Origin: Caulobacteraceae bacterium
Lineage (GTDB): Bacteria > Pseudomonadota > Alphaproteobacteria > Caulobacterales > Caulobacteraceae
Length of the DNA stretch: 64,000 nucleotides
NCBI GenBank assembly: GCA_947441065.1
Contig: CANESI010000012.1
Location: forward strand, 1-64,000
Direction of reading: 5' to 3'
Shown here: piece by piece, positions 1 to 64,000 of the stretch
Layout: each line of letters starts with the position of its first letter
Numbering within the stretch: position 1 is the stretch's first letter
Translations under genes and position numbers: made by a program
Notes under the pieces: generated by a model
The model's input: the letters and a program-made list of their open reading frames with translations, nothing else
Databases searched by the model: none
What the model was told of the DNA's origin: nothing

Positions 1-812
1 ACGCAATATTGCTTACCGACGCGCGAACGGCTGTCATCTTCTTCGAAATGTTCCCACATGATGTAGGAGCTGAACTTCTCGTTCGGATTGAACGACACGG
101 TCGTGCGCACGGCAAACAGATCGCGGTCGTCGATATTGTTGCCGGTGACGAGGTTGTCACCGAAACCATCGCGCTTCAGCATGGAGCCCGCAACGCGAAC
201 CGCCATCTTGTCGCCCAGTGGCACATTGAGCATGCCGCGGACCTTCTGGGTGTTGAAATTGCCCAGCTCGCCCTTGATGTTGGCCGTGAAGCGATCTACG
301 GGCTTGGCCGTAATCACATTGACCACGCCGCCGGTGGCGTTACGGCCATAGAGGGTGCCCTGTGGGCCACGCAGAACTTCGACGCGCTCGACGTCATAGA
401 ACTCGGCTTCGAACAGGTTGCTGGCGGTCAGCGGCACATTGTTCAGGTGGATACCGGTACCGGCATCGCCCGACGCGGCGACCAGCTTGGAGCCCACGCC
501 CCGGATCTGGAAGTTAAAGCCCGTGAAGTTGCCCTTCGAGAAGGCAACGTTTGGAATGGCGAGTTGGAGGTTTGGACCACCGTCGATCTTGGCCTTTTCC
601 AAGCTGTCCTGGCTGAAGGCCGAAACCGCGATTGGCACGTCTTGGATGGCTTCTTCGCGCTTTTGCGCGGTGACGACCAGCTCTTCAATAACAGAGCCAC
701 CTCTAGAAGGTGCAGCGGCCTCTTGAGCGAAAGTCGGCGCGGCGACCGCAGCGATCGCAACCGCCGAGACACTCATGGCCAGATAGCTGCGCAGGCGCAG
801 TGTTGTAGACAT
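1..812 (-). CDS. TonB-dependent receptor, N-terminal part (cut by window start)
   Basis: Outer-membrane active transporter, first 270 codons only; the rest lies before base 1. The ATG at 812 is preceded by a strong GGGAGGG ribosome site. A signal peptide of about 30 residues ends near APTFAQ. It is followed by the start IEELVVTAQKREE and a plug domain with the typical LRGPQGTLYGRNATGGVVNV motif at about residues 130-150. The protein is very similar along its whole visible length to the receptor at 1484-4216, so the two are tandem paralogues. The substrate is unknown. Receptors of this subgroup are abundant in Caulobacterales and sphingomonads and are thought to take up plant or algal compounds, siderophores or other complex ligands; that is family knowledge and not shown here. 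Confidence 0.93.
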   Translation of the reverse strand, partial: MSTTLRLRSYLAMSVSAVAIAAVAAPTFAQEAAAPSRGGSVIEELVVTAQKREEAIQDVPIAVSAFSQDSLEKAKIDGGPNLQLAIPNVAFSKGNFTGFNFQIRGVGSKLVAASGDAGTGIHLNNVPLTASNLFEAEFYDVERVEVLRGPQGTLYGRNATGGVVNVITAKPVDRFTANIKGELGNFNTQKVRGMLNVPLGDKMAVRVAGSMLKRDGFGDNLVTGNNIDDRDLFAVRTTVSFNPNEKFSSYIMWEHFEEDDSRSRVGKQYC

Positions 813-1428
813 TTTTAACCCTCCCAAACGGCGCGGCCAGTTTTCTGGCTCTGCGTCCGTCGTTTCCTCGTCGTCGCGCGTAATAAACTGCGGAAGGTGC
901 GCGACATACCTAGAGCAGTTTTTGCTTTGTGCATGTGAGCGAAATGGAATGTCAATGTGATGTATTGGAGCGGTTCTTTGACTAAATAATGAAGAGTCAA
1001 AATAGCACCGTATGGCAACATTGATTGATGCTCATTTTGTATAGCTATTGCCCATTTTGGGTTTAAAGATATTTTATAATCGGGTATTTCTATTAAATGG
1101 GTGACAATAGATGAATCTGGTGAGTTTTTGTCACGCGCACAATATTCGACGTTTTGAGCTAAGGACGGTCAAGTGCGCGCTTTATGCCACACATCATCAA
1201 GCGCCCCATTCGAGCTGCATGGAACGAGGATGATTGATCGGTTTGCCCCTGACCGAACTACTGATCCAGAGCTAGATCCCGGTGCCGGATAGGGCTCGAG
1301 GCTGAAAAGTAGCGAAGCAGACTGGGCAATAGCGGCATTGCACGCATCAAAGTCCCGGCCCCACTCCAATGGCGATGATAAACGCAAAACAACATTCAAA
1401 GATGCACTGGGCTAGGCCCAAGCCACAG
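813..1428. other. Intergenic region between two TonB receptor genes; upstream part AT-rich
   Basis: The part next to the upstream receptor (about 813-1130) is AT-rich and should hold its minus-strand promoter. It contains the perfect palindrome CCCATTTTGGG at 1051-1061. The part at 1130-1428 has normal composition and one small minus-strand open frame (1169-1399) with no recognisable family and no clear ribosome site, which I do not call a gene. I see nothing else that can be supported. Confidence 0.5.
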
Positions 1429-1458
1429 AAAAGGGCCGGTGGATAAATCCACCGGCCC
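1429..1458 (-). terminator. Rho-independent terminator of the TonB receptor at 1484-4216
   Basis: A perfect 10-bp inverted repeat (GGGCCGGTGG / CCACCGGCCC) with a 6-base loop lies at 1433-1458. Read on the minus strand it is followed by TTTT (1432-1429). It begins 26 bases after the receptor stop codon. Confidence 0.85.
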
Positions 1459-1483
1459 CCGATCTTAGCGCATTGGTTAAGTC

Positions 1484-4216
1484 TTAGAAGGACTTCTGGA
1501 TCGAGATACCGTAGGTCCTAGGCTCGACAAAAAATGCATTCTTGAACAGAGCAGATGAGTCATCGGTTAGATATAGGTCGGTAATGGCAGCCTTATCCAA
1601 GGCGTTTTTCACGTAGCCTTCGATCTGCAGACCCTTTTCAGCGTTTACTATCTGCACCGTCGCATTCAGGTTCGCCCAGCCCTTGAGTCGGTCAGCCTCT
1701 GAATTGAACGCGCGCGAGTAAGAATCGCCCTGCTGGTAATAGTCACCACGCAAGGTTGCGTCCCAGCCGCCCGCCAGTTCCCACTTATACTGGGCACCGA
1801 TGGATACCGTAGCCTTCGGGGCGTTAGGAAGTTCATTACCCTTAAGGTTGGCTTCAATACCAGGAAGCGGAACTGCACCAAACGCGGCAAAGGACCCACC
1901 ACAGATACCGTAGAGGGTGTTGGCGGGCAGATTATTGGCGTTCACATAGGCGAGAACCGCTGCCACGCCCGCCTTACTGACACGGCAATTGGTAAGAGTA
2001 GTCGCCGATCTAGCCGTAACGTAATTGGGATCGCCTTGACTTAGATCCGAAAGATCAACCGACTTACCCGCACCAATTTCCGTGCTCAACAGACCAATAT
2101 TGGCATTGAAGCGGAGATTGCGAACAGGTTCCCAGATCGACTCTATTTCAAGACCCGTGATCTTGGCATCGAGGTTTTCATTGAGCGAGCTTCTGTTGAC
2201 GATCTTAGAGACCTGATAGCCCTTGTAATCATAATAGAAGGCCGTCGCATTCAAAACGAGGCTACCGTCCAACATGACGTTCTTCATGCCCACTTCGAAC
2301 GCATTCACAAACTCAGGTGCGAAGGTTGAATTTTGAGGTGCAAGACCGGCACCCGCCGATTGTGGTGGGTTCATACCGCCACCCTTATAGCCACGCGAAT
2401 AGAAGGCGTAGAGCAGGGTGCTGTCGGTTAGGGCAAGATCAGGCTTCCAGTCGAAACCAGCCCGCCCGGTCAATTCCTTAAAGTCCGCCGTCAAAATTGG
2501 TAGAGCCGCGTTAAGCGGAAGGCCGCTCCCCGGGGTTAGGAGTTGAGCCGGACGATTTTCTTGCTTCTTGCTGTCATGGGTATAGCGCAGACCACCGGTC
2601 AGCTTGAAATCATCGGTCAGTTGATAATAGACTTCACCGAATGCAGCGTCCGATTTCAAGCGATAGGGTGAGCGGCTGTCAAAATAGTTATGGCCAACGC
2701 CAGACGGGGTCTTGGCAGGATCGATATAGGCGCAGGTCGGCGTGTTGATCGGACAGGGTTTTCCGCCATTAATCAGAACGTTAGCTGCGGCTGTAATCGA
2801 ATTACCGAAAACATAGTAGTCACTCATAGATTCATAGTCGAGCGTAATTAGACCAACATTGAAGTTGAACTTACCGGCATAGGATGACTGCAAGCGAAGT
2901 TCATGTGACCACTGCTCAGAGCTGGCACTGGAAATATCCATCGTCACCTGCCGGTTTGCCGGGCCAATCTGAGGATCATTCAAAATGCCGCCGGGTGTTA
3001 GCGGGGTCACATTGAAGGCCAGACCAGGAACGATACGGTTGTAGTCTGACAGTGATTCGACCTCGCCCTTGGAATAGCTGGAAAGGGCGGACAGTTTCAG
3101 ATTGTCTGTAACCTCCCATGCCATGGCAAGCATGCCAACATCGGTCTTGGCCTTATAGGTCGGATCGACAACACCTTCGATGTTGCGCACATTTTGATCT
3201 TGAACCTTTCCAGCGTTCATATCGCCGAGTTGCAGGCCTAAGAGGTGTGAGAATGTACCGGGGAAGGTACCCATCGTATTGGGCGTGCCAAGAGATCCAG
3301 CAGCATAAACCGAAGCGTTCTTGCAGCCTTGGCTCAGGATGCCCCGCTGGATGCCAGCAGTTGCGGCATTACTGGAGTAGTTGAGGCCTTCAGGACCATT
3401 GTCCTTAACGCAGAACTGCTTGCCTACTCGCGAGCGGTTATCGTCTTCCTCGAAATGCTCCCACATCAGGCTGGAGCTGAAGGTCGAGGTTGGATTGAAG
3501 GCAATCGTACCTCGGATCGAGGACAGGTCACGATCGTCGATCTTGTTGCCCGTCGTGATGTTGGTTCCAAAACCGCCACGCTTCAGATATGCACCTGCAA
3601 CCCGAGCGCTGAACATTTCACCCAGCGGTATATTGACCATACCGCGGAGTTTGCGCGTCTCGTAATTGCCGACCTCGCCCTTTATGTTGGCCGTGAAGTG
3701 ATCGACAGGCTTGGCGGTAATGACATTCACCACGCCGCCGGTGGCGTTACGCCCATAGAGGGTGCCCTGTGGGCCGCGAAGAACCTCGACGCGCTCGACG
3801 TCGTAGAACTCAGCTTCGAACAGGTTGCTTGCGGTCAGCGGAGCATTGTTCAAGTGGATCCCGGTACCGGCATCGCCTGAAGCGGCGACCAGCTTTGCGC
3901 CGATGCCCCGGATCTGAAAGTTAAAGCCTGAGAAGTTACCCTTCGAGAAGGCAACGTTCGGAATGGCGAGTTGAAGGTTCGGACCGCCGTCAATCTTGGC
4001 CTTTTCGAGGCTGTCTTGGCTGAAGGCCGAAACGGCGATTGGCACGTCCTGAATGGCTTCTTCGCGCTTTTGCGCCGTGACGACCAGCTCTTCGATGATG
4101 GAATTGCTTTTGGCTGGAGCGGCATCTTGAGCAAAGGTCGGCGTGGAAACCGCCGTAACAGCGAGCGCAGACACACTCATTATCAGAAAGCTGCGCAGAC
4201 GAAGATCATAGGCCAT
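1484..4216 (-). CDS. TonB-dependent receptor
   Basis: Outer-membrane ligand-gated transporter energised by TonB-ExbBD, about 910 residues, complete. Two ATG codons lie close together (4222 and 4216). The AGGGAGGA ribosome site sits only 1-2 bases from the first but 7 bases from the second, so 4216 (MAYDLRLRS) is preferred. A signal peptide ends near TPTFAQ, followed by IEELVVTAQKREE, a plug domain with the LRGPQGTLYGRNATGG motif, and a 22-strand barrel region. The chain ends in phenylalanine (ISIQKSF), as expected for barrel assembly by BAM. The N-terminal 270 residues are nearly the same as those of the gene upstream, pointing to tandem duplication. The ligand cannot be read from sequence. 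A strong terminator follows at 1429-1458. Confidence 0.95.
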   Translation of the reverse strand: MAYDLRLRSFLIMSVSALAVTAVSTPTFAQDAAPAKSNSIIEELVVTAQKREEAIQDVPIAVSAFSQDSLEKAKIDGGPNLQLAIPNVAFSKGNFSGFNFQIRGIGAKLVAASGDAGTGIHLNNAPLTASNLFEAEFYDVERVEVLRGPQGTLYGRNATGGVVNVITAKPVDHFTANIKGEVGNYETRKLRGMVNIPLGEMFSARVAGAYLKRGGFGTNITTGNKIDDRDLSSIRGTIAFNPTSTFSSSLMWEHFEEDDNRSRVGKQFCVKDNGPEGLNYSSNAATAGIQRGILSQGCKNASVYAAGSLGTPNTMGTFPGTFSHLLGLQLGDMNAGKVQDQNVRNIEGVVDPTYKAKTDVGMLAMAWEVTDNLKLSALSSYSKGEVESLSDYNRIVPGLAFNVTPLTPGGILNDPQIGPANRQVTMDISSASSEQWSHELRLQSSYAGKFNFNVGLITLDYESMSDYYVFGNSITAAANVLINGGKPCPINTPTCAYIDPAKTPSGVGHNYFDSRSPYRLKSDAAFGEVYYQLTDDFKLTGGLRYTHDSKKQENRPAQLLTPGSGLPLNAALPILTADFKELTGRAGFDWKPDLALTDSTLLYAFYSRGYKGGGMNPPQSAGAGLAPQNSTFAPEFVNAFEVGMKNVMLDGSLVLNATAFYYDYKGYQVSKIVNRSSLNENLDAKITGLEIESIWEPVRNLRFNANIGLLSTEIGAGKSVDLSDLSQGDPNYVTARSATTLTNCRVSKAGVAAVLAYVNANNLPANTLYGICGGSFAAFGAVPLPGIEANLKGNELPNAPKATVSIGAQYKWELAGGWDATLRGDYYQQGDSYSRAFNSEADRLKGWANLNATVQIVNAEKGLQIEGYVKNALDKAAITDLYLTDDSSALFKNAFFVEPRTYGISIQKSF

Positions 4217-4518
4217 AGTCATTCCTCCCTTGCATCAAAGGCCGATTATGATCGGTCCAATTTGATGCGTGTCCCCAACGAGTTGTCGTGTTCGCCTTTA
4301 TCAACGCCCCATTTGAAATGGTCAACGCCCAAATTGAGCTTCTATAACGGATATTGGGCTTAATTGGATCTGTGTTCAATGTTTGAATGGGGACAGGGCT
4401 ATCCCTCAAAAAGGCGCGGCTTGGGCACCAGTTCGAACTATGTCCAACGAGAGATAAATGCGACTTTCCCTGCGGCATAAGGTAAAAAATCGCGTCTGTG
4501 ACTAATTTGAGAGCCTCC
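4217..4518. promoter_or_regulatory. Divergent intergenic region with repeated operator-like motifs
   Basis: This region separates the receptor (minus) from queC (plus). TCAACGCCC occurs twice, at 4301 and 4322, exactly 21 bp apart on the same strand, each followed by an ATTTGA or AAATTGA tail. Two perfect palindromes are also present: CCATTTGAAATGG (4309-4321) and TTCAATGTTTGAA (4375-4387). They lie 85-170 bp upstream of the receptor start, so a regulator binding on one face of the helix is plausible. I see no recognisable preQ1 riboswitch ahead of queC. Confidence 0.45.
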
Positions 4519-5253
4519 ATGACCCTGTCCCCTCCCCCGCCCGAAGGCGCTCTGGTCCTCTTTTCCGGCGGACAGGACTCTACGGTCTGTTTGGCTTGGG
4601 CTTTGGAGCGTTATGGCAGGGTCGAGACGGTGGGCTTTGACTATGGTCAACGCCATGGCGTGGAGATGCAGGCGCGGCAGGTGGTGCGCGACAATGTCCT
4701 ATCTGGCTTTCCAGACTGGGCGCAGCGGCTTGGGCCGGATCATGAGCTGGACATGCGGGGCTTTGGGGCCATTGGCGGCTCGGCCCTGACCACGGACCGT
4801 GAGATCGAGATCAATGAGCGCGGCCTGCCCTCGACCTTTGTGCCGGGGCGCAATCTGGTGTTCTTGACATATGCGGCGGCTCTGGCCGACCGGCGTGGCC
4901 TGAATGTCCTGATCGGCGGCATGTGCGAGACTGACTTTTCGGGCTATCCCGACTGTCGGCGCGATACGCTCGATGCCCTCCAGACCGCGCTGAACTTGGG
5001 CATGGACCGAGACTTTCGGATCGAGACCCCGCTCATGTACCTGACCAAGGCCCAGACCTGGGCCCTATCCAAGCGTCTTGGCGGGCAAGATCTGGTCGAC
5101 ATCATCCTTGAGGATAGCCACACCTGTTATAAGGGCGAGCGCGGCAAGCGCCACGCTTGGGGCCATGGCTGCGGCGTCTGTCCGGCCTGCGACCTGCGGG
5201 CTAAGGGCTGGGCCGAGTGGAACGCGGCGGGCGAACCGGGTAAACCCTCATGA
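4519..5253 (+). CDS. queC: 7-cyano-7-deazaguanine synthase QueC
   Basis: Converts 7-carboxy-7-deazaguanine to preQ0 using ATP and ammonia, a step in queuosine biosynthesis. The ATP-pyrophosphatase loop SGGQDST is at residues 16-22. The zinc site is the C-terminal cluster TCYKGE followed by HGCGVCPAC. Length is 244 residues from the ATG at 4519, typical for the family. A GTG 21 bases upstream is in frame but has no better ribosome site. The stop overlaps the queE start (ATGA, 5250-5253), so queC and queE are translationally coupled. Confidence 0.96.
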
Positions 5254-5882
5254 GCTATGCCGTCAAAGAGATCTTCCTGACCCTGCAAGGCGAAGGCGGG
5301 CAGGCGGGCCGCGCCGCCGTCTTCTGTCGCTTTGCAGGCTGCAATCTGTGGAGCGGTCGCGAGCAGGACCGGGCCAGCGCCGTCTGCACCTTCTGTGACA
5401 CTGATTTTGTCGGCATGGATGGTCCGGGCGGCGGGCGCTTTGACGATGCGCAGGCTCTGGCCGAGGCCGTGCTGGCACAATGGCAGGGCGGCGCGGAAGG
5501 GCGCCTTGTCGTCTGCACGGGCGGCGAGCCCCTGTTGCAACTGGATGAGGCGGCGATTGCGGCCCTGCACGCCCTCGGCTTTGAGATCGCGGTGGAGACC
5601 AATGGCACGCTGAAGGCTCCGGACTTCATTGACTGGATATGCGTTAGCCCCAAGGCCCAGGCCCCCGTGGTCCAGACCTCTGGCCAAGAGTTAAAGCTGG
5701 TCTATCCGCAAAAAGACGTCGATCCGGCCCGCTTTGCCGGACTTGATTTTGAGCGTTTCTATCTGCAACCGCTCGACGGCCCTGACCGCGACGCAAGCAC
5801 CCAGGCGGCGATGGCCTATTGCCTTTCCCATCCCCAATGGCGATTAAGCGTCCAAACCCACAAATATCTGGGCATTCCTTGA
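5250..5882 (+). CDS. queE: 7-carboxy-7-deazaguanine synthase QueE (radical SAM)
   Basis: Radical SAM enzyme that converts 6-carboxy-5,6,7,8-tetrahydropterin to 7-carboxy-7-deazaguanine. The iron-sulfur ligands are C31, C46 and C49, giving the CX14CX2C spacing found in many QueE proteins instead of the classical CX3CX2C. The N-terminus has the conserved [10 protein letters not shown] segment and the TGGEP motif follows near residue 90. Length is 210 residues. The start overlaps the queC stop by 4 bases and queD follows after 31 bases, so the three genes form one operon. Confidence 0.95.
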
Positions 5883-5913
5883 AAGCGCTGCCCTCGGCAG
5901 CGGCAATGAGACC

Positions 5914-6285
5914 ATGAGCGAACCTGAATTCGAAATTACCAAGTCAGCGACCTTTGATGCGGCGCACTTCCTGCCTGCCGGTCCAGAAGACAGCCTCTAT
6001 CGGCGCATGCACGGCCACTCCTTCAAGGTCGAGGCCACCGTTCGGGGCCGCGCGCAGGAGCCTGTGGGCTGGGTCGCCGATCTGGCCGGACTGGATGCGG
6101 CCCTGCGCGGCGTCGCGGCGGAGCTGGATCACAGCACGCTCAATGATAAGGCCGGGCTGGAAAGCCCGACGCTGGAGCGTCTGTGCCTCTATTTCGTGAT
6201 GCACCTCAAGCCGAGCTATCCGGGCCTTTGCCAGGTCATTGTTTCGCGCCCAACCATCGGCGAAAGCTGCGCCCTGAAGGTCTAG
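5914..6285 (+). CDS. queD: 6-carboxytetrahydropterin synthase QueD-like protein, catalytic Cys replaced
   Basis: QueD/PTPS family protein, 123 residues, third gene of the que operon. The family makes 6-carboxytetrahydropterin from dihydroneopterin triphosphate. The zinc-binding histidines are visible in DAAHFLP and MHGHSF, as are the catalytic Asp-His pair (ELDHSTLND) and the C-terminal glutamate (GESCA). However, aligned without gaps to E. coli QueD (HKCGRLHGHSF), the catalytic cysteine position holds tyrosine (SLYRRMHGHSF). Operon position still argues for a role in the pathway. It may use a different nucleophile or belong to a variant clade. Confidence 0.88.
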   Translation: MSEPEFEITKSATFDAAHFLPAGPEDSLYRRMHGHSFKVEATVRGRAQEPVGWVADLAGLDAALRGVAAELDHSTLNDKAGLESPTLERLCLYFVMHLKPSYPGLCQVIVSRPTIGESCALKV

Positions 6286-6318
6286 CCCTACCCCCACACC
6301 GACAAAGGATGTCTCACC

Positions 6319-7095
6319 ATGTTGCTCATTGATCGTTCAGGCCCAGTGGCCACCGTCACCCTGAACCGGCCTGAGGCCATGAACGCCCTATCGCGCGCCC
6401 TGCGCCAAGCCCTGCGCGATGCCTTGGTCGAGTTGGCGGCGGATGACAGCGTGCGGGTCATCGTCCTGACCGGAGCGGGCCGCGCCTTCTGCGCTGGTCT
6501 GGACCTCAAGGAGTTGGGCCAAGAAGAGGGCGCTCTAGGCAGTGCGGTCGGCGGTGATCCTGCGGCCAATCCCGTCGCGGCCATGGATGCCTGCCCCAAG
6601 CCGATCATCGGGGCCATCAATGGCGCGGCCATCACCGGCGGCTTTGAGCTGGCTCTGGCCTGCGACGTGCTGATCGGCTCGTCCAATGCCCGCTTTGCCG
6701 ACACCCACGCCCGCGTCGGGATCATGCCTGGCTGGGGTCTGTCGCAAAAGCTCAGCCGCGCGATTGGCATTTCGCGGGCCAAGGAACTGTCCCTGACCGG
6801 CAACTTCCTCGATGCCACCACCGCCTCGGACTGGGGCCTAATCAACCGCGTGGTGGCCGCTGACGATCTCTTGGTCGTCTGCCAAAAACTGGCGCAGGAC
6901 ATGGCCTCGGTGCCCGAAGCCGCCAGCCAAACCTATAAGAGCCTAATCGATGAGGGCTTTGGCCTGTCCTTCAAGGACGCCATGGCCGTCGAGGCCCGCG
7001 TCTCCCAAGCCCACAATCCCGGCGTCAAGGCCGAGTCCGTGGCCCAAGCGCGCTTGGAAGTCACAGCGCGCGGCCGCGACCAGACGGCGGGCTGA
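6319..7095 (+). CDS. Enoyl-CoA hydratase/isomerase family protein
   Basis: Crotonase-fold protein of 258 residues, likely hydrating 2-enoyl-CoA in fatty acid or related acyl-CoA breakdown. It has AGRAFCAGLDLKEL near residue 55, the oxyanion-hole region INGAAITGGFELALACD near residue 100 and FADTHARVGIMPGWG with the usual active-site acid region. An AAAGGA ribosome site lies 9 bases before the ATG. It stands apart from the que operon (33-base gap) and is followed by intergenic repeats. The exact substrate is not determinable. Confidence 0.9.
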   Translation: MLLIDRSGPVATVTLNRPEAMNALSRALRQALRDALVELAADDSVRVIVLTGAGRAFCAGLDLKELGQEEGALGSAVGGDPAANPVAAMDACPKPIIGAINGAAITGGFELALACDVLIGSSNARFADTHARVGIMPGWGLSQKLSRAIGISRAKELSLTGNFLDATTASDWGLINRVVAADDLLVVCQKLAQDMASVPEAASQTYKSLIDEGFGLSFKDAMAVEARVSQAHNPGVKAESVAQARLEVTARGRDQTAG

Positions 7096-7444
7096 GGGTA
7101 AGACTTAAAGGTGAGTGGATGACCCCCTCACCCCACCCTCTCCCCCAAGGGGGCGAGGGCTTATCCGCGCTAGCCCTCTCCCTGTGGGAGAGGGTTAGGT
7201 GAGGGCCTTGCTTGTTTTCTTATCTTCCGTGTTCCCCGCGAAGGCGGGGACCCAGACCCTTTCACGCCGACGGGACGTGACCAACCGGCCCACGCTTTGG
7301 TGGGGAACGAAGCGGATAGAGCGGGGATGAAACCCCCTCACCCAACCCTCTCCCCCAAGGGGGCGAGGGCTTATCCGCGCTAGCCCTCTCCCTGTGGGAG
7401 AGGGTTGGGTGAGGGCCTTGTTTTCTTCTTAATGAAAGAGCCCC
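7096..7444. repeat. Intergenic repeat cluster: two family A palindromes and one family C hairpin
   Basis: Two near-identical copies of an 81-bp element lie at 7125-7205 and 7335-7415. Each begins CCCTCACCC and ends with the inverse GGGTGAGGG (one base differs in copy 1), with an inner hairpin CCCCCAAGGGGG. Between them, at 7232-7257, is the family C hairpin CCCCGCGAAGGCGGGG followed by ACCCAGA. The cluster separates the convergent enoyl-CoA hydratase and lpxK genes and may terminate transcription from both sides. No coding sequence is apparent. Confidence 0.85.
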
Positions 7445-8452
7445 CTACCCCACCGCTGCCAACAGCAGCCGGTCCACCGCCGCCTCGTCCAGAAAACGCG
7501 CGCGGACGGGCCATGGGGTGACGCGCAGGCGCCAGTGCATGGGTAGGCGCATCCAGTCCTTTTCCGTGGTCACCAGTCCAGCCCCAAACAGGGCCGCGCG
7601 ACCAGCGAGGAAGGTCAGGGTCTCGTCATCATAGGGGTCGTGGTCGGGGAACGGGGCAAAGTCGACCAGTTCGCATCCGGCCTCGGTCAAGGCCCTCTCG
7701 ACCTTCCAAGGTTTGCCAACCCCGGCAAAACCCAGTTGCGGGCCACGCGGCGGCGGGGCGGGCGCTTCGAGGCGCGCCACCAACACCGGCTTATCGCCAA
7801 ACTCAGCAATGAGATCCGGATCAACCTTGGTCATGCCATGGGGGAGCAGCACCACGACCGCATCGGCGCGCGCCAGACCCCGGCGCAGTGGCTCTCGCAT
7901 CGGACCGGCAGGGAACACTGCGCCATCGCCAAAGGGCCATTCCTGACCGCGGGTCTCGCCATCGACGACAATGATCGACAGGGCCTTTTTCACGTCAGGA
8001 TTTTGGTGGCCATCGTCCATGACCACGACCTGAGCGCCTGCCGCAGCCGCCGCCTTGGCACCGGCCAGCCGGTTGCGAGCGACCCACATCGGGAAGTCTT
8101 GCGCCAGCATCAGCGGCTCATCACCCACCTCTGAGGCGTCGTGATTGTCGGGATCAACTTGGATCGGGCCTTCCAGCGTACCGCCATGACCGCGTGACAG
8201 GCCATGGGCGCGCTTCTTGGCATGGGTCAAGCGCAAGAGAAGCTCACGCACGACCGGCGTCTTGCCCGCACCGCCCATGGTCAGGTTCCCGACACAGATC
8301 ACCGGTATCCCAGCATCGCCGGGCTTAGCATTTCGGATGCGTCGTTCCGTCACGAAGGCCCAGAGCCACGACAGGGGCCGCAGAAGCATTCGGGTGATCG
8401 GAGCAGGCGCGCCAGTGCGCACATACCACCATCTTGGCGTAGAAAGGCTCAT
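7445..8452 (-). CDS. lpxK: Tetraacyldisaccharide 4'-kinase LpxK
   Basis: Inner-membrane-associated kinase that phosphorylates the 4' position of the lipid A disaccharide precursor. The N-terminus has the usual membrane-proximal helix and the P-loop GNLTMGGAGKTP at about residues 55-66. VVMDDGHQNP and the VTTEKD motif near the C-terminus are characteristic. Length is 335 residues. It is the last gene of a four-gene minus-strand operon, with its ATG overlapping the waaA stop by 4 bases. Confidence 0.96.
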   Translation of the reverse strand: MSLSTPRWWYVRTGAPAPITRMLLRPLSWLWAFVTERRIRNAKPGDAGIPVICVGNLTMGGAGKTPVVRELLLRLTHAKKRAHGLSRGHGGTLEGPIQVDPDNHDASEVGDEPLMLAQDFPMWVARNRLAGAKAAAAAGAQVVVMDDGHQNPDVKKALSIIVVDGETRGQEWPFGDGAVFPAGPMREPLRRGLARADAVVVLLPHGMTKVDPDLIAEFGDKPVLVARLEAPAPPPRGPQLGFAGVGKPWKVERALTEAGCELVDFAPFPDHDPYDDETLTFLAGRAALFGAGLVTTEKDWMRLPMHWRLRVTPWPVRARFLDEAAVDRLLLAAVG

Positions 8453-9732
8453 GCCCCCGCCTCGCGGCTCGGCAGCAGGGGTGAGAGGGCCTGCCAGATC
8501 GCGGCCATCTGACCGCCATCCTGCGCCGCAAACCGGGCCGCCGCCGCCCCCAAGGCCTTGGCCTTAGCGCTATGGGTCAGCAGGTCGTTCAGCGCGCTCA
8601 TCAACTCAATCTCCGACGCAACAAGGACCAAGCCTTGTGCCTGCACCATATCGGCACAGACTTCGGCGAAATTAAACACCTCATTACCGCACATCATCGT
8701 GACACCCAGACGCGCCCCCTCAAGCGGGTTGTGCCCCCCAATGCCCGGAAGGAAGGATCCGCCGATAATGGCAAGGCTCGCCATCCGATAGAACAGGCCC
8801 ATCTCGCCCAAGGTGTCAGCGACATAGACCTGGATTGAGGGCTCCATAGGCTCGGCTGCGGCGCGGCGGGCGACCGTAAAGCCCTGATCGCTTGCCAGTC
8901 TTGCCACCGCTAGCCCGCGTTCCGGATGGCGCGGCGCAAGGATCAGCAAAGGCTTAGGCTCCCGGATAGAGCCATAGGCCCGCAGCATGATCTCGTCTTC
9001 ACCCTCATGGGTGCTGGCGGCAAGGACCACCGCGCGGCCTGCAACGCCATGGCTCACGGCCTCAAGGGCAGCAGGATCATAGTCGAGCGGCAGGGCAAGG
9101 CTCTTGAGATTGGCCAGCCCCTGAACCCTCCCGCCAAGGCCCGCCAGTCGCTCAGCGCTGGCGCTATCTTGGGCTTGGATCAGATCAAAGGACGACAGGA
9201 GCGCCTTCGCGGTCTTGGGCCACTTGGCCCAGCCATCAGCGCTGACCTTCGTCATGCGGGCGGACAACAGGGCAAGGCTCACGCCGCGCTCACGGGCCGC
9301 CAAGATCAGGTTCGGCCAAAGCTCACTCTCAACGAACAGGGCAAGGTCCGGTCGCCAATGGTCCAGAAACCTTGCGACGGCGCGGGGGGTGTCGATGGGC
9401 ACATAATGATGGATGACGCCGCTGGGCAGCCTTGCCGACAGCAGGTCGGCCGCAGTGCGCGTGCCGCTGGTCACGAGCAAGGTCAGGTCTGGCCGTTCTT
9501 GGCGCAGATGATCAATCAGGGGCAGGTGCGACAGGCTCTCGCCAACGCTGGCGCCATGTAACCAAATCAAAGAACCGGCGGGCCGCGCGAGGGGCGAAAA
9601 GCCAAGCCGTTCGGTCACACGGCCAGCGTCTTCCTTGCCGCGCCTGACCCGCGCCTTAAGCAGGAGCGGAGCAAGGGGCTCAAAGATCGCCGTGGCCAGC
9701 CGATAGAGCTGCAGAGCCAAGGTTCGGCTCAT
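8449..9732 (-). CDS. waaA: 3-deoxy-D-manno-octulosonic acid transferase WaaA (KdtA)
   Basis: GT30 glycosyltransferase that adds Kdo to lipid IVA on the inner face of the cytoplasmic membrane. There is an N-terminal hydrophobic segment, then WLHGASVGES near residue 57, ESELWPNLI near 135 and a C-terminal GGSFLPGIGGHNPLE motif typical of the family. Length is 427 residues. The start overlaps the upstream acyltransferase stop (ATGA) and the stop overlaps the lpxK start. The number of Kdo units added cannot be told from sequence. Confidence 0.96.
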   Translation of the reverse strand: MSRTLALQLYRLATAIFEPLAPLLLKARVRRGKEDAGRVTERLGFSPLARPAGSLIWLHGASVGESLSHLPLIDHLRQERPDLTLLVTSGTRTAADLLSARLPSGVIHHYVPIDTPRAVARFLDHWRPDLALFVESELWPNLILAARERGVSLALLSARMTKVSADGWAKWPKTAKALLSSFDLIQAQDSASAERLAGLGGRVQGLANLKSLALPLDYDPAALEAVSHGVAGRAVVLAASTHEGEDEIMLRAYGSIREPKPLLILAPRHPERGLAVARLASDQGFTVARRAAAEPMEPSIQVYVADTLGEMGLFYRMASLAIIGGSFLPGIGGHNPLEGARLGVTMMCGNEVFNFAEVCADMVQAQGLVLVASEIELMSALNDLLTHSAKAKALGAAAARFAAQDGGQMAAIWQALSPLLPSREAGA

Positions 9733-10409
9733 TTTACCAGCGCCTCGGCCCGCTCAGTCACCGCCGTCAAGCGCGCGGCCCAGTCGAGCGCTACGGCCTC
9801 GGCATCGATCTTGCCATCAAGCTGAAAAGGGCCGTCCCAGACCATAGCGGCCTTGCCAAAGGGGATAGGCAAAACCGCCTTGTCCCAGCTGCCCAGCCGG
9901 ATACAGGGATTGCAGGCCAGGCCGACAAACAGCACCGGCGCGCCGGTCAGCCGCGCCAACATCGGCGTACCCTCCGCCATCACATGGGCCGGACCGCGCG
10001 GGCCGTCCGGGGTGATCGCGACGGCGCCGCCGGAATTGACCCATTTGGCCATGTCGCGAAAGGCCGCCATGCCGCCCTTGGACTTGGCGGGATCAGACTT
10101 CTTTTGCGAGGACCCGCGAATGGCCGGGAACCCGACCAGCGCCATGGCCTTGGCGATGAACTCGCCATCCGCCGACAGAGAGATCAAGGCGCGGCACTCC
10201 TGCGCCTCCTTGGGCCAAGAGGCCGGGGACAGAGATATGCGGTCATGCCAAAGGCAAAGCATGGCTCCACCTTCGCTCTTCCAGACCCCTTGCGCCCGCT
10301 CGCGGTCGACATGGGTCCAGCGCATGGTGCTGATGGCCAGGCGCATATAGGCGGCGAACAGATAGGCCAAGGCGCTCTGGATCAAGGCCGAACGGAACAG
10401 GGCTTTCAC
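9729..10409 (-). CDS. Lysophospholipid acyltransferase family protein (DUF374)
   Basis: 226-residue DUF374 protein, a distant relative of PlsC/LpxL acyltransferases. Visible family motifs are LCLWHDRISL, SLSADGEFIAKA and AITPDGPRGPAHVMAEG. The N-terminus has a hydrophobic segment suggesting membrane association. The start is GTG, overlapping the msbA stop in a GTGA context; the stop overlaps waaA. Its place between the flippase and waaA suggests a role in lipid A or phospholipid acylation, but the acyl acceptor for this family is not established. Confidence 0.85.
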   Translation of the reverse strand: MKALFRSALIQSALAYLFAAYMRLAISTMRWTHVDRERAQGVWKSEGGAMLCLWHDRISLSPASWPKEAQECRALISLSADGEFIAKAMALVGFPAIRGSSQKKSDPAKSKGGMAAFRDMAKWVNSGGAVAITPDGPRGPAHVMAEGTPMLARLTGAPVLFVGLACNPCIRLGSWDKAVLPIPFGKAAMVWDGPFQLDGKIDAEAVALDWAARLTAVTERAEALVK

Positions 10410-12238
10410 GGGTGGGTCTCCATGGCCGCACCCCTATCCAAATCCTGCGACTGTGCCAATCGGGCATAGAGCCCGCGCTGGGCCATCAGACTGTCATGGT
10501 CGCCGGTCTCGACCACCTGACCCCTATCGATGACATAGATGCGGTCGGCGCCGCGCACGGTCGAGAGGCGGTGGGCGATGAGCAGGGTCGTGCGGCCCGC
10601 CATGAGCCGCTCCAGCGCTTCCTGGACCTTGGCCTCGCTCTCGGTGTCCAGGGCGCTTGTGGCCTCGTCGAGCAGCAGGATCGGGGCGTTCTTGAGAAAG
10701 GCGCGGGCAATGGCGATACGTTGCCGCTGACCACCGGAGAGGCGCGCGCCGGCCTCTCCGACGGGGGTGTCATAGCCCTTTGGCAGGGCAAGGATGAAGT
10801 CGTGCGCAGCGGCCTGAGCCGCAGCCGCCTCGATCTCGGCTTGGCTGGCGCTTGGCCGCGCATAGCCGATATTGGCCCCGATTGTGTCGTCGAACAGGAA
10901 CGGCTCTTGCGTCACCAGGGCGATCTGATCGCGCAGGGAGGCCAGGGTCACGTCCCGAACATCCACGCCATCGATGGTCAGCCGCCCAGAGGTCACATCA
11001 TAGAAGCGCGGGATCAGGTTCAAGATCGTGCTCTTGCCCCCGCCCGAGGGCCCGACCAAAGCGATGGTCTCACCGCGCTTGGCGTTCAGGCTGACATGGG
11101 ACAGGACCGGCGTTTCTGGCCCATAGGCAAAGGACACGTCTTCGAGGCTCAGGCTGGCCTCACCGCGCGTCAGGGCCTTGGCATCGGGTGCATCCCGCAC
11201 CTCGGCCTCGACATCGAGACTGGCAAAGAGGCGGCGCGCGGCGGTCAGGCCCTCGGCCATCACGGTCTGGAGATTGGCAAGCTGGCGCAGGGACTGGGAG
11301 GCCATGGCCAAGGCCCCCAGAAAGGCAATGAAGGCCCCGACATTCATCTGGCCGGTGGTCGAGCGCCAACCGGCATAGGCCATGACCCCGGCGGTGATCA
11401 CCGTCATCAGGGTCTCAGTGGCCGGGGCAGCGGCGGCTCTGGCATTGGCGCCCTTGATCAGATGCTCCTGACGGCGCTGGACCACGGTCGCAACACGGCC
11501 CTCTTCATAGGATTCTCGGTTCTCGATCTTGACGATCTTGACCCCGTCCAAGCTCTCCATAACGGCGGTCGAGAGGGCCGAGGTCTCGGCCATCGCGCCC
11601 TTGGCGGCCTTGGTGGTGCGCTTGGAAAAGCGGCGCATGATCGTAACCGCCAGCGGCGCAACGACCAGAACGCCGAAGGACAGCCAAAGGTCCTTGGACA
11701 TCATCACCGCCACGGCCCCGCCCACGGTCAGGAAGTGTTGGGTATAGTTGACGACGCCAGAGGTCGCGGCTTCTCGGATCAATCCCGCATCATAGAGGAC
11801 AGATGAGACATAGGCCCCCGAATGGGCCGTGCGTAGCCGGGCGAGATCGGCCCTGATCAGCTTGCCAAAGAGTTGGACCTGCACATCACCGACAATGCCA
11901 TTGCCGATGCGGTTGACGAGGCTAGCTTGGGTGATCTGAGCCACGCCGCGCGCGACGGCGAGGACGGCAATGGTGGCCGGGATAGCCAGCAAGGCCCCCG
12001 GCTTATGATCGACCATCAACTGATTGATCGCTGGATCAAGGATCTGGATCAGCCAAGCACTGAGGCCCGCCACCACCGCCGCACAGAGCACCGAGAGGCT
12101 TAAGCCCTTCCAGCGCGGGGCCAGATAGGTGCGCAGAACCCGGCTGGCCAAGGCACGGTCGGTGATCAACGGTTCAGACTTGGGCGAAAACTCATCCATA
12201 GGCGATGGGTTGACCGTGATTGCGCGCAAGTCAAGCAC
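10406..12238 (-). CDS. msbA: MsbA-type lipid A ABC transporter (permease-ATPase fusion)
   Basis: Inner-membrane half-transporter that flips lipid A-core to the periplasmic leaflet. The N-terminal half is a six-helix ABC membrane domain. The C-terminal half carries Walker A GPSGGGKST, the signature LSGGQRQRIAIARA, Walker B ILLLDEATSALD and an H-loop IAHRLST. The start is uncertain: GTG at 12238 has AAGGA 8 bases upstream, GTG at 12256 has GGAG too close, and an ATG at 12199 has no ribosome site. It is the first gene of the msbA-DUF374-waaA-lpxK operon, all joined by 4-base overlaps, which supports lipid A as the substrate. Confidence 0.92.
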   Translation of the reverse strand: MLDLRAITVNPSPMDEFSPKSEPLITDRALASRVLRTYLAPRWKGLSLSVLCAAVVAGLSAWLIQILDPAINQLMVDHKPGALLAIPATIAVLAVARGVAQITQASLVNRIGNGIVGDVQVQLFGKLIRADLARLRTAHSGAYVSSVLYDAGLIREAATSGVVNYTQHFLTVGGAVAVMMSKDLWLSFGVLVVAPLAVTIMRRFSKRTTKAAKGAMAETSALSTAVMESLDGVKIVKIENRESYEEGRVATVVQRRQEHLIKGANARAAAAPATETLMTVITAGVMAYAGWRSTTGQMNVGAFIAFLGALAMASQSLRQLANLQTVMAEGLTAARRLFASLDVEAEVRDAPDAKALTRGEASLSLEDVSFAYGPETPVLSHVSLNAKRGETIALVGPSGGGKSTILNLIPRFYDVTSGRLTIDGVDVRDVTLASLRDQIALVTQEPFLFDDTIGANIGYARPSASQAEIEAAAAQAAAHDFILALPKGYDTPVGEAGARLSGGQRQRIAIARAFLKNAPILLLDEATSALDTESEAKVQEALERLMAGRTTLLIAHRLSTVRGADRIYVIDRGQVVETGDHDSLMAQRGLYARLAQSQDLDRGAAMETHP

Positions 12239-12293
12239 GACAGGCTTCCTTTTCACTCCAGAAGGTCATAACCAGAGGCCTTAAACAGGAACC

Positions 12294-12965
12294 GTGATCT
12301 TGTCAGGCTTCGATCTCACCACCTCCGCTGGGCGCCGCCGAGCCTATCTGGACTATCTGGTCAATGACCACGCCTTCTTGCGCGTGGGCTTTCAGAACGC
12401 CCATTGGATCACGCCGGAACTGGTGCGCACCAACCAGCCTTGGCCGTTCCAACTGGCTTGGTGGAAGAAGCAGGGCGTGCGCACGATCATCAATCTGCGC
12501 GGCGGCTTTGATGGCAGCTTCTATGCCTTGGAAAAGGATGCCTGCGAGCGGCTGGGCCTGACGATGGTCGACTTCACCATCACTTCACGAGAAGTGCCAT
12601 CACGCGAGCGAGTTCTCGGCGCGCGCGACCTCTTTGCCTCGATCGAATATCCCGCCCTCATGCACTGCAAGTCCGGCGCAGACCGGGCCGGGATCATGAG
12701 CGTCTTCTATGCCCACTTCCGCCTCGGCCTGCCGATCCGTGAGGCGATGAAGGAACTGTCCCTGCGCTATCTGCACGTCAAACAGGGCAAGACCGGGGTG
12801 CTCGACTATGTGTTTGAGCGCTATCTGGCTGAGCGCGAGCCGATTGGCCAAAGCTTCATCGACTGGGTCATGAGCGATGCCTATGACCCCGTCGCCATCA
12901 AGGCCGATTTCCGGGCCGCATGGATCGGCACGCTCTTGACCGAAAAGCTGCTTCGTCGCGAATAG
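12294..12965 (+). CDS. ctpA: CtpA-like tyrosine/dual-specificity phosphatase
   Basis: Cysteine-based phosphatase of 223 residues, starting at GTG 12294 just after an AGGA site. The catalytic P-loop is HCKSGADRAG with nucleophile C125 and R131; IINLRGG is typical of this phosphatase group. In Caulobacter crescentus the homologue CtpA is needed for envelope integrity and for normal lipid A structure (literature knowledge). Its divergent position next to the msbA-waaA-lpxK operon, with only about 55 bases between starts, fits a role in lipid A phosphate processing. Whether it acts on lipid or protein is inferred from homology only. Confidence 0.78.
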   Translation: MILSGFDLTTSAGRRRAYLDYLVNDHAFLRVGFQNAHWITPELVRTNQPWPFQLAWWKKQGVRTIINLRGGFDGSFYALEKDACERLGLTMVDFTITSREVPSRERVLGARDLFASIEYPALMHCKSGADRAGIMSVFYAHFRLGLPIREAMKELSLRYLHVKQGKTGVLDYVFERYLAEREPIGQSFIDWVMSDAYDPVAIKADFRAAWIGTLLTEKLLRRE

Positions 12966-12986
12966 GGGGCCGCGAATAGAGCGGGT

Positions 12987-13583
12987 CTAGGCGCGCCCGG
13001 TCTGGCCCGACAGGCTGCTGGCATGAACACCGATCTTGGCGAGGGCCTTGGACCATTTGTCATTGGGGTTGGGATCAAACAGCAGATCCTCATCCGCCTC
13101 GCAGGTCAGCCAGACATTATCGCGCAGTTCCTGTTCCAACTGCCCCGGACCCCATCCCGCATAGCCCAAGGCTAGGATGGATCGACGAGGACCGCTGTCA
13201 CCGCCAATGGCTTGCAGAACCTCACGGGTGGCGGTCATGGATACGCCGTTGGCCACGGGCAAGGTGGCGGTTTCACTCAGATAGTCATCGGTGTGCAGGA
13301 CAAAGCCGCGTTCGCGCTCGACCGGCCCGCCGATCAGAACGGGGGCAGGCCCCGCCTCGCTGATCAAAGGAATTTCGAGCGTCTTGAGCACATCGGCCAA
13401 GGTCACCCCATCGACTGGCCGGTTCAGGGTCACGCCCATGGCCTGATCGGGGGTGTGAACGCACAGATAGATAATGGACCGCTCAAAGCGCGGGTCCTCG
13501 ATCCCCGGCATAGAGATCAGCACCCGTCCGGCCAGAAAGGTCCGCTCACCGGCCTCGCGCCATTCTTTGTTACGATCAAACAT
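12987..13583 (-). CDS. YqgE/AlgH family protein
   Basis: 198-residue protein of the conserved YqgE (AlgH) family, with LAGRVLISMPGIEDPRFERS at the N-terminus, YLCVHTPDQAMGVTLNRP and LFDPNPNDKW at the C-terminus. The biochemical role of the family is not settled. It is convergent with ctpA (21-base gap) and divergent from the peroxiredoxin gene. Confidence 0.93.
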   Translation of the reverse strand: MFDRNKEWREAGERTFLAGRVLISMPGIEDPRFERSIIYLCVHTPDQAMGVTLNRPVDGVTLADVLKTLEIPLISEAGPAPVLIGGPVERERGFVLHTDDYLSETATLPVANGVSMTATREVLQAIGGDSGPRRSILALGYAGWGPGQLEQELRDNVWLTCEADEDLLFDPNPNDKWSKALAKIGVHASSLSGQTGRA

Positions 13584-13747
13584 GAGGGGATGATCGGCCG
13601 ACTAGGGGCGGGTTTCAAGCCTTGAACATCAAACTTCAATGACAAGTGCGAGAGATCGCGCCCGTCAGGCTTGGCGAACGGTCTTTGCGGCCTTATGTCG
13701 GTGACATGCACGTCATTTCGCGTGTCTCACACAATCAGGAGGCCCTC

Positions 13748-14230
13748 ATGGCCATCAAGATCGGCGACAGCCTGCCTAAGGCAACCTTCATGACCATGAC
13801 CGCTGAGGGCCCTGCCCCGGTCACCACCGACCAGCTGTTCGGCGGCAAGCGCGTTGCCCTGTTCGCCGTCCCCGGCGCCTTTACCCCGACCTGCTCGGCC
13901 AAGCACCTGCCCGGCTTCAAAGACCACGCCGCAGACCTCAAGGCCAAGGGCGTCGACACCATCGCCTGCGTCTCGGTCAACGATATGTTCGTGATGAAGG
14001 CTTGGGCCAAGGATCAGGGCATCACCGACGAAGTGCTGATGCTGGCAGACGGCAATGGCGACTTCACCAAGGCCTTGGGTCTTGAAATGGACGGCTCCAA
14101 GTTCGGCATGGGCCTGCGCTCGCAGCGCTATTCCTTTGTTGCCAAGGACGGCGTCGTGGAACAGCTCAATGTCGAAGAGGGTGGCGACTTCAAGGTCTCC
14201 TCCGCCGACTATATGCTCGCCCAACTCTGA
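13748..14230 (+). CDS. Peroxiredoxin (Prx5-type)
   Basis: 160-residue thiol peroxidase that reduces hydrogen peroxide and alkyl hydroperoxides. The catalytic motif PGAFTPTCSAKHLPGF contains the peroxidatic cysteine near residue 48. The Prx5-type signature GLRSQRYSFV is near residue 122. The ATG at 13748 is preceded by AGGAGG (spacing 6-7), so the frame upstream of it (from 13646) is not part of the protein. Single cytosolic gene; the reductant is probably glutaredoxin or thioredoxin. Confidence 0.93.
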   Translation: MAIKIGDSLPKATFMTMTAEGPAPVTTDQLFGGKRVALFAVPGAFTPTCSAKHLPGFKDHAADLKAKGVDTIACVSVNDMFVMKAWAKDQGITDEVLMLADGNGDFTKALGLEMDGSKFGMGLRSQRYSFVAKDGVVEQLNVEEGGDFKVSSADYMLAQL

Positions 14231-14235
14231 GAAAT

Positions 14236-14339
14236 ACCCCCCTCCCCGGCTGCGCCGGTACTCCCCCAATGGGGGGAGATCTGGGATAATCAAATCTTCC
14301 CCCTCTGGGGGAAGTACCCGCGCAGCGGGGGTAGGGGGT
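14236..14339. repeat. Family B palindromic intergenic repeat
   Basis: Roughly 100-bp palindromic element. Two inner hairpins of the type CTTCCCCCTCTGGGGGAAG are flanked by GTACCCGCGCAGCGGGGGTAG and its inverse. It fills the gap between the convergent peroxiredoxin and phosphotransferase genes. Other copies in this window are near 32963, 37759, 39184 and 51200. Confidence 0.85.
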
Positions 14340-14341
14340 TT

Positions 14342-15415
14342 CTAGGCGCCGGCCTTTTTCGCAAAGGCCCAGGCCGTATCGCCCAAAATGGGAACCCGCT
14401 CGCCCATGGCGATGGCATAGGGCGACGAGGCGGTGCCGTCGCGCACCCGGCCTGCAATGCCCTGACAGATGCCGCCAAGACGGAACAGGTTATAGGCGAA
14501 GAACCAATCGAGATTGGGCAGACCCGAACGGTTGGTCAGATTACAATAACGTTCCACCGCCTCTTCGATTGAGGGTATGCCCGCCGCCTTGAGGTCCATC
14601 TCAGCCAATCCACCGCGCTGATCCGACGGCATGACCCACTGCATCAGGAAATAGGTGAAGTCGGCCAAGGGATTGCCAAGGGTCGACAGTTCCCAATCCA
14701 AAACGGCCAGAACGCGGTTCTCGGTCGGGTGCAGGATCATATTGTCCAGACGATAGTCGCCATGAACGATCGAGGTCATGTCATCCTCGGGCGCACTTTG
14801 CGGCAAGAAATCCATGAGATTGTTCATCGATGGAATGACCTGGGTCTCTGAGGCCCGGTACTGCTTGCTCCAACGGTCGATCTGGCGCGAGAAATAGTTC
14901 CCCGGACGGCCATAGTCGGCCAAGCCGATGGCGGCATAGTCGGTATTGTGTAGGGCCGCTAGCGTATCGATCTCAGCGCGATAGATCTCGCCCCGATCCT
15001 TTGGCGTGCTGTCTTCGAGGCGACCGTCCCACAGGATGCGGCCCTCAACCATGCCCATGACATAGAACATGGTGCCCAGAACGCTCTCGTCGGTGCACAG
15101 GGCATAGGCCTTGGCGACGGGGAAGTTGGTCTTGTTCAGGCCTGAAATGACCTTGAACTCGCGGTCCACCGCATGGGCCGAGGGCAAGAGCTTGCCAGGG
15201 GGCTTGCGGCGCAGAACATAGCGCTGATTGGGGGTGATCAATTGATAGGTCGGGTTGGACTGACCACCCTTGAACTGACGCACCTCTAGGGGACCGGCAT
15301 AGTCCTCGACATTGGCCTGCATCCAGACGGCCAGAGCGGCCTCATCAATCCGGTGGCGCTCGTCCACATCCTTGGTGCCGGAAAAGGCGTCTTGAGGGGC
15401 TTCTACGGCGGCCAT
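14342..15415 (-). CDS. Phosphotransferase (APH/ACAD10-like) family protein
   Basis: 357-residue kinase-like protein of the aminoglycoside phosphotransferase fold, in the subfamily related to the ACAD10/11 kinase domain associated with acyl-CoA metabolism. Visible motifs are VLRRKPPGKLLPSAHAVDRE with the ATP-binding lysine, VHGDYRLDNMILH (catalytic Brenner motif) and VLAVLDWELSTLGNPLAD (metal-binding Asp). The ATG at 15415 has GGGAG 7 bases upstream; the upstream in-frame GTG is not preferred. It probably phosphorylates a hydroxylated acyl or other small substrate. Antibiotic resistance is unlikely. Confidence 0.9.
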   Translation of the reverse strand: MAAVEAPQDAFSGTKDVDERHRIDEAALAVWMQANVEDYAGPLEVRQFKGGQSNPTYQLITPNQRYVLRRKPPGKLLPSAHAVDREFKVISGLNKTNFPVAKAYALCTDESVLGTMFYVMGMVEGRILWDGRLEDSTPKDRGEIYRAEIDTLAALHNTDYAAIGLADYGRPGNYFSRQIDRWSKQYRASETQVIPSMNNLMDFLPQSAPEDDMTSIVHGDYRLDNMILHPTENRVLAVLDWELSTLGNPLADFTYFLMQWVMPSDQRGGLAEMDLKAAGIPSIEEAVERYCNLTNRSGLPNLDWFFAYNLFRLGGICQGIAGRVRDGTASSPYAIAMGERVPILGDTAWAFAKKAGA

Positions 15416-15501
15416 GTGGTTTCTCCCAAACACTTGCTTGGCTGGAGTTTAACGATGGAGCCTTGCGAGACAAGGCCCCCAAGGGTGGCAATTGCGAGGA
15501 A

Positions 15502-16767
15502 CTAGAGGGCGCGCCAACCAATATCGGTGCGGTGGAAGCCTTCTGGCCAGTCGATCTTGGTAACGGCATCATAGGCCTTGGCCCGCGCTTCGGTCAGGTC
15601 GACGCCGCGGGCACAGACATTTACCACCCTGCCCCCAGCGGCGCGAAGGCTGCCATCGGCGGCCCGCTCGGTTCCGGCATGGAAGATCGCCACATCGGGT
15701 CCGAAATCCTGCTCAAGCCCCGTAATCACAGAGCCGGTGACCGGCGCATCCGGATAGCCCGGCGCGGCCAAGACCACGCAGATTGCCGCCTCATCATGCC
15801 ACTGCGGCGCGGGAAGCTCGGCCAAGGTGCCCGTGGCGACGGCCAGCAGATAGGGCACCAGATCACTCTTCAGGCGCAGCATCAGGACCTGACATTCGGG
15901 GTCCCCGAAGCGGGCATTATACTCCACCAGCTTTGGCCCTGTCGGCGTCAGCATCAGACCGGCATAGAGCACGCCGCGATAGGGATAGCCCTCTGCGGCC
16001 ATCCCGGCGACGGTCGGAGCGATCATCTTCTGCTCGGCCTCGGTCATCAGGACTGGTGTTAGAACGGGGGTGGGAGAATAGGTACCCATACCGCCGGTAT
16101 TGGGACCCCTATCGCCATCAAAGGCGCGCTTATGGTCCTGCGCTACGCCAAACAGCATGGCGGTCTGACCATCACTGAGGGCAAAGAGCGAGGCCTCCTC
16201 GCCGGTCATGAACTCTTCGATCACCACCCTCGCGCCAGCCTGACCGAACCGTCCGCCGAGCATGTCGTCAATGGCAGCCTCGGCCTCGATGCGGCTCTCG
16301 GCAATGACCACGCCCTTACCGGCGGCCAAGCCATCGGCCTTGATCACATAGGGGGGCGTAAAGCCGTCCAAAAAGGCCTTGGCCGGACCGGCGGCCTCGA
16401 ACACGCCATAGGCGGCGGTAGGGATATTGTGGCGGGCGGTAAAGTCCTTGGTGAAGGCCTTAGAGGTCTCCAACTGCGCGGCCTCTTGGGTCGGACCAAA
16501 GCAGGGAATGCCCAGCTCCGCCAACCGGTCGGCCAGCCCGCGCTCCAACGCCGATTCAGGACCCACCACGACCAGATCCGCCGCGATCTCTTGCGCCAGA
16601 GCCACCAAGGCCTCGACATCGGTGACCTTGATCGGGCGGGTTTCACAAAGGGCCGCCATGCCCGGATTGCCCGGCGCTGTCACCAGACGTTTGACGAGCG
16701 GCGAGGCGGCGATTTTCCAAGCCAGGGCGTGTTCGCGGCCGCCCGATCCGACGAGAAGAATGTTCAT
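15502..16767 (-). CDS. purD: Phosphoribosylamine-glycine ligase PurD
   Basis: GAR synthetase, second step of purine biosynthesis; ATP-grasp enzyme of 421 residues. It starts [18 protein letters not shown], the conserved family N-terminus. Further motifs are [15 protein letters not shown] near residue 140, [18 protein letters not shown] near 215 and [11 protein letters not shown] near 290. The long open frame upstream of 16767 is not part of the protein. It is divergent from xseA with about 105 bases between starts. Confidence 0.96.
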
Positions 16768-16872
16768 AGTCCTGCCTTTGGCGCGCACGGCGGCGGGCGT
16801 CAAGTCGGGCTGATCGACGAGGCCCCATGGAACCCTTTGCCCTCGGCTCACCTTGACCTCTATAGTCAGCCC

Positions 16873-18372
16873 ATGACTGACTCTGCTTCCAATGCTGCGG
16901 CCTTTTCGGTCTCCGAGCTCGCCTTCTCCCTGAAGCGGACCTTGGAGGATGCTTACGGCCATGTGCGGCTGCGCGGTGAGGTGTCCAAGGTCACGCGCCA
17001 CAGTTCCGGACATGTCTATCTGACCCTTAAGGATGATAAGGCCGCCATTGATGGGGTGATCTGGAAGGGCGTCGTGCGCGGCCTTGCCTGTCAGCCTGAG
17101 CAGGGGCTGGAGGTCATTGCCACCGGCAAGATCACCACCTTCCCAGCCTCGTCCAAATATCAGATCGTGATCGACAGTTTGGAACCGGCAGGCATTGGCG
17201 CCTTGCTGGCGCAGCTCGAGCGATTGAAGGCCAAGCTACAGGGTGAAGGCCTGTTTGATCCGGCCAAGAAACGGCCAATCCCACAGATGCCAACGGTCAT
17301 TGGCGTCATTACCAGCCCGACCGGCGCGGTGATCCGCGACATTCTCCACCGCATCCGCGAGCGCTGGCCCTGTCATGTTCTGGTCTGGCCCGTGGTGGTC
17401 CAAGGCGATCAGGCAGCCCAGCAGGTGGCCGCAGCCATTGCTGGTTTCAACAGCTTGGGCCGCGATAGCAAGGTCCCGCGCCCGGATGTCCTGATCGTGG
17501 CCAGGGGCGGCGGCTCGGTCGAGGACCTTTGGGCCTTTAATGATGAGGCCTTGGCCCGCGCGGTAGCGGCCAGCACGATCCCCGTCATCTCTGCCGTCGG
17601 GCACGAGACCGACACCACCCTGATTGATTTTGTCTCGGACCGCCGCGCCCCGACCCCGACCGCCGCAGCCGAGATGGCCAGCCCGGTCTTGGCAGAGCTG
17701 AAAGCCGCCGTGATGGATCTGGACCGTCGGCTGATGCGGGCCGGAGGCCGTCTGCTCGAAGATCGCCGCGTGCGCCTTTCGGCGACCAGCCGGGGTCTGC
17801 CACGCCCTGCGGACCTGCTGTCGGTCGCCAGCCAGAGGTTCGACCTCAGTGCCGGGAGGCTTAATGCGGCGCTTGAGCGCAATGTCAGCCTGCATGATCG
17901 CGACCTGATGCGCTTTGCCGCTCGCCTGACGCCGAGCCTGCTGGACCGCCCTCGCCGGTTGAAGGCCGAACGTCTGAGCGACCTCGCCACCCGATTGGGC
18001 CTCGCCACCCGCCGCGCAGCCGCTCAGGCCGAACGACGGGCCAGATTGCCAGAACTTACCGCACGGATGGCGGGCGCGGTGGAACGCAGACTGTTGGCGG
18101 CAACCGAGCGTCTGTCTGGCCTGGACAAGCTTCGGCTATCGCTCGACCCGAACCGCCCATTGGAGCTGGGCTTTGCCCGCGTACACCATGCCGATGGCAG
18201 CCTTGCCAGAAGCGGCGCTGAATTGGCCGAAGGTGAAGCCGTGCGTTTGGTCTTTGCCCACGATAGCCGCCAAGCCCTGATCAGCGACGCCGCCGCGCCA
18301 CCTCCCACGGCAAAATCTCAGAAGGTTCCGCCCAAAAAGACCGCCGAAGGCTCCCAAGGCAGCCTGTTCTAG
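16873..18372 (+). CDS. xseA: Exodeoxyribonuclease VII large subunit XseA
   Basis: Large subunit of the single-strand-specific exonuclease ExoVII. The N-terminal OB fold ([28 protein letters not shown]) is followed by the catalytic domain with [34 protein letters not shown] and [28 protein letters not shown]. Then comes a long arginine-rich helical region. Length is 499 residues from the ATG at 16873. No xseB is present in the window. Confidence 0.96.
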
Positions 18373-18404
18373 ACCTGACGGTCCTTAGGGGTTAAAAGAA
18401 CGGC

Positions 18405-18635
18405 ATGAACGCGTTCGACAGAGACAAGATTTCAAAGGCTGGAGACCCCGCCGTCCTGCATTATGGGGACGGCGAGTTCGTGGTTATGAAGCCCGGTGCC
18501 TTTGTCCTATGCGCGGTGACGGGGCAAAAGATCCCCTTAGAGGCTCTGCGCTATTGGAACCCGATTGCTCAGGAGGCCTATGCCGGTCCTGAGCAGGCCT
18601 TGGTGCGTTGGCAGGCCCTTAATCCGAAAAAATAG
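18405..18635 (+). CDS. DUF2093 domain-containing protein
   Basis: Small 76-residue protein, nearly all of it the DUF2093 domain (AVLHYGDGEFVVMKPG, CAVTGQKIPLEALRYW). The family is restricted mostly to Alphaproteobacteria and its function is unknown. It sits 32 bases after xseA on the same strand, so it may be cotranscribed. Confidence 0.9.
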   Translation: MNAFDRDKISKAGDPAVLHYGDGEFVVMKPGAFVLCAVTGQKIPLEALRYWNPIAQEAYAGPEQALVRWQALNPKK

Positions 18636-18828
18636 CACGATATTCGACGCGAGCCTGTTCGATAGGGTGATAAATTTTTAATCGTTACAGTTGCTCTCTA
18701 CGTTAGACAAAGTGTAACAAAGCAACCTGAATGACGTTGGGCCTCTTTAACCGACAGGCAATAGCTTAGGCCAAATCGCCTTTGCCTCGCTTGAAACGAT
18801 CAAATTGGTCTCTGGAGCCACGGATCAT
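18636..18828 (+). promoter_or_regulatory. Upstream region of the response-regulator gene with inverted repeat
   Basis: 193-base AT-rich gap. It carries an inverted repeat, GTTACA at 18684-18689 and TGTAAC at 18713-18718, with flanking CG/AG bases also partly symmetrical. This may be an operator, but no known factor can be assigned. Confidence 0.3.
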
Positions 18829-19347
18829 ATGAGTGCCAAACTTGGCGCGCTCCGCGTATTGTTGATCGATGACAATGCCAATATGCGCTCGATCATCGCT
18901 GCCATCTTAGAAGGCATCGGCATCAAGGATGTCCGCCACGCCAAGGACGGCGAAATTGGCTTGGGCATTTTGCGCGAGTGGCCTGCCGATATTGCCATTA
19001 TCGACTATCTGATGAGCCCGATTGATGGCTTGGAATTTACCCGTAAGATTCGTCTCGGTCGCGGCGCTTTGAACAACCAACTGCCGATCATTATGGTGAC
19101 CGGTTATGCCGACCGAGACCGGGTTCTGGAAGCGCGCGATGCCGGGGTGACGGAACTGGTGGTCAAGCCCGTGACCGCCAACGCTGTTCTTACGCGGTTA
19201 AATCAGGTGATCTATAAGCCGCGATCCTTTGTCCGAACCGATGACTATTACGGACCAGACCGCAGACGCCGCACCGACATCGCCTATAACGGCCCCTTCA
19301 GGCGCCAAACCGATGTAAACCCCAAAACCAAGGTCGTGCACCTCTAG
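18829..19347 (+). CDS. Single-domain response regulator (CheY-like) with basic tail
   Basis: 172-residue protein starting at ATG 18829; an in-frame TTG at 18805 is less likely. The receiver domain shows the acidic pair (VLLIDDNANM), the phosphoacceptor in IAIIDYLMSP, the Thr in MVTGYADR and the lysine in VVKPV. The C-terminal 45 residues have no output domain but carry a tyrosine/arginine-rich segment (DDYYGPDRRRRTDIAYNGPFRR), a feature of a group of alphaproteobacterial CheY-like proteins. No kinase gene is nearby, so it is an orphan regulator acting by protein contact. Confidence 0.9.
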   Translation: MSAKLGALRVLLIDDNANMRSIIAAILEGIGIKDVRHAKDGEIGLGILREWPADIAIIDYLMSPIDGLEFTRKIRLGRGALNNQLPIIMVTGYADRDRVLEARDAGVTELVVKPVTANAVLTRLNQVIYKPRSFVRTDDYYGPDRRRRTDIAYNGPFRRQTDVNPKTKVVHL

Positions 19348-19352
19348 CGCCT

Positions 19353-20291
19353 TTAGATGGCAGACTTTGAGACGCGCTCGGCCAGATCCGCATAGACCTC
19401 ATTGGGCCAGCGTTTGTGAACCCAGAACCACTCTTCGGGCCGCTCGCGAATGCGCTGTTCCATGAACCGATTGATCAGGCTGACCCCAGCCTCGATATCG
19501 GCAGTACGATCCCCTGTCCGGGGCACGGTGATGGGATCATGCACAACCACCTTGAACCGCGCGCCCTTGGTCCGTTGCACGGACATGGGCTGAAGCACTG
19601 TTCCAAATCGGAGGGCCAGCCTCGTCGGTCCCGGTGCCGTGTGGGCCAGATGGCCAAAGAAGGGCGCCGCGACGCCGCCATTGAACTTTTGATCATTCAT
19701 CAGCGCGACGGACTCGCCGCGCCCCATGGCCTCGAGCAGTTCGCGCGCGCCATCACCGCCCTTGGGTGCGAAAAGCCGCACGCCATAGCGAAACCGGCTC
19801 TTCTTGATTCGATCATCGACATAGGGATTGTTGGCTGCCCGATAGGTCATCTGGCAGGTCACTCCCGAATCAACGATCGCGGCGGGCATGACTTCCCAGT
19901 TGGACAGATGGCCTGAGATAAAGACCACCGGCAGGCGTTCAGCGGCGATCTGATGCAGGCGCTCGACATTGACCACCTCGACGCGGCCCGTGGAGGGCAA
20001 GATCCGGTCCATCAGCGAGAATTCAGCAAAGGCGCGGCCAAAACCATCCCACTGCGCAACCAGAACCCGCTTGCGCTCAGCCTCGGACATGTCGGGAAAG
20101 GCGAGACGCAGATTACGGTCCGCAACCTTATGAGCGCCCGACAAGGGGCCCAGAGCCCGCAACACGGCCCCGCCCATGGCCGAGGCCCAATCGACCGGCA
20201 ACAGGCGAAACAGGGTGGTGAAGATGTCAAAGCCCAGCGCCTCTAAGCGCCAGATCACATCCTGCTGCAGTGAGATTTTCGGGTCGGACAT
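19353..20291 (-). CDS. lpxL: LpxL/HtrB-family lipid A biosynthesis acyltransferase
   Basis: Inner-membrane acyltransferase of about 312 residues that adds a secondary acyl chain to Kdo-lipid A. An N-terminal amphipathic or hydrophobic stretch is followed by the catalytic HX4E motif GHLSNWE near residue 127 and FFGHLAHTAPGPTRLALR near 200. The ATG at 20291 (MSDPKISLQQ) is chosen; the frame runs upstream but that part looks non-coding. Genes for the other acylation and Kdo steps are elsewhere in the window. Which acyl position it serves is not known. Confidence 0.88.
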   Translation of the reverse strand: MSDPKISLQQDVIWRLEALGFDIFTTLFRLLPVDWASAMGGAVLRALGPLSGAHKVADRNLRLAFPDMSEAERKRVLVAQWDGFGRAFAEFSLMDRILPSTGRVEVVNVERLHQIAAERLPVVFISGHLSNWEVMPAAIVDSGVTCQMTYRAANNPYVDDRIKKSRFRYGVRLFAPKGGDGARELLEAMGRGESVALMNDQKFNGGVAAPFFGHLAHTAPGPTRLALRFGTVLQPMSVQRTKGARFKVVVHDPITVPRTGDRTADIEAGVSLINRFMEQRIRERPEEWFWVHKRWPNEVYADLAERVSKSAI

Positions 20292-20424
20292 GACCCTGTT
20301 TAGTCCGCCAAGGCCGGTCCTTGCAACGGACAGCTTTCGCCTATCGGGAGATCGGCACGCGCCTTGCGGGGGAAACCCCTGACTGTCCCGCTTTGAGACA
20401 GTCGCACGGACAGGGCATATCCTC

Positions 20425-20799
20425 ATGATCGGCGACATTGATCAGCATCTCGGCAATCGCGTTCGACGCCGCAGACGTCTTCTCGGCCTCACTCAGTTGC
20501 AATTGGCTGAAAAGGTCGGCGTCCGTTTTCAGCAGGTCCAGAAATACGAATGCGGTGCCAACCGCATGTCGGCCTCTCGCGTCTGGCAGTTGGCCTTGGC
20601 GCTGGAGGTGCCGGTCGCCTATTTTTATGACGGACTATCCGATGGGGCCGAGCCCGCGTCAGAGCACGAGCGCCAAGACATGTTCGCTCAGAAAGAAACA
20701 TTAGACCTGATCAAGGCCTATTACGACCTTGATGAACGTCCGCGCCGGCACCTGCTGGATCTGGCCAAATCCCTAAATAGCGACTTAGAGCCAATCTGA
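20425..20799 (+). CDS. Xre-family helix-turn-helix transcriptional regulator
   Basis: 124-residue DNA-binding protein with an HTH_3 domain at about residues 10-65 (RRRRRLLGLTQLQLAEKVGV, QQVQKYECGANRMSASRVW). The C-terminal helical tail (ETLDLIKAYYDL) is of the type common in Caulobacterales and Rhizobiales paralogue families. It is divergent from lpxL with a 133-base gap. Targets are unknown. Confidence 0.92.
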   Translation: MIGDIDQHLGNRVRRRRRLLGLTQLQLAEKVGVRFQQVQKYECGANRMSASRVWQLALALEVPVAYFYDGLSDGAEPASEHERQDMFAQKETLDLIKAYYDLDERPRRHLLDLAKSLNSDLEPI

Positions 20800-20845
20800 G
20801 CGATCTGGCTTTTCAAGGTTCCGGCGTCAGGCTAAGCCATAGTCC

Positions 20846-21676
20846 ATGAGCACCCTGACCCATGATCGTCTCCAGTCCCTTGAGGACTTCATCCTTCGCC
20901 TGAACGCCGAGGCGGCGCAGGTGATCTTGCCCCTGTTCCGCGCCGACCACGGGCTAGAGAACAAGGCCTCTCACGGGGCCTTCGATCCGGTGACCGCCGC
21001 CGACAAGGGGGCTGAGGCTGCGATCCGGCAACTGATTTCCAAGACCTTCCCAGACCACGGCGTGATCGGTGAGGAATATGGCGAAGATCGTCCCGATGCG
21101 GAATTTGTCTGGGTTCTAGACCCCGTCGATGGCACCCGCGCCTTTGTGGCGGGCCTGCCGGTTTGGACGACCCTCATCGGCCTGCGCTATCAAGGCGCAC
21201 CGGTCCTTGGCCTGATTGGCCAGGCCTATCTGGACGAGGCCTTTGTCGGGTCCAAGGCCCTCGGTTCGCGGCTCATTCGAGGCGACTCATCGGTGCCGCT
21301 CAAGGTCCGGGCCTGCCCGCAACTGAGCGATGCCATCATTGCCACCACCGATCCGGGTCTGTTTGACGCTCACGAGGCCGCCGCTTGGACCGATGTCCGC
21401 GCCAAGTCTCGGCTGGCCCGGTTCGGCTGCGATGCCTATGCCTATGCCATGGTCGCTCTGGGCAAGATGGACATGGTCCTCGAGACCGGCCTGAAGAGCT
21501 GGGACATTGAGGCGGCTATACCGGTGATCGAAGGGGCTGGCGGTATTGTATCAGATTGGCACGGTCGCCCGATCAGTGCGACGCCCGCTCTGGCCGGTGG
21601 GCAGATGGCGATTGCCGGAGATCAGGCCTGCCTCGAACAGGCTCTGGCCTGCCTGACTAGGGCCGCTAAGGGCTAG
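20846..21676 (+). CDS. hisN: Histidinol-phosphatase HisN (inositol monophosphatase family)
   Basis: 276-residue IMPase-fold phosphatase, likely dephosphorylating histidinol-phosphate in histidine synthesis. Metal-binding motifs are GEEYG (75-79), DPVDGTR (92-98) and WDIEAAIPVIEGAGG near residue 220. The HisN assignment fits alphaproteobacterial homologues, but inositol-phosphate activity cannot be excluded. Its stop codon overlaps by 4 bases the stop of the convergent hydrolase gene. Confidence 0.85.
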   Translation: MSTLTHDRLQSLEDFILRLNAEAAQVILPLFRADHGLENKASHGAFDPVTAADKGAEAAIRQLISKTFPDHGVIGEEYGEDRPDAEFVWVLDPVDGTRAFVAGLPVWTTLIGLRYQGAPVLGLIGQAYLDEAFVGSKALGSRLIRGDSSVPLKVRACPQLSDAIIATTDPGLFDAHEAAAWTDVRAKSRLARFGCDAYAYAMVALGKMDMVLETGLKSWDIEAAIPVIEGAGGIVSDWHGRPISATPALAGGQMAIAGDQACLEQALACLTRAAKG

Positions 21677-22629
21677 GGCGCGACCTCGGCGGCGAGCGCG
21701 TCGAAGGCCTGCCAGAAGGGCGCGCGCAGGGCGTCGGTTTCCATCAAGATTTCGTGGAACGCGCCCTCGACCATCTGGTGACGACCTTTGGGCATGCGCG
21801 CGGTAACCACCGCCTGTTCGGCATTATCAACCAAGACTTCCGCGCCCGCGCCCAAGACAATCACCGGAATGCTGATCTGTGTGACCGCCTCATTCTTGGC
21901 CAGCCAATCACAGGCCTGAAAGGCAAATTTCAGCCAACTCCAGGTCGGTGAGCCAAGGGCCAGATCTGGACAGGCCGTGATCTGAGCAAAGGCCCGATCA
22001 AAGCGGCTCTGATCATGGGTCAGGGCATTGTTGGCGAAATCATAGGCAAAGGGCTTGCCCGGATCACCCAGCACATAGTCGTCGCCCTTGCCCAGCAGAA
22101 CCATGGCTTGCGCCAGCAGTCGCGTGACCGCCTTGGGCCGACCGCCGGTATTGAGACCAAACATCGGGGCAGACAGGATCGCCGCGCTAAAGCGGTGCTC
22201 ACCATGGCCAAGCGCGAGTGCGGTTAAACAGCCGCCCATCGAGTGGCCCATCGCGATCCAAGGCTTGGGCAGGCGGGTTTCAAAGGCTGAGAGTAGGGCT
22301 TGATAATCGTCTAGGAAGGGTTGGGTCCCCTCAGCATGGCCCTTGAGACGGTCGGGCAGCATGCGATGCGACAGGCCTTGACCGCGCCAGTCGTGAACCA
22401 GAACCACAAAGCCCCTGGCCTGCAGGTCTGAGACCACTTCAAAATATTTCTCGATCGCTTCGGTTCGGCCGGGGCTGAGCACCACAGACCCTCGGACCTT
22501 TGCTGGGTCCTTAGACGCAAACAGAGCGGCACGCAGACGCGCACCGCCCTGTCCGGTGAACCATTCCGCCGCGCCGCCCGTCGGAACGGTTGCCTGAGGT
22601 AAATCAAGCAGGGGCGCAGCGGCGGTCAA
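21673..22629 (-). CDS. Alpha/beta hydrolase (lysophospholipase/monoacylglycerol lipase type)
   Basis: 318-residue serine hydrolase of the Hydrolase_4 type. The nucleophile elbow GHSMGG is near residue 128, preceded by VVLSPGRTEAIEKYFEV and VHDWRGQGLSHR, as in monoacylglycerol lipases and PldB. A catalytic His is likely in GAFHEIL near the C-terminus. The start is TTG at 22629, only 4 bases after the stop of the SCP2 gene, so translation is probably coupled. Role in lipid turnover is inferred. Confidence 0.88.
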   Translation of the reverse strand: MTAAAPLLDLPQATVPTGGAAEWFTGQGGARLRAALFASKDPAKVRGSVVLSPGRTEAIEKYFEVVSDLQARGFVVLVHDWRGQGLSHRMLPDRLKGHAEGTQPFLDDYQALLSAFETRLPKPWIAMGHSMGGCLTALALGHGEHRFSAAILSAPMFGLNTGGRPKAVTRLLAQAMVLLGKGDDYVLGDPGKPFAYDFANNALTHDQSRFDRAFAQITACPDLALGSPTWSWLKFAFQACDWLAKNEAVTQISIPVIVLGAGAEVLVDNAEQAVVTARMPKGRHQMVEGAFHEILMETDALRAPFWQAFDALAAEVAP

Positions 22630-22633
22630 ATCT

Positions 22634-22936
22634 TTAGCCCCGGGCCTTAGCCATGATGGGCTGAAGCTTCATGGCCACGGACATGTCGCCATTGACCTTA
22701 ATCTTGCCCTGCATGAAGGCCATGGTGGGGTCGAGCTTGCCATCGGCCATCGACTGGAAATCGTCAAAGGCGATGACGATGGTGCAGTCAGCAGGCTTGT
22801 CGTCGTTGGTCACAGAGCCACCATCGATGTGGATGAAGCCGTCACCCTTGAAGTCGAACTTCAACGTCTTGCCGAGGCCGGAATCTTCGCCCACAGCGCC
22901 AGCCATAACGGCGGTGATTTCTTGCAGCGTAGCCAT
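22634..22936 (-). CDS. SCP2 sterol-binding domain protein
   Basis: 100-residue single-domain SCP2 protein, a small lipid or acyl-CoA binding fold. Starts at ATG 22936 with AGGAG 11 bases upstream; the frame extends further but without support. Conserved features are GLGKTLKFDFKGDG, ADCTIVIAFDDF and FMQGKIKVNGDMSVAMKL. It is followed directly by the lipase-like hydrolase, suggesting a shared lipid-related role. Confidence 0.92.
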   Translation of the reverse strand: MATLQEITAVMAGAVGEDSGLGKTLKFDFKGDGFIHIDGGSVTNDDKPADCTIVIAFDDFQSMADGKLDPTMAFMQGKIKVNGDMSVAMKLQPIMAKARG

Positions 22937-23074
22937 TTTACGCAGTCTCCTGAAGGTGCGCCGTTGCTTGCGCAGATGAAATTTCAGCCGGAAAACAATT
23001 GTCTGGCCGAGCGCCAATTTGCCGACAGAACCTCCAGAAGTAAACACCGTAAAGACGCGAAATTTCGGTCATTT

Positions 23075-23962
23075 TTAAGGTTTAGGGGGCTTGCGAAACC
23101 GCAAAGTCATCCTATCGCTTTCGCCAATGACATCGAAGGTCGTGTGATCAAAGCGAGGATCGGGTGCCTGCCCCCGCGCTGAGGACCGGCGCACAGGCGG
23201 CAAGGTCCAGACACCGAAGGGATGATCGGTATCGTCCAAAGGATTGGCATTGATCTGGCTTGCCTCTTCGAAAACGAAGCCCGCCTCCTTGGCCAGTTGC
23301 TTGACATAGGCCTCTTGGACATAGCCGTCAGAGGCTAGGGCATCTTGAACGCGATCGGGCTTGGCACGGTGCTCTTCCACGCCAAGAACACCGCCGGGCT
23401 TGAGGGTGGCATAGGCTGATGCAAAGGCCTTTTCGGCGACCCCGGCCGACATCCAATTGTGCAGATTGCGCAAAAACAGCACCAGATCGGCCTTGCCATC
23501 GGGCGCGACCGGCCCGGACCTTGGCCCAAAGCTCGTGATCTTCACGGCGCGATAGAGTTGGGGCGAGGATTTGATCTTGCTGGCAAACTGTTCCTCGACC
23601 TCTGAGAGGGAAGGATCTTGCGCACCGGCCTCAAGACCGGCCGCATAGAGGGTGCCGCGATTTTGGGTCAGGTAGGGACCCAAAATGTCGGTATACCAAC
23701 CCGCTCCGGGCCAGAACTCGACCACCGTCATGCCCGGTTTCAGACCCCAGAAGGTCAGGGTCTGAATAGGACGGCGCCAACGGTCGCGGGCCTTGTCCTG
23801 CGCAGGTCGCCAATCGCCCGCGACGGCCCAGGCCAGACTGCCCACCTTGTTTGCGGCCTTCGGTTGATCCGCCGCCTTGTCGTCTTTAACCCCTTTGCGG
23901 TCACAGGCACTCAGGACAAAAAGGGCCGCAGCCGATGTGAGAAAGAGCCGACGCGAGGTCAA
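23075..23962 (-). CDS. Exported methyltransferase-like lipoprotein
   Basis: 295-residue class I SAM-methyltransferase fold protein (COG4798-like) with a lipoprotein signal: VLSAC with C20 as the lipidated residue. The SAM-binding region reads MTVVEFWPGAGWYTDILGP near residue 95, a variant of motif I; later segments include DLVLFLRNLHNW and LKPGGVLGVEEHR. The C-terminus ends with HPFGVWTLPPVRRS and MTLRFRKP. It is a tandem paralogue of the next gene upstream (23975-24847; 12-base gap), sharing the same motifs. Substrate is unknown, and export is puzzling because SAM is cytoplasmic. Confidence 0.85.
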   Translation of the reverse strand: MTSRRLFLTSAAALFVLSACDRKGVKDDKAADQPKAANKVGSLAWAVAGDWRPAQDKARDRWRRPIQTLTFWGLKPGMTVVEFWPGAGWYTDILGPYLTQNRGTLYAAGLEAGAQDPSLSEVEEQFASKIKSSPQLYRAVKITSFGPRSGPVAPDGKADLVLFLRNLHNWMSAGVAEKAFASAYATLKPGGVLGVEEHRAKPDRVQDALASDGYVQEAYVKQLAKEAGFVFEEASQINANPLDDTDHPFGVWTLPPVRRSSARGQAPDPRFDHTTFDVIGESDRMTLRFRKPPKP

Positions 23963-23974
23963 GCTGAGCGGGTC

Positions 23975-24847
23975 CTAGCGCGGCTTACGGAAACGCAAGG
24001 TCATCCGGTCGCTCTCGCCAATAGCATCATATTTCAGGCGATCAAAAGCCGGGTTGGCAGGCTGCCCTGCAGGAGCCGATCGCCGTGAGGGCGCCAAGGT
24101 CCAGACGCCGAAGGGATGGTCCTTGGTGTCCTTGGGATTGGCATTGAGCTCAGAGCGCGCCTCCAAAACAAATCCAGCTTTCTTGGCTGCGTAAATGACA
24201 GAGGCTTCTGACATATAGCCATCCCGGGCCTCTGGAGCCATCGGCCGAGGATCGGATCGGTGCTCTTCAATGGCCAAGATGCCGCCGGGCTTAAGGGCGG
24301 CGAAGGCATCATTGAGGGTCTTGTCTAACCGGCCGGGCGCCCAGAGTAGGTTGTGAATATTGCGCGTGGTCAAGAACAGATCCACCGTTCCTGCAGGCGC
24401 AAGGGGGCCGGAGGTTGCGCCATAGTTGGTCGGCTCAACCGTGCCATAGAGCTTGGTATCGGCATATTTGGCCAGAAAATCAGCCCGGCCCTTGCGTGCG
24501 GCTTCAGAGACGGTTGGGCTCGAAATATCGGCCAATCCAACGATGTAACGCCCTCCGGTCGCCTTCGCATAGGGGGCCAAGATTTCGGTCCAGTAGCCCG
24601 CGCCGGGCATGATTTCCACCACGGTTTGGCCCGGCTTCACACCCCAGAAGGTTAGGCTTTCGAGCGGGTGACGCGCGCCATCCCGGGCCACATCCTGTGC
24701 AGGACGAGACGCGCGCGATACGGCCTCGATCAAGGCGGCATCCTTGGTGGGTTTGGCAGGCGCAGCCGCGACGGGCGCGCTGGCTAAGGCGGCGACCGCA
24801 ACAAGAGACAGACCGAACCGTACCAGCGCAGATGTTGACGTCTTCAT
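23975..24847 (-). CDS. Exported class I methyltransferase-like protein
   Basis: 290-residue protein with a cleavable signal peptide (VAALASAPVAAAPA) and a methyltransferase fold. Motif I is TVVEIMPGAGYWTEILAP near residue 78. Other segments are DLFLTTRNIHNLLW and LKPGGILAIEEHR, and the C-terminus shows HPFGVWTLAPSRRS and RMTLRFRK. It is the first of a two-gene minus-strand set with its paralogue at 23075-23962. COG4798 proteins are annotated as predicted methyltransferases without known substrate. Confidence 0.86.
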   Translation of the reverse strand: MKTSTSALVRFGLSLVAVAALASAPVAAAPAKPTKDAALIEAVSRASRPAQDVARDGARHPLESLTFWGVKPGQTVVEIMPGAGYWTEILAPYAKATGGRYIVGLADISSPTVSEAARKGRADFLAKYADTKLYGTVEPTNYGATSGPLAPAGTVDLFLTTRNIHNLLWAPGRLDKTLNDAFAALKPGGILAIEEHRSDPRPMAPEARDGYMSEASVIYAAKKAGFVLEARSELNANPKDTKDHPFGVWTLAPSRRSAPAGQPANPAFDRLKYDAIGESDRMTLRFRKPR

Positions 24848-24962
24848 GGATCAAAACCCCAAGGGCCAAAGGAAGGGGCGAACCTGACCGCTCCAGCCGA
24901 TTAGCGCAACCCCGTTCGTGCCGCCTCTCTAAACTGTGAGAACCGGCCAAAATGGCGCACCC

Positions 24963-24990
24963 CTTGCACCGCCCATTTTGATCCCCACCT
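24963..24990 (+). promoter_or_regulatory. Candidate RpoH (sigma-32) heat-shock promoter
   Basis: CTTGCA (24963-24968), a 14-base spacer and CCCCACCTAT (24983-24992) resemble the sigma-32 consensus CTTGAA-N13/14-CCCCATNT. It lies about 115 bases upstream of the hsp20 start, leaving a long leader. The rest of the gap 24848-25106 shows nothing else recognisable. Confidence 0.45.
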
Positions 24991-25106
24991 ATCATTCGAA
25001 GGCGCTGGATAACCGGGCCTTTCAGGATCAATGCGGGGCCCATTTGGGACTGTGTGATGGCCTGCCCACGAACCACAACCTTGCTTAAGCCAAGAAGGAT
25101 GTTGCT

Positions 25107-25565
25107 ATGCGTACGACAGATTTTTCCCCGCTCTATCGCTCTGTGGTCGGCTTTGACCGTTTGGCCCAACTGCTCGAATCCGCTGCGGCCACCGAAGGCC
25201 CGACCGGCTATCCGCCCTACAATATCGAGCGAACCGACGAGAACGCCTACCGGATTGAGATTGCGGTTGCAGGCTTTTCACCCGACGACCTAACCATCGA
25301 GGTCAAAGAGAACCTGCTCACCGTCCAAGGCCGCAAGCCCGCCAGCGAAGAGACCAAGCGCTATCTGCATCGCGGCCTCGCCGCCCGCAGTTTTGAACGC
25401 CGGTTCCAACTGGCTGACTATGTGGTCGTCACCGAAGCGGGCCTGGCCAACGGTCTGCTCTCTGTCTCGCTAAAGCGGGAGCTTCCTGAGCAGCTCAAGA
25501 CCCGGCGTATTGAAATTACGACCTCAGCAGGCCCCCTGATTGAGACCACGGCCCAAGCCGCCTAA
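25107..25565 (+). CDS. Small heat-shock protein Hsp20 (IbpA type)
   Basis: 152-residue alpha-crystallin domain chaperone that holds unfolding proteins. The start is clear: AAGGA 7 bases before the ATG. It has the class A N-terminus (FSPLYRSVVGFDRL), GYPPYNIERTDENAYRIEIA and the crystallin core FSPDDLTIEVKENLLTVQG, ending with GLLSVSLKRELPE. A sigma-32-like promoter precedes it. A second Hsp20 of a different subtype is at 47081-47509. Confidence 0.95.
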   Translation: MRTTDFSPLYRSVVGFDRLAQLLESAAATEGPTGYPPYNIERTDENAYRIEIAVAGFSPDDLTIEVKENLLTVQGRKPASEETKRYLHRGLAARSFERRFQLADYVVVTEAGLANGLLSVSLKRELPEQLKTRRIEITTSAGPLIETTAQAA

Positions 25566-25589
25566 TCCCCTCCCTAGGCGCTTGGTATA

Positions 25590-25640
25590 GCCCCTGCCCG
25601 CTACGTCCTTCCCCCCGAGGACGCAGAAGGGCGGGGGTTT
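25590..25640. terminator. Probable bidirectional terminator between hsp20 and the RibD-like gene
   Basis: GC-rich inverted repeat (GCCCCTGCCC at 25590-25599 with GGGCGGGGGT at 25629-25638), followed by TTTCTATTTTT. It lies between convergent genes. Confidence 0.6.
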
Positions 25641-25653
25641 CTATTTTTGCAGC

Positions 25654-26286
25654 CTACGAAATGGCCAAGAGACCTGCCCGCGAAAGCTCCCAGGCCAGTG
25701 GCCCACCCCTTGGGGTCCAGAGGCGCGTATAGCCTGCATCTCCATAACGCAGCAGGGCTGCGGATAGGCCCTCACCCGCCTTGGGTTCAAACAGGGCGTC
25801 GAACTGATCCCCATGATCTGAGGCCTCGACCAGCGGCTTACCCGTCGCCAGACGATGGACAAAGCCCGCGCACAGGATCCTCGCCTCGTCGGCCATGAGA
25901 CCGGTTTCAAAGGGAAGCCCCGCCTCACGCAGGCGCTCTAAGCCTTGGCCCGAAGCAAAGGGTGATGGGTCTTCGCAGGCGATCACCACCCGCACCACGC
26001 CTGATCCAGCTAGGCGTTCTGCGCAAGAGGCATGGCCCGAAGACCTTGCCCCACAAGGCTCCAAGGTTACATAGGCCGTCGCGCCAATCGCCCGATCGCC
26101 TAAGGCCGCGAGGGCCTGTTCTTCGGCATGGGGCCGCCCACCCGGGGCTGTCGCTGCCTCGGCCAGGATCTCCCCATCCTTGGCAATGACGCAGCCGACT
26201 GAAGGGTTCGGCCAGGTCGTGCCAAGATTGGCCATCGCGATTGCAATGGCCCGGCGCATCAGCAGGATGTCGCCGGTGCTGAACAT
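25654..26286 (-). CDS. RibD-like cytidine/deoxycytidylate deaminase domain protein (no reductase domain)
   Basis: 210-residue protein whose first 145 residues match the deaminase half of RibD: GTTWPNPSVGCVIAKDGEI, zinc-binding GGRPHAEEQAL and EPCGARSSGHASCAERL. Bifunctional RibD is about 360 residues with a C-terminal reductase. Here only about 65 residues follow and they do not resemble the reductase. ATG 26286 is 4 bases after the gpmA stop, so it is cotranscribed with gpmA. It may be a riboflavin deaminase with the reductase elsewhere, or a diverged deaminase. Confidence 0.82.
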   Translation of the reverse strand: MFSTGDILLMRRAIAIAMANLGTTWPNPSVGCVIAKDGEILAEAATAPGGRPHAEEQALAALGDRAIGATAYVTLEPCGARSSGHASCAERLAGSGVVRVVIACEDPSPFASGQGLERLREAGLPFETGLMADEARILCAGFVHRLATGKPLVEASDHGDQFDALFEPKAGEGLSAALLRYGDAGYTRLWTPRGGPLAWELSRAGLLAIS

Positions 26287-26290
26287 CGGG

Positions 26291-27004
26291 TTAGGCGCGC
26301 TTTGGCAGGGACTGGGCGCGGGCCTCATCGAGATAGCGCGCCGACACTGGCTTGAGGTCCGCGTCCAGATCGATCAGCAAAGGATTGCCGGTCGGGATCT
26401 CGACCTCGGTGATTTCGCCATCGGGCACGGCGAACAGATGCTTGACGATGGCCCGAAGGCTATTGCCATGGGCGGCCACCAGAACCGTTTTGTCGGCCTT
26501 TAGCTGCGGTGCGATATCGGACTGCCAGTAGGGCAAAACCCGGTCCAGCGTCGTCTTCAGGCTTTCGGTGTCGGGAATGGTGATACCGGCATAGCGGCGG
26601 TCCTTACTGAAATCATAGGTCCCGCCGGGGGCCAAGGGCGGCGGCGGGACATCATAGGACCGGCGCCAAACCAAGACCTGGGCCTCACCATGCACTTGCG
26701 CGGTCTCGGCCTTATTCAAACCGGTCAGCCCGCCATAGTGGCGCTCATTCAAGCGCCAGTCCTTGGTCAAGGGCACCCAGGCCTGACCCGCCGCTTCGAG
26801 GGCCAGACAGGCCGTGCGGATGGCACGGGTTTGAACTGAGGTGTAGGCAAGGTCAAAGGCAACGCCTGCCGTAGCCAAGAGATCGCCAGACCGGCGCGCT
26901 TGAGCCTCGCCCTCGGCGGTCAAGTCGACATCGACCCATCCGGTGAAACGATACTCCAGATTCCACTGGCTTTGGCCGTGACGAACGAGGGCGAGGGTGG
27001 GCAT
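26291..27004 (-). CDS. gpmA: 2,3-bisphosphoglycerate-dependent phosphoglycerate mutase GpmA
   Basis: Glycolytic enzyme interconverting 3- and 2-phosphoglycerate; 237 residues. The histidine phosphatase motif [10 protein letters not shown] is at residues 6-15. [15 protein letters not shown] near 90 and [10 protein letters not shown] near 180 are family signatures. First gene of a two-gene minus-strand unit with the RibD-like deaminase. Confidence 0.95.
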
Positions 27005-27129
27005 GGGACGAGACCGTTCCTGTTTGAAGTCCTTGCTGGCTATGGCTCAGACGGCCCGACGTCAAGACACCGATTAAAGCACAGCCCTGGCTGTTGGCTC
27101 AAATCACTGAGGCCTGTTATAGGAAGCCC

Positions 27130-27378
27130 ATGTCTGATCGTCTCTTTTTCATCAGTCTGGGCCTAGCGGCCGCAGCGCTGATCGCTTTTTCCCTTGTTTG
27201 GCCTCAGGGCCTCGGGGACCGTTCACCTGCGCCCTTTGGTCAGCCTCCAGCCCAGCGCACGCCCGCCATGCAGGCGGCGATGAAACGCGAGCGCGATCAT
27301 GCCAATCAACAGATGCAGGCCAGCGAAGCGGCCAAGTCTAAGGCCGTCGAGGCGGCACCATCGGAACAGCCCAAATGA
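27130..27378 (+). CDS. Small single-pass membrane protein, unknown function
   Basis: 82-residue protein from ATG 27130. One hydrophobic N-terminal helix (FFISLGLAAAALIAFSLVW, residues 5-23) is followed by a proline-rich then lysine/alanine-rich polar tail. I recognise no family. Its stop overlaps the kdsD start (ATGA, 27375-27378), so it is almost surely translated with kdsD and may be an envelope-related partner. Confidence 0.72.
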   Translation: MSDRLFFISLGLAAAALIAFSLVWPQGLGDRSPAPFGQPPAQRTPAMQAAMKRERDHANQQMQASEAAKSKAVEAAPSEQPK

Positions 27379-28331
27379 CCGCCTTTGATGCCATAGAAGT
27401 CGGACGGCGCGTCCTTGCCAGCGAAGCCCAGGCCCTAGGCCTCATGGCCGATGGGTTGGGCGAGGCCTTTGTCGCCGCCGTCGAGACCATCTTTACCGCC
27501 AAGGGCCGCGTGGTCCTGACCGGCGTGGGCAAGTCCGGCCATGTCGGGCGCAAGATCGCCGCGACGCTGGCCTCGACCGGAACACCGGCCATGTTCGTCC
27601 ATGCCAACGAGGCCAGCCATGGCGATCTGGGCATGATCGGCGTCGATGATGTGGTTCTGGCCCTGTCAAAATCGGGCGAGGTCAAGGAACTGACCGACGT
27701 CATTCACTATGCCAAGCGCTTTGGCGTGCCGCTATTGGCCATGACCGCCTCGGCAGCCAGCGCCTTAGGCAAGGCCGCTGATATTCTGTTGCTGCTGCCC
27801 GATGCGCCCGAAGCCACCGACGGGGTCAATGCCCCGACCACCTCGACCACCTTGCAGATCGCGCTTGGCGATGCGCTGGCCGTGGCGGTGTTAGAGCGCC
27901 GAGGCTTCACCGCCGATGATTTCCGCATCTATCATCCGGGCGGAAAGCTCGGCGCGATGCTGCGTACGGTCGCCGATATCATGCACGGCGCGGCGGACCT
28001 GCCTCTGGTCGGGCCGGAAATCGCTATGGCTCAAGCCCTTCTGGTCATGACGGAAAAGCGCTTTGGCTGCGTCGGGGTGCAAGATCAGACCGGACAGCTG
28101 AGCGGATTAATCACCGATGGTGACCTTCGCCGACACATGGACGGTCTGCTGGGCCTAACCGCCGAACAGGTGATGACCGCCAAGCCTCGTACCATAGGCC
28201 CAGACATGCTCGCCGCCGAGGCCCTGCGCCTCATGAACCAATGGCGCATTACGGTCCTGTTCGTGGTCCAGGCTGGCAAGCCGGTCGGCATCTTGCACAT
28301 CCACGACCTGCTCCGCGCGGGCGTGGTTTAG
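27375..28331 (+). CDS. kdsD: Arabinose-5-phosphate isomerase KdsD (KpsF/GutQ family)
   Basis: Converts ribulose-5-phosphate to arabinose-5-phosphate, the first committed precursor of Kdo. 318 residues: an SIS domain (VLTGVGKSGHVGRKIAATLA, NEASHGDLGMI, ALSKSGEVKEL) followed by two CBS domains from about residue 205 (DIMHGAADLPL, VMTAKPRTIGP, GILHIHDLLRAG). It overlaps the small membrane protein gene upstream by 4 bases. It supplies WaaA (8449-9732) with substrate. Confidence 0.95.
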   Translation: MTAFDAIEVGRRVLASEAQALGLMADGLGEAFVAAVETIFTAKGRVVLTGVGKSGHVGRKIAATLASTGTPAMFVHANEASHGDLGMIGVDDVVLALSKSGEVKELTDVIHYAKRFGVPLLAMTASAASALGKAADILLLLPDAPEATDGVNAPTTSTTLQIALGDALAVAVLERRGFTADDFRIYHPGGKLGAMLRTVADIMHGAADLPLVGPEIAMAQALLVMTEKRFGCVGVQDQTGQLSGLITDGDLRRHMDGLLGLTAEQVMTAKPRTIGPDMLAAEALRLMNQWRITVLFVVQAGKPVGILHIHDLLRAGVV

Positions 28332-28342
28332 GGGCGGCGTCC

Positions 28343-28385
28343 CCCTCACCCAACCCTCTCCCTGTGGGAGAGGGTTGGGTGAGGG
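28343..28385. repeat. Family A palindrome, minimal perfect copy
   Basis: Perfect 20-bp inverted repeat (CCCTCACCCAACCCTCTCCC and its inverse) with a 3-base TGT loop. It sits between convergent kdsD and glmM and could form a very stable hairpin in transcripts from either side. Confidence 0.9.
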
Positions 28386-28396
28386 CCTTGTTTCGC

Positions 28397-29752
28397 CTAA
28401 GCGACCGCCGCAGCCTTAACCGCAGCAACGATACTGTCCACCACCTTAGACACCAGCCGATCATCGTCGCCTTCGGCCATGACGCGGATCAGCGGCTCTG
28501 TGCCGGAGGCGCGGACCAGAACGCGGCCGTTCTTGCCAAGCTGGGCTTCACCGTCGGCGATGGCCTCCTTGACCAAGGCACTGTCCAGCGGCTTTCCCGC
28601 CGAGAAGCGGACATTCTTTAACCGTTGCGGCACCGGCTCAAACTGGCGGGCAAGGCTGCTCATCGGCTGCTGCGCCGAGACCAGCACCGCCAGCACCTGA
28701 AGGGCGGCGATCATGCCGTCGCCCGTGGTCGAGAAGTCAGACAGGATGACGTGGCCAGACTGCTCACCGCCGAGATTGAAGCCGCCGTCACGCATGCGGG
28801 CCATGACGCTGCGGTCCCCGACGGGCGTGCGCTCAAGCTTAAGGCCGCGCGCATCCATGAACCGCTCAAGGCCCAAGTTGGACATGACGGTCGCAACGAC
28901 GCCGCCGCCCTTGAGCCGGTCTTCCGACGCCCAAGCGTCCGCAATAATCGCCATGATCTGATCGCCATCGACGACATTGCCATGCTCATCACAAATCACC
29001 AGCCGGTCCGCATCGCCGTCGAGCGCAATGCCAATGTCGGCCCGGTAGTCCCGCACCGCCTTGGCCATGGCCCCAGGATGGGTCGAGCCGCAATCGGCAT
29101 TGATGTTCATGCCATCGGGCGAAACACCGACCGAAACCACCTCTGCGCCCAACTCATAGAGGGCCGTCGGAGCGACCTTATAGGCCGCACCATTAGCGCA
29201 ATCGATCACCACCCTCATGCCCGAAAGGCTGAGGTTACGGGGGAAGGTCGCCTTGATGATTTCCACATAGCGCGCCTGAGCATCGTCGATGCGCCTGACC
29301 CGGCCAAGACCGCGCGGCGCGGCAAGGCCCTCTTGCAGGCCCTCATCCATCAGGGCCTCGATCTGCAGTTCATGCGCGTCCGAAAGCTTGTAGCCGTCAG
29401 GGCCAAACAGCTTGATGCCATTGTCGGCAAAGTCATTGTGCGAGGCCGAGATCATCACGCCAATATCGGCGCGCATAGAGCGGGTCATCATGGCCACAGC
29501 AGGCGTCGGCAGCGGCCCAAACAGGCGCACATCCATGCCGACGCTGGTAAAGCCCGCCACCAGGGCCGGTTCGATCATATAGCCGGACAGGCGCGTATCC
29601 TTACCGATCACCACCAGATGACGCCGCTCCCCGCCGCGCTGGAACAGCTTGCCCGCCGCAAGTCCAACCCTAAGGGCGACTTCAGCGGTCATGGGATGGC
29701 GGTTGGCTTCACCGCGAATGCCGTCAGTTCCAAAATAGGCGCGCTTGGTCAT
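28397..29752 (-). CDS. glmM: Phosphoglucosamine mutase GlmM
   Basis: Converts glucosamine-6-phosphate to glucosamine-1-phosphate for UDP-GlcNAc synthesis. 451 residues. N-terminal [12 protein letters not shown], phosphoserine loop [17 protein letters not shown] near residue 100, metal loop ALDGDADRL near 243, sugar-binding GGEQSGHVI near 325 and C-terminal [12 protein letters not shown]. Divergent from glmS, the preceding enzyme in the pathway, with a 175-base shared upstream region. Confidence 0.96.
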
Positions 29753-29927
29753 GGAGACGAAAAATCCGAGAAATGATCAGAAATGAGGATTTACCCGCCA
29801 AACCCTCAACGAGTGCTAAATCCGCAGCGGCCCACCGGGGCTGAACCATTGTAACCTATAATCATGTCCAAGGTAAATTTAGCGCGAAGTGATTCGCAGC
29901 GCCTCGGACCGGAGCGGCAGACCTAAG

Positions 29928-31745
29928 ATGTGCGGAATCATTGGCATTGTCGGTAAGCAGCCCGTCACCGAACGGCTGATGGATAGTCTCAAGCGCCTCG
30001 AATATCGCGGCTATGACTCCGCCGGGGTGGCCACGATTGAGGGCGGCAAGATTGAGCGCAGGCGGGCTCAAGGTAAGATCCGCGCCCTCGAAGATCGCCT
30101 GCTGAATGAGCCTCTGAGCGGCACAATCGGCATCGGCCACACCCGCTGGGCCACCCATGGCGCGCCCAGTGAGCGCAATGCACACCCCCATTCCAGCGGC
30201 CGGGTCACCTTGGTTCATAATGGGATCATCGAGAACTTTGCCGAACTGAAGGGCGAATTGACCGGTCAAGGCCACAGCTTCGAGAGCGACACCGACACCG
30301 AAGTCATCGCCCACCTGATCGATCGTCAGCTTAGCCGTGGCGATAGCCCAGTCACCGCACTGAAGAACACGCTGGACCAGATCACCGGGGCCTTCGCCCT
30401 CGCGGTCCTGATCGCAGGCGAAGACAATATGATTATGGGCGCTCGGAGAGGCAGTCCGCTCGTGGTCGGCTATGGCGTGGGCGAGATGTTCATAGGCTCT
30501 GACGCCCTCGCTGTCGGTCCCTTTACCAACCGCATCGCCTATCTGGATGAGGGCGATTTCGTGGTTATCGACCATGACCGGGCCCAGATCTTCGATGCAA
30601 CTGGCATGGCCGTCGACCGCCCGATCAAGATTGTTTCCGCCGCCGCAGCCCTAGTCGAAAAGGGCAACTATCGCCACTTCATGGAAAAGGAAATCCATGA
30701 ACAGCCCGAAAGCTGCCAGCGCACCTTGGGGGCCTATACCGACGCCCTGACCAGCCGCACCATTCCCACGCCCGGCCTCGATTTTGCCAGTGTCGAGCGC
30801 ATTCAGATCGTGGCCTGCGGTTCCGCCACCTATGCGGCCCAGATCGCGCGCTATCTGTTTGAGCGATTGGCGGGCCTGCCGACCGATGTCGAGATCGCCT
30901 CTGAGTTTCGCTATCGCGACCCGGCCCTCCTGACCACGACCCTGGCTGTGGCCGTGTCGCAATCGGGGGAAACCGCTGACACGCTCGCGGCTCTGCGCTG
31001 GTGTAAGGCCGCCGGTCTGCGCACCGCCGCGCTGGTCAATTCCCATGAATCGACCATGGCCAGAGAGGCCGACTTCCTCTGGCCGACCCATGCGGGCCCA
31101 GAAATTGGCGTTGCCTCGACCAAGGCCTTTACGGCCCAGATCACCGCCCTCACGGCGCTGGCCGTCACCGCCGCCGTGCAACGCGGCCGCATCGATGCCA
31201 GCCAAGAGGCCAAGCTGGTCAAGATCTTGCTCGAGGCCCCGCGCCTCATCGCGGCGTCCCTCAAGACCGAAGAGGCCGTTCGCGCCCTCGCCATCGACAC
31301 GGCCAAGGCCAGAGATGTCCTCTATCTGGGTCGCGGCCCCATGTATCCTCTGGCCATGGAGGGTGCGCTAAAGCTCAAGGAAATCAGCTATATCCATGCA
31401 GAGGGCTATGCGGCTGGCGAGTTGAAACACGGACCAATCGCCTTGGTGGATGAGGCCACACCCGTCATCATCATCGCCCCGCACGACAGCTTCTTCGAAA
31501 AGACCGCCTCCAACATGTCCGAGGTCATAGCGCGCGGGGGACGGGTCATCCTGTTCACCGACCAAGAAGGCGCAGCCCACGCGCCCGCCGGGGTCCGTGT
31601 CGTGATTGCACCCAGCAGCGATCCCTTGATCACGCCTCTGGTCATGTCCGCACCGATCCAGATGCTGGCCTACTATGTTGCGGTCCAGAAGGGTGCCGAT
31701 GTCGATCAGCCGCGCAATCTGGCCAAATCGGTTACGGTGGAATAA
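29928..31745 (+). CDS. glmS: Glutamine-fructose-6-phosphate aminotransferase GlmS
   Basis: Makes glucosamine-6-phosphate from fructose-6-phosphate and glutamine. The start is ATG 29928, because the mature enzyme needs Cys2 as the N-terminal nucleophile (MCGIIGIVG). 605 residues: class II glutaminase domain (RGYDSAGVA, GHTRWATHG, HNGIIENF), then two SIS domains (ACGSATYAAQIARY, VSQSGETADTLAALR) and C-terminal NLAKSVTVE. No riboswitch or ribozyme leader is evident in the 175-base gap to glmM. Confidence 0.97.
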   Translation: MCGIIGIVGKQPVTERLMDSLKRLEYRGYDSAGVATIEGGKIERRRAQGKIRALEDRLLNEPLSGTIGIGHTRWATHGAPSERNAHPHSSGRVTLVHNGIIENFAELKGELTGQGHSFESDTDTEVIAHLIDRQLSRGDSPVTALKNTLDQITGAFALAVLIAGEDNMIMGARRGSPLVVGYGVGEMFIGSDALAVGPFTNRIAYLDEGDFVVIDHDRAQIFDATGMAVDRPIKIVSAAAALVEKGNYRHFMEKEIHEQPESCQRTLGAYTDALTSRTIPTPGLDFASVERIQIVACGSATYAAQIARYLFERLAGLPTDVEIASEFRYRDPALLTTTLAVAVSQSGETADTLAALRWCKAAGLRTAALVNSHESTMAREADFLWPTHAGPEIGVASTKAFTAQITALTALAVTAAVQRGRIDASQEAKLVKILLEAPRLIAASLKTEEAVRALAIDTAKARDVLYLGRGPMYPLAMEGALKLKEISYIHAEGYAAGELKHGPIALVDEATPVIIIAPHDSFFEKTASNMSEVIARGGRVILFTDQEGAAHAPAGVRVVIAPSSDPLITPLVMSAPIQMLAYYVAVQKGADVDQPRNLAKSVTVE

Positions 31746-31829
31746 AGGCTAAGGGGTCTTTGGTCTGTTTGACTGAGGACAAGACGCCTAACGGGTCAGA
31801 TCATGGTCCCGGATCGATAGGGAGAGCCT

Positions 31830-32699
31830 ATGAAACCCGTTCGCAAAGCCGTTCTGCCCGTGGCCGGTCTTGGAACACGCGTCCTTCCGGGCACCAAGGT
31901 GACCCCTAAGGAACTGCTCAACGTCGTTGATCGGCCGATCCTGTCCTACATCATCGCCGAAGGTCGCGCCGCCGGGATCGAGCATTTCGTCTTTGTCACC
32001 GGCCGCTCAAAGGGCGCGATTGAAGACTATTTCGACCATCAGGTGGAACTGGAGGCCCAGCTTCAGGCCAAGGGCAAGCTCGACATTCTGGCAGAGCTGC
32101 TCGGGGAACTGCCCAAACCCGGTGAGATGAGCTTTGTGCGTCAGATGGCCCCGCTGGGTCTAGGCCACGCCGTCTGGTGTGCCCGCGACATTATCGGTGA
32201 CGAGCCCTTTGCGGTGATGCTGCCCGATATGGTCATGAGCGCGGCCAAGGCACCTCTGGCTCAAGCCATTGAGGCCTTCAATCAAAAGGGCGGCAATATT
32301 GTCGTGGTCGAGCCCTGCCCAGAGGGGCAAGCCCACCAATATGGCATTGTCGCGCTGGATAATCCTTCCGGCCGCCTAAACCGCATGACCGGCATGGTCG
32401 AAAAGCCCGCCAAGGGCACCGAGCCCTCCAACCTGTTCATTTCAGGCCGATATATCCTGCAGCCCGAGATCTTTGGCCTGCTGGCCGAACAGGGCAAGGG
32501 CGCGGGCGGCGAGATCCAACTGACCGATTCCATGCTGACCCTGCTCAAGAGCCAAGATTTCCACGCCTTAGAGTATGAGGGCATGACCTATGATTGCGGC
32601 GACAAGCTCGGCCTCCTGCGCGCCAACATCGCCATGGCCCTCGCCCGGCCAGAGATGGAAGCCGATGTGCGGGCCATGATGCGCCAGCTTTTGGGTTAG
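31830..32699 (+). CDS. galU: UTP-glucose-1-phosphate uridylyltransferase GalU
   Basis: Makes UDP-glucose for LPS core, polysaccharide and glycolipid synthesis. 289 residues with the nucleotidyltransferase motif LPVAGLGTRVLPGTKVTPKE at 10-29, VDRPILSYI and the sugar-binding GMVEKPAKG. GGGAG lies 5 bases before the ATG. It follows glmS after 84 bases on the same strand. Confidence 0.95.
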   Translation: MKPVRKAVLPVAGLGTRVLPGTKVTPKELLNVVDRPILSYIIAEGRAAGIEHFVFVTGRSKGAIEDYFDHQVELEAQLQAKGKLDILAELLGELPKPGEMSFVRQMAPLGLGHAVWCARDIIGDEPFAVMLPDMVMSAAKAPLAQAIEAFNQKGGNIVVVEPCPEGQAHQYGIVALDNPSGRLNRMTGMVEKPAKGTEPSNLFISGRYILQPEIFGLLAEQGKGAGGEIQLTDSMLTLLKSQDFHALEYEGMTYDCGDKLGLLRANIAMALARPEMEADVRAMMRQLLG

Positions 32700-33137
32700 G
32701 TAACCGAGGGCTCTTTTGGGGCGTCTTCCTCGTGCTTCGACAGGCTCAGCATGAGGAAGAGTGAGCGAATTTTTCCGCGTCAATTCCGGTCAGTGTCAGC
32801 CTCCTGGGTTGCTTCGCTGCGCTCGCAATGACGCGGGTAAAACAAAGCCCTTTCCCCCCTTGAGGGGGAGAGGGTTGGGAGTGGGGGGGCGCTTCCATGC
32901 GGCGTGAACGGGTCTGGGTCCCCGCCTTCGCGGGGAAAACGGAAGGAAGAAAACAAGGCCCCCTTTGATGCTACGCATCGCTTCCCCCAGAGGGGGAAGA
33001 TCACCCATCCGTAAATCTTCCCCCTCTGGGGGAAGTACCGGCAAAGCCGGGGTAGGGGGTTACTTGTTCTCTAGAAAAACACAGTGACCTCCCCCGCCAT
33101 CCTGCTATCCCTTAGGCAAGGATCAGGGGAAAGCAGG
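32700..33137. repeat. Intergenic mosaic of family A-like, B and C repeats
   Basis: 438 bases with no credible gene. In order: a segment CGTGCTTCGACAGGCTCAGC near 32732; TTGCTTCGCTGCGCTCGCAA near 32811; a degenerate family A element near 32850-32890; an inverted family C hairpin near 32915-32940 (CCCCGCCTTCGCGGGG); and a full family B palindrome at 32963-33060. The same unit types recur at 7096, 14236, 37759, 39184, 40720 and 51200. The last 50 bases hold the AGGGGAAA ribosome site of the next gene. Confidence 0.8.
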
Positions 33138-34001
33138 ATGGCGTCGGAACTGTTCATCTATGGCTTTGGGTTCAGCGGCGAGGCCTTGGCGCGGCGGATG
33201 GACCAGCGAGGCTGGAGCCTGTCAGCCACCGCGCGCACCCCGGAAAAGGCAAAGGTCCTGAGCGATCAGGGCATCACCCCTGTCGATCCCGACGACCGGA
33301 CGGCCATGGTCGCCGCCATGGGCCGAGCGCGCGCGGTTCTGATCACCGCACCGCCGGGACCGGAGGGCTGCCCTGCCCTGCAACAGATCGTCCCAGCCTT
33401 GGCCCAGTCCGGCGCCTTTCCAGACTGGATCGGCTATCTTTCGACCACCGGCGTCTATGGCGACCTAAAAGGGCGTTGGGCGTTCGAGGTCTCTGCGCTG
33501 CGAGCCAGCTCGATGGAAGGCGCGCGGCGGGTTGGGGCAGAACAGGACTGGCGACAGGTCGGACAGGGGATGGGCCTAAGCGTCACCGTCTTTCGCCTGC
33601 CCGGGATCTACGGCCCCGGCCGCTCGGCCTTTGATCGGTTAAGGGCGGGCAACGCCTCGCGCGTGATCAAGCCCGGGCAAGTCTTTTCGCGCGTCCATGT
33701 CGAGGACATAGCCAGCGGTCTTGAAGCCTCCATCGACCGGCCCCGCGCGGGCGGCATCTATAACCTGTGTGATGATGAGCCTGCGCCGCCGCAAGACGTG
33801 ATTACCTACGCCGCGACCCTTGCGGGCCTGCCCCTACCGCCTGAAGTGTCGGTCGACAGCCTGCGTCCCATCGCCCAGCGCTTCTATGCAGAGAACAAAC
33901 GCGTCTCCAACGCCTTGGCCAAGCAGGAACTGGGCTGGAAACCGGCCTATCGGACCTATCGCGAGGGCCTAAACGCCATCTGGGCCGACGAAAACGCTTA
34001 A
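33138..34001 (+). CDS. NAD(P)-dependent epimerase/SDR-type protein (YeeZ-like)
   Basis: 287-residue Rossmann-fold protein from ATG 33138 (AGGGGAAA 8 bases upstream). The N-terminal motif FIYGFGFSGEALARRM is a degenerate GXXGXXG, as in YeeZ-type proteins. YLSTTGVYGD takes the place of the catalytic Ser/Tyr region, FRLPGIYGPGRSAFDRLRAG follows and HVEDIASGLEAS is near residue 195. Substrate is unknown. The stop overlaps the stop of the convergent hydrolase by 4 bases. Confidence 0.85.
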   Translation: MASELFIYGFGFSGEALARRMDQRGWSLSATARTPEKAKVLSDQGITPVDPDDRTAMVAAMGRARAVLITAPPGPEGCPALQQIVPALAQSGAFPDWIGYLSTTGVYGDLKGRWAFEVSALRASSMEGARRVGAEQDWRQVGQGMGLSVTVFRLPGIYGPGRSAFDRLRAGNASRVIKPGQVFSRVHVEDIASGLEASIDRPRAGGIYNLCDDEPAPPQDVITYAATLAGLPLPPEVSVDSLRPIAQRFYAENKRVSNALAKQELGWKPAYRTYREGLNAIWADENA

Positions 34002-34753
34002 AGACGCCCCATCAGATCTTTAGTCAGGGCCAAGAGCTGCTCTAGGTCTTCAAGCCGCGACAGACGATGGTCACCGTCCTTGATCAGGTTGAAGCTGACA
34101 TCCGGGCTCTGGAGCGCGTTGCTCAAGGCCATGGCATGGGCCCAAGGCACATCGGGATCTTGCCCCCCTTGCAACACCCGCACGGGACAGCGGATCTCGA
34201 CCGGCCCGGGCATGATCGACCACTGGACGCCATCAGCCAGCAGGGTCGCGGTCAGGGGATAGGGCGCCTCGCCATAGTCCGAAGGCTGCATATAGAGCCC
34301 TTCGCTCAGCAGGGCCTCTTTGGCCTCTGGGCTGAGATTGGGCAGCATCAGGCGGTGAGTGAAATCAGCGGCGGGCGCAATCAAGACCATTCCGGCCACG
34401 CGCTCTGGCCTTGCCAAGGCTGCCAAGCAGGCCAGCCAGCCGCCCATGGACGATCCGACCAGCACCACCGGTCCAGAGGTCATCTCGTCGATCACGGCCA
34501 GAGCATCTGCCCGCCAGCGCGTGATGGTCGCGTCCTGAAAGTCCCCCGTGGACAGACCGTGAGCGAAATAGTCGAACCTGAGAAAGTCGCGCCCGGTCGC
34601 CTGCGCCCAACCGGACAGGGCCTGCGCCTTGGTGCCGGTCATGTCCGAGCGAAAGCCGCCCAGCCAGATGATCGTTGGCCCGTCGCCATCGATGCGCCGC
34701 CAAGCCAGATAGCCGCCATCTTCGCGATCCAGACGCCCTACCTTTTCTGCCAT
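33998..34753 (-). CDS. Alpha/beta hydrolase
   Basis: 251-residue hydrolase. IIWLGGFRSDMTGTKA is followed by FDYFAHGLSTGDF and the nucleophile elbow VGSSMGGWLA near residue 102. LQGGQDPDVPW and DGDHRLSR supply the likely acid and histidine. Similar proteins are annotated as palmitoyl-thioesterase or carboxylesterase types; the substrate is not known. Confidence 0.88.
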   Translation of the reverse strand: MAEKVGRLDREDGGYLAWRRIDGDGPTIIWLGGFRSDMTGTKAQALSGWAQATGRDFLRFDYFAHGLSTGDFQDATITRWRADALAVIDEMTSGPVVLVGSSMGGWLACLAALARPERVAGMVLIAPAADFTHRLMLPNLSPEAKEALLSEGLYMQPSDYGEAPYPLTATLLADGVQWSIMPGPVEIRCPVRVLQGGQDPDVPWAHAMALSNALQSPDVSFNLIKDGDHRLSRLEDLEQLLALTKDLMGRL

Positions 34754-34829
34754 GGCGCCAAGTCCTTTCCTTAGGTAATGATCGGTTTCTCTTTGACCCG
34801 CCGACCGTCCCGAATCACTGAGGTAAAAA

Positions 34830-36032
34830 GTGGGGCAGACTCAAGGGTCAAGTCCAAGGATTACCACCCTGTCGCTACCCGCACACTTCACCTTGCTGCA
34901 AGTCATTCCGGAACTGGAGACCGGTGGGGCGGAGCAGACAGCGCTGGATGTCTCGGCGGCGGTCGTGCGCGTCGGGGGCCGCTCAATAGTCGCGAGCCGA
35001 GGCGGCCGGATGAACGCCCGACTGGCCGAGGCTGGCGGCCAGCTTCTGACGATGGATTTGAAGACCAAGAACCCGATCAAGATCATCGCCAACGGCTTGG
35101 CCCTGGCGAGACTGATCAAGCGCGAGCAGGTCAGCCTGATCCACGCTCGGTCTCGCGCTCCCGCCGTCAGTGCGCTGATCGCAGCGAAGCTGGCCAAGGT
35201 GCCGTTCTTAGCGACCTATCATGGGGTCTATAATGCGCGCTCGGGCCTCAAGCGGTTCTATAATTCGATCATGACGCGGGGCGCACTGACCATCGCCAAT
35301 TCCGACTATACCCGCGCCCACGTCATTGCCGAGCATGGCGTGGCACCGGAGAAGGTCATTGCCATACCGCGCGGGGTCGATCTGACGCGGTTTGATCCAG
35401 AGCTCGTCTCCGCCGAACGCGTCGCAGCCCAGCGCGCCAAATGGGGCATAGAGGCAGGCGATAAGCGCCTTGTGCTGTTATTGGCCGGACGCCTCACCCG
35501 CTGGAAGGGCCAGCGGCTGCTGATCGACGCCTTGGCCGCGCTCAAGTCTGCGGGACAGGGCGAGGTGATCTTGATCTTGGCCGGTGATGCTCAGGGCCGC
35601 GATGGCTACCGCGATGAGTTGATCGCGGCGGCCAAGGCGGCTGGCCTAGAGGAAGCCGTCCGTCTAGTCGGCCATTGCGATGACATGCCCGCCGCCTATC
35701 TGGCCTGCGACGCCGCCGCCGCCCCCTCGCTCGAGCCCGAAGCCTTTGGCCGCACAGCCGTCGAGCCTCAGATCATGGGCCGGCCCGTTCTGGCCTCTGA
35801 TCACGGGGCTTTCCGCGAAACGGTCATTGAGGGCGAGACCGGCCTGTTGCTCGCTCCCGCAGACGTCACGGCGTGGCAGGCTGGCCTGGCTAAGCTGTTG
35901 GCGCTCAGCTCCAAGGACCGGGCCAAGATGGGCGCTGCAGGCCGTGAGCGAGCCGAGCGGCTGTTTGGCGTCGAGGCTATGACGGCAGCGACGCTGGCGG
36001 TCTATGGGCGGCTGGTGGGGAGCGCGGCATGA
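34830..36032 (+). CDS. Glycosyltransferase family 4 (probable LPS core/polysaccharide)
   Basis: 400-residue GT-B enzyme. The start is GTG 34830 with GAGG 6 bases upstream. The N-terminal domain has LQVIPELETGGAEQTALDV and HARSRAPAVSALIAAKL. The C-terminal GT4 domain has LLAGRLTRWKGQRLLIDAL near residue 215 and the EX7E segment PSLEPEAFGRTAVEPQIMG near 300. Its stop overlaps the start of the GT9 gene (ATGA), so the two act in one operon, probably on LPS core. Confidence 0.9.
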   Translation: MGQTQGSSPRITTLSLPAHFTLLQVIPELETGGAEQTALDVSAAVVRVGGRSIVASRGGRMNARLAEAGGQLLTMDLKTKNPIKIIANGLALARLIKREQVSLIHARSRAPAVSALIAAKLAKVPFLATYHGVYNARSGLKRFYNSIMTRGALTIANSDYTRAHVIAEHGVAPEKVIAIPRGVDLTRFDPELVSAERVAAQRAKWGIEAGDKRLVLLLAGRLTRWKGQRLLIDALAALKSAGQGEVILILAGDAQGRDGYRDELIAAAKAAGLEEAVRLVGHCDDMPAAYLACDAAAAPSLEPEAFGRTAVEPQIMGRPVLASDHGAFRETVIEGETGLLLAPADVTAWQAGLAKLLALSSKDRAKMGAAGRERAERLFGVEAMTAATLAVYGRLVGSAA

Positions 36033-36991
36033 AACCGATCTTGATCATCAAGCTTGGGGCGCTCGGCGATTTCGTGCTGGCTCTGGCGGCAATGAAGCGC
36101 ATTCGCCTCGCCCACCCTGAGGCCAAGATCACCCTTCTGACCACCCCGCCCTATCAGGCCCTCGCCAAGGCCAGCGGTCTGGTCGACATCATCGAGACCG
36201 ACGGCCGACCCAAGGGCTGGCGCGAGACGCTGGCGCTGATCCGTCGCCTGAGGCGAGAGGGCTATGGCCGGGTCTATGATCTGCAGACCTCATCGCGTTC
36301 GAGCCGCTATTTCTACGGCCTTCTGCCCTTTGCGCCGCAATGGTCGGGGATTGCCAAGTTCTGCGCCCTGCCCCACCGCAATCCTCAGCGCGACACCATG
36401 CACACGCTGGAGCGGCAGGCCGATCAGCTGCGCGATGCGGGCATCTGGCCCGATGCGCCGGTCACGCCGGGATCTGCGCCTGCGCCAGACCTATCTTTTG
36501 CCGCCCAAACGCCCGTGCCCCTGCCTAAGGATCTGAACAGACCTCTGGCGCTGCTGGTGCCCGGGGCCTCGCCCCACCGACCCGAAAAGCGCTGGCCGGT
36601 GACGCAGTTTGCCCTGCTAGCCCAAAGCCTAATCGCAGAGGGTATGGACGTTGCCGTGCTCGGCAGCGCCTTGGAAGAGAACGACGCGGCCCGCATTCGT
36701 CAAATCGCGCCGCAGGTTTTGGACCTGACCGGCAAGACCAGCTTCCTGCAGATCGCGGCGCTGGGCACCCAGGCGGCGCTTGCAGTCGGCAATGACACAG
36801 GCCCCCTGCACATGTTGGCCGCCGCAGGAGCCCCGACAGTGGCGCTCTTTTCCGCCGCCTCTGAACCTGCACAATGTGCGCCGCGCGGCCATGTCACGAT
36901 CCTTCAGTGCCCGGATCTCAAAGATTTGGCGCTGGAGCCGGTTTTGCGCGCCGCTCTGGCCTATCCCTCCGTCCCAAGGGCCCAGAAGTGA
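36029..36991 (+). CDS. Glycosyltransferase family 9 (heptosyltransferase-like)
   Basis: 320-residue GT9 enzyme. It begins ILIIKLGALGDFVLALAAM as heptosyltransferases do. YDLQTSSRSSRYFY, LVPGASPHRPEKRWP and the nucleotide-sugar site VGNDTGPLHMLAAAGAPTVA near residue 252 are typical of WaaC/WaaF. Translationally coupled to the GT4 gene. Whether the donor is ADP-heptose or another sugar is not shown. Confidence 0.9.
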   Translation: MKPILIIKLGALGDFVLALAAMKRIRLAHPEAKITLLTTPPYQALAKASGLVDIIETDGRPKGWRETLALIRRLRREGYGRVYDLQTSSRSSRYFYGLLPFAPQWSGIAKFCALPHRNPQRDTMHTLERQADQLRDAGIWPDAPVTPGSAPAPDLSFAAQTPVPLPKDLNRPLALLVPGASPHRPEKRWPVTQFALLAQSLIAEGMDVAVLGSALEENDAARIRQIAPQVLDLTGKTSFLQIAALGTQAALAVGNDTGPLHMLAAAGAPTVALFSAASEPAQCAPRGHVTILQCPDLKDLALEPVLRAALAYPSVPRAQK

Positions 36992-37146
36992 CACCTTCTG
37001 GTCGCAGTCGACGCTTAATCGAACGCTAAACCGCAGCGGAGCTTGATCGCAAGGCAAGGCTTCGTCATATATCTTTTCGCTCGGACATTTATCGGTTCTG
37101 CCGTTAAGTAGACCCTGCACCCATAAACAGGTCAGGAGACCCGCCT

Positions 37147-37680
37147 ATTCGCCGCCCAATGCCAGCGCCCCCGTCCAAAGACGGCCCGCGTATCAATGAC
37201 GAGATCCGAGTTCCCAAAGTCCTGCTGATCGATCAGCACGGCGAAAAACAAGGGATCATGCCCACTGTCTCCGCGCTCGAAGCGGCGGAAGAGGCAGGTC
37301 TGGACCTCGTTGAGGTGTCTCCAAATTCCGAGCCACCGGTCTGCAAAATCTTGGATTACGGCAAGTACAAGTTCCAAGAGCAGAAGAAGAAGGCTGAGGC
37401 GCGCAAGCGGCAGAAGGTCGTCGAAATTAAAGAAATCAAGCTGCGTCCGAACATCGACACGCACGACTATGAGGTCAAGGCCCGCGCCATGCACCGCTTC
37501 TTCGAAGAGGGTGACAAGGTCAAGGTGACGCTCCGCTTCCGTGGCCGCGAGCTGGCCCACCCCGAACTGGGCATGAAGCTGCTGCACCAGGTCCGCGCTG
37601 ACTTCGAGCCCGTCGCGAAGGTCGAGTACGAGCCCCGCATGGAAGGCAAGCAAATGATCATGATCCTGGCCCCGCGCTAG
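37147..37680 (+). CDS. infC: Translation initiation factor IF-3, ATT start codon
   Basis: 177-residue IF-3, which binds the 30S subunit and checks start codons. The best start is the rare ATT at 37147: AGGAG lies 8 bases upstream (37134-37138) and it gives [20 protein letters not shown], the N-terminus expected for alphaproteobacterial IF-3. The ATG at 37159 is less well placed. N domain: [21 protein letters not shown] domain: [19 protein letters not shown] and [11 protein letters not shown]. Non-AUG starts allow IF-3 to repress its own synthesis (known for infC). It is followed by a terminator, so rpmI-rplT are not downstream. Confidence 0.96.
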
Positions 37681-37703
37681 GCTGATCTTTTTCATTCTAT
37701 AGA

Positions 37704-37738
37704 AAAGCCCTCCTGCCTGACTGGCCGGAGGGCTTTTT
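37704..37738 (+). terminator. Rho-independent terminator of infC
   Basis: Inverted repeat AAAGCCCTCC (37704-37713) and GGAGGGCTTT (37727-37736) followed by TTT. It starts 24 bases after the infC stop. Confidence 0.9.
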
Positions 37739-37758
37739 CGTGGACCTAAGGAAAACAA

Positions 37759-37864
37759 GACCCCCTTCGGCGCTGCGCGCCACTTCCCCCAAAGGGGGAA
37801 GATTTACCGGCCCTTGATCTTCCCCCTTTGGGGGAAGTACCGGCGAAGCCGGGGTAGGGGGTTA
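37759..37864. repeat. Family B palindromic intergenic repeat
   Basis: Two CTTCCCCC(AA/TT)TGGGGGAAG-type hairpins flanked by GTACCGGCGAAGCCGGGGTA and a variant left end. It lies between convergent infC and the NDUFA9-like gene and reaches the last bases of the latter's stop codon. Confidence 0.85.
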
Positions 37865-38827
37865 GGCCGGCTTCACCAGATCCGCATACTGTCCGCCCTT
37901 GCGATAGCGATAGAGGTAGGACGGCACGATGGCCTCGACGCTGGTGGCCTCGATGCCAAGGGCGGCAAGACCTGGCAGAGCCAGATTGGCGACATTGTCA
38001 CTCTTGAGCAGCTCGACCTGATCGCTGGTCAGGACGGGGGCAAACGGAGTCAGCTTGACCTGAATATCACCCACCGCACCGATCAGACTGGCAATGGCCC
38101 AAGGCACTGGCACCAGCGGACGGTTACGGCCCGTCTCGCGCAGGATCAAATCCAACAGGTCCTTGAAACTATAGATCGCAGGGCCGCCCAGCTCGAACAC
38201 CTTGCCCGCGTGATCTGGATTGCTGAGGGCCGCAACCGTGGCACTGGCGACATCGCCAACAAAGACCGGCTGGAACCGCGTGGCCCCGCCACCGATCAGG
38301 GGCAGAACCGGTGCCATGGTGGCCATGGACGCAAACCGATTGAAGAAGTCATCCTCTGGACCAAAGACGATCGAGGGGCGAAGGATAATGGCCGAAGGGA
38401 TCAGGGCCTTGACCGCAGCCTCACCGGCCGCCTTGGTGCGGGCATATTTGCTGATGCTGTGCTCATCGGCGCCGATGGCCGAGATCTGCACCATCTGGCT
38501 GATGCCTGCCGCCACACAGGCCTTAGCGATGGTCTCTGGGCCCATGGCCTGCAGGCTCTGGAAACCTTGACGGCCGCTCTCATAGAGCACCCCGACCGCA
38601 TTGACACAGGCCTCCGCCCCTTCGAGCGCGCGGGCCACAGACGAGGGCACGCGAATATTGGCCTGCACGACCTCGATCTGCCCGACATCTCCGAGCATCC
38701 GCAGCCGATAGCCCAGACCCGGACGACGCACCGCGACCCGCACCCTCAGACCATTGCGCGCCAAAGACCGAACGATCTGCGCGCCGACGAACCCCGACCC
38801 GCCAAAAACGGTGACCAGACCTTGCAT
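37862..38827 (-). CDS. Complex I NDUFA9-like NAD(P)-binding protein
   Basis: 321-residue atypical short-chain dehydrogenase, start ATG 38827 with GAGG 6 bases upstream. The nucleotide-binding motif VTVFGGSGFVGAQIV is at residues 5-19. VQISAIGADEHSISKYARTK has the family's Tyr-X3-Lys analogue, and ILRPSIVFGPEDDFFNRF is near residue 155. Alphaproteobacterial members are homologous to the NDUFA9 accessory subunit of respiratory complex I; they may bind NADPH in the complex or act alone in lipid/quinone-related steps. No nuo genes are in the window. Confidence 0.9.
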   Translation of the reverse strand: MQGLVTVFGGSGFVGAQIVRSLARNGLRVRVAVRRPGLGYRLRMLGDVGQIEVVQANIRVPSSVARALEGAEACVNAVGVLYESGRQGFQSLQAMGPETIAKACVAAGISQMVQISAIGADEHSISKYARTKAAGEAAVKALIPSAIILRPSIVFGPEDDFFNRFASMATMAPVLPLIGGGATRFQPVFVGDVASATVAALSNPDHAGKVFELGGPAIYSFKDLLDLILRETGRNRPLVPVPWAIASLIGAVGDIQVKLTPFAPVLTSDQVELLKSDNVANLALPGLAALGIEATSVEAIVPSYLYRYRKGGQYADLVKPA

Positions 38828-39019
38828 GATATCCTCAACCTCTAAGACCCGGCGAACCGGCCTTGCTGCCCACGGGATAGACGAGCCGCCCTTCGTGCGC
38901 AACGGCCCAAGCGGCCCTGACCGCCTATCAATGTCATTTGCCGCCAAAAGCTGCATTGACCAGGCGATTGAGAAGTCCTATCTACCGCCCCTGCCTTGAT
39001 CCGGCTTACCGGACACAGG

Positions 39020-39106
<87 letters not shown>

Positions 39107-39121
39107 TCAAGTGCCCGATAC

Positions 39122-39161
39122 AAAAAGCCTCCCCAAGGATCGAGCCTTGGGGAGGCTTTTT
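39122..39161 (+). terminator. Terminator of tRNA-Leu
   Basis: Perfect 17-bp inverted repeat AAAAAGCCTCCCCAAGG / CCTTGGGGAGGCTTTTT with a 6-base loop, ending in a T run. The symmetry means it could stop transcription from both strands. Confidence 0.95.
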
Positions 39162-39182
39162 GTTTGGCGGTTCAGCAACAAA

Positions 39183-39335
39183 CAAGACCCCTCCCCCCCG
39201 CTGCGCGGGTACTTCCCCCAGAGGGGGAAGATCAAGAGGTGGCAAATCTTGCCCCTCTGGGGGAAGTGGCCCGAAGGGCCGATGGGGGCCTTGTTTTCTG
39301 TATTCCGTTTTCCCCGCGAAGGCGGGGACCCAGCG
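39183..39335. repeat. Family B palindrome followed by family C hairpin
   Basis: The family B copy (39184-39297) has the two (C/G)TTCCCCC-type hairpins and GC-rich ends. The family C hairpin CCCCGCGAAGGCGGGG and GACCCAG follow at about 39310-39333. Confidence 0.85.
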
Positions 39336-39660
39336 CGCCGATCAAAATTCACTTTCGTACAGTTTGGTGCTGTGCGAGAACGCGCTGAACTTGTGGTTTG
39401 ACGGGCTGTAGAAGGCTCGTCTTGAGCAGCTTAGAGGCACTTGGTTGAGCGATTGATAGAGAGTCGCCTTAAACGGGCCTATGCTCAAATTCTTAAGGTC
39501 GCAGAAAGCGCTGCGAGCGCACCATCCCGATTTGAGCCCGTTTCATATTCACAATCAAAACGAAACACTCAGTGGCTGGCGGTCACCCCCTGAGTGATAC
39601 AATCATTATAGTCTCAAAAGGCCCTTCAGTTGCGCTCTAATTCATACAAAATACCCAATA
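39336..39660. other. AT-richer intergenic stretch upstream of the Stealth gene
   Basis: About 325 bases of lower GC than the surroundings, with no credible gene. It must contain the Stealth promoter; no clear -35/-10 pair or ribosome site is recognisable, and the ATG at 39661 is preceded by AAATACCCAATA. Confidence 0.5.
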
Positions 39661-40629
39661 ATGGATGATATTGATGCGGTGATAACTTGGGTAGATGGAT
39701 CTGCGCTCATCCACTCCGAAAAGCGGGCGCGCTACATGTCTGCTGCCGAGCAGCCTTTGCATAGTAACGCCATCAACCCGCACCGCTGGATCGATAGCGA
39801 CGAGCTTGGCTATTGTCTTCGGTCCATCGAACTCAATGCACCGTGGATTCGCCGGGTCTGGATCATTACAGATGACCAACAGCCGCGCCTGACAAAGCTC
39901 TCATCGAAATTTCGCGCCAAGATCAGCATTATCGACCACCGCGAGATTTTCGCTGGTTATGACCATGTCCTGCCGACCTTCAACTCGATCAGTATTGAAA
40001 CAATGCTGTGGCGGATTAGCGGACTTGCCGAACGGTTTCTATATTTCAATGACGACGTGTTCGTGACCACGCCTGTTAAACCCGCCGATTTTTTTACATC
40101 TAGCGGTCCTGTACTTCGAGGTCACTGGGCAGATCATGGCGATCTGGAGCATTGCGCTATAAAGCGTAGCGAAGTGTCATTGCTTAACCATTTCAACCAG
40201 ATCAAGTCGGCCGCCCTGATGGGCTATGGTGCGGCTCACATTTTTCTGAGCGCCCACGTGGTGCATCCGATGCTGCGGTCGGTGATGGAAAAGCTATTTG
40301 CCGAGCACCGGGATGGGTTCCTCGAAAATATGGCCCACCGGTTTCGCTGCACCGAGCAGTTCCTTCCCCAAGCGCTGCACAATCATGCCTGTATTCGAGA
40401 TGGCAGCGCCGCGATCCTAGACAGGCTCGATCACCTTCACCTGCCGGTTGGACTGTTCGATGGCCGGACGGTCGATCAGGTCAGGGCCGATGTTGGCGCC
40501 GCCGCATCGCCTGCGATCAAGTTTCTATGCATCAATGATTTGCCAATGCTCGAGCACCATATCGGCGATGCCCGCGACTGGATCGAATATGTGATTGGCT
40601 TGAGAACCGCCAAACCAAAAGCGGCGTAA
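39661..40629 (+). CDS. Stealth-family sugar-phosphate transferase
   Basis: 322-residue Stealth protein. Family members (related to GlcNAc-1-phosphotransferase) transfer hexose-1-phosphate in capsule or surface polysaccharide synthesis. Conserved regions: CR1 IDAVITWVDGS at 4-14; CR2 WIDSDELGYCLRSIELNAPW with RVWIITDDQQP; CR3 FNSISIETMLWRISGLAERF with FLYFNDDVFV; CR4 near 245-260 (RFRCTEQFLPQAL). It is alone, in lower-GC DNA, downstream of the 3' end of tRNA-Leu, suggesting acquisition. Function in this organism is inferred from family only. Confidence 0.88.
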   Translation: MDDIDAVITWVDGSALIHSEKRARYMSAAEQPLHSNAINPHRWIDSDELGYCLRSIELNAPWIRRVWIITDDQQPRLTKLSSKFRAKISIIDHREIFAGYDHVLPTFNSISIETMLWRISGLAERFLYFNDDVFVTTPVKPADFFTSSGPVLRGHWADHGDLEHCAIKRSEVSLLNHFNQIKSAALMGYGAAHIFLSAHVVHPMLRSVMEKLFAEHRDGFLENMAHRFRCTEQFLPQALHNHACIRDGSAAILDRLDHLHLPVGLFDGRTVDQVRADVGAAASPAIKFLCINDLPMLEHHIGDARDWIEYVIGLRTAKPKAA

Positions 40630-41132
40630 TCGCGAACGGTCAAAATGGCGGAAAAGGGCGCAGGACCGTTTACCTCTACCGATCTGGTCAGGTTACAGTG
40701 GGTCTCTTTCTTGTCGCGTGAAAGGGTCTGGATCCCCGCCTTCGCGGGGAACGCGGCGAAGATATGGGGTGAGATGTGATGGACGGTGGATGCACCCCAG
40801 CCCCCCACTCCGATTTCCCCGCGAAGGCGGGGACCCAGAACCTTTTGCGCAGGGGGAATGACTTGGCTGGATCTCTGCTTTTGCGGGGAACGCGGCGGAT
40901 AGAGCGGGGATGACCCCCTCACCCAACCCTCTCCCCCTGGAGGGGGCGAGGGCTTTATCGTTTTTTCTTGGCCCTCTCCCTTCAGGGAGAGGGCCCAAGT
41001 GAGGGCCTTGTTTTTCTTTCCCCCTCCAGCCTTTCCTTGCGCCTCGCGGGTGGAGGGCCTAGTTTCGGGCTCGGCTGGCAGGTTCAGCCGTTTTCATACC
41101 CTGCCTTGTCCAAGGCGCTCAGTCGGAGCCGC
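40630..41132. repeat. Intergenic cluster of family C hairpins and one family A element
   Basis: Family C units occur at about 40728-40752 (inverted), 40813-40846 (direct) and a degraded one near 40862-40892. A family A element with inner spacer is at about 40917-41010. A further GC-rich stretch near 41026-41062 (CCCTCCAGCC ... GGTGGAGGG) is partly palindromic. No gene is supported here; the frame that reaches back to 40968 is repeat DNA read through from rnd. Confidence 0.8.
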
Positions 41133-41141
41133 GTGCATCCT

Positions 41142-41756
41142 GTGACCAATTTTCTGCATGTGGGCGATTTGCCCGATGGGCTCGACCTTGGCTCTAGCGT
41201 AGCGATTGATTCTGAGACCATGGGCCTGCGTCTGGGGCGTGATCCCCTGTGCGTCGTGCAGCTTTCCAGCGGCAATGGCGATGCCCATGTGGTGCAGATG
41301 AGCCGCCCCGGCTATGACGCGCCCAATCTCAAGCGCATCTTGACCGATCCGAAGGTGCTCAAGATTTTCCATTTTGGCCGCTTTGATATTGCCATGTTCC
41401 TGCTGCATCTGGGCGTTCTGACCGCGCCGGTCTATTGCACCAAGATCGCCTCCAAGCTGGCGCGCACCTATACCGACCGCCATGGCCTCAAGGATGTCTC
41501 GCGCGAGCTCTTGACCATCGAGCTGTCCAAGGCCCAGCAGAGCTCCGATTGGGGATCTGCAACCCTTTCCCCCGAACAGGTCGCCTATGCCGCCTCGGAT
41601 GTGCTGAACCTGCACGCCCTGCGAGAGCGCCTAGACGCCATGCTGGTGCGCGAGGGCCGCGACGGCTTGGCAAAGGCCTGTTTTGAGTTTTTGCCGCACC
41701 GCGCCGCGCTCGATCTGGCAGGGTGGGAAGATAACGACATCTTCGCCCACACCTGA
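41142..41756 (+). CDS. rnd: Ribonuclease D (short form)
   Basis: DEDD 3'-5' exoribonuclease of about 204 residues, the short alphaproteobacterial form without HRDC domains. Motifs: VAIDSETMGL (DXE), IFHFGRFDIAMF (motif II) and AYAASDVLNLHALRE (motif III with Tyr-X3-Asp). The start is GTG at 41142 or at 41133, the latter closer to a GGAG. It heads the lptC-lptA-lptB-rpoN gene run. Confidence 0.92.
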   Translation: MTNFLHVGDLPDGLDLGSSVAIDSETMGLRLGRDPLCVVQLSSGNGDAHVVQMSRPGYDAPNLKRILTDPKVLKIFHFGRFDIAMFLLHLGVLTAPVYCTKIASKLARTYTDRHGLKDVSRELLTIELSKAQQSSDWGSATLSPEQVAYAASDVLNLHALRERLDAMLVREGRDGLAKACFEFLPHRAALDLAGWEDNDIFAHT

Positions 41757-41779
41757 TCTAGGACCCCTGATCCCAACCC

Positions 41780-42421
41780 ATGACCCTTGCTGCCGATCCT
41801 ATTTTTGACGCTATCCCAGAGGACGTGCTGCGCCGCCGACGCAACATGGACCAGTGGCGGCGCCGTTCGCGGATCATTCACCTGCTGCGCAAGGTCCTGC
41901 CCGCTGCGGCCCTATCCATCGTGGTCGGACTGATCGGCTGGATCATTATTAAGGCGCTTTTGGCCACGATCATCGATGTGCGCGGTTCGGGTGCCGCAAT
42001 CCGGATGATCAACCCCAAATTCTACGGTCGTGACGGCGATGGTCGGGCCTTCATGCTGGGGGCGGCGGAGGCCTCACGGACGGACGGCGACTTCAAGCAG
42101 ATCGTGCTGGTCAAGCCCGTCATCAGCCTGAACGTCAATAACCCCGCCCCGACCTCGGCCAAGGCCGATCATGGTCAGTATCATGAGACCGACCGGATTC
42201 TGCATCTGGATGGGAATGTGGTGTTCTCCAGTCCAGAAGGCTATGTCTTCAAGACCGGCAAGGCCGTCATCAACACCCAAACCGGCGTGGTCGAGGGCGA
42301 TCAGACGGTTGAAGGTACGGGGCCAACCGGAACCATCCGGGCCGACAATTACGGTATCTACGACAAGGGTAAACGCATCATTTTCCGTGGAAATGTTCAC
42401 GGACGGATGAAACGGGACTAA
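41780..42421 (+). CDS. lptC: LPS export protein LptC
   Basis: 213-residue bitopic inner-membrane protein of the Lpt bridge, moving LPS from LptBFG to LptA. A single transmembrane helix lies at about residues 39-62 (VLPAAALSIVVGLIGWIII). The periplasmic beta-jellyroll (ILHLDGNVVFSSPEGYVFKT) follows. Located 23 bases after rnd and just before lptA, the usual order. Confidence 0.92.
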   Translation: MTLAADPIFDAIPEDVLRRRRNMDQWRRRSRIIHLLRKVLPAAALSIVVGLIGWIIIKALLATIIDVRGSGAAIRMINPKFYGRDGDGRAFMLGAAEASRTDGDFKQIVLVKPVISLNVNNPAPTSAKADHGQYHETDRILHLDGNVVFSSPEGYVFKTGKAVINTQTGVVEGDQTVEGTGPTGTIRADNYGIYDKGKRIIFRGNVHGRMKRD

Positions 42422-42478
42422 ACAGAGAATCGCCATCTTTTCCCGGCAGGGTTGGCGCGCGATAGGAACGAGGGTCTG

Positions 42479-43036
42479 ATGAACCGATTGACGGCAGTGA
42501 CTTTAGCAGCTTGGGCGGCCTTGGGTCTGACCCTGAGCGCAGGCTCGGCCCTGGCCCAGATTGCGCCCTCTAGCGACGCGCCCGTCGACGTGACCGCTGA
42601 TCGGCTTGAAGCCATCAACGAAGAGTGCCGGGCCATCTGGAGCGGCAGCGCCGAGGCCGTGCAGGACCAGAGCCGTCTGCGCGCCAACACCATCACCCTG
42701 ATTAATGCCAAGACGGCAGGCCGCTGCGGCGTGCTTGATCGGATGGAAGCGGTCGGCGAGGTCTTCTATGTCACGCCGCAACAGACGGTACGCAGCGACT
42801 CCGCCATATACACGGCCGCCAACGATACCATCGTCATGAGCGGGCAGGTCGTTGTGGCTCAAGGCACCAATGTTCTGCGCGGTGATCGTCTCAGCATTGT
42901 GGTCAAGACCGGCAAGGCGACCATGGAAACCGGGGCCAAGGGCCGAGGGAAGCCCGGACGGGTTCGTGGGGTCTTCTATCCCAATAAGAGCAGCACACCC
43001 GCAGCGCCAAACCCTGCCCCTGTGCCCAAGCCTTAA
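42479..43036 (+). CDS. lptA: LPS transport periplasmic protein LptA
   Basis: 185-residue periplasmic bridge component. The ATG at 42479 follows a GAGGG site. A signal peptide ends at SAGSALAQ, then the OstA-like beta-jellyroll begins at VDVTADRLEAINEE. The internal KTAGRCGVLDRMEAVGEVFYVTPQQTVRS is split here as KTAGRCGVLDRMEA and VFYVTPQQTVRS. The C-terminal RVRGVFYP is followed by a proline-rich tail. Eight bases separate it from lptB. Confidence 0.92.
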   Translation: MNRLTAVTLAAWAALGLTLSAGSALAQIAPSSDAPVDVTADRLEAINEECRAIWSGSAEAVQDQSRLRANTITLINAKTAGRCGVLDRMEAVGEVFYVTPQQTVRSDSAIYTAANDTIVMSGQVVVAQGTNVLRGDRLSIVVKTGKATMETGAKGRGKPGRVRGVFYPNKSSTPAAPNPAPVPKP

Positions 43037-43044
43037 TCCGACCG

Positions 43045-43815
43045 ATGGCCCTCCCCCCACTCGAGACCTTGAACACCGCCCTGCCCGCTGACATGGCAAA
43101 CGGCCTGTTGGTCGATCATATCGGCAAGTCCTTCCGAGGCCGTCCGGTGGTCAAGAGCGTGTCCTTACGCCTGCGACGCGGCGAGGTCGCGGGCCTGTTG
43201 GGACCCAATGGTGCGGGCAAGACCACCTGTTTCTACATGATCACGGGTCTGATTCAGGCCGACTATGGCTCGATCTATTTGGACGGCGAGAACATCACCG
43301 AACTGCCCATGTATCAGCGCGCGCGGATGGGCGTTGGCTATCTGCCACAGGAAGCCTCGATCTTTCGCGGCATGACCGTCGAGCAAAACGTTATGGCCGT
43401 GGTCGAGATGCGCGAACAGGATGATCGCAAGGCCAAGGCCGTGGTCAAGGACCTGTTGGCCGAACTGCGTATTGATCATTTGAAGGATCAGCCCGCCGTC
43501 GCCCTATCCGGCGGCGAGCGGCGGCGGGTCGAGATTGCGCGCGCCCTGGCCAGCGAACCGGCCTTTATGCTGCTGGATGAGCCCTTTGCCGGGATCGACC
43601 CGCTGGCCATTGCCGATATTCGCGAGGTGATCCGCTATCTCAGCACACGCGGCATCGGCATATTGATCACCGACCACAATGTCCGCGAAACGCTCGACAT
43701 TATCGACCGCGCCTCAATCATCCATGCGGGCGAAGTGCTGTTCGAAGGCTCGCCCGACGAGATCCTCGCCGACCCCGAAGTGCGCCGCGTCTATCTGGGC
43801 GATCGCTTCGATTAA
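43045..43815 (+). CDS. lptB: LPS export ABC transporter ATP-binding protein LptB
   Basis: 256-residue ATPase that powers LPS extraction with LptFG. Walker A GPNGAGKTT near residue 53, signature LSGGERRRVEIARA near 154, Walker B FMLLDEPFAGIDP and H-loop ITDHNVRETL. The first 16 residues are longer than usual, and the ATG at 43093 (MANGLLV) is an alternative start. LptFG are not in the window. Confidence 0.95.
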   Translation: MALPPLETLNTALPADMANGLLVDHIGKSFRGRPVVKSVSLRLRRGEVAGLLGPNGAGKTTCFYMITGLIQADYGSIYLDGENITELPMYQRARMGVGYLPQEASIFRGMTVEQNVMAVVEMREQDDRKAKAVVKDLLAELRIDHLKDQPAVALSGGERRRVEIARALASEPAFMLLDEPFAGIDPLAIADIREVIRYLSTRGIGILITDHNVRETLDIIDRASIIHAGEVLFEGSPDEILADPEVRRVYLGDRFD

Positions 43816-43867
43816 TAGGACCCGAGCGGTAAAGATCGCCCTCTCACCCTAGGGGCGCGATAATTTG

Positions 43868-43875
43868 TTAACCAT
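43868..43875 (+). promoter_or_regulatory. CtrA-like half site upstream of rpoN
   Basis: TTAACCAT matches the CtrA half-site pattern of Caulobacterales. The second half (TTAA) is not present at the usual spacing, so this is weak. It lies 91 bases before the rpoN ATG. Confidence 0.2.
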
Positions 43876-43965
43876 AAAAGTTCATCCTCTGACGAATCCG
43901 TAAGGGGGACTGGATCACAGATCCTAGCGCCCTCATCACCCGTCTAGGACCCTGAACAAACCCCC

Positions 43966-45474
43966 ATGGCGCTCGCCGCACGATTGGATATTCGCCAGGG
44001 ACAGGGCCTGGTCCTAACGCCTCAATTGCAGCAGGCGATAAAACTGCTGCAACTTTCCAATCTTGAGCTGGAGGCCTTTGTCGAGGCCGAAATTGAACGC
44101 AACCCCTTGCTTCAAAAGGATGATCGCGACGCGGAGGCCGAGGTAGAGGCCGCACCCGACGCGCCCCTCAGCCATGATATGGCCACCGACCGCATCTCCG
44201 ATAATGATGCCACCGAGGCCATGGATGCCGACCACCGCGACCTCTATACCGACGCCTCCCCCGGCGAACGCTCCAGCGGCGAAGGCGGAGAGGCCATGCA
44301 GGCGGGTGGCCAGATCGACTGGTCCAAGGCCGGAAGCGGTGGCAGCTTCGATGCCGATGGCGACTTCGAAAGCCTGCTGACCAAGGAAAAGACCCTTAAC
44401 GAGCATCTGGAAGAGCAGATGCATCTGGCGGGACTGGATGGACCAGACCGGGCCATTGCCGCCGTGCTGATCGATAGTGTCGACGAGGGGGGCTATTTGC
44501 GGGCCGACCTGCCCGATCTGGCCGAGCGCTTGGGCTGTGATCTGCCGCGCGTTGAGGCGGTACTGACCCGCCTGCAAGGGTTCGAACCGACCGGCGTCTT
44601 TGCCCGTGATGTGCGCGAATGTCTGATGCTGCAGTTGAAGGAAAAGAACCGTTTCGATCCGGCCATGGCCGCTTTGCTGGACCGGCTTGATCTGGTGGCG
44701 CGGCGAGACATGGCTGCCTTGCGCGAGGTCTGCCGGGTCGATGATGAGGACCTGCGTGAGATGATCGCCGAATTGAAGGCCCTGACCCCTCGGCCCGGCG
44801 CGGCCTTTGGGTCTGATGCCTCCCCGACCGTTGTTCCCGACGTCTTTGTCCGTGAGGGCCCGGGCGGGATCTGGTTGGTCGAGCTTAATAGCGACACCCT
44901 GCCCCGCCTCTTGGTCGATCAGCGCTACCACGCCCAGATCGCGGGCAAGGCGCGCAACGAGGCGGACAAGACCTTCGTGTCCGAGTGCCTGTCCTCGGCC
45001 AACTGGCTGGTACGAAGCCTCGACCAGAGGGCCAAGACCATCCTCAAGGTCTCCAGCGAAATTGTCCGCCAGCAGGATGGCTTCCTCGCCTATGGGGTCG
45101 AGCACCTGCGCCCCCTGAACCTCAAGACCGTCGCTGATGCGATCGGCATGCACGAATCCACGGTCAGCCGCGTGACCTCGAACAAATATCTGTCGACACC
45201 GCGCGGGGTGTTCGAGCTGAAGTTCTTCTTCACGGCTGCCATCCAGTCCTCCGATGGCGGCGAGGCCCATTCGGCCGAAAGCGTGCGCCATAAGATCAAG
45301 CACCTGATCGATGGCGAACAGATCACCCGCAAGGTCTTGTCCGATGATCGTCTGGTCGAGCTCTTAAGCGCGACGGGGGTCGATATTGCCCGGCGCACGG
45401 TCGCCAAATATCGCGAAGCTCTGCGTATTCCATCCTCCGTGGACAGACGACGTCTGATGCGGGACGCGCACTAA
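43966..45474 (+). CDS. rpoN: RNA polymerase sigma-54 factor RpoN
   Basis: 502-residue sigma-54. The N-terminal activator-interacting region I begins LDIRQGQGLVLTPQLQQAIK, followed by an acidic region II (about residues 55-140). The core-binding and DNA-binding domains follow, with the RpoN box ARRTVAKYREALRIPSS at the C-terminus. It is downstream of lptB after 150 bases, in the conserved lptB-rpoN-hpf-ptsN order. Confidence 0.97.
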   Translation: MALAARLDIRQGQGLVLTPQLQQAIKLLQLSNLELEAFVEAEIERNPLLQKDDRDAEAEVEAAPDAPLSHDMATDRISDNDATEAMDADHRDLYTDASPGERSSGEGGEAMQAGGQIDWSKAGSGGSFDADGDFESLLTKEKTLNEHLEEQMHLAGLDGPDRAIAAVLIDSVDEGGYLRADLPDLAERLGCDLPRVEAVLTRLQGFEPTGVFARDVRECLMLQLKEKNRFDPAMAALLDRLDLVARRDMAALREVCRVDDEDLREMIAELKALTPRPGAAFGSDASPTVVPDVFVREGPGGIWLVELNSDTLPRLLVDQRYHAQIAGKARNEADKTFVSECLSSANWLVRSLDQRAKTILKVSSEIVRQQDGFLAYGVEHLRPLNLKTVADAIGMHESTVSRVTSNKYLSTPRGVFELKFFFTAAIQSSDGGEAHSAESVRHKIKHLIDGEQITRKVLSDDRLVELLSATGVDIARRTVAKYREALRIPSSVDRRRLMRDAH

Positions 45475-45596
45475 CGACCCTTGGCTTAGAGCCCGGCTCA
45501 AGGTGCCGATAATGTGATCTTTTAGGGCCTGCTAAAGCGGCCCTGGGCCATTCAGCGCAATTGACTTGCCCTATCGGCAGGGTGTGGACTGGGGTC

Positions 45597-46223
45597 ATGA
45601 AAGTCCTAGTATCCGGCAAACATGTCGACGTCGGCGAGGCCTTGCGTTCGCGGGTTTCGGACGAACTTATGAGCAGCATCGGCAAATATTTTGACCGCGG
45701 CGGTGACGCTGAGGTCTTGGTCTCACGCGAGGGACATTCCTTCCGCGTCGACTGCACGGTGCATCTGGCCTCCGGGCAAACCCTTCTGAGCCATGGCCTC
45801 GGCCACGATGCCCATGCCGCCTTCAGCACGGCGCTCGAAAAGATCGAGACCCGCATCCGGCGCTATAAGCGCAGGCTCAAAAGCCATTCGGTGGCCGCCA
45901 GCCACAAACAGGCTGAGTCCGCGTCCTTCTTCGTCCTGCGCGCGCCCGAGACCGATATTGATGATGGTGATGGTTGGGATGATGACCATGAGGCCCATCA
46001 TGGCCACGAGGCCCCCAAGGGCGTGGTCATTGCGGAATCGGAGGCCCAACTCAAGACCCTGACCGTTTCTATGGCGGTTATGGAGTTGGACTTGACGGAA
46101 TCGCAAACAATCGTGTTTAGAAATGCCGCACATGGCGGTTTGTCAGTGGTATATCGCCGACCCGATGGGAACATCGGCTGGATCGATCCTCAACGTACAC
46201 AAGCGGCGTTGAAACTGGGCTAG
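45597..46223 (+). CDS. hpf: Ribosome hibernation promoting factor, long form (Hpf)
   Basis: 208-residue hibernation factor with an N-terminal sigma-54 modulation/S30AE domain (KVLVSGKHVDVGEALR, RIRRYKRRLKSH) and a C-terminal dimerisation domain (AVMELDLTESQTIVFRNAAHG, VVYRRPDGNIGWIDP). The long form makes 100S ribosome dimers alone. The ATG at 45597 gives the conserved start. A histidine/aspartate-rich linker separates the domains. Confidence 0.95.
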   Translation: MKVLVSGKHVDVGEALRSRVSDELMSSIGKYFDRGGDAEVLVSREGHSFRVDCTVHLASGQTLLSHGLGHDAHAAFSTALEKIETRIRRYKRRLKSHSVAASHKQAESASFFVLRAPETDIDDGDGWDDDHEAHHGHEAPKGVVIAESEAQLKTLTVSMAVMELDLTESQTIVFRNAAHGGLSVVYRRPDGNIGWIDPQRTQAALKLG

Positions 46224-46287
46224 GCGGAACGGACTTGCAAAAGGCCTGCCCGCACGGTTCCAAGATCCCGCGTGGTCAGGTTTTAGA

Positions 46288-46764
46288 GTGAGTGTCTTGA
46301 TGCAAATCGGCGATCTGTTGGACGTGGATGCGATCATCCCTCAGGTGAACGCACCGTCCAAGCGGCAGGCGCTCGCGCTTGTGGCTGACGTCGCCGCTCG
46401 GCGATTTGGGCTTAAGGCATCAGAGGTCCTAGAGGCCTTGCTCGAGCGTGAGCAACTCGGCTCGACCGGTGTTGGCCACGGCGTGGGTGTGCCCCACGCA
46501 AGGCTCAGCGGCCTAGAGCGGATGAGGGGCGTCTTTGTGCGTCTCGAAACACCGATCGACTTTAAGGCGGTCGACGAACAGCCTGTTGATCTGCTCTTTG
46601 CCCTCTTTGCGCCAGCCGATGCGGGCGCTGAGCATCTGCGGGCCTTGGCAAGGGTGAGCCGGATCTTGCGTCGCGCTGCCTTGCGCGAACAGCTTCGCCA
46701 ATCCCATACGGCTGACGCCCTGTTCGCCCTTCTGGTACAAGAACAGGAAGCGTCGGCCGCTTAG
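46288..46764 (+). CDS. ptsN: PTS IIA-like nitrogen-regulatory protein PtsN
   Basis: 158-residue EIIA-Ntr protein, a phosphoacceptor in the nitrogen PTS that regulates potassium, nitrogen and stress responses. The phospho-histidine is in GHGVGVPHARL (H70 from the GTG start at 46288; H66 if the ATG at 46300 is used). Family features: EREQLGSTGVG and LLFALFAPADAGAEHLRALA. Gene order rpoN-hpf-ptsN is conserved in proteobacteria. Confidence 0.95.
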   Translation: MSVLMQIGDLLDVDAIIPQVNAPSKRQALALVADVAARRFGLKASEVLEALLEREQLGSTGVGHGVGVPHARLSGLERMRGVFVRLETPIDFKAVDEQPVDLLFALFAPADAGAEHLRALARVSRILRRAALREQLRQSHTADALFALLVQEQEASAA

Positions 46765-46782
46765 GCCAAGCTCTTTGTTAGC

Positions 46783-47037
46783 CTAGTGGACCGATACCGG
46801 GGCCATCTCATGGGCCAAGGCCGCGGCGACGGCGGAATCGCGATCACCGAGAATGGCCAGACAGTCACCATTGGCACCATGGACGGCATAGAGGATCTGG
46901 TCCGGGGGGATCGGACGGCCCTCTTCATCCTGAACGGGCGTCGAGGCAAGGACCTGCCCAGCCGCGACCGGACGGACATAGACCATGTGCGGCGCGCCCA
47001 AGGCGGTGAACTCTTCTATCGTCAATTGCAGCGTCAT
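46783..47037 (-). CDS. DUF1150 family protein
   Basis: 84-residue protein, start ATG 47037 with AGGAAG about 8 bases upstream. MVYVRPVAAGQVL and YAVHGANGDCLAILGDRDSA match DUF1150. The family occurs beside hsp20 in Alphaproteobacteria and its function is unknown. It is 43 bases downstream of the Hsp20 gene on the same strand. Confidence 0.88.
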   Translation of the reverse strand: MTLQLTIEEFTALGAPHMVYVRPVAAGQVLASTPVQDEEGRPIPPDQILYAVHGANGDCLAILGDRDSAVAAALAHEMAPVSVH

Positions 47038-47080
47038 GATGACCGCTTCCTTCTTGCAAAGCCTCAAGCCCGCTGGCGGT

Positions 47081-47509
47081 TCAGCCCAGCATCTTGATGG
47101 GGATATCCCGGATCAGCCTTTCAGGCTGCGGGCGGTTTAGATCGATATGGAGCAGGCCATGCTCCATGCTGGCACCCTGGACCACCATCCCGTCCGCTAA
47201 GACGAAATTGCGGATGAAATTGCGGGCGGCGATGCCTCGGTGCAGATAGGCGCGGTCTGCGCCGCTTGGACCACGGTCCTTGTCGCCCCGGCCGGTGACG
47301 ACCAGCTGATTATCCTCAACCGTGACCGACAGTTGCTCAGGCGAGAACCCGGCAACCGCCAATGTGATGCGCAAGCGCCCCTCGGCCCGCTCTTCGACAT
47401 TATAGGGCGGATAGCCCTCAGCCGCCGCCTTGGCAGCCCGTTCGATCAGCGCGCGGGTGTGGTCGAAGCCCAAAAGGAAAGGACTGTCGAACAGGATGGT
47501 TCGGTTCAT
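47081..47509 (-). CDS. Small heat-shock protein Hsp20 (second type)
   Basis: 142-residue alpha-crystallin chaperone, start ATG 47509 (MNRTILFDSPFLLGFDHTR), the N-terminus of the alphaproteobacterial class paired with DUF1150. Core: EGYPPYNVEERAEGRLRIT and FSPEQLSVTVEDNQLVVTG; end: GLLHIDLNRPQPE. The longer frame to 47548 is not supported. A CTTGAAAC sequence on the minus strand near 47620 could be a heat-shock -35 element but lacks a clear -10. Confidence 0.93.
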   Translation of the reverse strand: MNRTILFDSPFLLGFDHTRALIERAAKAAAEGYPPYNVEERAEGRLRITLAVAGFSPEQLSVTVEDNQLVVTGRGDKDRGPSGADRAYLHRGIAARNFIRNFVLADGMVVQGASMEHGLLHIDLNRPQPERLIRDIPIKMLG

Positions 47510-47708
47510 AGGCGAAGCCCTAAGGGAAAAAGCGACTTCGTTGTCCACAGATCACCCGAAACGGCATGGGCCATGATCCAACGTCCCCAGAGATGGCCAT
47601 GGCGAGGGGATGTTTCAAGATGATGGCCTCAGATTGACCCAGACCCTGCCCGGTCCTAATCTTAGGACAACAGATCCCTACGCCCAGCCTCGCCTTTGAA
47701 AGCCGACC

Positions 47709-48635
47709 ATGGCCATCGCCGCCCGCGTCAAACCGACTGACTATTTCACCCCGCAAGAATGGAACCGTCTTTCGGCCCGCTCGTCTTGGAAGGGTCTGGC
47801 TCTGGTCGCCCATGGATGGGCCGTGGTAGGACTGACGATGGTGGTGGGTGCCCTTTGGCCGATCACCATTCCCTTTGGCATTATGATTGTCGGTGCTCGG
47901 CAGCTTGGCCTCGCCATCCTGCAGCACGACGCCGCCCACGGCGCCCTGCATCCCAACCTTAAGATCAATGATTGGGTGGCCGAATGGTTCTGTTCGCCGG
48001 GGGTTCAGCGCTACCGCGACTATCACCTGCAGCACCATAAGTTTGCCCAGCAGGCCGAGGATCCCGATCTGGTCCTGTCCGCGCCATTTCCGATCACGCC
48101 AACCTCTTTGCGTCGCAAGATCGCGCGGGACCTGACAGGACGCACCTTCTTCAAGCAGCGGTTCGGCTCATCCTATAACCGGATCAAGAACCGCAAGCCC
48201 GGCCAGCCGCTCTTGCCCCTCATCACGGCGGAACTGCGCCGCCATCGCCGGTTTCTAATCGCCAATGGTCTGGGCCTGACGGTCTTTAGTCTTGCGGGCT
48301 ATGGCTGGATCTATGTGGTCCTGTGGCTGGTGCCGATGGCCACCTGGTTTCCAATGATCACAAGGCTGCGCAACATTGCCGAACATGCGCTGGTGGACAA
48401 GGACGAGCCCGATCCCCTGCGTCATGCCCGCACGACCAAGGCCAACCTGATTGAGCGCATGCTGATCGCGCCCTATTGGGTCAACTATCACTGCGAGCAC
48501 CACATGTTCATGCACATGCCCTGCTGGAACCTGCCCAAGGCCCACCGCCTCCTCGCCGCCAAGGGATTCACCGCCCAGATGGAGGTCCAAACCGGCTACC
48601 GCACCGTTCTTGCGGCAGCCGCTTCGGCGGCGTGA
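47709..48635 (+). CDS. Fatty acid desaturase family protein
   Basis: 308-residue membrane di-iron desaturase/hydroxylase. The three histidine boxes are HDAAHGALH near residue 79, YHLQHHKFAQ near 105 and NYHCEHHMFMHMP near 262, with two hydrophobic hairpins between them. NIAEHALVDK is a further His near 225. The acyl substrate (fatty acid, lipid or carotenoid-type) cannot be told. Confidence 0.9.
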   Translation: MAIAARVKPTDYFTPQEWNRLSARSSWKGLALVAHGWAVVGLTMVVGALWPITIPFGIMIVGARQLGLAILQHDAAHGALHPNLKINDWVAEWFCSPGVQRYRDYHLQHHKFAQQAEDPDLVLSAPFPITPTSLRRKIARDLTGRTFFKQRFGSSYNRIKNRKPGQPLLPLITAELRRHRRFLIANGLGLTVFSLAGYGWIYVVLWLVPMATWFPMITRLRNIAEHALVDKDEPDPLRHARTTKANLIERMLIAPYWVNYHCEHHMFMHMPCWNLPKAHRLLAAKGFTAQMEVQTGYRTVLAAAASAA

Positions 48636-48647
48636 GGCCGGAGCCCC

Positions 48648-49748
48648 TTAGGTCAGCAGCACAACCTTCACGCAGTCACCGTGATGTTGCGCCACCACAG
48701 CCTCATTGATCTGGGCCAGGGGGAAGGTCTTGATCAGGCGTTCGAGCGGCAAACGGCCTTCGCGCCAGTGGGTCATCAATTCGGGCAGGAAGAGGTCCGG
48801 GTCGCTGTCGCCCTCGATGATACCGCGAACCGTCTGGCCAAAGGTCAGGACTGTTCCCAGATCACCGGGCATGGGCGTGCCTGCAGGCGGAATGCCGACA
48901 ATACCAAACACGCCCTTGGGACCAAGACAGGCCATGGTTGCGGTCAAGGTGTCCGGGCGGCCTGTCGTGTCAAAGGCATAGTCCACGCCAATGGGGACAA
49001 TGGCACGCACAGCGGCGGCCAGATCGGGCTCGGCCACCGGATCAATCACATGGGTCGCGCCAAGCTCGAGAGCAAGGCTGCGGCGCACCGCATGGGGCTC
49101 GACGACAATGACCGTGCCGCAGCCTTGAATCTTCGCCCCCATCACCGCGCTTAGGCCCACCGCCCCGCCGCCAAGGATCAGGAGGCTGGACCCCGCCTCA
49201 CAGACCAGAGCCTTCATGATGCCGCCCGCGCCCGTCTGGATGCCGCAGCCCATCGGTCCGGCGACCTCAAAGGGCATGTCGGCGGGCAGCTTGATCAGAT
49301 TGCGCTCATAGGTCAGGGCGTGGGTCGCCAAGGAGGACTGGCCAAAGAAGTTGCTGGCCAGATCGGCGCCGTCCTGATGGATGGATTTGGAGCCATCGAG
49401 TCTCATGCCAATATAGTTCATGGCGGGCATGGTGTGACAATAGGCCGGATCGCCGCTGTTGCAGCGCGCACAGGCCCCGCAGGAGCGGAAGGTGATCGCC
49501 ACCCGGTCCCCGGTCGCGACCTTGGTCACGTCAGCCCCGACCGCCTCAACCACGCCGGCCCCTTCGTGCCCGAGCACCGCAGGCAGGGCGAAAGGCATGG
49601 CCCCGTCTCTGGCGACAAGGTCGGTATGGCACAGACCCACCGCATGGATACGCACGCGGATCTCGTCGGCGCGCGGCTCATCCAACTCCACCGTCTCTAG
49701 GGTGAAATCCGCGCCCGGCGTGCGGGCGACTGCGGCTGTAATCTTCAT
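48648..49748 (-). CDS. Zinc-dependent NAD(P) alcohol dehydrogenase (class III/AdhB-like)
   Basis: 366-residue MDR-family dehydrogenase. Catalytic zinc site GLCHTDL and GHEGAGVVEAVG; structural zinc cysteines in FRSCGACARCNSGDPAYC; Rossmann motif LILGGGAVGLSAVMGAKI near residue 195. Related enzymes oxidise aryl or allylic alcohols. It is divergent from the P450 gene (149 bases between starts), so the pair may process one substrate class. Confidence 0.92.
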   Translation of the reverse strand: MKITAAVARTPGADFTLETVELDEPRADEIRVRIHAVGLCHTDLVARDGAMPFALPAVLGHEGAGVVEAVGADVTKVATGDRVAITFRSCGACARCNSGDPAYCHTMPAMNYIGMRLDGSKSIHQDGADLASNFFGQSSLATHALTYERNLIKLPADMPFEVAGPMGCGIQTGAGGIMKALVCEAGSSLLILGGGAVGLSAVMGAKIQGCGTVIVVEPHAVRRSLALELGATHVIDPVAEPDLAAAVRAIVPIGVDYAFDTTGRPDTLTATMACLGPKGVFGIVGIPPAGTPMPGDLGTVLTFGQTVRGIIEGDSDPDLFLPELMTHWREGRLPLERLIKTFPLAQINEAVVAQHHGDCVKVVLLT

Positions 49749-49897
49749 GGGGGTTTCTCGCCTAAATCTTTGTCTTTTACCTTATCGCCATTTAGATAGA
49801 GTTTGACCCGGCCCGCAAGGCTGCTGCCTGCTGGTCGCAAAGATCGCTGCAACCGCGCCATCACGCTCGGACCAGCGCCCCTGTGGAGGATAAGCCG

Positions 49898-51193
49898 TTG
49901 AGCACCCAAGACCTCGCTATCGCCCCGGAAATGGCCATCAATCTGGTAGACCCCGCGGCCTATGCCGATGATCGTTTGCATGACACCTACACGTGGCTGC
50001 GGGCCAACAATCCCTTGGCGCGCGCCCATATTGACGGGTTCGAGCCGTTCTGGGTGGTGACCAAACATGCCGACATCCTCGAGATCAGCCGTCAGAACGA
50101 CCTGTTCCACAGCGGCGACCTGCCTACGACCCTGACCACCATCGAGGGCCTAGAGCGGACCAAGGAAATCACCGGCGGCAGTCCGCACCTGATCCGCTCG
50201 CTGGTTCAGATGGATGCGCCAGACCATCCCAAATATCGCGCCCTTACCCAGGGCTGGTTCATGCCGCAAAATATCCGCAAGCTGGAAGACCAGATCCGCG
50301 CCATTGCCAAGGCCTCGGTCGACCGGATGGCGGCGCACGGCGCGGCCAATGGCGGGCGCTGTGACTTTGTGCGCGACGTGGCCATGGGCTTTCCGCTGCA
50401 TGTGATCATGAGCATTCTGGGCGTGCCCGAAGAGGATGAGGGCCGCATGCTGATGCTGACCCAAGAACTGTTCGGGGCCCAAGATCCCGACACGGCCCGC
50501 AGCGTCGCCGCCATGACATCCGAGCAGTTCGCCATGATGATGCAGGCTATCGTTGCCGACTTCACCGGCTATTTCGAAGCCATCAGCGCCGACCGCCGGG
50601 CCAATCCACGTGAAGATCTGGCGACCATCATCGCCAATGCCATGATCGACGGCGAGCCCATCTCGCCCTTCGAGGCCACCGGCTATTACATCATCGTCGC
50701 CACCGCCGGTCACGATACGACCTCCTCCTCCACCGCTGGCGGCTTTTGGGCCTTGGCGCAGGACCCGGCCATGTTGGCCAAGCTTCAGGCGGAGCCGGAC
50801 CTGATCGCGGGCCTCGTCGATGAGGCCATCCGCTGGACGACGCCGGTCAAGAACTTCATGCGCTCGGCGACCGAAGACACCGAAATTGCCGGTCAAAAGA
50901 TCGCCAAGGGTGACTGGATCATGCTGTGCTACGCCTCGGGCAACCGCGACGAAGAGGTGTTCGACGAACCCTTCACCTTCAGCCCCGAACGCAGCCCCAA
51001 CAAGCATCTGGCCTTTGGATATGGCGCGCATCTGTGCCTTGGTCAGCACCTGGCCAAGATGGAAATGCGCATCCTGTTCGAAGAACTGATCCCGCGCTTG
51101 AAGTCGGTCTCGATGGATGGCGAGATGAAGCTGACCCAAAGCACCTTCGTGAACGGCCCCAAGACCCTGCCGATCCGGTTCGAAATGATCTAG
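49898..51193 (+). CDS. Cytochrome P450
   Basis: 431-residue soluble bacterial P450. The start is TTG at 49898, because GGAGGA lies 7 bases upstream; the frame can be read from GTG 49883 but that overlaps the ribosome site. Oxygen-binding I helix AGHDTTSSSTAGG near residue 265; heme ligand in FGYGAHLCLGQHLAKME, Cys380. It resembles P450s of sterol/terpenoid or alkane-type oxidation in actinobacteria and sphingomonads. No ferredoxin or reductase gene is adjacent. The hydroxylated substrate is unknown. Confidence 0.92.
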   Translation: MSTQDLAIAPEMAINLVDPAAYADDRLHDTYTWLRANNPLARAHIDGFEPFWVVTKHADILEISRQNDLFHSGDLPTTLTTIEGLERTKEITGGSPHLIRSLVQMDAPDHPKYRALTQGWFMPQNIRKLEDQIRAIAKASVDRMAAHGAANGGRCDFVRDVAMGFPLHVIMSILGVPEEDEGRMLMLTQELFGAQDPDTARSVAAMTSEQFAMMMQAIVADFTGYFEAISADRRANPREDLATIIANAMIDGEPISPFEATGYYIIVATAGHDTTSSSTAGGFWALAQDPAMLAKLQAEPDLIAGLVDEAIRWTTPVKNFMRSATEDTEIAGQKIAKGDWIMLCYASGNRDEEVFDEPFTFSPERSPNKHLAFGYGAHLCLGQHLAKMEMRILFEELIPRLKSVSMDGEMKLTQSTFVNGPKTLPIRFEMI

Positions 51194-51199
51194 CGGGCA

Positions 51200-51520
51200 G
51201 ACCCCCTACCCCCGCTGCGCGGGTACTTCCCCCAAAGGGGGAAGATTTGCCGTCCGTGATCTTCCCCCTCTGGGGGAAGTGGCGCGCAGCGCCGAAGGGG
51301 GCTTTGTTTCCTATCCCGTGTTCCCCGCGAAGGCGGGGACCCAGACCTTTACGCACCGCCGGATCGTTCATGGAACCTCCCCGTCCTTCGACGCGCTCAG
51401 GATGAGGATGAAGGTGAGGGCCGTGGATGAACACCCCCTCACCCAACCCTCTCCCCCAAGGGGGCGAGGGCTAGAACCTATAAGCCCTCTCCCTGTGGGA
51501 GAGGGTTGGGTGAGGGCCTT
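51200..51520. repeat. Intergenic cluster: family B palindrome, family C hairpin, CTTCGACGCGCTCAG unit, family A element
   Basis: Fills the gap between convergent P450 and thiolase-like genes. Family B at 51200-51305, family C (TTCCCCGCGAAGGCGGGGAC) at about 51321-51345, a GTCCTTCGACGCGCTCAGGA unit near 51383 and family A at about 51435-51519, with the same inner spacer type as the copies at 7125 and 7335. No coding sequence. Confidence 0.85.
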
Positions 51521-51545
51521 TCTTGTTTCCTTGAAGAACAAACCC

Positions 51546-53096
51546 CTACGCCGCCCTAAACCCCAAAATCATATTCCGGCCCTTGTCATCCTGCCCAAGG
51601 GTCAGGACCGAACCAAGCGGCTCTTCAGCGATCATGGCCTCTACAATATCAGGACGATCACTCATGGCCGCGACCCGCGCGCCATCCGCCGTCCGCGCCA
51701 CGACAACCGCGCGGGGAACAGGACCGCTATAGTCAATCGTGTAGCTTTCCATCGAGACCTCACCGCTCGCCTGTTCGGCCAGAACCGGGGCGGGCCAGGC
51801 ATCAATCTGGGCCTGCAGGGCCTTGCTGCTGAAGGGGGCCCAGGCCTTGGGCTTGGTCGAATAGACCCCGACCGAATATTTCGACAAGAACCCGCCATTG
51901 GCCGCGACCAGACCCATGGCCCCGGGCTTGGCACGCAGGGCCCGGACCATGCTGGCCAAGCCATGCATAGAATAGTTGTTCCCCGCCCCGCCAAAGAACG
52001 GCAGACCGCCGGTCAAGGTCAGGCCGCGCGGATCATCCACGGCCAGTCCAAAGGCGTCACAGATATTGAACACCGCGATAGGGAAGCAGCTATAGAGGTC
52101 AAAGATCTCGATATCGGACATGCCAAGACCCGCTAGCGACAGCGCCTGCTTGACCGCCTCGACCGACGCCGGGCTCGAGCCCAGATCTTGCCGCTCTATC
52201 ACCGTGCGCTCTTTGACATCCGCGCCGCCGTGCAGATAGACCCAGCGGTCTTCCGGCACGCCCAGTTCGCGCGCCTTGCCGACCGAGGTCAACAGCACCG
52301 CCGCCCCCTGATTGGCCTGATCGCGCGAGACGACGCGGCGGGGGAAGGGATCGCAGATCAGGCGATTGCGCCCGCTCACCCCTGCGATCTCCTCGGCGGT
52401 AAAGACCTCTTGCGACATGGCGTGGGGATTGGTGTGGGCCACCTTGGTAAAGGGCGCGAACAGCCTGCCCATCTCTAGGCCATAGGCGGTGCGGTCAAGC
52501 CCCCTCTTGGCGCGGCGGGCATTTTCGAAGAGGGCATAGGCTTGAATGGGCGCGCGCACACCATGTTTGGTCAGGTCCACGGTCAAGAGGCCCTCAAGCC
52601 CATAGCCGCGATCTTCCATCTGTCCGCCGATGGTCTCGGACCAGTCACGGCTCTCGCCCTGAGATTGGAGATGGCGGACGGTCGAGATGGCTTCGGAGCC
52701 AAAGATCAGCGCCATGCCCGTGCGCCCCTCGGCGATGGCGTGGCACAGCTCGGTGACCAGATGCTGTGGCCCCTGCCCGCCGGTCACCTCCAAGATCGCA
52801 TGGGCCGGATCGGCCCCGACCCGCTTTGCCACTGCACGGGGCATATTGTCGGCGCAGCCAAAGGGCGCGACGGCTCCGGGGGTAGAGATTTCAAACTGCC
52901 GGATCGCTGCGACCAGATCGATGTGCGCCGCTAGCCCGCCGCCGGGCAAGGCATCCTCGCACGCCGCCCGCCCCGCCCACGCCGCCAGCTCGACCGGAGA
53001 GGCCGCGCTATAGTCCGCCGCGTCGATCCGCTCTGACGCCTCACCAACGCCAATCAAGATAGGGGTGTGATCAAAGGCCGTCATCGGGGCAGACAT
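51546..53096 (-). CDS. Thiolase-like acetyl-CoA acetyltransferase
   Basis: 516-residue protein with a thiolase fold of the SCP-x/acetyl-CoA acetyltransferase type and an added C-terminal beta domain (about 420-516). AGAGG lies 7 bases before the ATG at 53096. Active-site region GNNYSMHGLASMV carries the catalytic His. FDLYSCFPIAVFNICDAFGL and NGGFLSKYSVGVYST are family motifs. Such proteins often act with P450s and enoyl-CoA hydratases in sterol or long side-chain breakdown; here that link is by neighbourhood only. Confidence 0.88.
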   Translation of the reverse strand: MSAPMTAFDHTPILIGVGEASERIDAADYSAASPVELAAWAGRAACEDALPGGGLAAHIDLVAAIRQFEISTPGAVAPFGCADNMPRAVAKRVGADPAHAILEVTGGQGPQHLVTELCHAIAEGRTGMALIFGSEAISTVRHLQSQGESRDWSETIGGQMEDRGYGLEGLLTVDLTKHGVRAPIQAYALFENARRAKRGLDRTAYGLEMGRLFAPFTKVAHTNPHAMSQEVFTAEEIAGVSGRNRLICDPFPRRVVSRDQANQGAAVLLTSVGKARELGVPEDRWVYLHGGADVKERTVIERQDLGSSPASVEAVKQALSLAGLGMSDIEIFDLYSCFPIAVFNICDAFGLAVDDPRGLTLTGGLPFFGGAGNNYSMHGLASMVRALRAKPGAMGLVAANGGFLSKYSVGVYSTKPKAWAPFSSKALQAQIDAWPAPVLAEQASGEVSMESYTIDYSGPVPRAVVVARTADGARVAAMSDRPDIVEAMIAEEPLGSVLTLGQDDKGRNMILGFRAA

Positions 53097-53186
53097 GGGA
53101 CGCTTCCTCTCGCGCTCAGGGTTCTTATCCGTCCTTGGTAGCGCAAGGCTAGGGCTGGCGAAAGACTGCCCTTAGGTGACGGTCCC

Positions 53187-54653
53187 CTAGACCCGCAGGT
53201 TGTGACCGCTGACCTCAGCGCCAACATCCTTTGGCAGGGCTAAGAATATCGGCATGGCCAAGAAGGGGATTAGGCCAAGGCCGATAAAGGTCAGGCGAAT
53301 GGCGGTCTCCTGCCCCATATTCGCGCCGCTCGGACTGACCAAGACCTGCATCAGCGAGGCTGCGATGCCAACGCCAAGGCTTTGGGCCAGGGGCTGGGAC
53401 ATGCCCAACAAAACGCTCCCGCTGCTCATATTGGCGGGCTCAACATCGACATAGGCCAAGGCCCCAAGCGCGGTGAACTGCAAAGAGCGGAAAAAACCAC
53501 CGATCAGCAGGACGGCGATAATCAGACTATGGGGGGTCGAGCGGGTAAAGAGGCCATAGGTAAGGACGCTGACCCCGACGATCACTGAATTGACGGTCAG
53601 GACCGTGCGAAACCCTAACCAGCGAATGATAGGCCTGGCCGTGAACTTCATCAGCAGAGCCGCCGCCGCGCCGGTAAAGGTGATCAGGCCCGTGACAAAG
53701 GCTGAAAGGCCAAAGGAGACCTGTAACAACAGGGTCAGCAAAAAGGGAGATGCCCCAATGACCATCCGCGTAAACTGTCCCCCCACCACCGAGGCGTAGA
53801 AGCTGCGGTTCCCGAGCAGCGACAGATCGACGATCGGCCCCTGCTTGCGGCGCGCATGAAGGATATAGAAAAACCCGCAAAGGCTGCCAAGGGCGATCAG
53901 ACCGGTGATCGCCGGCCAAGGCAACAGGTCTTGACCCAGATTTTGCAGTCCATAGACCAGAGCCGCTAAGCCTATGCCGCTGAGCAAAAACCCCTTCACA
54001 TCGAGGCGCTGTCGCACGGTCTCGCGAATGTCGGGAACGTAAAGGCTGATCAGGACCAGAGCGGCCAGGCCTATGGGCACATTGATAAAGAAAATCCAGC
54101 GCCACGAGCCATAGGTGACAAAGAACCCGCCTAAGATCGGACCGATCACAGGCCCCAGCAAGGCAGGCATGGACAGATAGGACATGGCCCGGACCAGATC
54201 GGACTTCTCGACGGTCTTGAGCAGGATCAAGCGCCCGACCGGCAACATCACCGCCCCCGCTGCTCCGCCCAGCACACGGGCCAGCACCAGTTGCGGGAAG
54301 GTCTGAGCCAGGCCGCAAAAGAGACAGGCCAAGATATAGAGGCCAACGGCCGTGTGAAAGACCGTACGCGTACCATAACGATCCGCGATCCACCCACCGA
54401 TGGGCAAAAACACAGCCGATGCCAACAGATAGGCCGTAATGGCGAACTGAAGATGCAAGGGGCTCTCATTCAAGCTCTTACCCATGGCGGGCAGAGCATT
54501 GACGATGACCGTGGCATTGAGCGTCTGGATCATCATGGCCGCCCCAATGATCAGGGGCACCAGGGTATTGAACTTGGCGCTGAGTGATCTTGGTTCTGGA
54601 GGGGGTTCTGGGGTTGGTTCTGGGGTTGGCTTTGTGGCGGAAATGTCAGTCAT
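53187..54653 (-). CDS. MFS drug-type exporter (DHA2/EmrB family)
   Basis: 488-residue inner-membrane proton antiporter with about 14 hydrophobic segments. Motif A-like GGWIADRYGTRTVF near residue 85 and the DHA2 motif C region MPALLGPVIGPILGGFF near 160. The N-terminus is a proline/glutamate-rich repeat (PTPEPTPEPPPEP). No EmrA-type partner or regulator is adjacent. Substrate not predictable. Confidence 0.92.
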   Translation of the reverse strand: MTDISATKPTPEPTPEPPPEPRSLSAKFNTLVPLIIGAAMMIQTLNATVIVNALPAMGKSLNESPLHLQFAITAYLLASAVFLPIGGWIADRYGTRTVFHTAVGLYILACLFCGLAQTFPQLVLARVLGGAAGAVMLPVGRLILLKTVEKSDLVRAMSYLSMPALLGPVIGPILGGFFVTYGSWRWIFFINVPIGLAALVLISLYVPDIRETVRQRLDVKGFLLSGIGLAALVYGLQNLGQDLLPWPAITGLIALGSLCGFFYILHARRKQGPIVDLSLLGNRSFYASVVGGQFTRMVIGASPFLLTLLLQVSFGLSAFVTGLITFTGAAAALLMKFTARPIIRWLGFRTVLTVNSVIVGVSVLTYGLFTRSTPHSLIIAVLLIGGFFRSLQFTALGALAYVDVEPANMSSGSVLLGMSQPLAQSLGVGIAASLMQVLVSPSGANMGQETAIRLTFIGLGLIPFLAMPIFLALPKDVGAEVSGHNLRV

Positions 54654-54757
54654 TCAGCGCCCGGCCCTTAAGGTTTAATCACCCTGCAGCGCCATAATGG
54701 CCCCTTGAGCGCAGGCTGAAAACCCCTTTCACGCCATGCCGAAACCAAGCCTAGAGT

Positions 54758-55411
54758 CTAATAATTTGTATAGGGATCGTTCGGGCCACCGATCCGTTCG
54801 AGCGTGACATGCAGGCCGCCTCGGTCCGGACGGGTCCAGACCATGTGCCCCTCGGCATCGAGCGCGCGGGTGACCTTCAGGCCCGGGATCGTAAAGGGCA
54901 CCTTGGGCCAGAGGACGGGGCGCAGGACAAAGACGCCCTTCTCATAGGTGACGATGACATGGATCGGCTTGGTATAGCCAAAGGCCGACACATCATGGAT
55001 GGCGTTCTTAAAGGTCCCATCGGCGCGGCCATCAGAGACCGTGCCGCCGCCCATATCGACAATGCGATTGCCGCACTGCTCGATCCGCTCGACATAGTTA
55101 TAGATCGGATCACCGGGCGGCGCCGTCTTGCCCCCGCGCTCCGCCTGCAAGACCTTCCAGATACCGCGCAGGTCCGGCGCGCCGGGGCTTAAGGGCTCAG
55201 TACAGGTCGCCAAGACCGGCGCCGGGAACGTCTTGCCATAGCCCCCCGGCGGCGTATGGGCCACCGCAATAGAACTGGCCATCACCACCCCGGGCAAGGC
55301 CGCCGCCTCCTGACCCTCTGGCGCCGGAAGACAGGCGGTTAGGGTTGCTGCGAGGGCTAGGGCGGCGAAGGGGCGGAGCCTCTGGCGGGATGTGCGGTCA
55401 AAGCGTTTCAT
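54758..55411 (-). CDS. Putative lipoprotein of unknown function
   Basis: 217-residue protein from ATG 55411 (GGGGAACAC just upstream). A lipoprotein signal ends in LTAC with C27 as lipidated residue. The mature part has PDLRGIWKVLQAER and CGNRIVDMGGGTVSDG, suggesting a lipocalin-like or DUF-type beta fold, but I cannot assign a family. Its start is 84 bases from the KAP NTPase stop on the same strand. Confidence 0.78.
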   Translation of the reverse strand: MKRFDRTSRQRLRPFAALALAATLTACLPAPEGQEAAALPGVVMASSIAVAHTPPGGYGKTFPAPVLATCTEPLSPGAPDLRGIWKVLQAERGGKTAPPGDPIYNYVERIEQCGNRIVDMGGGTVSDGRADGTFKNAIHDVSAFGYTKPIHVIVTYEKGVFVLRPVLWPKVPFTIPGLKVTRALDAEGHMVWTRPDRGGLHVTLERIGGPNDPYTNY

Positions 55412-55494
55412 GTGTTCCCCAACCCCAGCGCGACGCGGAGCAGATGGGGGGATTAGGCGCTTAGAGAGAGGTGGGGGCAAGAAGCAATGATAAT

Positions 55495-56946
55495 TCAATT
55501 TCGGAAACGACTTACCGACCTCAAAAGTTCATTATAGTTATGAATTTCCGCCAACTTTCTCTCAGGATTAAAAAGCTCAAACATAGTCGCGATGATATAT
55601 TGCTTATTACTATAATTAGTTTGCAATAAATGTCTATCAGAATTTGATTCGGCAATCTTTTTGAATTCACTAAACAATTCAGACAAAGAAATAGCGTCCT
55701 TTGGATTCATGTGAAGTAAAAATCTATAAATATTATTTGTAAAAACAGGAACAAGTTCTTTTTTGTGTCTTATAAAATTTATTAGCAATGGTAAAAAATA
55801 AGGAATAACGACTTTATACGGTCTTATTATGTTTATTGAAGTTGATAAATGATCAAATATCTCTGTCAATTCCCTTGGATTTATCGTAAATTCTTCAGCG
55901 TATAAATCTAAGATCATATTAAAATCTAATTTTTGTGATGAATAAGAATCTTCTGTATAATATTTTGGGAAGCTTACATCATTATCATTCAATTCATGAT
56001 GAAATATCAAACTTTTTATGAGATCAGCTCTATTAATATCTTTTAACGTGTACCTTCGATTGATGAATCGCCTAAGGTATGAGTTCCCATCGAACTCTGG
56101 GCCATAAGCTCCAGACACTGAATGACTTAGCTGGTCGCCGTGCATCCCTAAGATGAAAACGATTCCCGGAACATCGAATAGGTGTTTTATTTCCTCTAAT
56201 AATTTAATGGCATAGGTTGGTCTGCAACGGTCTAATTCGTCGATCACAATCACGATGGGAGCCATTTTAGAGCCTGATTTACCAAGGTTTTCAACCAAAG
56301 CCTTTAGGCTAGCCTTTACACCCTGCATCGCCTTTTTAGAGGATTCAAAGGCAGCGATTTGGTCATCCATCTCGCTACTCAATTCGAGCCGCTTTGTGGC
56401 TTCATCGGCCAATTCTTGACCCGCTAAACCGATCTGTTCTCTGACCTGATCTTTAGCTGCCTGATCAAGACCGCCTAAACCTGATACTAGGAAGTCCGCA
56501 GCTTGATGGGTAATCAGTGATCCCAAAGCCCTCTTTGCCAAACCAATCATGACCACCTTCGAAACGTGGCCCGTCGTCTCCAAGACCTTACCCCAATTGT
56601 CTTTAAGAGTCGGATTCTCGTCTATCGGGCCTAGGGCCTCTTTCAGTGTGGACAGAAGTGCGACAAGGGGTTCGTCCGCCAAGTCATCAGCCCAAGCGTC
56701 GATATAGGCGACAGGGTGATTGAACGACAAATGCTTCGCCAACCGCTTTAGAAAGAAGGTTTTCCCCTCTCCATAACCCGCATCAACCGCAATGGTATAT
56801 CCGTGATCTTTGAGGTTAGGGCCCGGTCGGTCATACAAACTTTCGATATAGCCAACCAGCAAGTCCGCCTCTTCACTGCGACCCAAAAGATCACTCTTCC
56901 AGACTTCGTTGGGTGTTTTGGCGTTTTGAATGTCATCCTCGGCCAT
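55495..56946 (-). CDS. KAP-family P-loop NTPase
   Basis: 483-residue NTPase of the KAP family (Kidins220/ARMS-PifA type; members include phage-exclusion proteins). ATG 56946 has AAGGGG 7 bases upstream; the longer frame to 57027 is less likely. Walker A GYGEGKT at 57-63; Walker B IVIVIDELDRCRP at 231-243; sensor-like FILGMHGDQLSHSVSGAYG near 268. A weakly hydrophobic stretch at about 129-160 is where KAP proteins often insert membrane helices. The C-terminal third is rich in Asn, Ile, Lys and Tyr. DNA is strikingly AT-rich, mainly 55495-56160, unlike all neighbours, so acquisition is likely. Biological role unknown. Confidence 0.88.
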   Translation of the reverse strand: MAEDDIQNAKTPNEVWKSDLLGRSEEADLLVGYIESLYDRPGPNLKDHGYTIAVDAGYGEGKTFFLKRLAKHLSFNHPVAYIDAWADDLADEPLVALLSTLKEALGPIDENPTLKDNWGKVLETTGHVSKVVMIGLAKRALGSLITHQAADFLVSGLGGLDQAAKDQVREQIGLAGQELADEATKRLELSSEMDDQIAAFESSKKAMQGVKASLKALVENLGKSGSKMAPIVIVIDELDRCRPTYAIKLLEEIKHLFDVPGIVFILGMHGDQLSHSVSGAYGPEFDGNSYLRRFINRRYTLKDINRADLIKSLIFHHELNDNDVSFPKYYTEDSYSSQKLDFNMILDLYAEEFTINPRELTEIFDHLSTSINIIRPYKVVIPYFLPLLINFIRHKKELVPVFTNNIYRFLLHMNPKDAISLSELFSEFKKIAESNSDRHLLQTNYSNKQYIIATMFELFNPERKLAEIHNYNELLRSVSRFRN

Positions 56947-57072
56947 AGCCATACCCCTTGTAATCACCGAATCTGGTCGAACTGAATCGACGATTCGATC
57001 TATTATTGCAGGTATTTTTAAAAACACATCTCAGATATGCTGGCTGTTTCTGGCAAAGAAGCGACCCAAACC

Positions 57073-57162
57073 ATGACCATCGGCCAAGACCTGATCCAAT
57101 CCCTCAATGAGGCGCTCGCCCATGCCAAGGGCGAGGGAACTGCGGTGGTGCATGAGCGTGCC
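57073..57162 (+). pseudogene. Truncated antitoxin-like (HigA/Xre type) N-terminal fragment
   Basis: The frame from ATG 57073 encodes TIGQDLIQSLNEALAHAKGE followed by GTAVVHERA. This matches the N-terminal segment of HTH-type antitoxin or regulator proteins, in which an HTH domain normally follows. Here the frame runs instead into the tRNA-Ala terminator and tRNA gene, so the HTH is missing. It is best read as a gene remnant at the junction between the KAP gene and tRNA-Ala. No toxin gene is nearby. Confidence 0.5.
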
Positions 57163-57187
57163 CAGCCTGCGACTAGCCCCCAAATGG

Positions 57188-57219
57188 AAAACCCCCCGCC
57201 GGGTTGCGGCGAGGGGTTT
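57188..57219 (-). terminator. Terminator of tRNA-Ala
   Basis: On the minus strand AAACCCCTCGCCG, a short loop and CGGCGGGGGGTTTT form a hairpin with a T run, directly after the tRNA 3' end. Confidence 0.85.
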
Positions 57220-57220
57220 A

Positions 57221-57296
57221 TGGTGGAGCTAAGCGGAGTCGAACCGCTGACCTCTTGAATGCCATTCAAGCGCTCTACCAGCTGAGCTATAGCCCC
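57221..57296 (-). tRNA. tRNA-Ala (anticodon GGC)
   Basis: 76-base cloverleaf on the minus strand. The acceptor GGGGCTA pairs with TAGCTCC, including the G3:U70 wobble that is the alanine identity element. Anticodon stem CTTGA/TCAAG with loop ATGGCAT (GGC), T loop GTTCGACTC, encoded CCA. Its 3' end points toward the KAP gene. Confidence 0.98.
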
Positions 57297-57477
57297 GAAG
57301 ATATTCGGGTTTTACGTCGGGGGGCTTCCTAAGAAGTCCCCTTGAGGTCGCGGACACTATGCTGTGGGTTTCGTCCGATCAACCCCAAAAGAAAGTTTTT
57401 TTGATCGTCTGAGATCAAACCGTTCCAGGCCTCGAAAAGACCCGGTGGAACCGGACCTTTTCGGGCAGGAAAGGGGT

Positions 57478-57942
57478 TTAGTGGTCCAGGTCACCCTCGC
57501 CGGGCAGGCCTTCGATCTCGTCTTCCGGGAAGTCGTCATCCTCGTCCTCTAGGAACGGAACATCGTCTGCCTCTTCTTCGAGATCGCCATCTTCGGCAAA
57601 GTCGACGCCCAGATCGTCAGGCGAGTTGGGGGTGGCGACACCGTCGGAATCGAGGTCATCGACCTCCATCACGTCCGCATCGACAGCGGCGTCGATTTCG
57701 GGGGTCTCATCCACCTCGTCCTCGAAGCCATCGGGCTCCTCGGCGGCCTTCACCGGTTTTTCGTCGGCATCTTCGTAGTCCGGCGTGGTCGACCGCGCAC
57801 GGTTACGACGTGACTTCACAGCCTCTTCGGGATCGAAGGCGGTGGAGCACTTTGGACATACAGCAGGCCTGCGGCCGAGGTCATAGAACTTGGCTTGGCA
57901 GTTCGGGCAAAGTTGTTTTGAGCCCAATTCGGGACTGGCCAA
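57478..57942 (-). CDS. TIGR02300 family protein (zinc-ribbon plus acidic tail)
   Basis: 154-residue protein starting at TTG 57942. AAAGGA is 9 bases upstream and the product then begins MASPELGSKQLCPNC, the conserved family start; an ATG at 57993 would add 17 atypical residues. N-terminal zinc-ribbon with CPNCQAKFYDLGRRP and CPKCSTAF, then a strongly acidic low-complexity tail. The family is alphaproteobacterial, function unknown, and found upstream of and divergent from aroA, as here. Confidence 0.9.
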   Translation of the reverse strand: MASPELGSKQLCPNCQAKFYDLGRRPAVCPKCSTAFDPEEAVKSRRNRARSTTPDYEDADEKPVKAAEEPDGFEDEVDETPEIDAAVDADVMEVDDLDSDGVATPNSPDDLGVDFAEDGDLEEEADDVPFLEDEDDDFPEDEIEGLPGEGDLDH

Positions 57943-58086
57943 TAGGATAGATCCTTTAAGAGCCTGTTTGATAAGCGGTCGGTCACTTGCCATGCGCTTA
58001 TGCCGCTGTCAAAAGCAAAGCCCTAAAATTCGTCTTAGAGCGACATTATTTCGTAAGATCGGCCTGAAGGAGGCCTTCCACCGCCG

Positions 58087-59403
58087 ATGACCGACGCTGT
58101 TCTCACCTCACGCCCCGGACATGCGCTTGTGGGCCGTGCCCGCGCACCGGGGGACAAGTCCATGTCTCACCGCGCCCTCTTGCTGGGCGCCTTGGCCAAG
58201 GGCGTGACCGAGATTGAGGGACTGCTGGAAGGCGAAGATGTGCTGAACACGGCCAAGGCCATGCGCGGCTTTGGGGCCACGGTCGTTCAGCTCGGTGAAG
58301 GCCGCTGGCGCATCGAAGGTCAGGGCGGCTTTAGTGAGCCTAGCGACGTTATTGATTGCGGCAATGCCGGAACCGGCGTGCGTCTGATCATGGGGGCGGC
58401 GGCGGGCTTTGACCTTAGCGCCACCTTCACCGGCGATGCCTCCCTGCGCGGTCGCCCCATGGGCCGGGTCCTGACGCCTCTGGGTCTGATGGGCACCAGC
58501 TGGATGGGCCGCAGCGGCGGTCGCCTGCCCCTGACGCTCAAGGGCGGTCATCTGAAATCGATCGCCTATCGCCTGCCGATGGCCTCAGCTCAGGTCAAGT
58601 CGGCGGTGCTGCTGGCCGGGCTTCATGCTGAGGGCGGCGTCGAGGTGCAAGAGCCTGAACCCACCCGTGACCATACAGAACGGATGTTGCGCGCCTTTGG
58701 CGTCACGGTCGATGTGACCGACACACCAGACGCCCGGATCGTGCGGCTGGGCGCGGGTCAGAGCCTGACGGGAACCCGCGTGCGGGCACCGGGCGATCCC
58801 TCCTCCGCCGCCTTTCCCATCGTTGCGGCCCTGATCACGCCCGGCTCGCGCGTGACCATCGAGGGGGTGATGCTCAATCCCCTGCGCGCCGGGATCTTCA
58901 CCACCTTGCAAGAGATGGGCGCGGACCTGAGCATCGAGAACCTGCGCGAGGAAAGCGGCGAGCCGGTCGGCGACCTAACCGCCTGCTATAGCGCCCTGAC
59001 GGGGGTAGAGGTGCCTGCCGAGCGCGCCCCCGCCATGATCGATGAATATCCGATCCTCGCCGTTGCGGCGGCCTTTGCGACCGGCACCACCATCATGCGC
59101 GGCATTGGCGAGATGAGGGTCAAGGAAAGCGACCGCATCGCCCTGATGGCCAATGGGCTCAAGGCCTGCGGCGTCGATATTGAAGAAGAGCCTGAAGGCA
59201 TGATCGTCCATGGCTCTGGCCAGCCGCCCAAGGGCGCAGCGCGGATAACGACCAAGGGCGATCACCGGATTGCCATGTCCCATCTGGTGCTTGGCCTTGC
59301 GGCTCAGAGCGCGGTGACGGTCGATGAGCCCGAAATGATCGCCACCAGCTTCCCCACCTTCCACAGCCTGATGGCCGACCTTGGGGCCGATATCAGCGCA
59401 TGA
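58087..59403 (+). CDS. aroA: 3-phosphoshikimate 1-carboxyvinyltransferase (EPSP synthase) AroA
   Basis: Sixth step of the shikimate pathway. 438 residues with [19 protein letters not shown] at the N-terminus, [16 protein letters not shown] near residue 97 and [15 protein letters not shown] near 345. AAGGAGG lies 13 bases before the ATG, longer than usual but with no better start. The stop overlaps the cmk start (ATGA). Confidence 0.97.
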
Positions 59404-60047
59404 GCCCGCCTCTGGTCATCGCCGTCGACGGGCCTGCAGCCTCAGGCAAGGGCACCATCGCGTCGGGCCTCGCGGCCCTCTATGGTCTGCCCCATCTGGA
59501 TACGGGCCTTCTCTACCGGGCTGTTGGCGTGGCGGTGCTGGCCGCTGGCGGGCGACTGGATGATGAGGCAGCGGCTGCCAAGATCGCCGCAGAGCTTGAT
59601 CTGGCGAAGCTGGACCGCCCCGAATACCGCACCCGCCAAGCGGGAGAGGCCGCCAGTCAGGTCGCGGTCCATCCCGCCGTTCGCCTCGCCCTTCTAAAGA
59701 TGCAGCAGGACTTTGCCCGTCGCCCCGGCGGCGCGGTGATTGATGGGCGCGATATTGGCACCGTCATTGCCCCGGACGCCGTCGCCAAGCTGTTTGTCAC
59801 CGCGACGCCAGAGGTGCGGGCCGAACGGCGCTGGAAACAGCTTACCGGCCAAGGCGAGAGCGTCTCGATGGCTGAGGTCCTCGAGGATATTCGCCTTCGC
59901 GATGCACGCGATTCCGGACGGGGCGCTGCGCCCCTGACCCAGGCTGACGACGCGGTCTTGCTCGATACGTCACAGGAGAGTATAGAGTCCGCCGCCGATG
60001 CAGCCCGCCGCATCGTCGAGGCTGCGCGCATCCGTTCCAACGGATAA
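59400..60047 (+). CDS. cmk: Cytidylate kinase Cmk
   Basis: Phosphorylates CMP/dCMP. 215 residues with P-loop [17 protein letters not shown] at about 8-24, [28 protein letters not shown] near 120 and [15 protein letters not shown]. Translationally coupled to aroA. Confidence 0.96.
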
Positions 60048-60184
60048 TCCCATCGCGCTTTTGCTTCGTACGGCCGCGAGCATGACAGATGCGACAGAGA
60101 CTCCCAGCAAGCCCTCATCAGGTTCCGCCGTAAGACTCTGCCCGTTGTAAGCATTTGATCGCGACCTCGGCTTAACCCCTAACC

Positions 60185-60242
60185 GAACGATCGACGCCGT
60201 TGATCAAGGACCGCAAGCCTGCGGTTTGGCACCCGATCGTTC
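60185..60242 (+). promoter_or_regulatory. Nested inverted repeats in the rpsA leader
   Basis: Outer arms GAACGATCG (60185-60193) and CGATCGTTC (60234-60242) enclose an inner hairpin ACCGCA/TGCGGT (60210-60225, loop AGCC). The structure ends 10-22 bases before the rpsA start candidates and would cover the ribosome-binding region. S1 autoregulates through leader structure in E. coli, so a similar role here is possible. Confidence 0.5.
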
Positions 60243-60263
60243 ATAACCAAGATGAAAGACAGC

Positions 60264-61973
60264 ATGGCTGATAATATGAGCATGAACCCCTCGCGCGACG
60301 ATTTCGCCGCGCTACTGGACGAGGTCCTGGGCGGCCGCGACTTCGCCGAAGGCACCGTGGTGCAGGGCAAGGTCGTTGGGATCGAAAAGGACTTCGCCAT
60401 TGTCGACGTCGGTCTGAAGACCGAAGGTCGTATCCAGGTGAAGGAGTTCGGTGTTGACGCTGCGGGCAAGCCCACCGTCAAGATCGGCGATACGGTTGAA
60501 GTGTTCCTTGAGCGCGTTGAAAATGCTCTGGGCGAAGCCGTCATCAGCCGCGATAAGGCCCGCCGCGAAGAGGCTTGGACCCGTCTTGAAGGCGTGTTCG
60601 CCCGTCAAGAGCCTGTGGTCGGTGCCATTGTTGGCCGCGTCAAGGGTGGTTTCACCGTTGATCTGGGCGGCGCTTCTGCGTTCCTGCCCGGCAGCCAAGT
60701 CGATATCCGTCCTGTGCGCGACGTTGGTCCGCTCATGGGTAAGGAGCAGCCCTTCTCGATCCTCAAGATGGACCGTCCCCGTGGCAACATCGTTGTCTCG
60801 CGTCGCGCCATTCTGGAAGAGGCCCGCGCCGAACAGCGCACCGAGCTGGTTTCTCAACTGCTCGAAGGCGAAATCCGCGACGGCGTCGTCAAGAACATCA
60901 CCGATTATGGCGCATTCGTGGACCTCGGCGGCATCGATGGCCTGCTGCACGTCACCGACATGAGCTGGAAGCGCGTCTCTCACCCAAGCCAGGTTCTGGC
61001 CGTGGGCGATACCGTCAAGGTTCAGATCGTCAAGATCAACCCAGACACCCAGCGCATCAGCCTCGGCATGAAGCAACTGCAGTCCGATCCTTGGGACGGC
61101 GTCGAAGCCAAGTACCCAATGGGCTCCAAGTTCATGGGCCGCATCACCAACATCACCGATTACGGCGCATTTGTTGAGCTGGAAGCCGGCGTTGAAGGTC
61201 TGGTCCACGTGTCCGAAATGTCCTGGACCAAGAAGAACGTCCATCCGGGCAAGATCGTCTCCACCAGCCAAGAAGTCGAAGTCGTGGTTCTCGACGTCGA
61301 TCCTTCGAAGCGCCGGGTTTCGCTGGGCCTCAAGCAGGCCATGCCTAATCCTTGGGAGCAGTTCATCGAAACCCATCCCGTGGGCTCGACCGTCGAAGGC
61401 GAAGTCAAGAACGCCACCGAATTTGGTCTGTTCATCGGTCTGGAAAACGACATCGATGGCATGGTCCACCTGTCCGACATCGACTGGAGTGCCGCTGGCG
61501 AAGAAGCCATTCAGCGCTACAAGAAGGGCGACGTCGTCAAGGCCAAGGTTCTGGATGTGGACGTCGAGAAGGAACGTATCTCGCTCGGCATCAAGCAACT
61601 GGCCGGTGATCCAATGGCTGGCGACACCCACCGTAAGGGTCAGACCGTCACCGTGATCGTCGTTGACGTCACCACCGGTGGCCTTGAAGTGAAGTTCGGC
61701 GACGAAAATGCGCCGATGACCGCCTTCATCCGCAAGTCCGACCTGAGCCGCGATCGTTCGGAGCAGCGCCCAGAGCGCTTCGCCATCAACGACCGCCTCG
61801 ACGCCCAGATCACCAACATCGACAAGGCCGCTCGTCGCGTCTCCCTGTCGGTCAAGGCTCTGGAAATGGCCGAAGAGAAGGAAGCTATCGAGCAGTTCGG
61901 GTCTTCGGACTCCGGCGCTTCGCTGGGTGACATTCTCGGCGCGGCTCTGCGCGAGAAGGCTTCTAAGGAATAG
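60264..61973 (+). CDS. rpsA: 30S ribosomal protein S1
   Basis: 569-residue S1 from ATG 60264 (MADNMSMNPSRDDF), the usual alphaproteobacterial start; ATG 60252 is an alternative. Six S1 RNA-binding repeats are visible, with recognisable copies at TDYGAFVDLGGIDGLLHVTD, ITDYGAFVELEAGVEGLVHV and ATEFGLFIGLENDIDGMVHL. It binds mRNA and helps initiation on weak ribosome sites. A clear terminator follows. Confidence 0.97.
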   Translation: MADNMSMNPSRDDFAALLDEVLGGRDFAEGTVVQGKVVGIEKDFAIVDVGLKTEGRIQVKEFGVDAAGKPTVKIGDTVEVFLERVENALGEAVISRDKARREEAWTRLEGVFARQEPVVGAIVGRVKGGFTVDLGGASAFLPGSQVDIRPVRDVGPLMGKEQPFSILKMDRPRGNIVVSRRAILEEARAEQRTELVSQLLEGEIRDGVVKNITDYGAFVDLGGIDGLLHVTDMSWKRVSHPSQVLAVGDTVKVQIVKINPDTQRISLGMKQLQSDPWDGVEAKYPMGSKFMGRITNITDYGAFVELEAGVEGLVHVSEMSWTKKNVHPGKIVSTSQEVEVVVLDVDPSKRRVSLGLKQAMPNPWEQFIETHPVGSTVEGEVKNATEFGLFIGLENDIDGMVHLSDIDWSAAGEEAIQRYKKGDVVKAKVLDVDVEKERISLGIKQLAGDPMAGDTHRKGQTVTVIVVDVTTGGLEVKFGDENAPMTAFIRKSDLSRDRSEQRPERFAINDRLDAQITNIDKAARRVSLSVKALEMAEEKEAIEQFGSSDSGASLGDILGAALREKASKE

Positions 61974-61999
61974 TCTAAAACCCCTTAGGGTTAGGACCG

Positions 62000-62035
62000 T
62001 GGCGGCTTGGGAAACCAAGCCGCCATTTCTTTATT
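62000..62035 (+). terminator. Rho-independent terminator of rpsA
   Basis: Perfect 11-bp inverted repeat TGGCGGCTTGG / CCAAGCCGCCA (62000-62010, 62015-62025) with GAAA loop, followed by TTTCTTTATTT. Confidence 0.92.
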
Positions 62036-62148
62036 TACAAGAGTGCTAGAGCTCAGATTAAACGAACTTTACATTTCCCTTCCTGCAACCCCTTGAAACC
62101 CTTTCGATTATCGACCATGGTCAAATCCAAAGAGACGGGGGCCTCTCC

Positions 62149-62433
62149 ATGATTAAGTCTGAACTGATCGCCAAGCTGGCGACCGAAAATCCGCACCTGA
62201 CCCAAAAGGACGTTGAACGCGTCGTTGGCGTCATTTTCGACCAGATGATCGAGGCCCTTGAAGGCGGCGGCCGTGTCGAACTTCGTGGCTTTGGTGCCTT
62301 CTCCGTCCGCTCGCGCCCTGCCCGCGGTGGCCGCAATCCGCGCACTGGCGATGCCGTCTCGGTCAAGGCCAAGCACGTCCCCTTCTTCAAAAGCGGCAAA
62401 GAACTGCGTGAGCGTCTGAACGCCGACGAATAG
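62149..62433 (+). CDS. ihfB: Integration host factor subunit beta
   Basis: 94-residue HU/IHF family protein that bends DNA as IHF-alpha/beta. [38 protein letters not shown] and [20 protein letters not shown] are hallmark segments. GGGGG lies 8 bases before the ATG. Located after rpsA, the classical position. Confidence 0.97.
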
Positions 62434-62517
62434 TCAGCGGCGATAAGGTCTCTTTAATCGGCAAGCTCCGGCGCTCAGCCCTTGCCAAGCGGCCCATCGC
62501 CCGCCATCTCCTAATCC

Positions 62518-63213
62518 ATGAACAGTGCCGACCCCCATCTGGCCAAGTTGCGCGCCTTGGCCCCGGTCAAGATTTGCGGCCTGACGACGGCTGAGACCGT
62601 GGCGGCGGCGCTTGAGGGCAAGGCTGCCTATCTGGGCTTCATGTTCTTCGAAAAAAGCCCCCGCAATCTGACCGTCCAGCGCGCCGCCGAATTGGCCGCG
62701 CCCGTGCGCACGCGTTCCAGCATCGTCGCGGTCACGGTCGATCCGGATGATCAGGCCCTTGATGAGATCATGTCGGGTCTGAAACCCGATTTCATTCAGC
62801 TTCACGGCAAGGAAACCCCTGCCCGCGCCGCCGCCATTGCACAGCGCACGGGCGCGGGCATCATCAAGGCCATTTCGGTGCGGGAAACCGGCGATTTGGA
62901 AGCCGCAAAACCCTTTGATGGGTTGGTCAGTCATCTGCTGTTTGACGCCAAACCGCCGAAAGACAGCGACCTGCCCGGCGGGGTCGGCGCGCGCTTTGAC
63001 TGGACCATCATGACCGGACGGCGCTTTGAGCGGCCGTGGTTTTTGGCCGGTGGTCTGGATCCTTGGAACCTTGAAGAGGCCATGGGCCAGTCTGGCGCAC
63101 CCCTAATCGACGTTTCTTCTGGCGTGGAACGCGGGCCGGGCGTAAAGGACCCTGCTCTGATTTCCGCCTTTTTGTCAGCCGCTCGCCGCGTCCATGGCGC
63201 GTCTGGTCTTTAG
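62518..63213 (+). CDS. trpF: Phosphoribosylanthranilate isomerase TrpF
   Basis: Third step of tryptophan synthesis from anthranilate; 231-residue TIM barrel. The catalytic cysteine is in VKICGLTTAE. FIQLHGKETPARAAAIAQ, FLAGGLDPWNLEEAM and LIDVSSGVERGPGVKDPALI are family motifs. trpB follows after 24 bases. Confidence 0.95.
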   Translation: MNSADPHLAKLRALAPVKICGLTTAETVAAALEGKAAYLGFMFFEKSPRNLTVQRAAELAAPVRTRSSIVAVTVDPDDQALDEIMSGLKPDFIQLHGKETPARAAAIAQRTGAGIIKAISVRETGDLEAAKPFDGLVSHLLFDAKPPKDSDLPGGVGARFDWTIMTGRRFERPWFLAGGLDPWNLEEAMGQSGAPLIDVSSGVERGPGVKDPALISAFLSAARRVHGASGL

Positions 63214-63237
63214 TCACAAACCGCTTGGCAGGTCCGC

Positions 63238-64000
63238 GTGAACGCTCAATCTCCGAATGACTACTCCGCCTATCCCGACGCCAATGGCCGCTTTGGCGAC
63301 TATGGTGGCCGCTATGTGGCCGAGACCCTCATGCCCCTCGTGCTTGACCTTGGTCAGGCCTATGAGGACGCCAAGAACGATCCGGCCTTCCATGCAGAGA
63401 TGAGCGGCTACATGACCCACTATGTGGGACGGCCCAGCCCGCTCTATTTCGCGGAACGGCTGACCCAGCATTTCGGCGGGGCCAAGATCTATTTCAAGCG
63501 CGATGAGCTGAACCATACCGGCGCGCACAAGATCAATAACTGCATTGGCCAAATCCTGCTCGCTCGGCGCATGGGCAAGACGCGGATCATTGCCGAGACC
63601 GGGGCCGGTCAGCACGGCGTCGCCACCGCAACGGTCTGTGCCCGTTTTGGCTTTCCCTGCATCGTCTATATGGGCGCAACCGACGTCGAGCGGCAAAAGC
63701 CGAACGTGTTCCGCATGAACCTGCTTGGCGCAGAGGTTCGCCCTGTTACCAGCGGCACCGGCACCCTCAAGGACGCCATGAACGAGGCCATGCGCGACTG
63801 GGTGACCAATGTTGATGACACCTATTACATCATCGGCACGGCCGCTGGCCCGCACCCCTACCCCGCCATGGTCCGCGATTTCCAATCGGTGATTGGCATC
63901 GAAGCGCGCGCGCAAATATTGGAGCGCGAAGGTCGCCTCCCCGATGCTATCGTCGCCTGTATCGGCGGCGGCTCTAACGCCATTGGCCTGTTTCACCCGT
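63238..64000 (+). CDS. trpB: Tryptophan synthase beta chain TrpB (cut by window end)
   Basis: First 254 codons of TrpB, which joins indole and serine using PLP. GTG start at 63238 with AGG a few bases upstream. [19 protein letters not shown] is near the N-terminus, PLP lysine K98 in [11 protein letters not shown], then [19 protein letters not shown] and the phosphate-binding start [14 protein letters not shown] at the edge. trpA is expected just downstream, outside the window. Confidence 0.96.

Follow-up and report, generated by a model that had tools for sequence, protein, structure and literature searches.

KAP NTPases are tied to phage exclusion and typically, if not universally, have transmembrane segments inserted in the NTPase domain. 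One of them, Tmn, is a single gene. PDC-S20 in PADLOC-DB 2.0.0 is likewise a single-gene KAP NTPase; the label PDC-S presumably denotes a one-gene phage defence candidate. PifA of plasmid F excludes T7, and a passage of PMC8594841 recounts earlier work that suggested sensing of phage proteins and membrane depolarisation, adding that its range is very narrow and that it may have a different purpose. Tmn is described in a section of PMC11846954 as a KAP defence system with two transmembrane domains that blocks several phages by a mechanism as yet unexplored. QatA, the KAP protein of QatABCD, binds DNA and seems to form 7-8-mers, and its loss left defence against some phages (excerpts of PMC13279940). 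RdrA is the ATPase of RADAR and forms a heptameric ring. Its helical insert builds a crown on which RdrB docks (excerpt of PMC9994260).

We analysed a KAP gene next to tRNA-Ala(GGC) in a 64,000-nucleotide stretch of a Caulobacteraceae genome (hereafter, the window). Its product matches the PDC-S20 model over most of its length and did not differ from it in any feature measured, both being KAP NTPases of a single gene; the window gene is thus an added member of an already named candidate family. With PifA it has the KAP domain in common (51 bits over positions 37-329 of the PADLOC model), but that model has 720 positions and is not matched along its full length, the 483-aa window protein being without the rest. 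It belongs to the KAP family like Tmn, whereas the two transmembrane domains of Tmn have no counterpart by hydropathy. The KAP domain is also common to QatA (36 bits with PADLOC, 38.3 bits with NCBIfam), but the score lies below the NCBIfam equivalog cut-off of 600 bits and no qatBCD genes lie beside the window gene, which is flanked by the lipoprotein-like gene on one side and by an antitoxin remnant, tRNA-Ala and a TIGR02300 gene on the other. RdrA of RADAR is the best match to the predicted fold of the window protein, and in both a helical insert separates the Walker motifs, but the RdrA chains are ~300-350 residues longer, and there is no RdrB adenosine deaminase gene among the window neighbours. 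Literature searches found no phage assay of the window protein or of PDC-S20 and no paper naming PDC-S20.

An intact KAP NTPase gene beside tRNA-Ala

The features of the locus are as follows.

54758..55411, minus strand: lipoprotein-like gene, left neighbour, outside the KAP unit (94% identical protein in the congener G192)
55495..56946, minus strand: KAP-family P-loop NTPase of 483 aa, start ATG at 56946 (Pfam and PADLOC profiles)
55498..56045, minus strand: C-terminal part of the KAP protein, possible AAA+ lid helices followed by a fast-diverging segment (27% GC)
56046..56946, minus strand: conserved N-terminal NTPase core, its Walker motifs separated by a variable helical insert (49% GC; alignments A1 and A2 and the structural model)
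57073..57170, plus strand: remnant of a resident HigA-like HTH antitoxin gene, its HTH-coding part deleted (alignment with the intact G192 gene, L055:137-418)
57221-57296, minus strand: tRNA-Ala(GGC), landmark outside the KAP unit (Rfam tRNA)

The frame 57027..55495 on the minus strand has 510 open codons counted from GTG at 57027, and the start at ATG 56946 gives 483 residues. The protein scored 113.2 bits against Pfam KAP_NTPase (PF07693; cut-off 20) and 276.5 bits against PDC-S20 (residues 38-487 of the 510-aa frame, positions 11-402 of 464 in the model), and its Walker A (GYGEGKT from residue 57) and Walker B (DELDR at 236) motifs are both intact. In alignment A2, comprising the window protein and 16 relatives, G59, G61, K62, D236 and D239 are invariant and E237 is nearly so, and all 17 members match PDC-S20. 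The gene is present once in its own genome. These results agree with the sequence-only reading, which had described a KAP NTPase of 483 residues, its Walker A and B motifs intact, lying 3' of tRNA-Ala(GGC) in DNA richer in A+T than every neighbour.

Conservation along the protein is uneven. Among close relatives, identity is 59% in the core, 30% in residues 116-190 of the insert, 28% in residues 301-395 and 14% in residues 396-465, the fastest-diverging part, and rises to 38% in the last 18 residues, which end in a semi-conserved tail, Y-x-x-L-x-x-x-V-x-R. A simple hydropathy scan gave no transmembrane segment (highest 19-residue mean 1.36); the corresponding maximum is 1.25-1.64 across the 17 rows of A2 and exceeds 1.6 in 15 of 80 relatives from viral contigs. 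The only solved relative found by sequence was a Mediator subunit at E 0.026, a weak match taken as chance, and a promoter and terminator scan gave results at chance level.

The gene has 40.7% GC against 60.7% for the window. In a scan of 1452-base segments at 50-base steps, GC was lowest in those beginning at 55451 and 55501, against a minimum of 49.6% elsewhere. Within the gene, GC falls from 49% before residue ~293 to 28% beyond it. The AT-rich end of 183 codons would stay open in random sequence of the same make-up with a chance of ~7e-8, so the frame is real and the gene intact and kept. A C-terminal part of lower GC is common (72/80 viral genes, 15/17 A2 genes), though at third positions the drop is seen in only 50/80 and 14/17, so part of the drop reflects amino-acid make-up. 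Searches bearing on a domain swap from an AT-rich donor gave no such source: none of 15 pattern matches of the C-terminal part in viral contigs encodes a relative, and the AT-rich part had a single match in 385 class genomes, in its own genome.

The KAP gene stands in place of toxin-antitoxin genes

From left to right, the window holds tRNA-Leu(CAG) at 39.0 kb, a block reaching to 46.8 kb (presumably rnd-to-hpf and ptsN), a gene at 47.1-47.5 kb that we take to encode Hsp20, metabolic genes up to 54.7 kb, the lipoprotein-like gene, the KAP gene, the antitoxin remnant, tRNA-Ala(GGC), TIGR02300 and a gene assumed to be aroA. TIGR02300 is followed by tRNA-Ala in 20/20 family loci fetched, which were chosen among 279 genomes with TIGR02300, and the sequence beyond the tRNA differs between these loci, in several being the Hsp20 gene and the block seen in the window. 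Relative to family members in which Hsp20 adjoins tRNA-Ala, the window has ~8 kb of extra genes at 47.7-55.4 kb, presumably for a desaturase, an alcohol dehydrogenase, a P450, a thiolase-like protein, an MFS protein and the lipoprotein; from 49.1 kb on, as far as fetched, they are common to G192. A dispersed repeat family also runs through the window and G192, in pieces of 35 to ~250 bp that are 77-97% identical; the G192 stretch L055:5290-5870 matches the window at 7.1-7.5, 14.2-14.3, 28.4 and 32.8-33.1 kb, and further sites lie at 37.7-37.9, 39.2-39.3, 40.7-41.0 and 51.2-51.5 kb. In a Hyphomicrobiales locus (L060:5157-9914), a KAP relative lies ~3 kb from tRNA-Ala(GGC) and from aroA-like and TIGR02300-like genes. 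The window gene has this landmark too, but on the other side of aroA; the labels were assigned by eye and the coincidence may be chance.

Presence of the gene at this locus, with matching composition, in most relatives would have told against the sequence-only reading, but none of the six other genomes of the genus (63-97% complete) carries it. G192 has instead, after the lipoprotein-like gene, ParE/ParD-like genes and then an intact RelE-like/HTH pair next to the tRNA (ParE, RelE and HTH above their Pfam cut-offs, ParD below), and G193 has a RelB/YafQ pair past the tRNA followed by a pyridoxal-dependent decarboxylase gene, presumably lysA-like. The contigs of G191 and G195 stop within ~200 bases of the tRNA region.

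The fragment between the KAP gene and the tRNA, recognised earlier as an antitoxin N-terminus, is 88% identical (57076-57157) to the start of the intact HTH gene of G192. It corresponds to that gene minus ~175 bp including the HTH part, and the match resumes behind the gap and continues up to the tRNA. From this comparison, the ancestor of the window lineage very likely had the HTH gene that is now a remnant, and the KAP gene occupies the position that the partners of this gene have in G192, in place of toxin-antitoxin genes. For 57000-57072, blastn matches to the RelE-like gene of G192 stop short of the stretch.

Two neighbours were considered as parts of the unit and rejected. The sequence-only reading had raised the idea of a lost partner for the NTPase; the antitoxin fragment does not fit that role, being on the plus strand, opposite the KAP gene, and derived by deletion from the HTH gene that G192 keeps whole in its RelE/HTH pair. 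Nor does the lipoprotein gene (54758-55411), suggested as a possible component, belong to it, since G192 has the lipoprotein without the KAP gene.

How the gene came to the site can be judged from the same comparison. The earlier proposal of a mobile or defence island survives in one half, a foreign and patchily distributed KAP NTPase that is probably a defence gene, and finds no support in the other, the integration of an island at the tRNA. Such an integration at the tRNA-Ala 3' end would agree with an AT-rich gene 3' of the tRNA and with site contents that vary in G192 and G193, but we regard it as very improbable. A second copy of the tRNA 3' end, which had been put forward as a check, is absent from the window (24 bases, ≤3 mismatches), as is any direct repeat with one copy on each side of the KAP gene; two of the short direct repeats detected have one copy inside it. 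All five matches to phage integrase (PF00589) in the genome are on contigs other than that of the window, and MobA/MobL was not found in the genome. A hairpin-like stretch, as judged by eye, lies directly 3' of the tRNA in the window, G192 and G195, with a similar one in G193, and the stretch unmatched in G192 is only ~1.66 kb long, with one intact gene inside. An assembly join of unrelated DNA in this draft genome is, if anything, more remote still: the contigs of G191, G192 and G195 do end at or near the site, but both flanks of the insert match G192 in order, and the remnant of the gene that G192 has at the site adjoins the insert. Arrival of the KAP gene by recombination in the flanks would be the simplest route.

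Relatives in bacterial genomes and on viral contigs

Relatives with 31-43% identity over ≥380 residues were detected in six of the 389 other genomes of the family (E below 1e-50) and also elsewhere in Alphaproteobacteria, at seven loci, one of which is the same gene as L002. A class-level search at E 1e-40 gave seven genomes out of 385, the window's own among them. Bacteria with a relative include Sphingobium lactosutens DS20 and Novosphingobium guangzhouense. When 118 neighbour ORFs from 12 genome loci were clustered, no recurrent partner gene appeared; the sole sharing, between L074 and L078, is at the same polA site. In most of the loci the neighbours resemble ordinary genes, which we take to be mutL-like and phosphatase-like, clpB- and pnp-like, or purL-like, and in L061 a portal-like gene lies three ORFs from the KAP relative. 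In the window itself, the single-gene status follows the same pattern, with the lipoprotein-like gene, the antitoxin remnant and the tRNA as neighbours. In Sphingosinicella soli the relative (L065:4371-5947) is broken into two reading frames, through either decay or a sequencing error; the gene is therefore not always kept.

Mobile element collections gave few matches among plasmids (72 of 72,556 records, one covering 80% of the query) and phage GenBank records (partial matches in 5 of 50,697, the best with 29% identity over 59% of the protein). Among viral contigs (IMG/VR, whose prophage calls can be wrong at their edges), 87 stretches encode relatives, of which 80 were kept. The PHROG family phrog_8614, without assigned function, matches at 175 bits. 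The next gene is convergent and from one cluster in 25 of the 80 loci, and the third gene is from it in one more (simple ORF picker); scanning of the L136 member gave a PHROG tail protein, presumably P2 gpD-like. Other recurrent neighbours are an endolysin-like gene and genes without assigned identity, in 4-6 loci each, and a 279-aa-type gene recurs adjoining the KAP gene in L159, L163, L164, L165 and L179. The KAP relative of L127, like that of the near-copy L128, is adjoined by portal and terminase genes (PHROG matches). A passage of PMC9122126 places the P2 defence hotspot between gpA and the portal gene gpQ; on the opposite side of the L127 relative, 5 kb of sequence showed no gpA, so its place is best described as portal-adjacent.

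A tree built by a quick method, with many open forks, mixes chromosomal and viral rows. The smallest well-supported set that includes the window protein (SH-aLRT 97) holds 10 chromosomal rows, the window among them, and four viral ones.

Defence genes near relatives

Two relatives lie directly 3' of polA (L208 in genome G145 and L214 in G058); they are only 32% identical to each other and belong to separate regions of the tree (there labelled L003 and L007). The gene adjoining polA varies widely among 30 genomes of G145's genus (L208-L237, the best 30 of 95 genomes with a match), and some are ordinary host-like genes. Six of ten such cargo genes match PADLOC defence models, i.e., ThsA, type II methylase, Avs2, Argonaute-associated REase and, weakly, caspase and type I methylase, and four match none; the ten were picked by eye and scanned as 100-residue stretches. 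Three of the 30 loci (L210, L215, L235) contain a 162-251 bp copy of the polA 3' end, 88-94% identical, ~0.82-0.88 kb downstream of polA and behind the cargo gene, as if the cargo had brought a new gene end that displaced the old one.

Elsewhere, genes for a CBASS JAB protein, E1-E2, cyclase and 2TM effector lie beside the KAP relative in L063:9636-13718, and a CBASS cyclase and 2TM effector in L131. L075 has an AbiLi/AriA-like ATPase three genes from the relative, as well as a weak PDC-S09 match, and a neighbour in L074 matches PDC-M04A; the neighbour in L140, one of ten further neighbours scanned, matches no defence model. All these neighbours were chosen by eye while looking for defence genes, and no random-gene control stands behind the counts.

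The predicted structure points to RdrA

The model of the monomer, built from 17 sequences, has a mean pLDDT of 77 and a pTM of 0.75, with pLDDT <50 at residues 136-161 and 167-189. The top 12 Foldseek rows are RdrA chains, as are VIA-align rows 1-7 (Z 17.8 to 14.7, rmsd 3.6-6.0), followed by an Orc2 protein at Z 13.9. The best RdrA row (Z 17.8, rmsd 3.6) covers 288 residues; identity in the fold match is 16%, over model residues 1-394. Many AAA+ proteins score well, so the fold match says RdrA-like AAA+ and no more. In a BFVD search the best match was a KAP protein of a giant virus, and the other named rows are mostly AAA ATPases.

The model places a variable helical insert between the Walker motifs, at residues ~112-224, which would correspond to the crown insert of RdrA. 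The C-terminal part modelled alone reached pLDDT 84.7; residues 301-483 had no PDB match at E 0.001, the best VIA row (Z 4.9) being too weak to assign a fold. Rows for Lon and ClpA (Z 2.5-4.1), covering the first ~95-125 residues of this part, would fit an AAA+ lid.

A candidate one-gene phage-exclusion factor

Given the PDC-S20 match, the patchy presence, the turnover of the site, the absence of a recurrent partner in the genome loci, the defence genes near relatives, the relatives on viral contigs, the RdrA fold match and the DNA binding and apparent 7-8-mers of QatA, another KAP protein, we read the gene as a horizontally acquired one-gene phage-exclusion factor of the candidate family PDC-S20, with a probability of about 0.6. 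The protein would be soluble and form an RdrA-like ATPase ring, using ATP to act either on the incoming phage or on some host process upset by it. The variable helical insert and the C-terminal part would probably bind nucleic acid or a phage protein and so sense the trigger, upon which infection would be blocked or aborted. Because no separate effector domain is recognisable, the likely effector would be the ring itself or a host protein recruited by it, and a direct membrane effect is less likely because there is no transmembrane segment. Any particular trigger or blocking step is far less probable than the general reading.

Several points weigh against this reading. The literature searches returned no phage assay of PDC-S20, the defence neighbours were picked by eye, with 4/10 polA cargo genes and 1/10 further neighbours matching no model, and the split relative L065 indicates that the gene is not always kept. 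Ring formation is predicted from a fold match that spans model residues 1-394 with 16% identity. Among better-described KAP proteins, PifA has a narrow range and maybe another purpose (passage of PMC8594841), and QatA loss did not abolish defence against some phages (excerpt of PMC13279940).

These doubts leave room for other functions. The KAP ring could be the sensor or motor of a two-part system, its effector located elsewhere or lost, by analogy with RdrA, which needs RdrB, and QatA, which is paired with QatBCD. The closest folds are indeed RdrA chains, on whose helical crown insert RdrB docks, a helical insert is present in the window model (at low confidence for residues 136-189) without a recognisable effector domain, and the 279-aa-type gene adjoins the KAP gene in five viral loci. 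We nevertheless consider a two-part system unlikely, as the 12 genome loci have no recurrent partner, the largest neighbour clusters in the 80 viral loci match phage tail genes, and the KAP gene is found in many unrelated places. The phrog_8614 score, the viral contigs and the mixed tree would suit a prophage gene, for superinfection exclusion or lysogen fitness, that was captured by the chromosome and has no present defence role. This reading appears quite improbable, since the frame has stayed intact through an AT-rich end that chance would soon close, and some chromosomal relatives lie among bacterial defence genes. We keep to a one-gene exclusion factor as the preferred reading.

For the family as a whole, a speculative and on present evidence doubtful proposal is that PDC-S20 comprises distinct soluble stand-alone ring NTPases that stop phages without a separate effector, in which the motor is conserved and an exchangeable C-terminal part sets the phage recognised, and which move as bare single genes, without an integrase, between prophages and fixed sites such as the polA and tRNA-Ala 3' flanks. 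The exchangeable part is suggested by the fall in identity from 59% in the core to 28% (301-395) and 14% (396-465) and by the abrupt GC drop that the window gene shows at the border.

The locus shows clearly how a defence-like gene can stand in for toxin-antitoxin genes at a fixed site, with no integrating element. The family offers soluble, apparently one-gene KAP cases that can be expressed and purified and whose predicted fold points to RdrA. The interest of the finding thus lies in a soluble single-gene class of KAP NTPases together with a documented toxin-antitoxin stand-in at the tRNA-Ala site.
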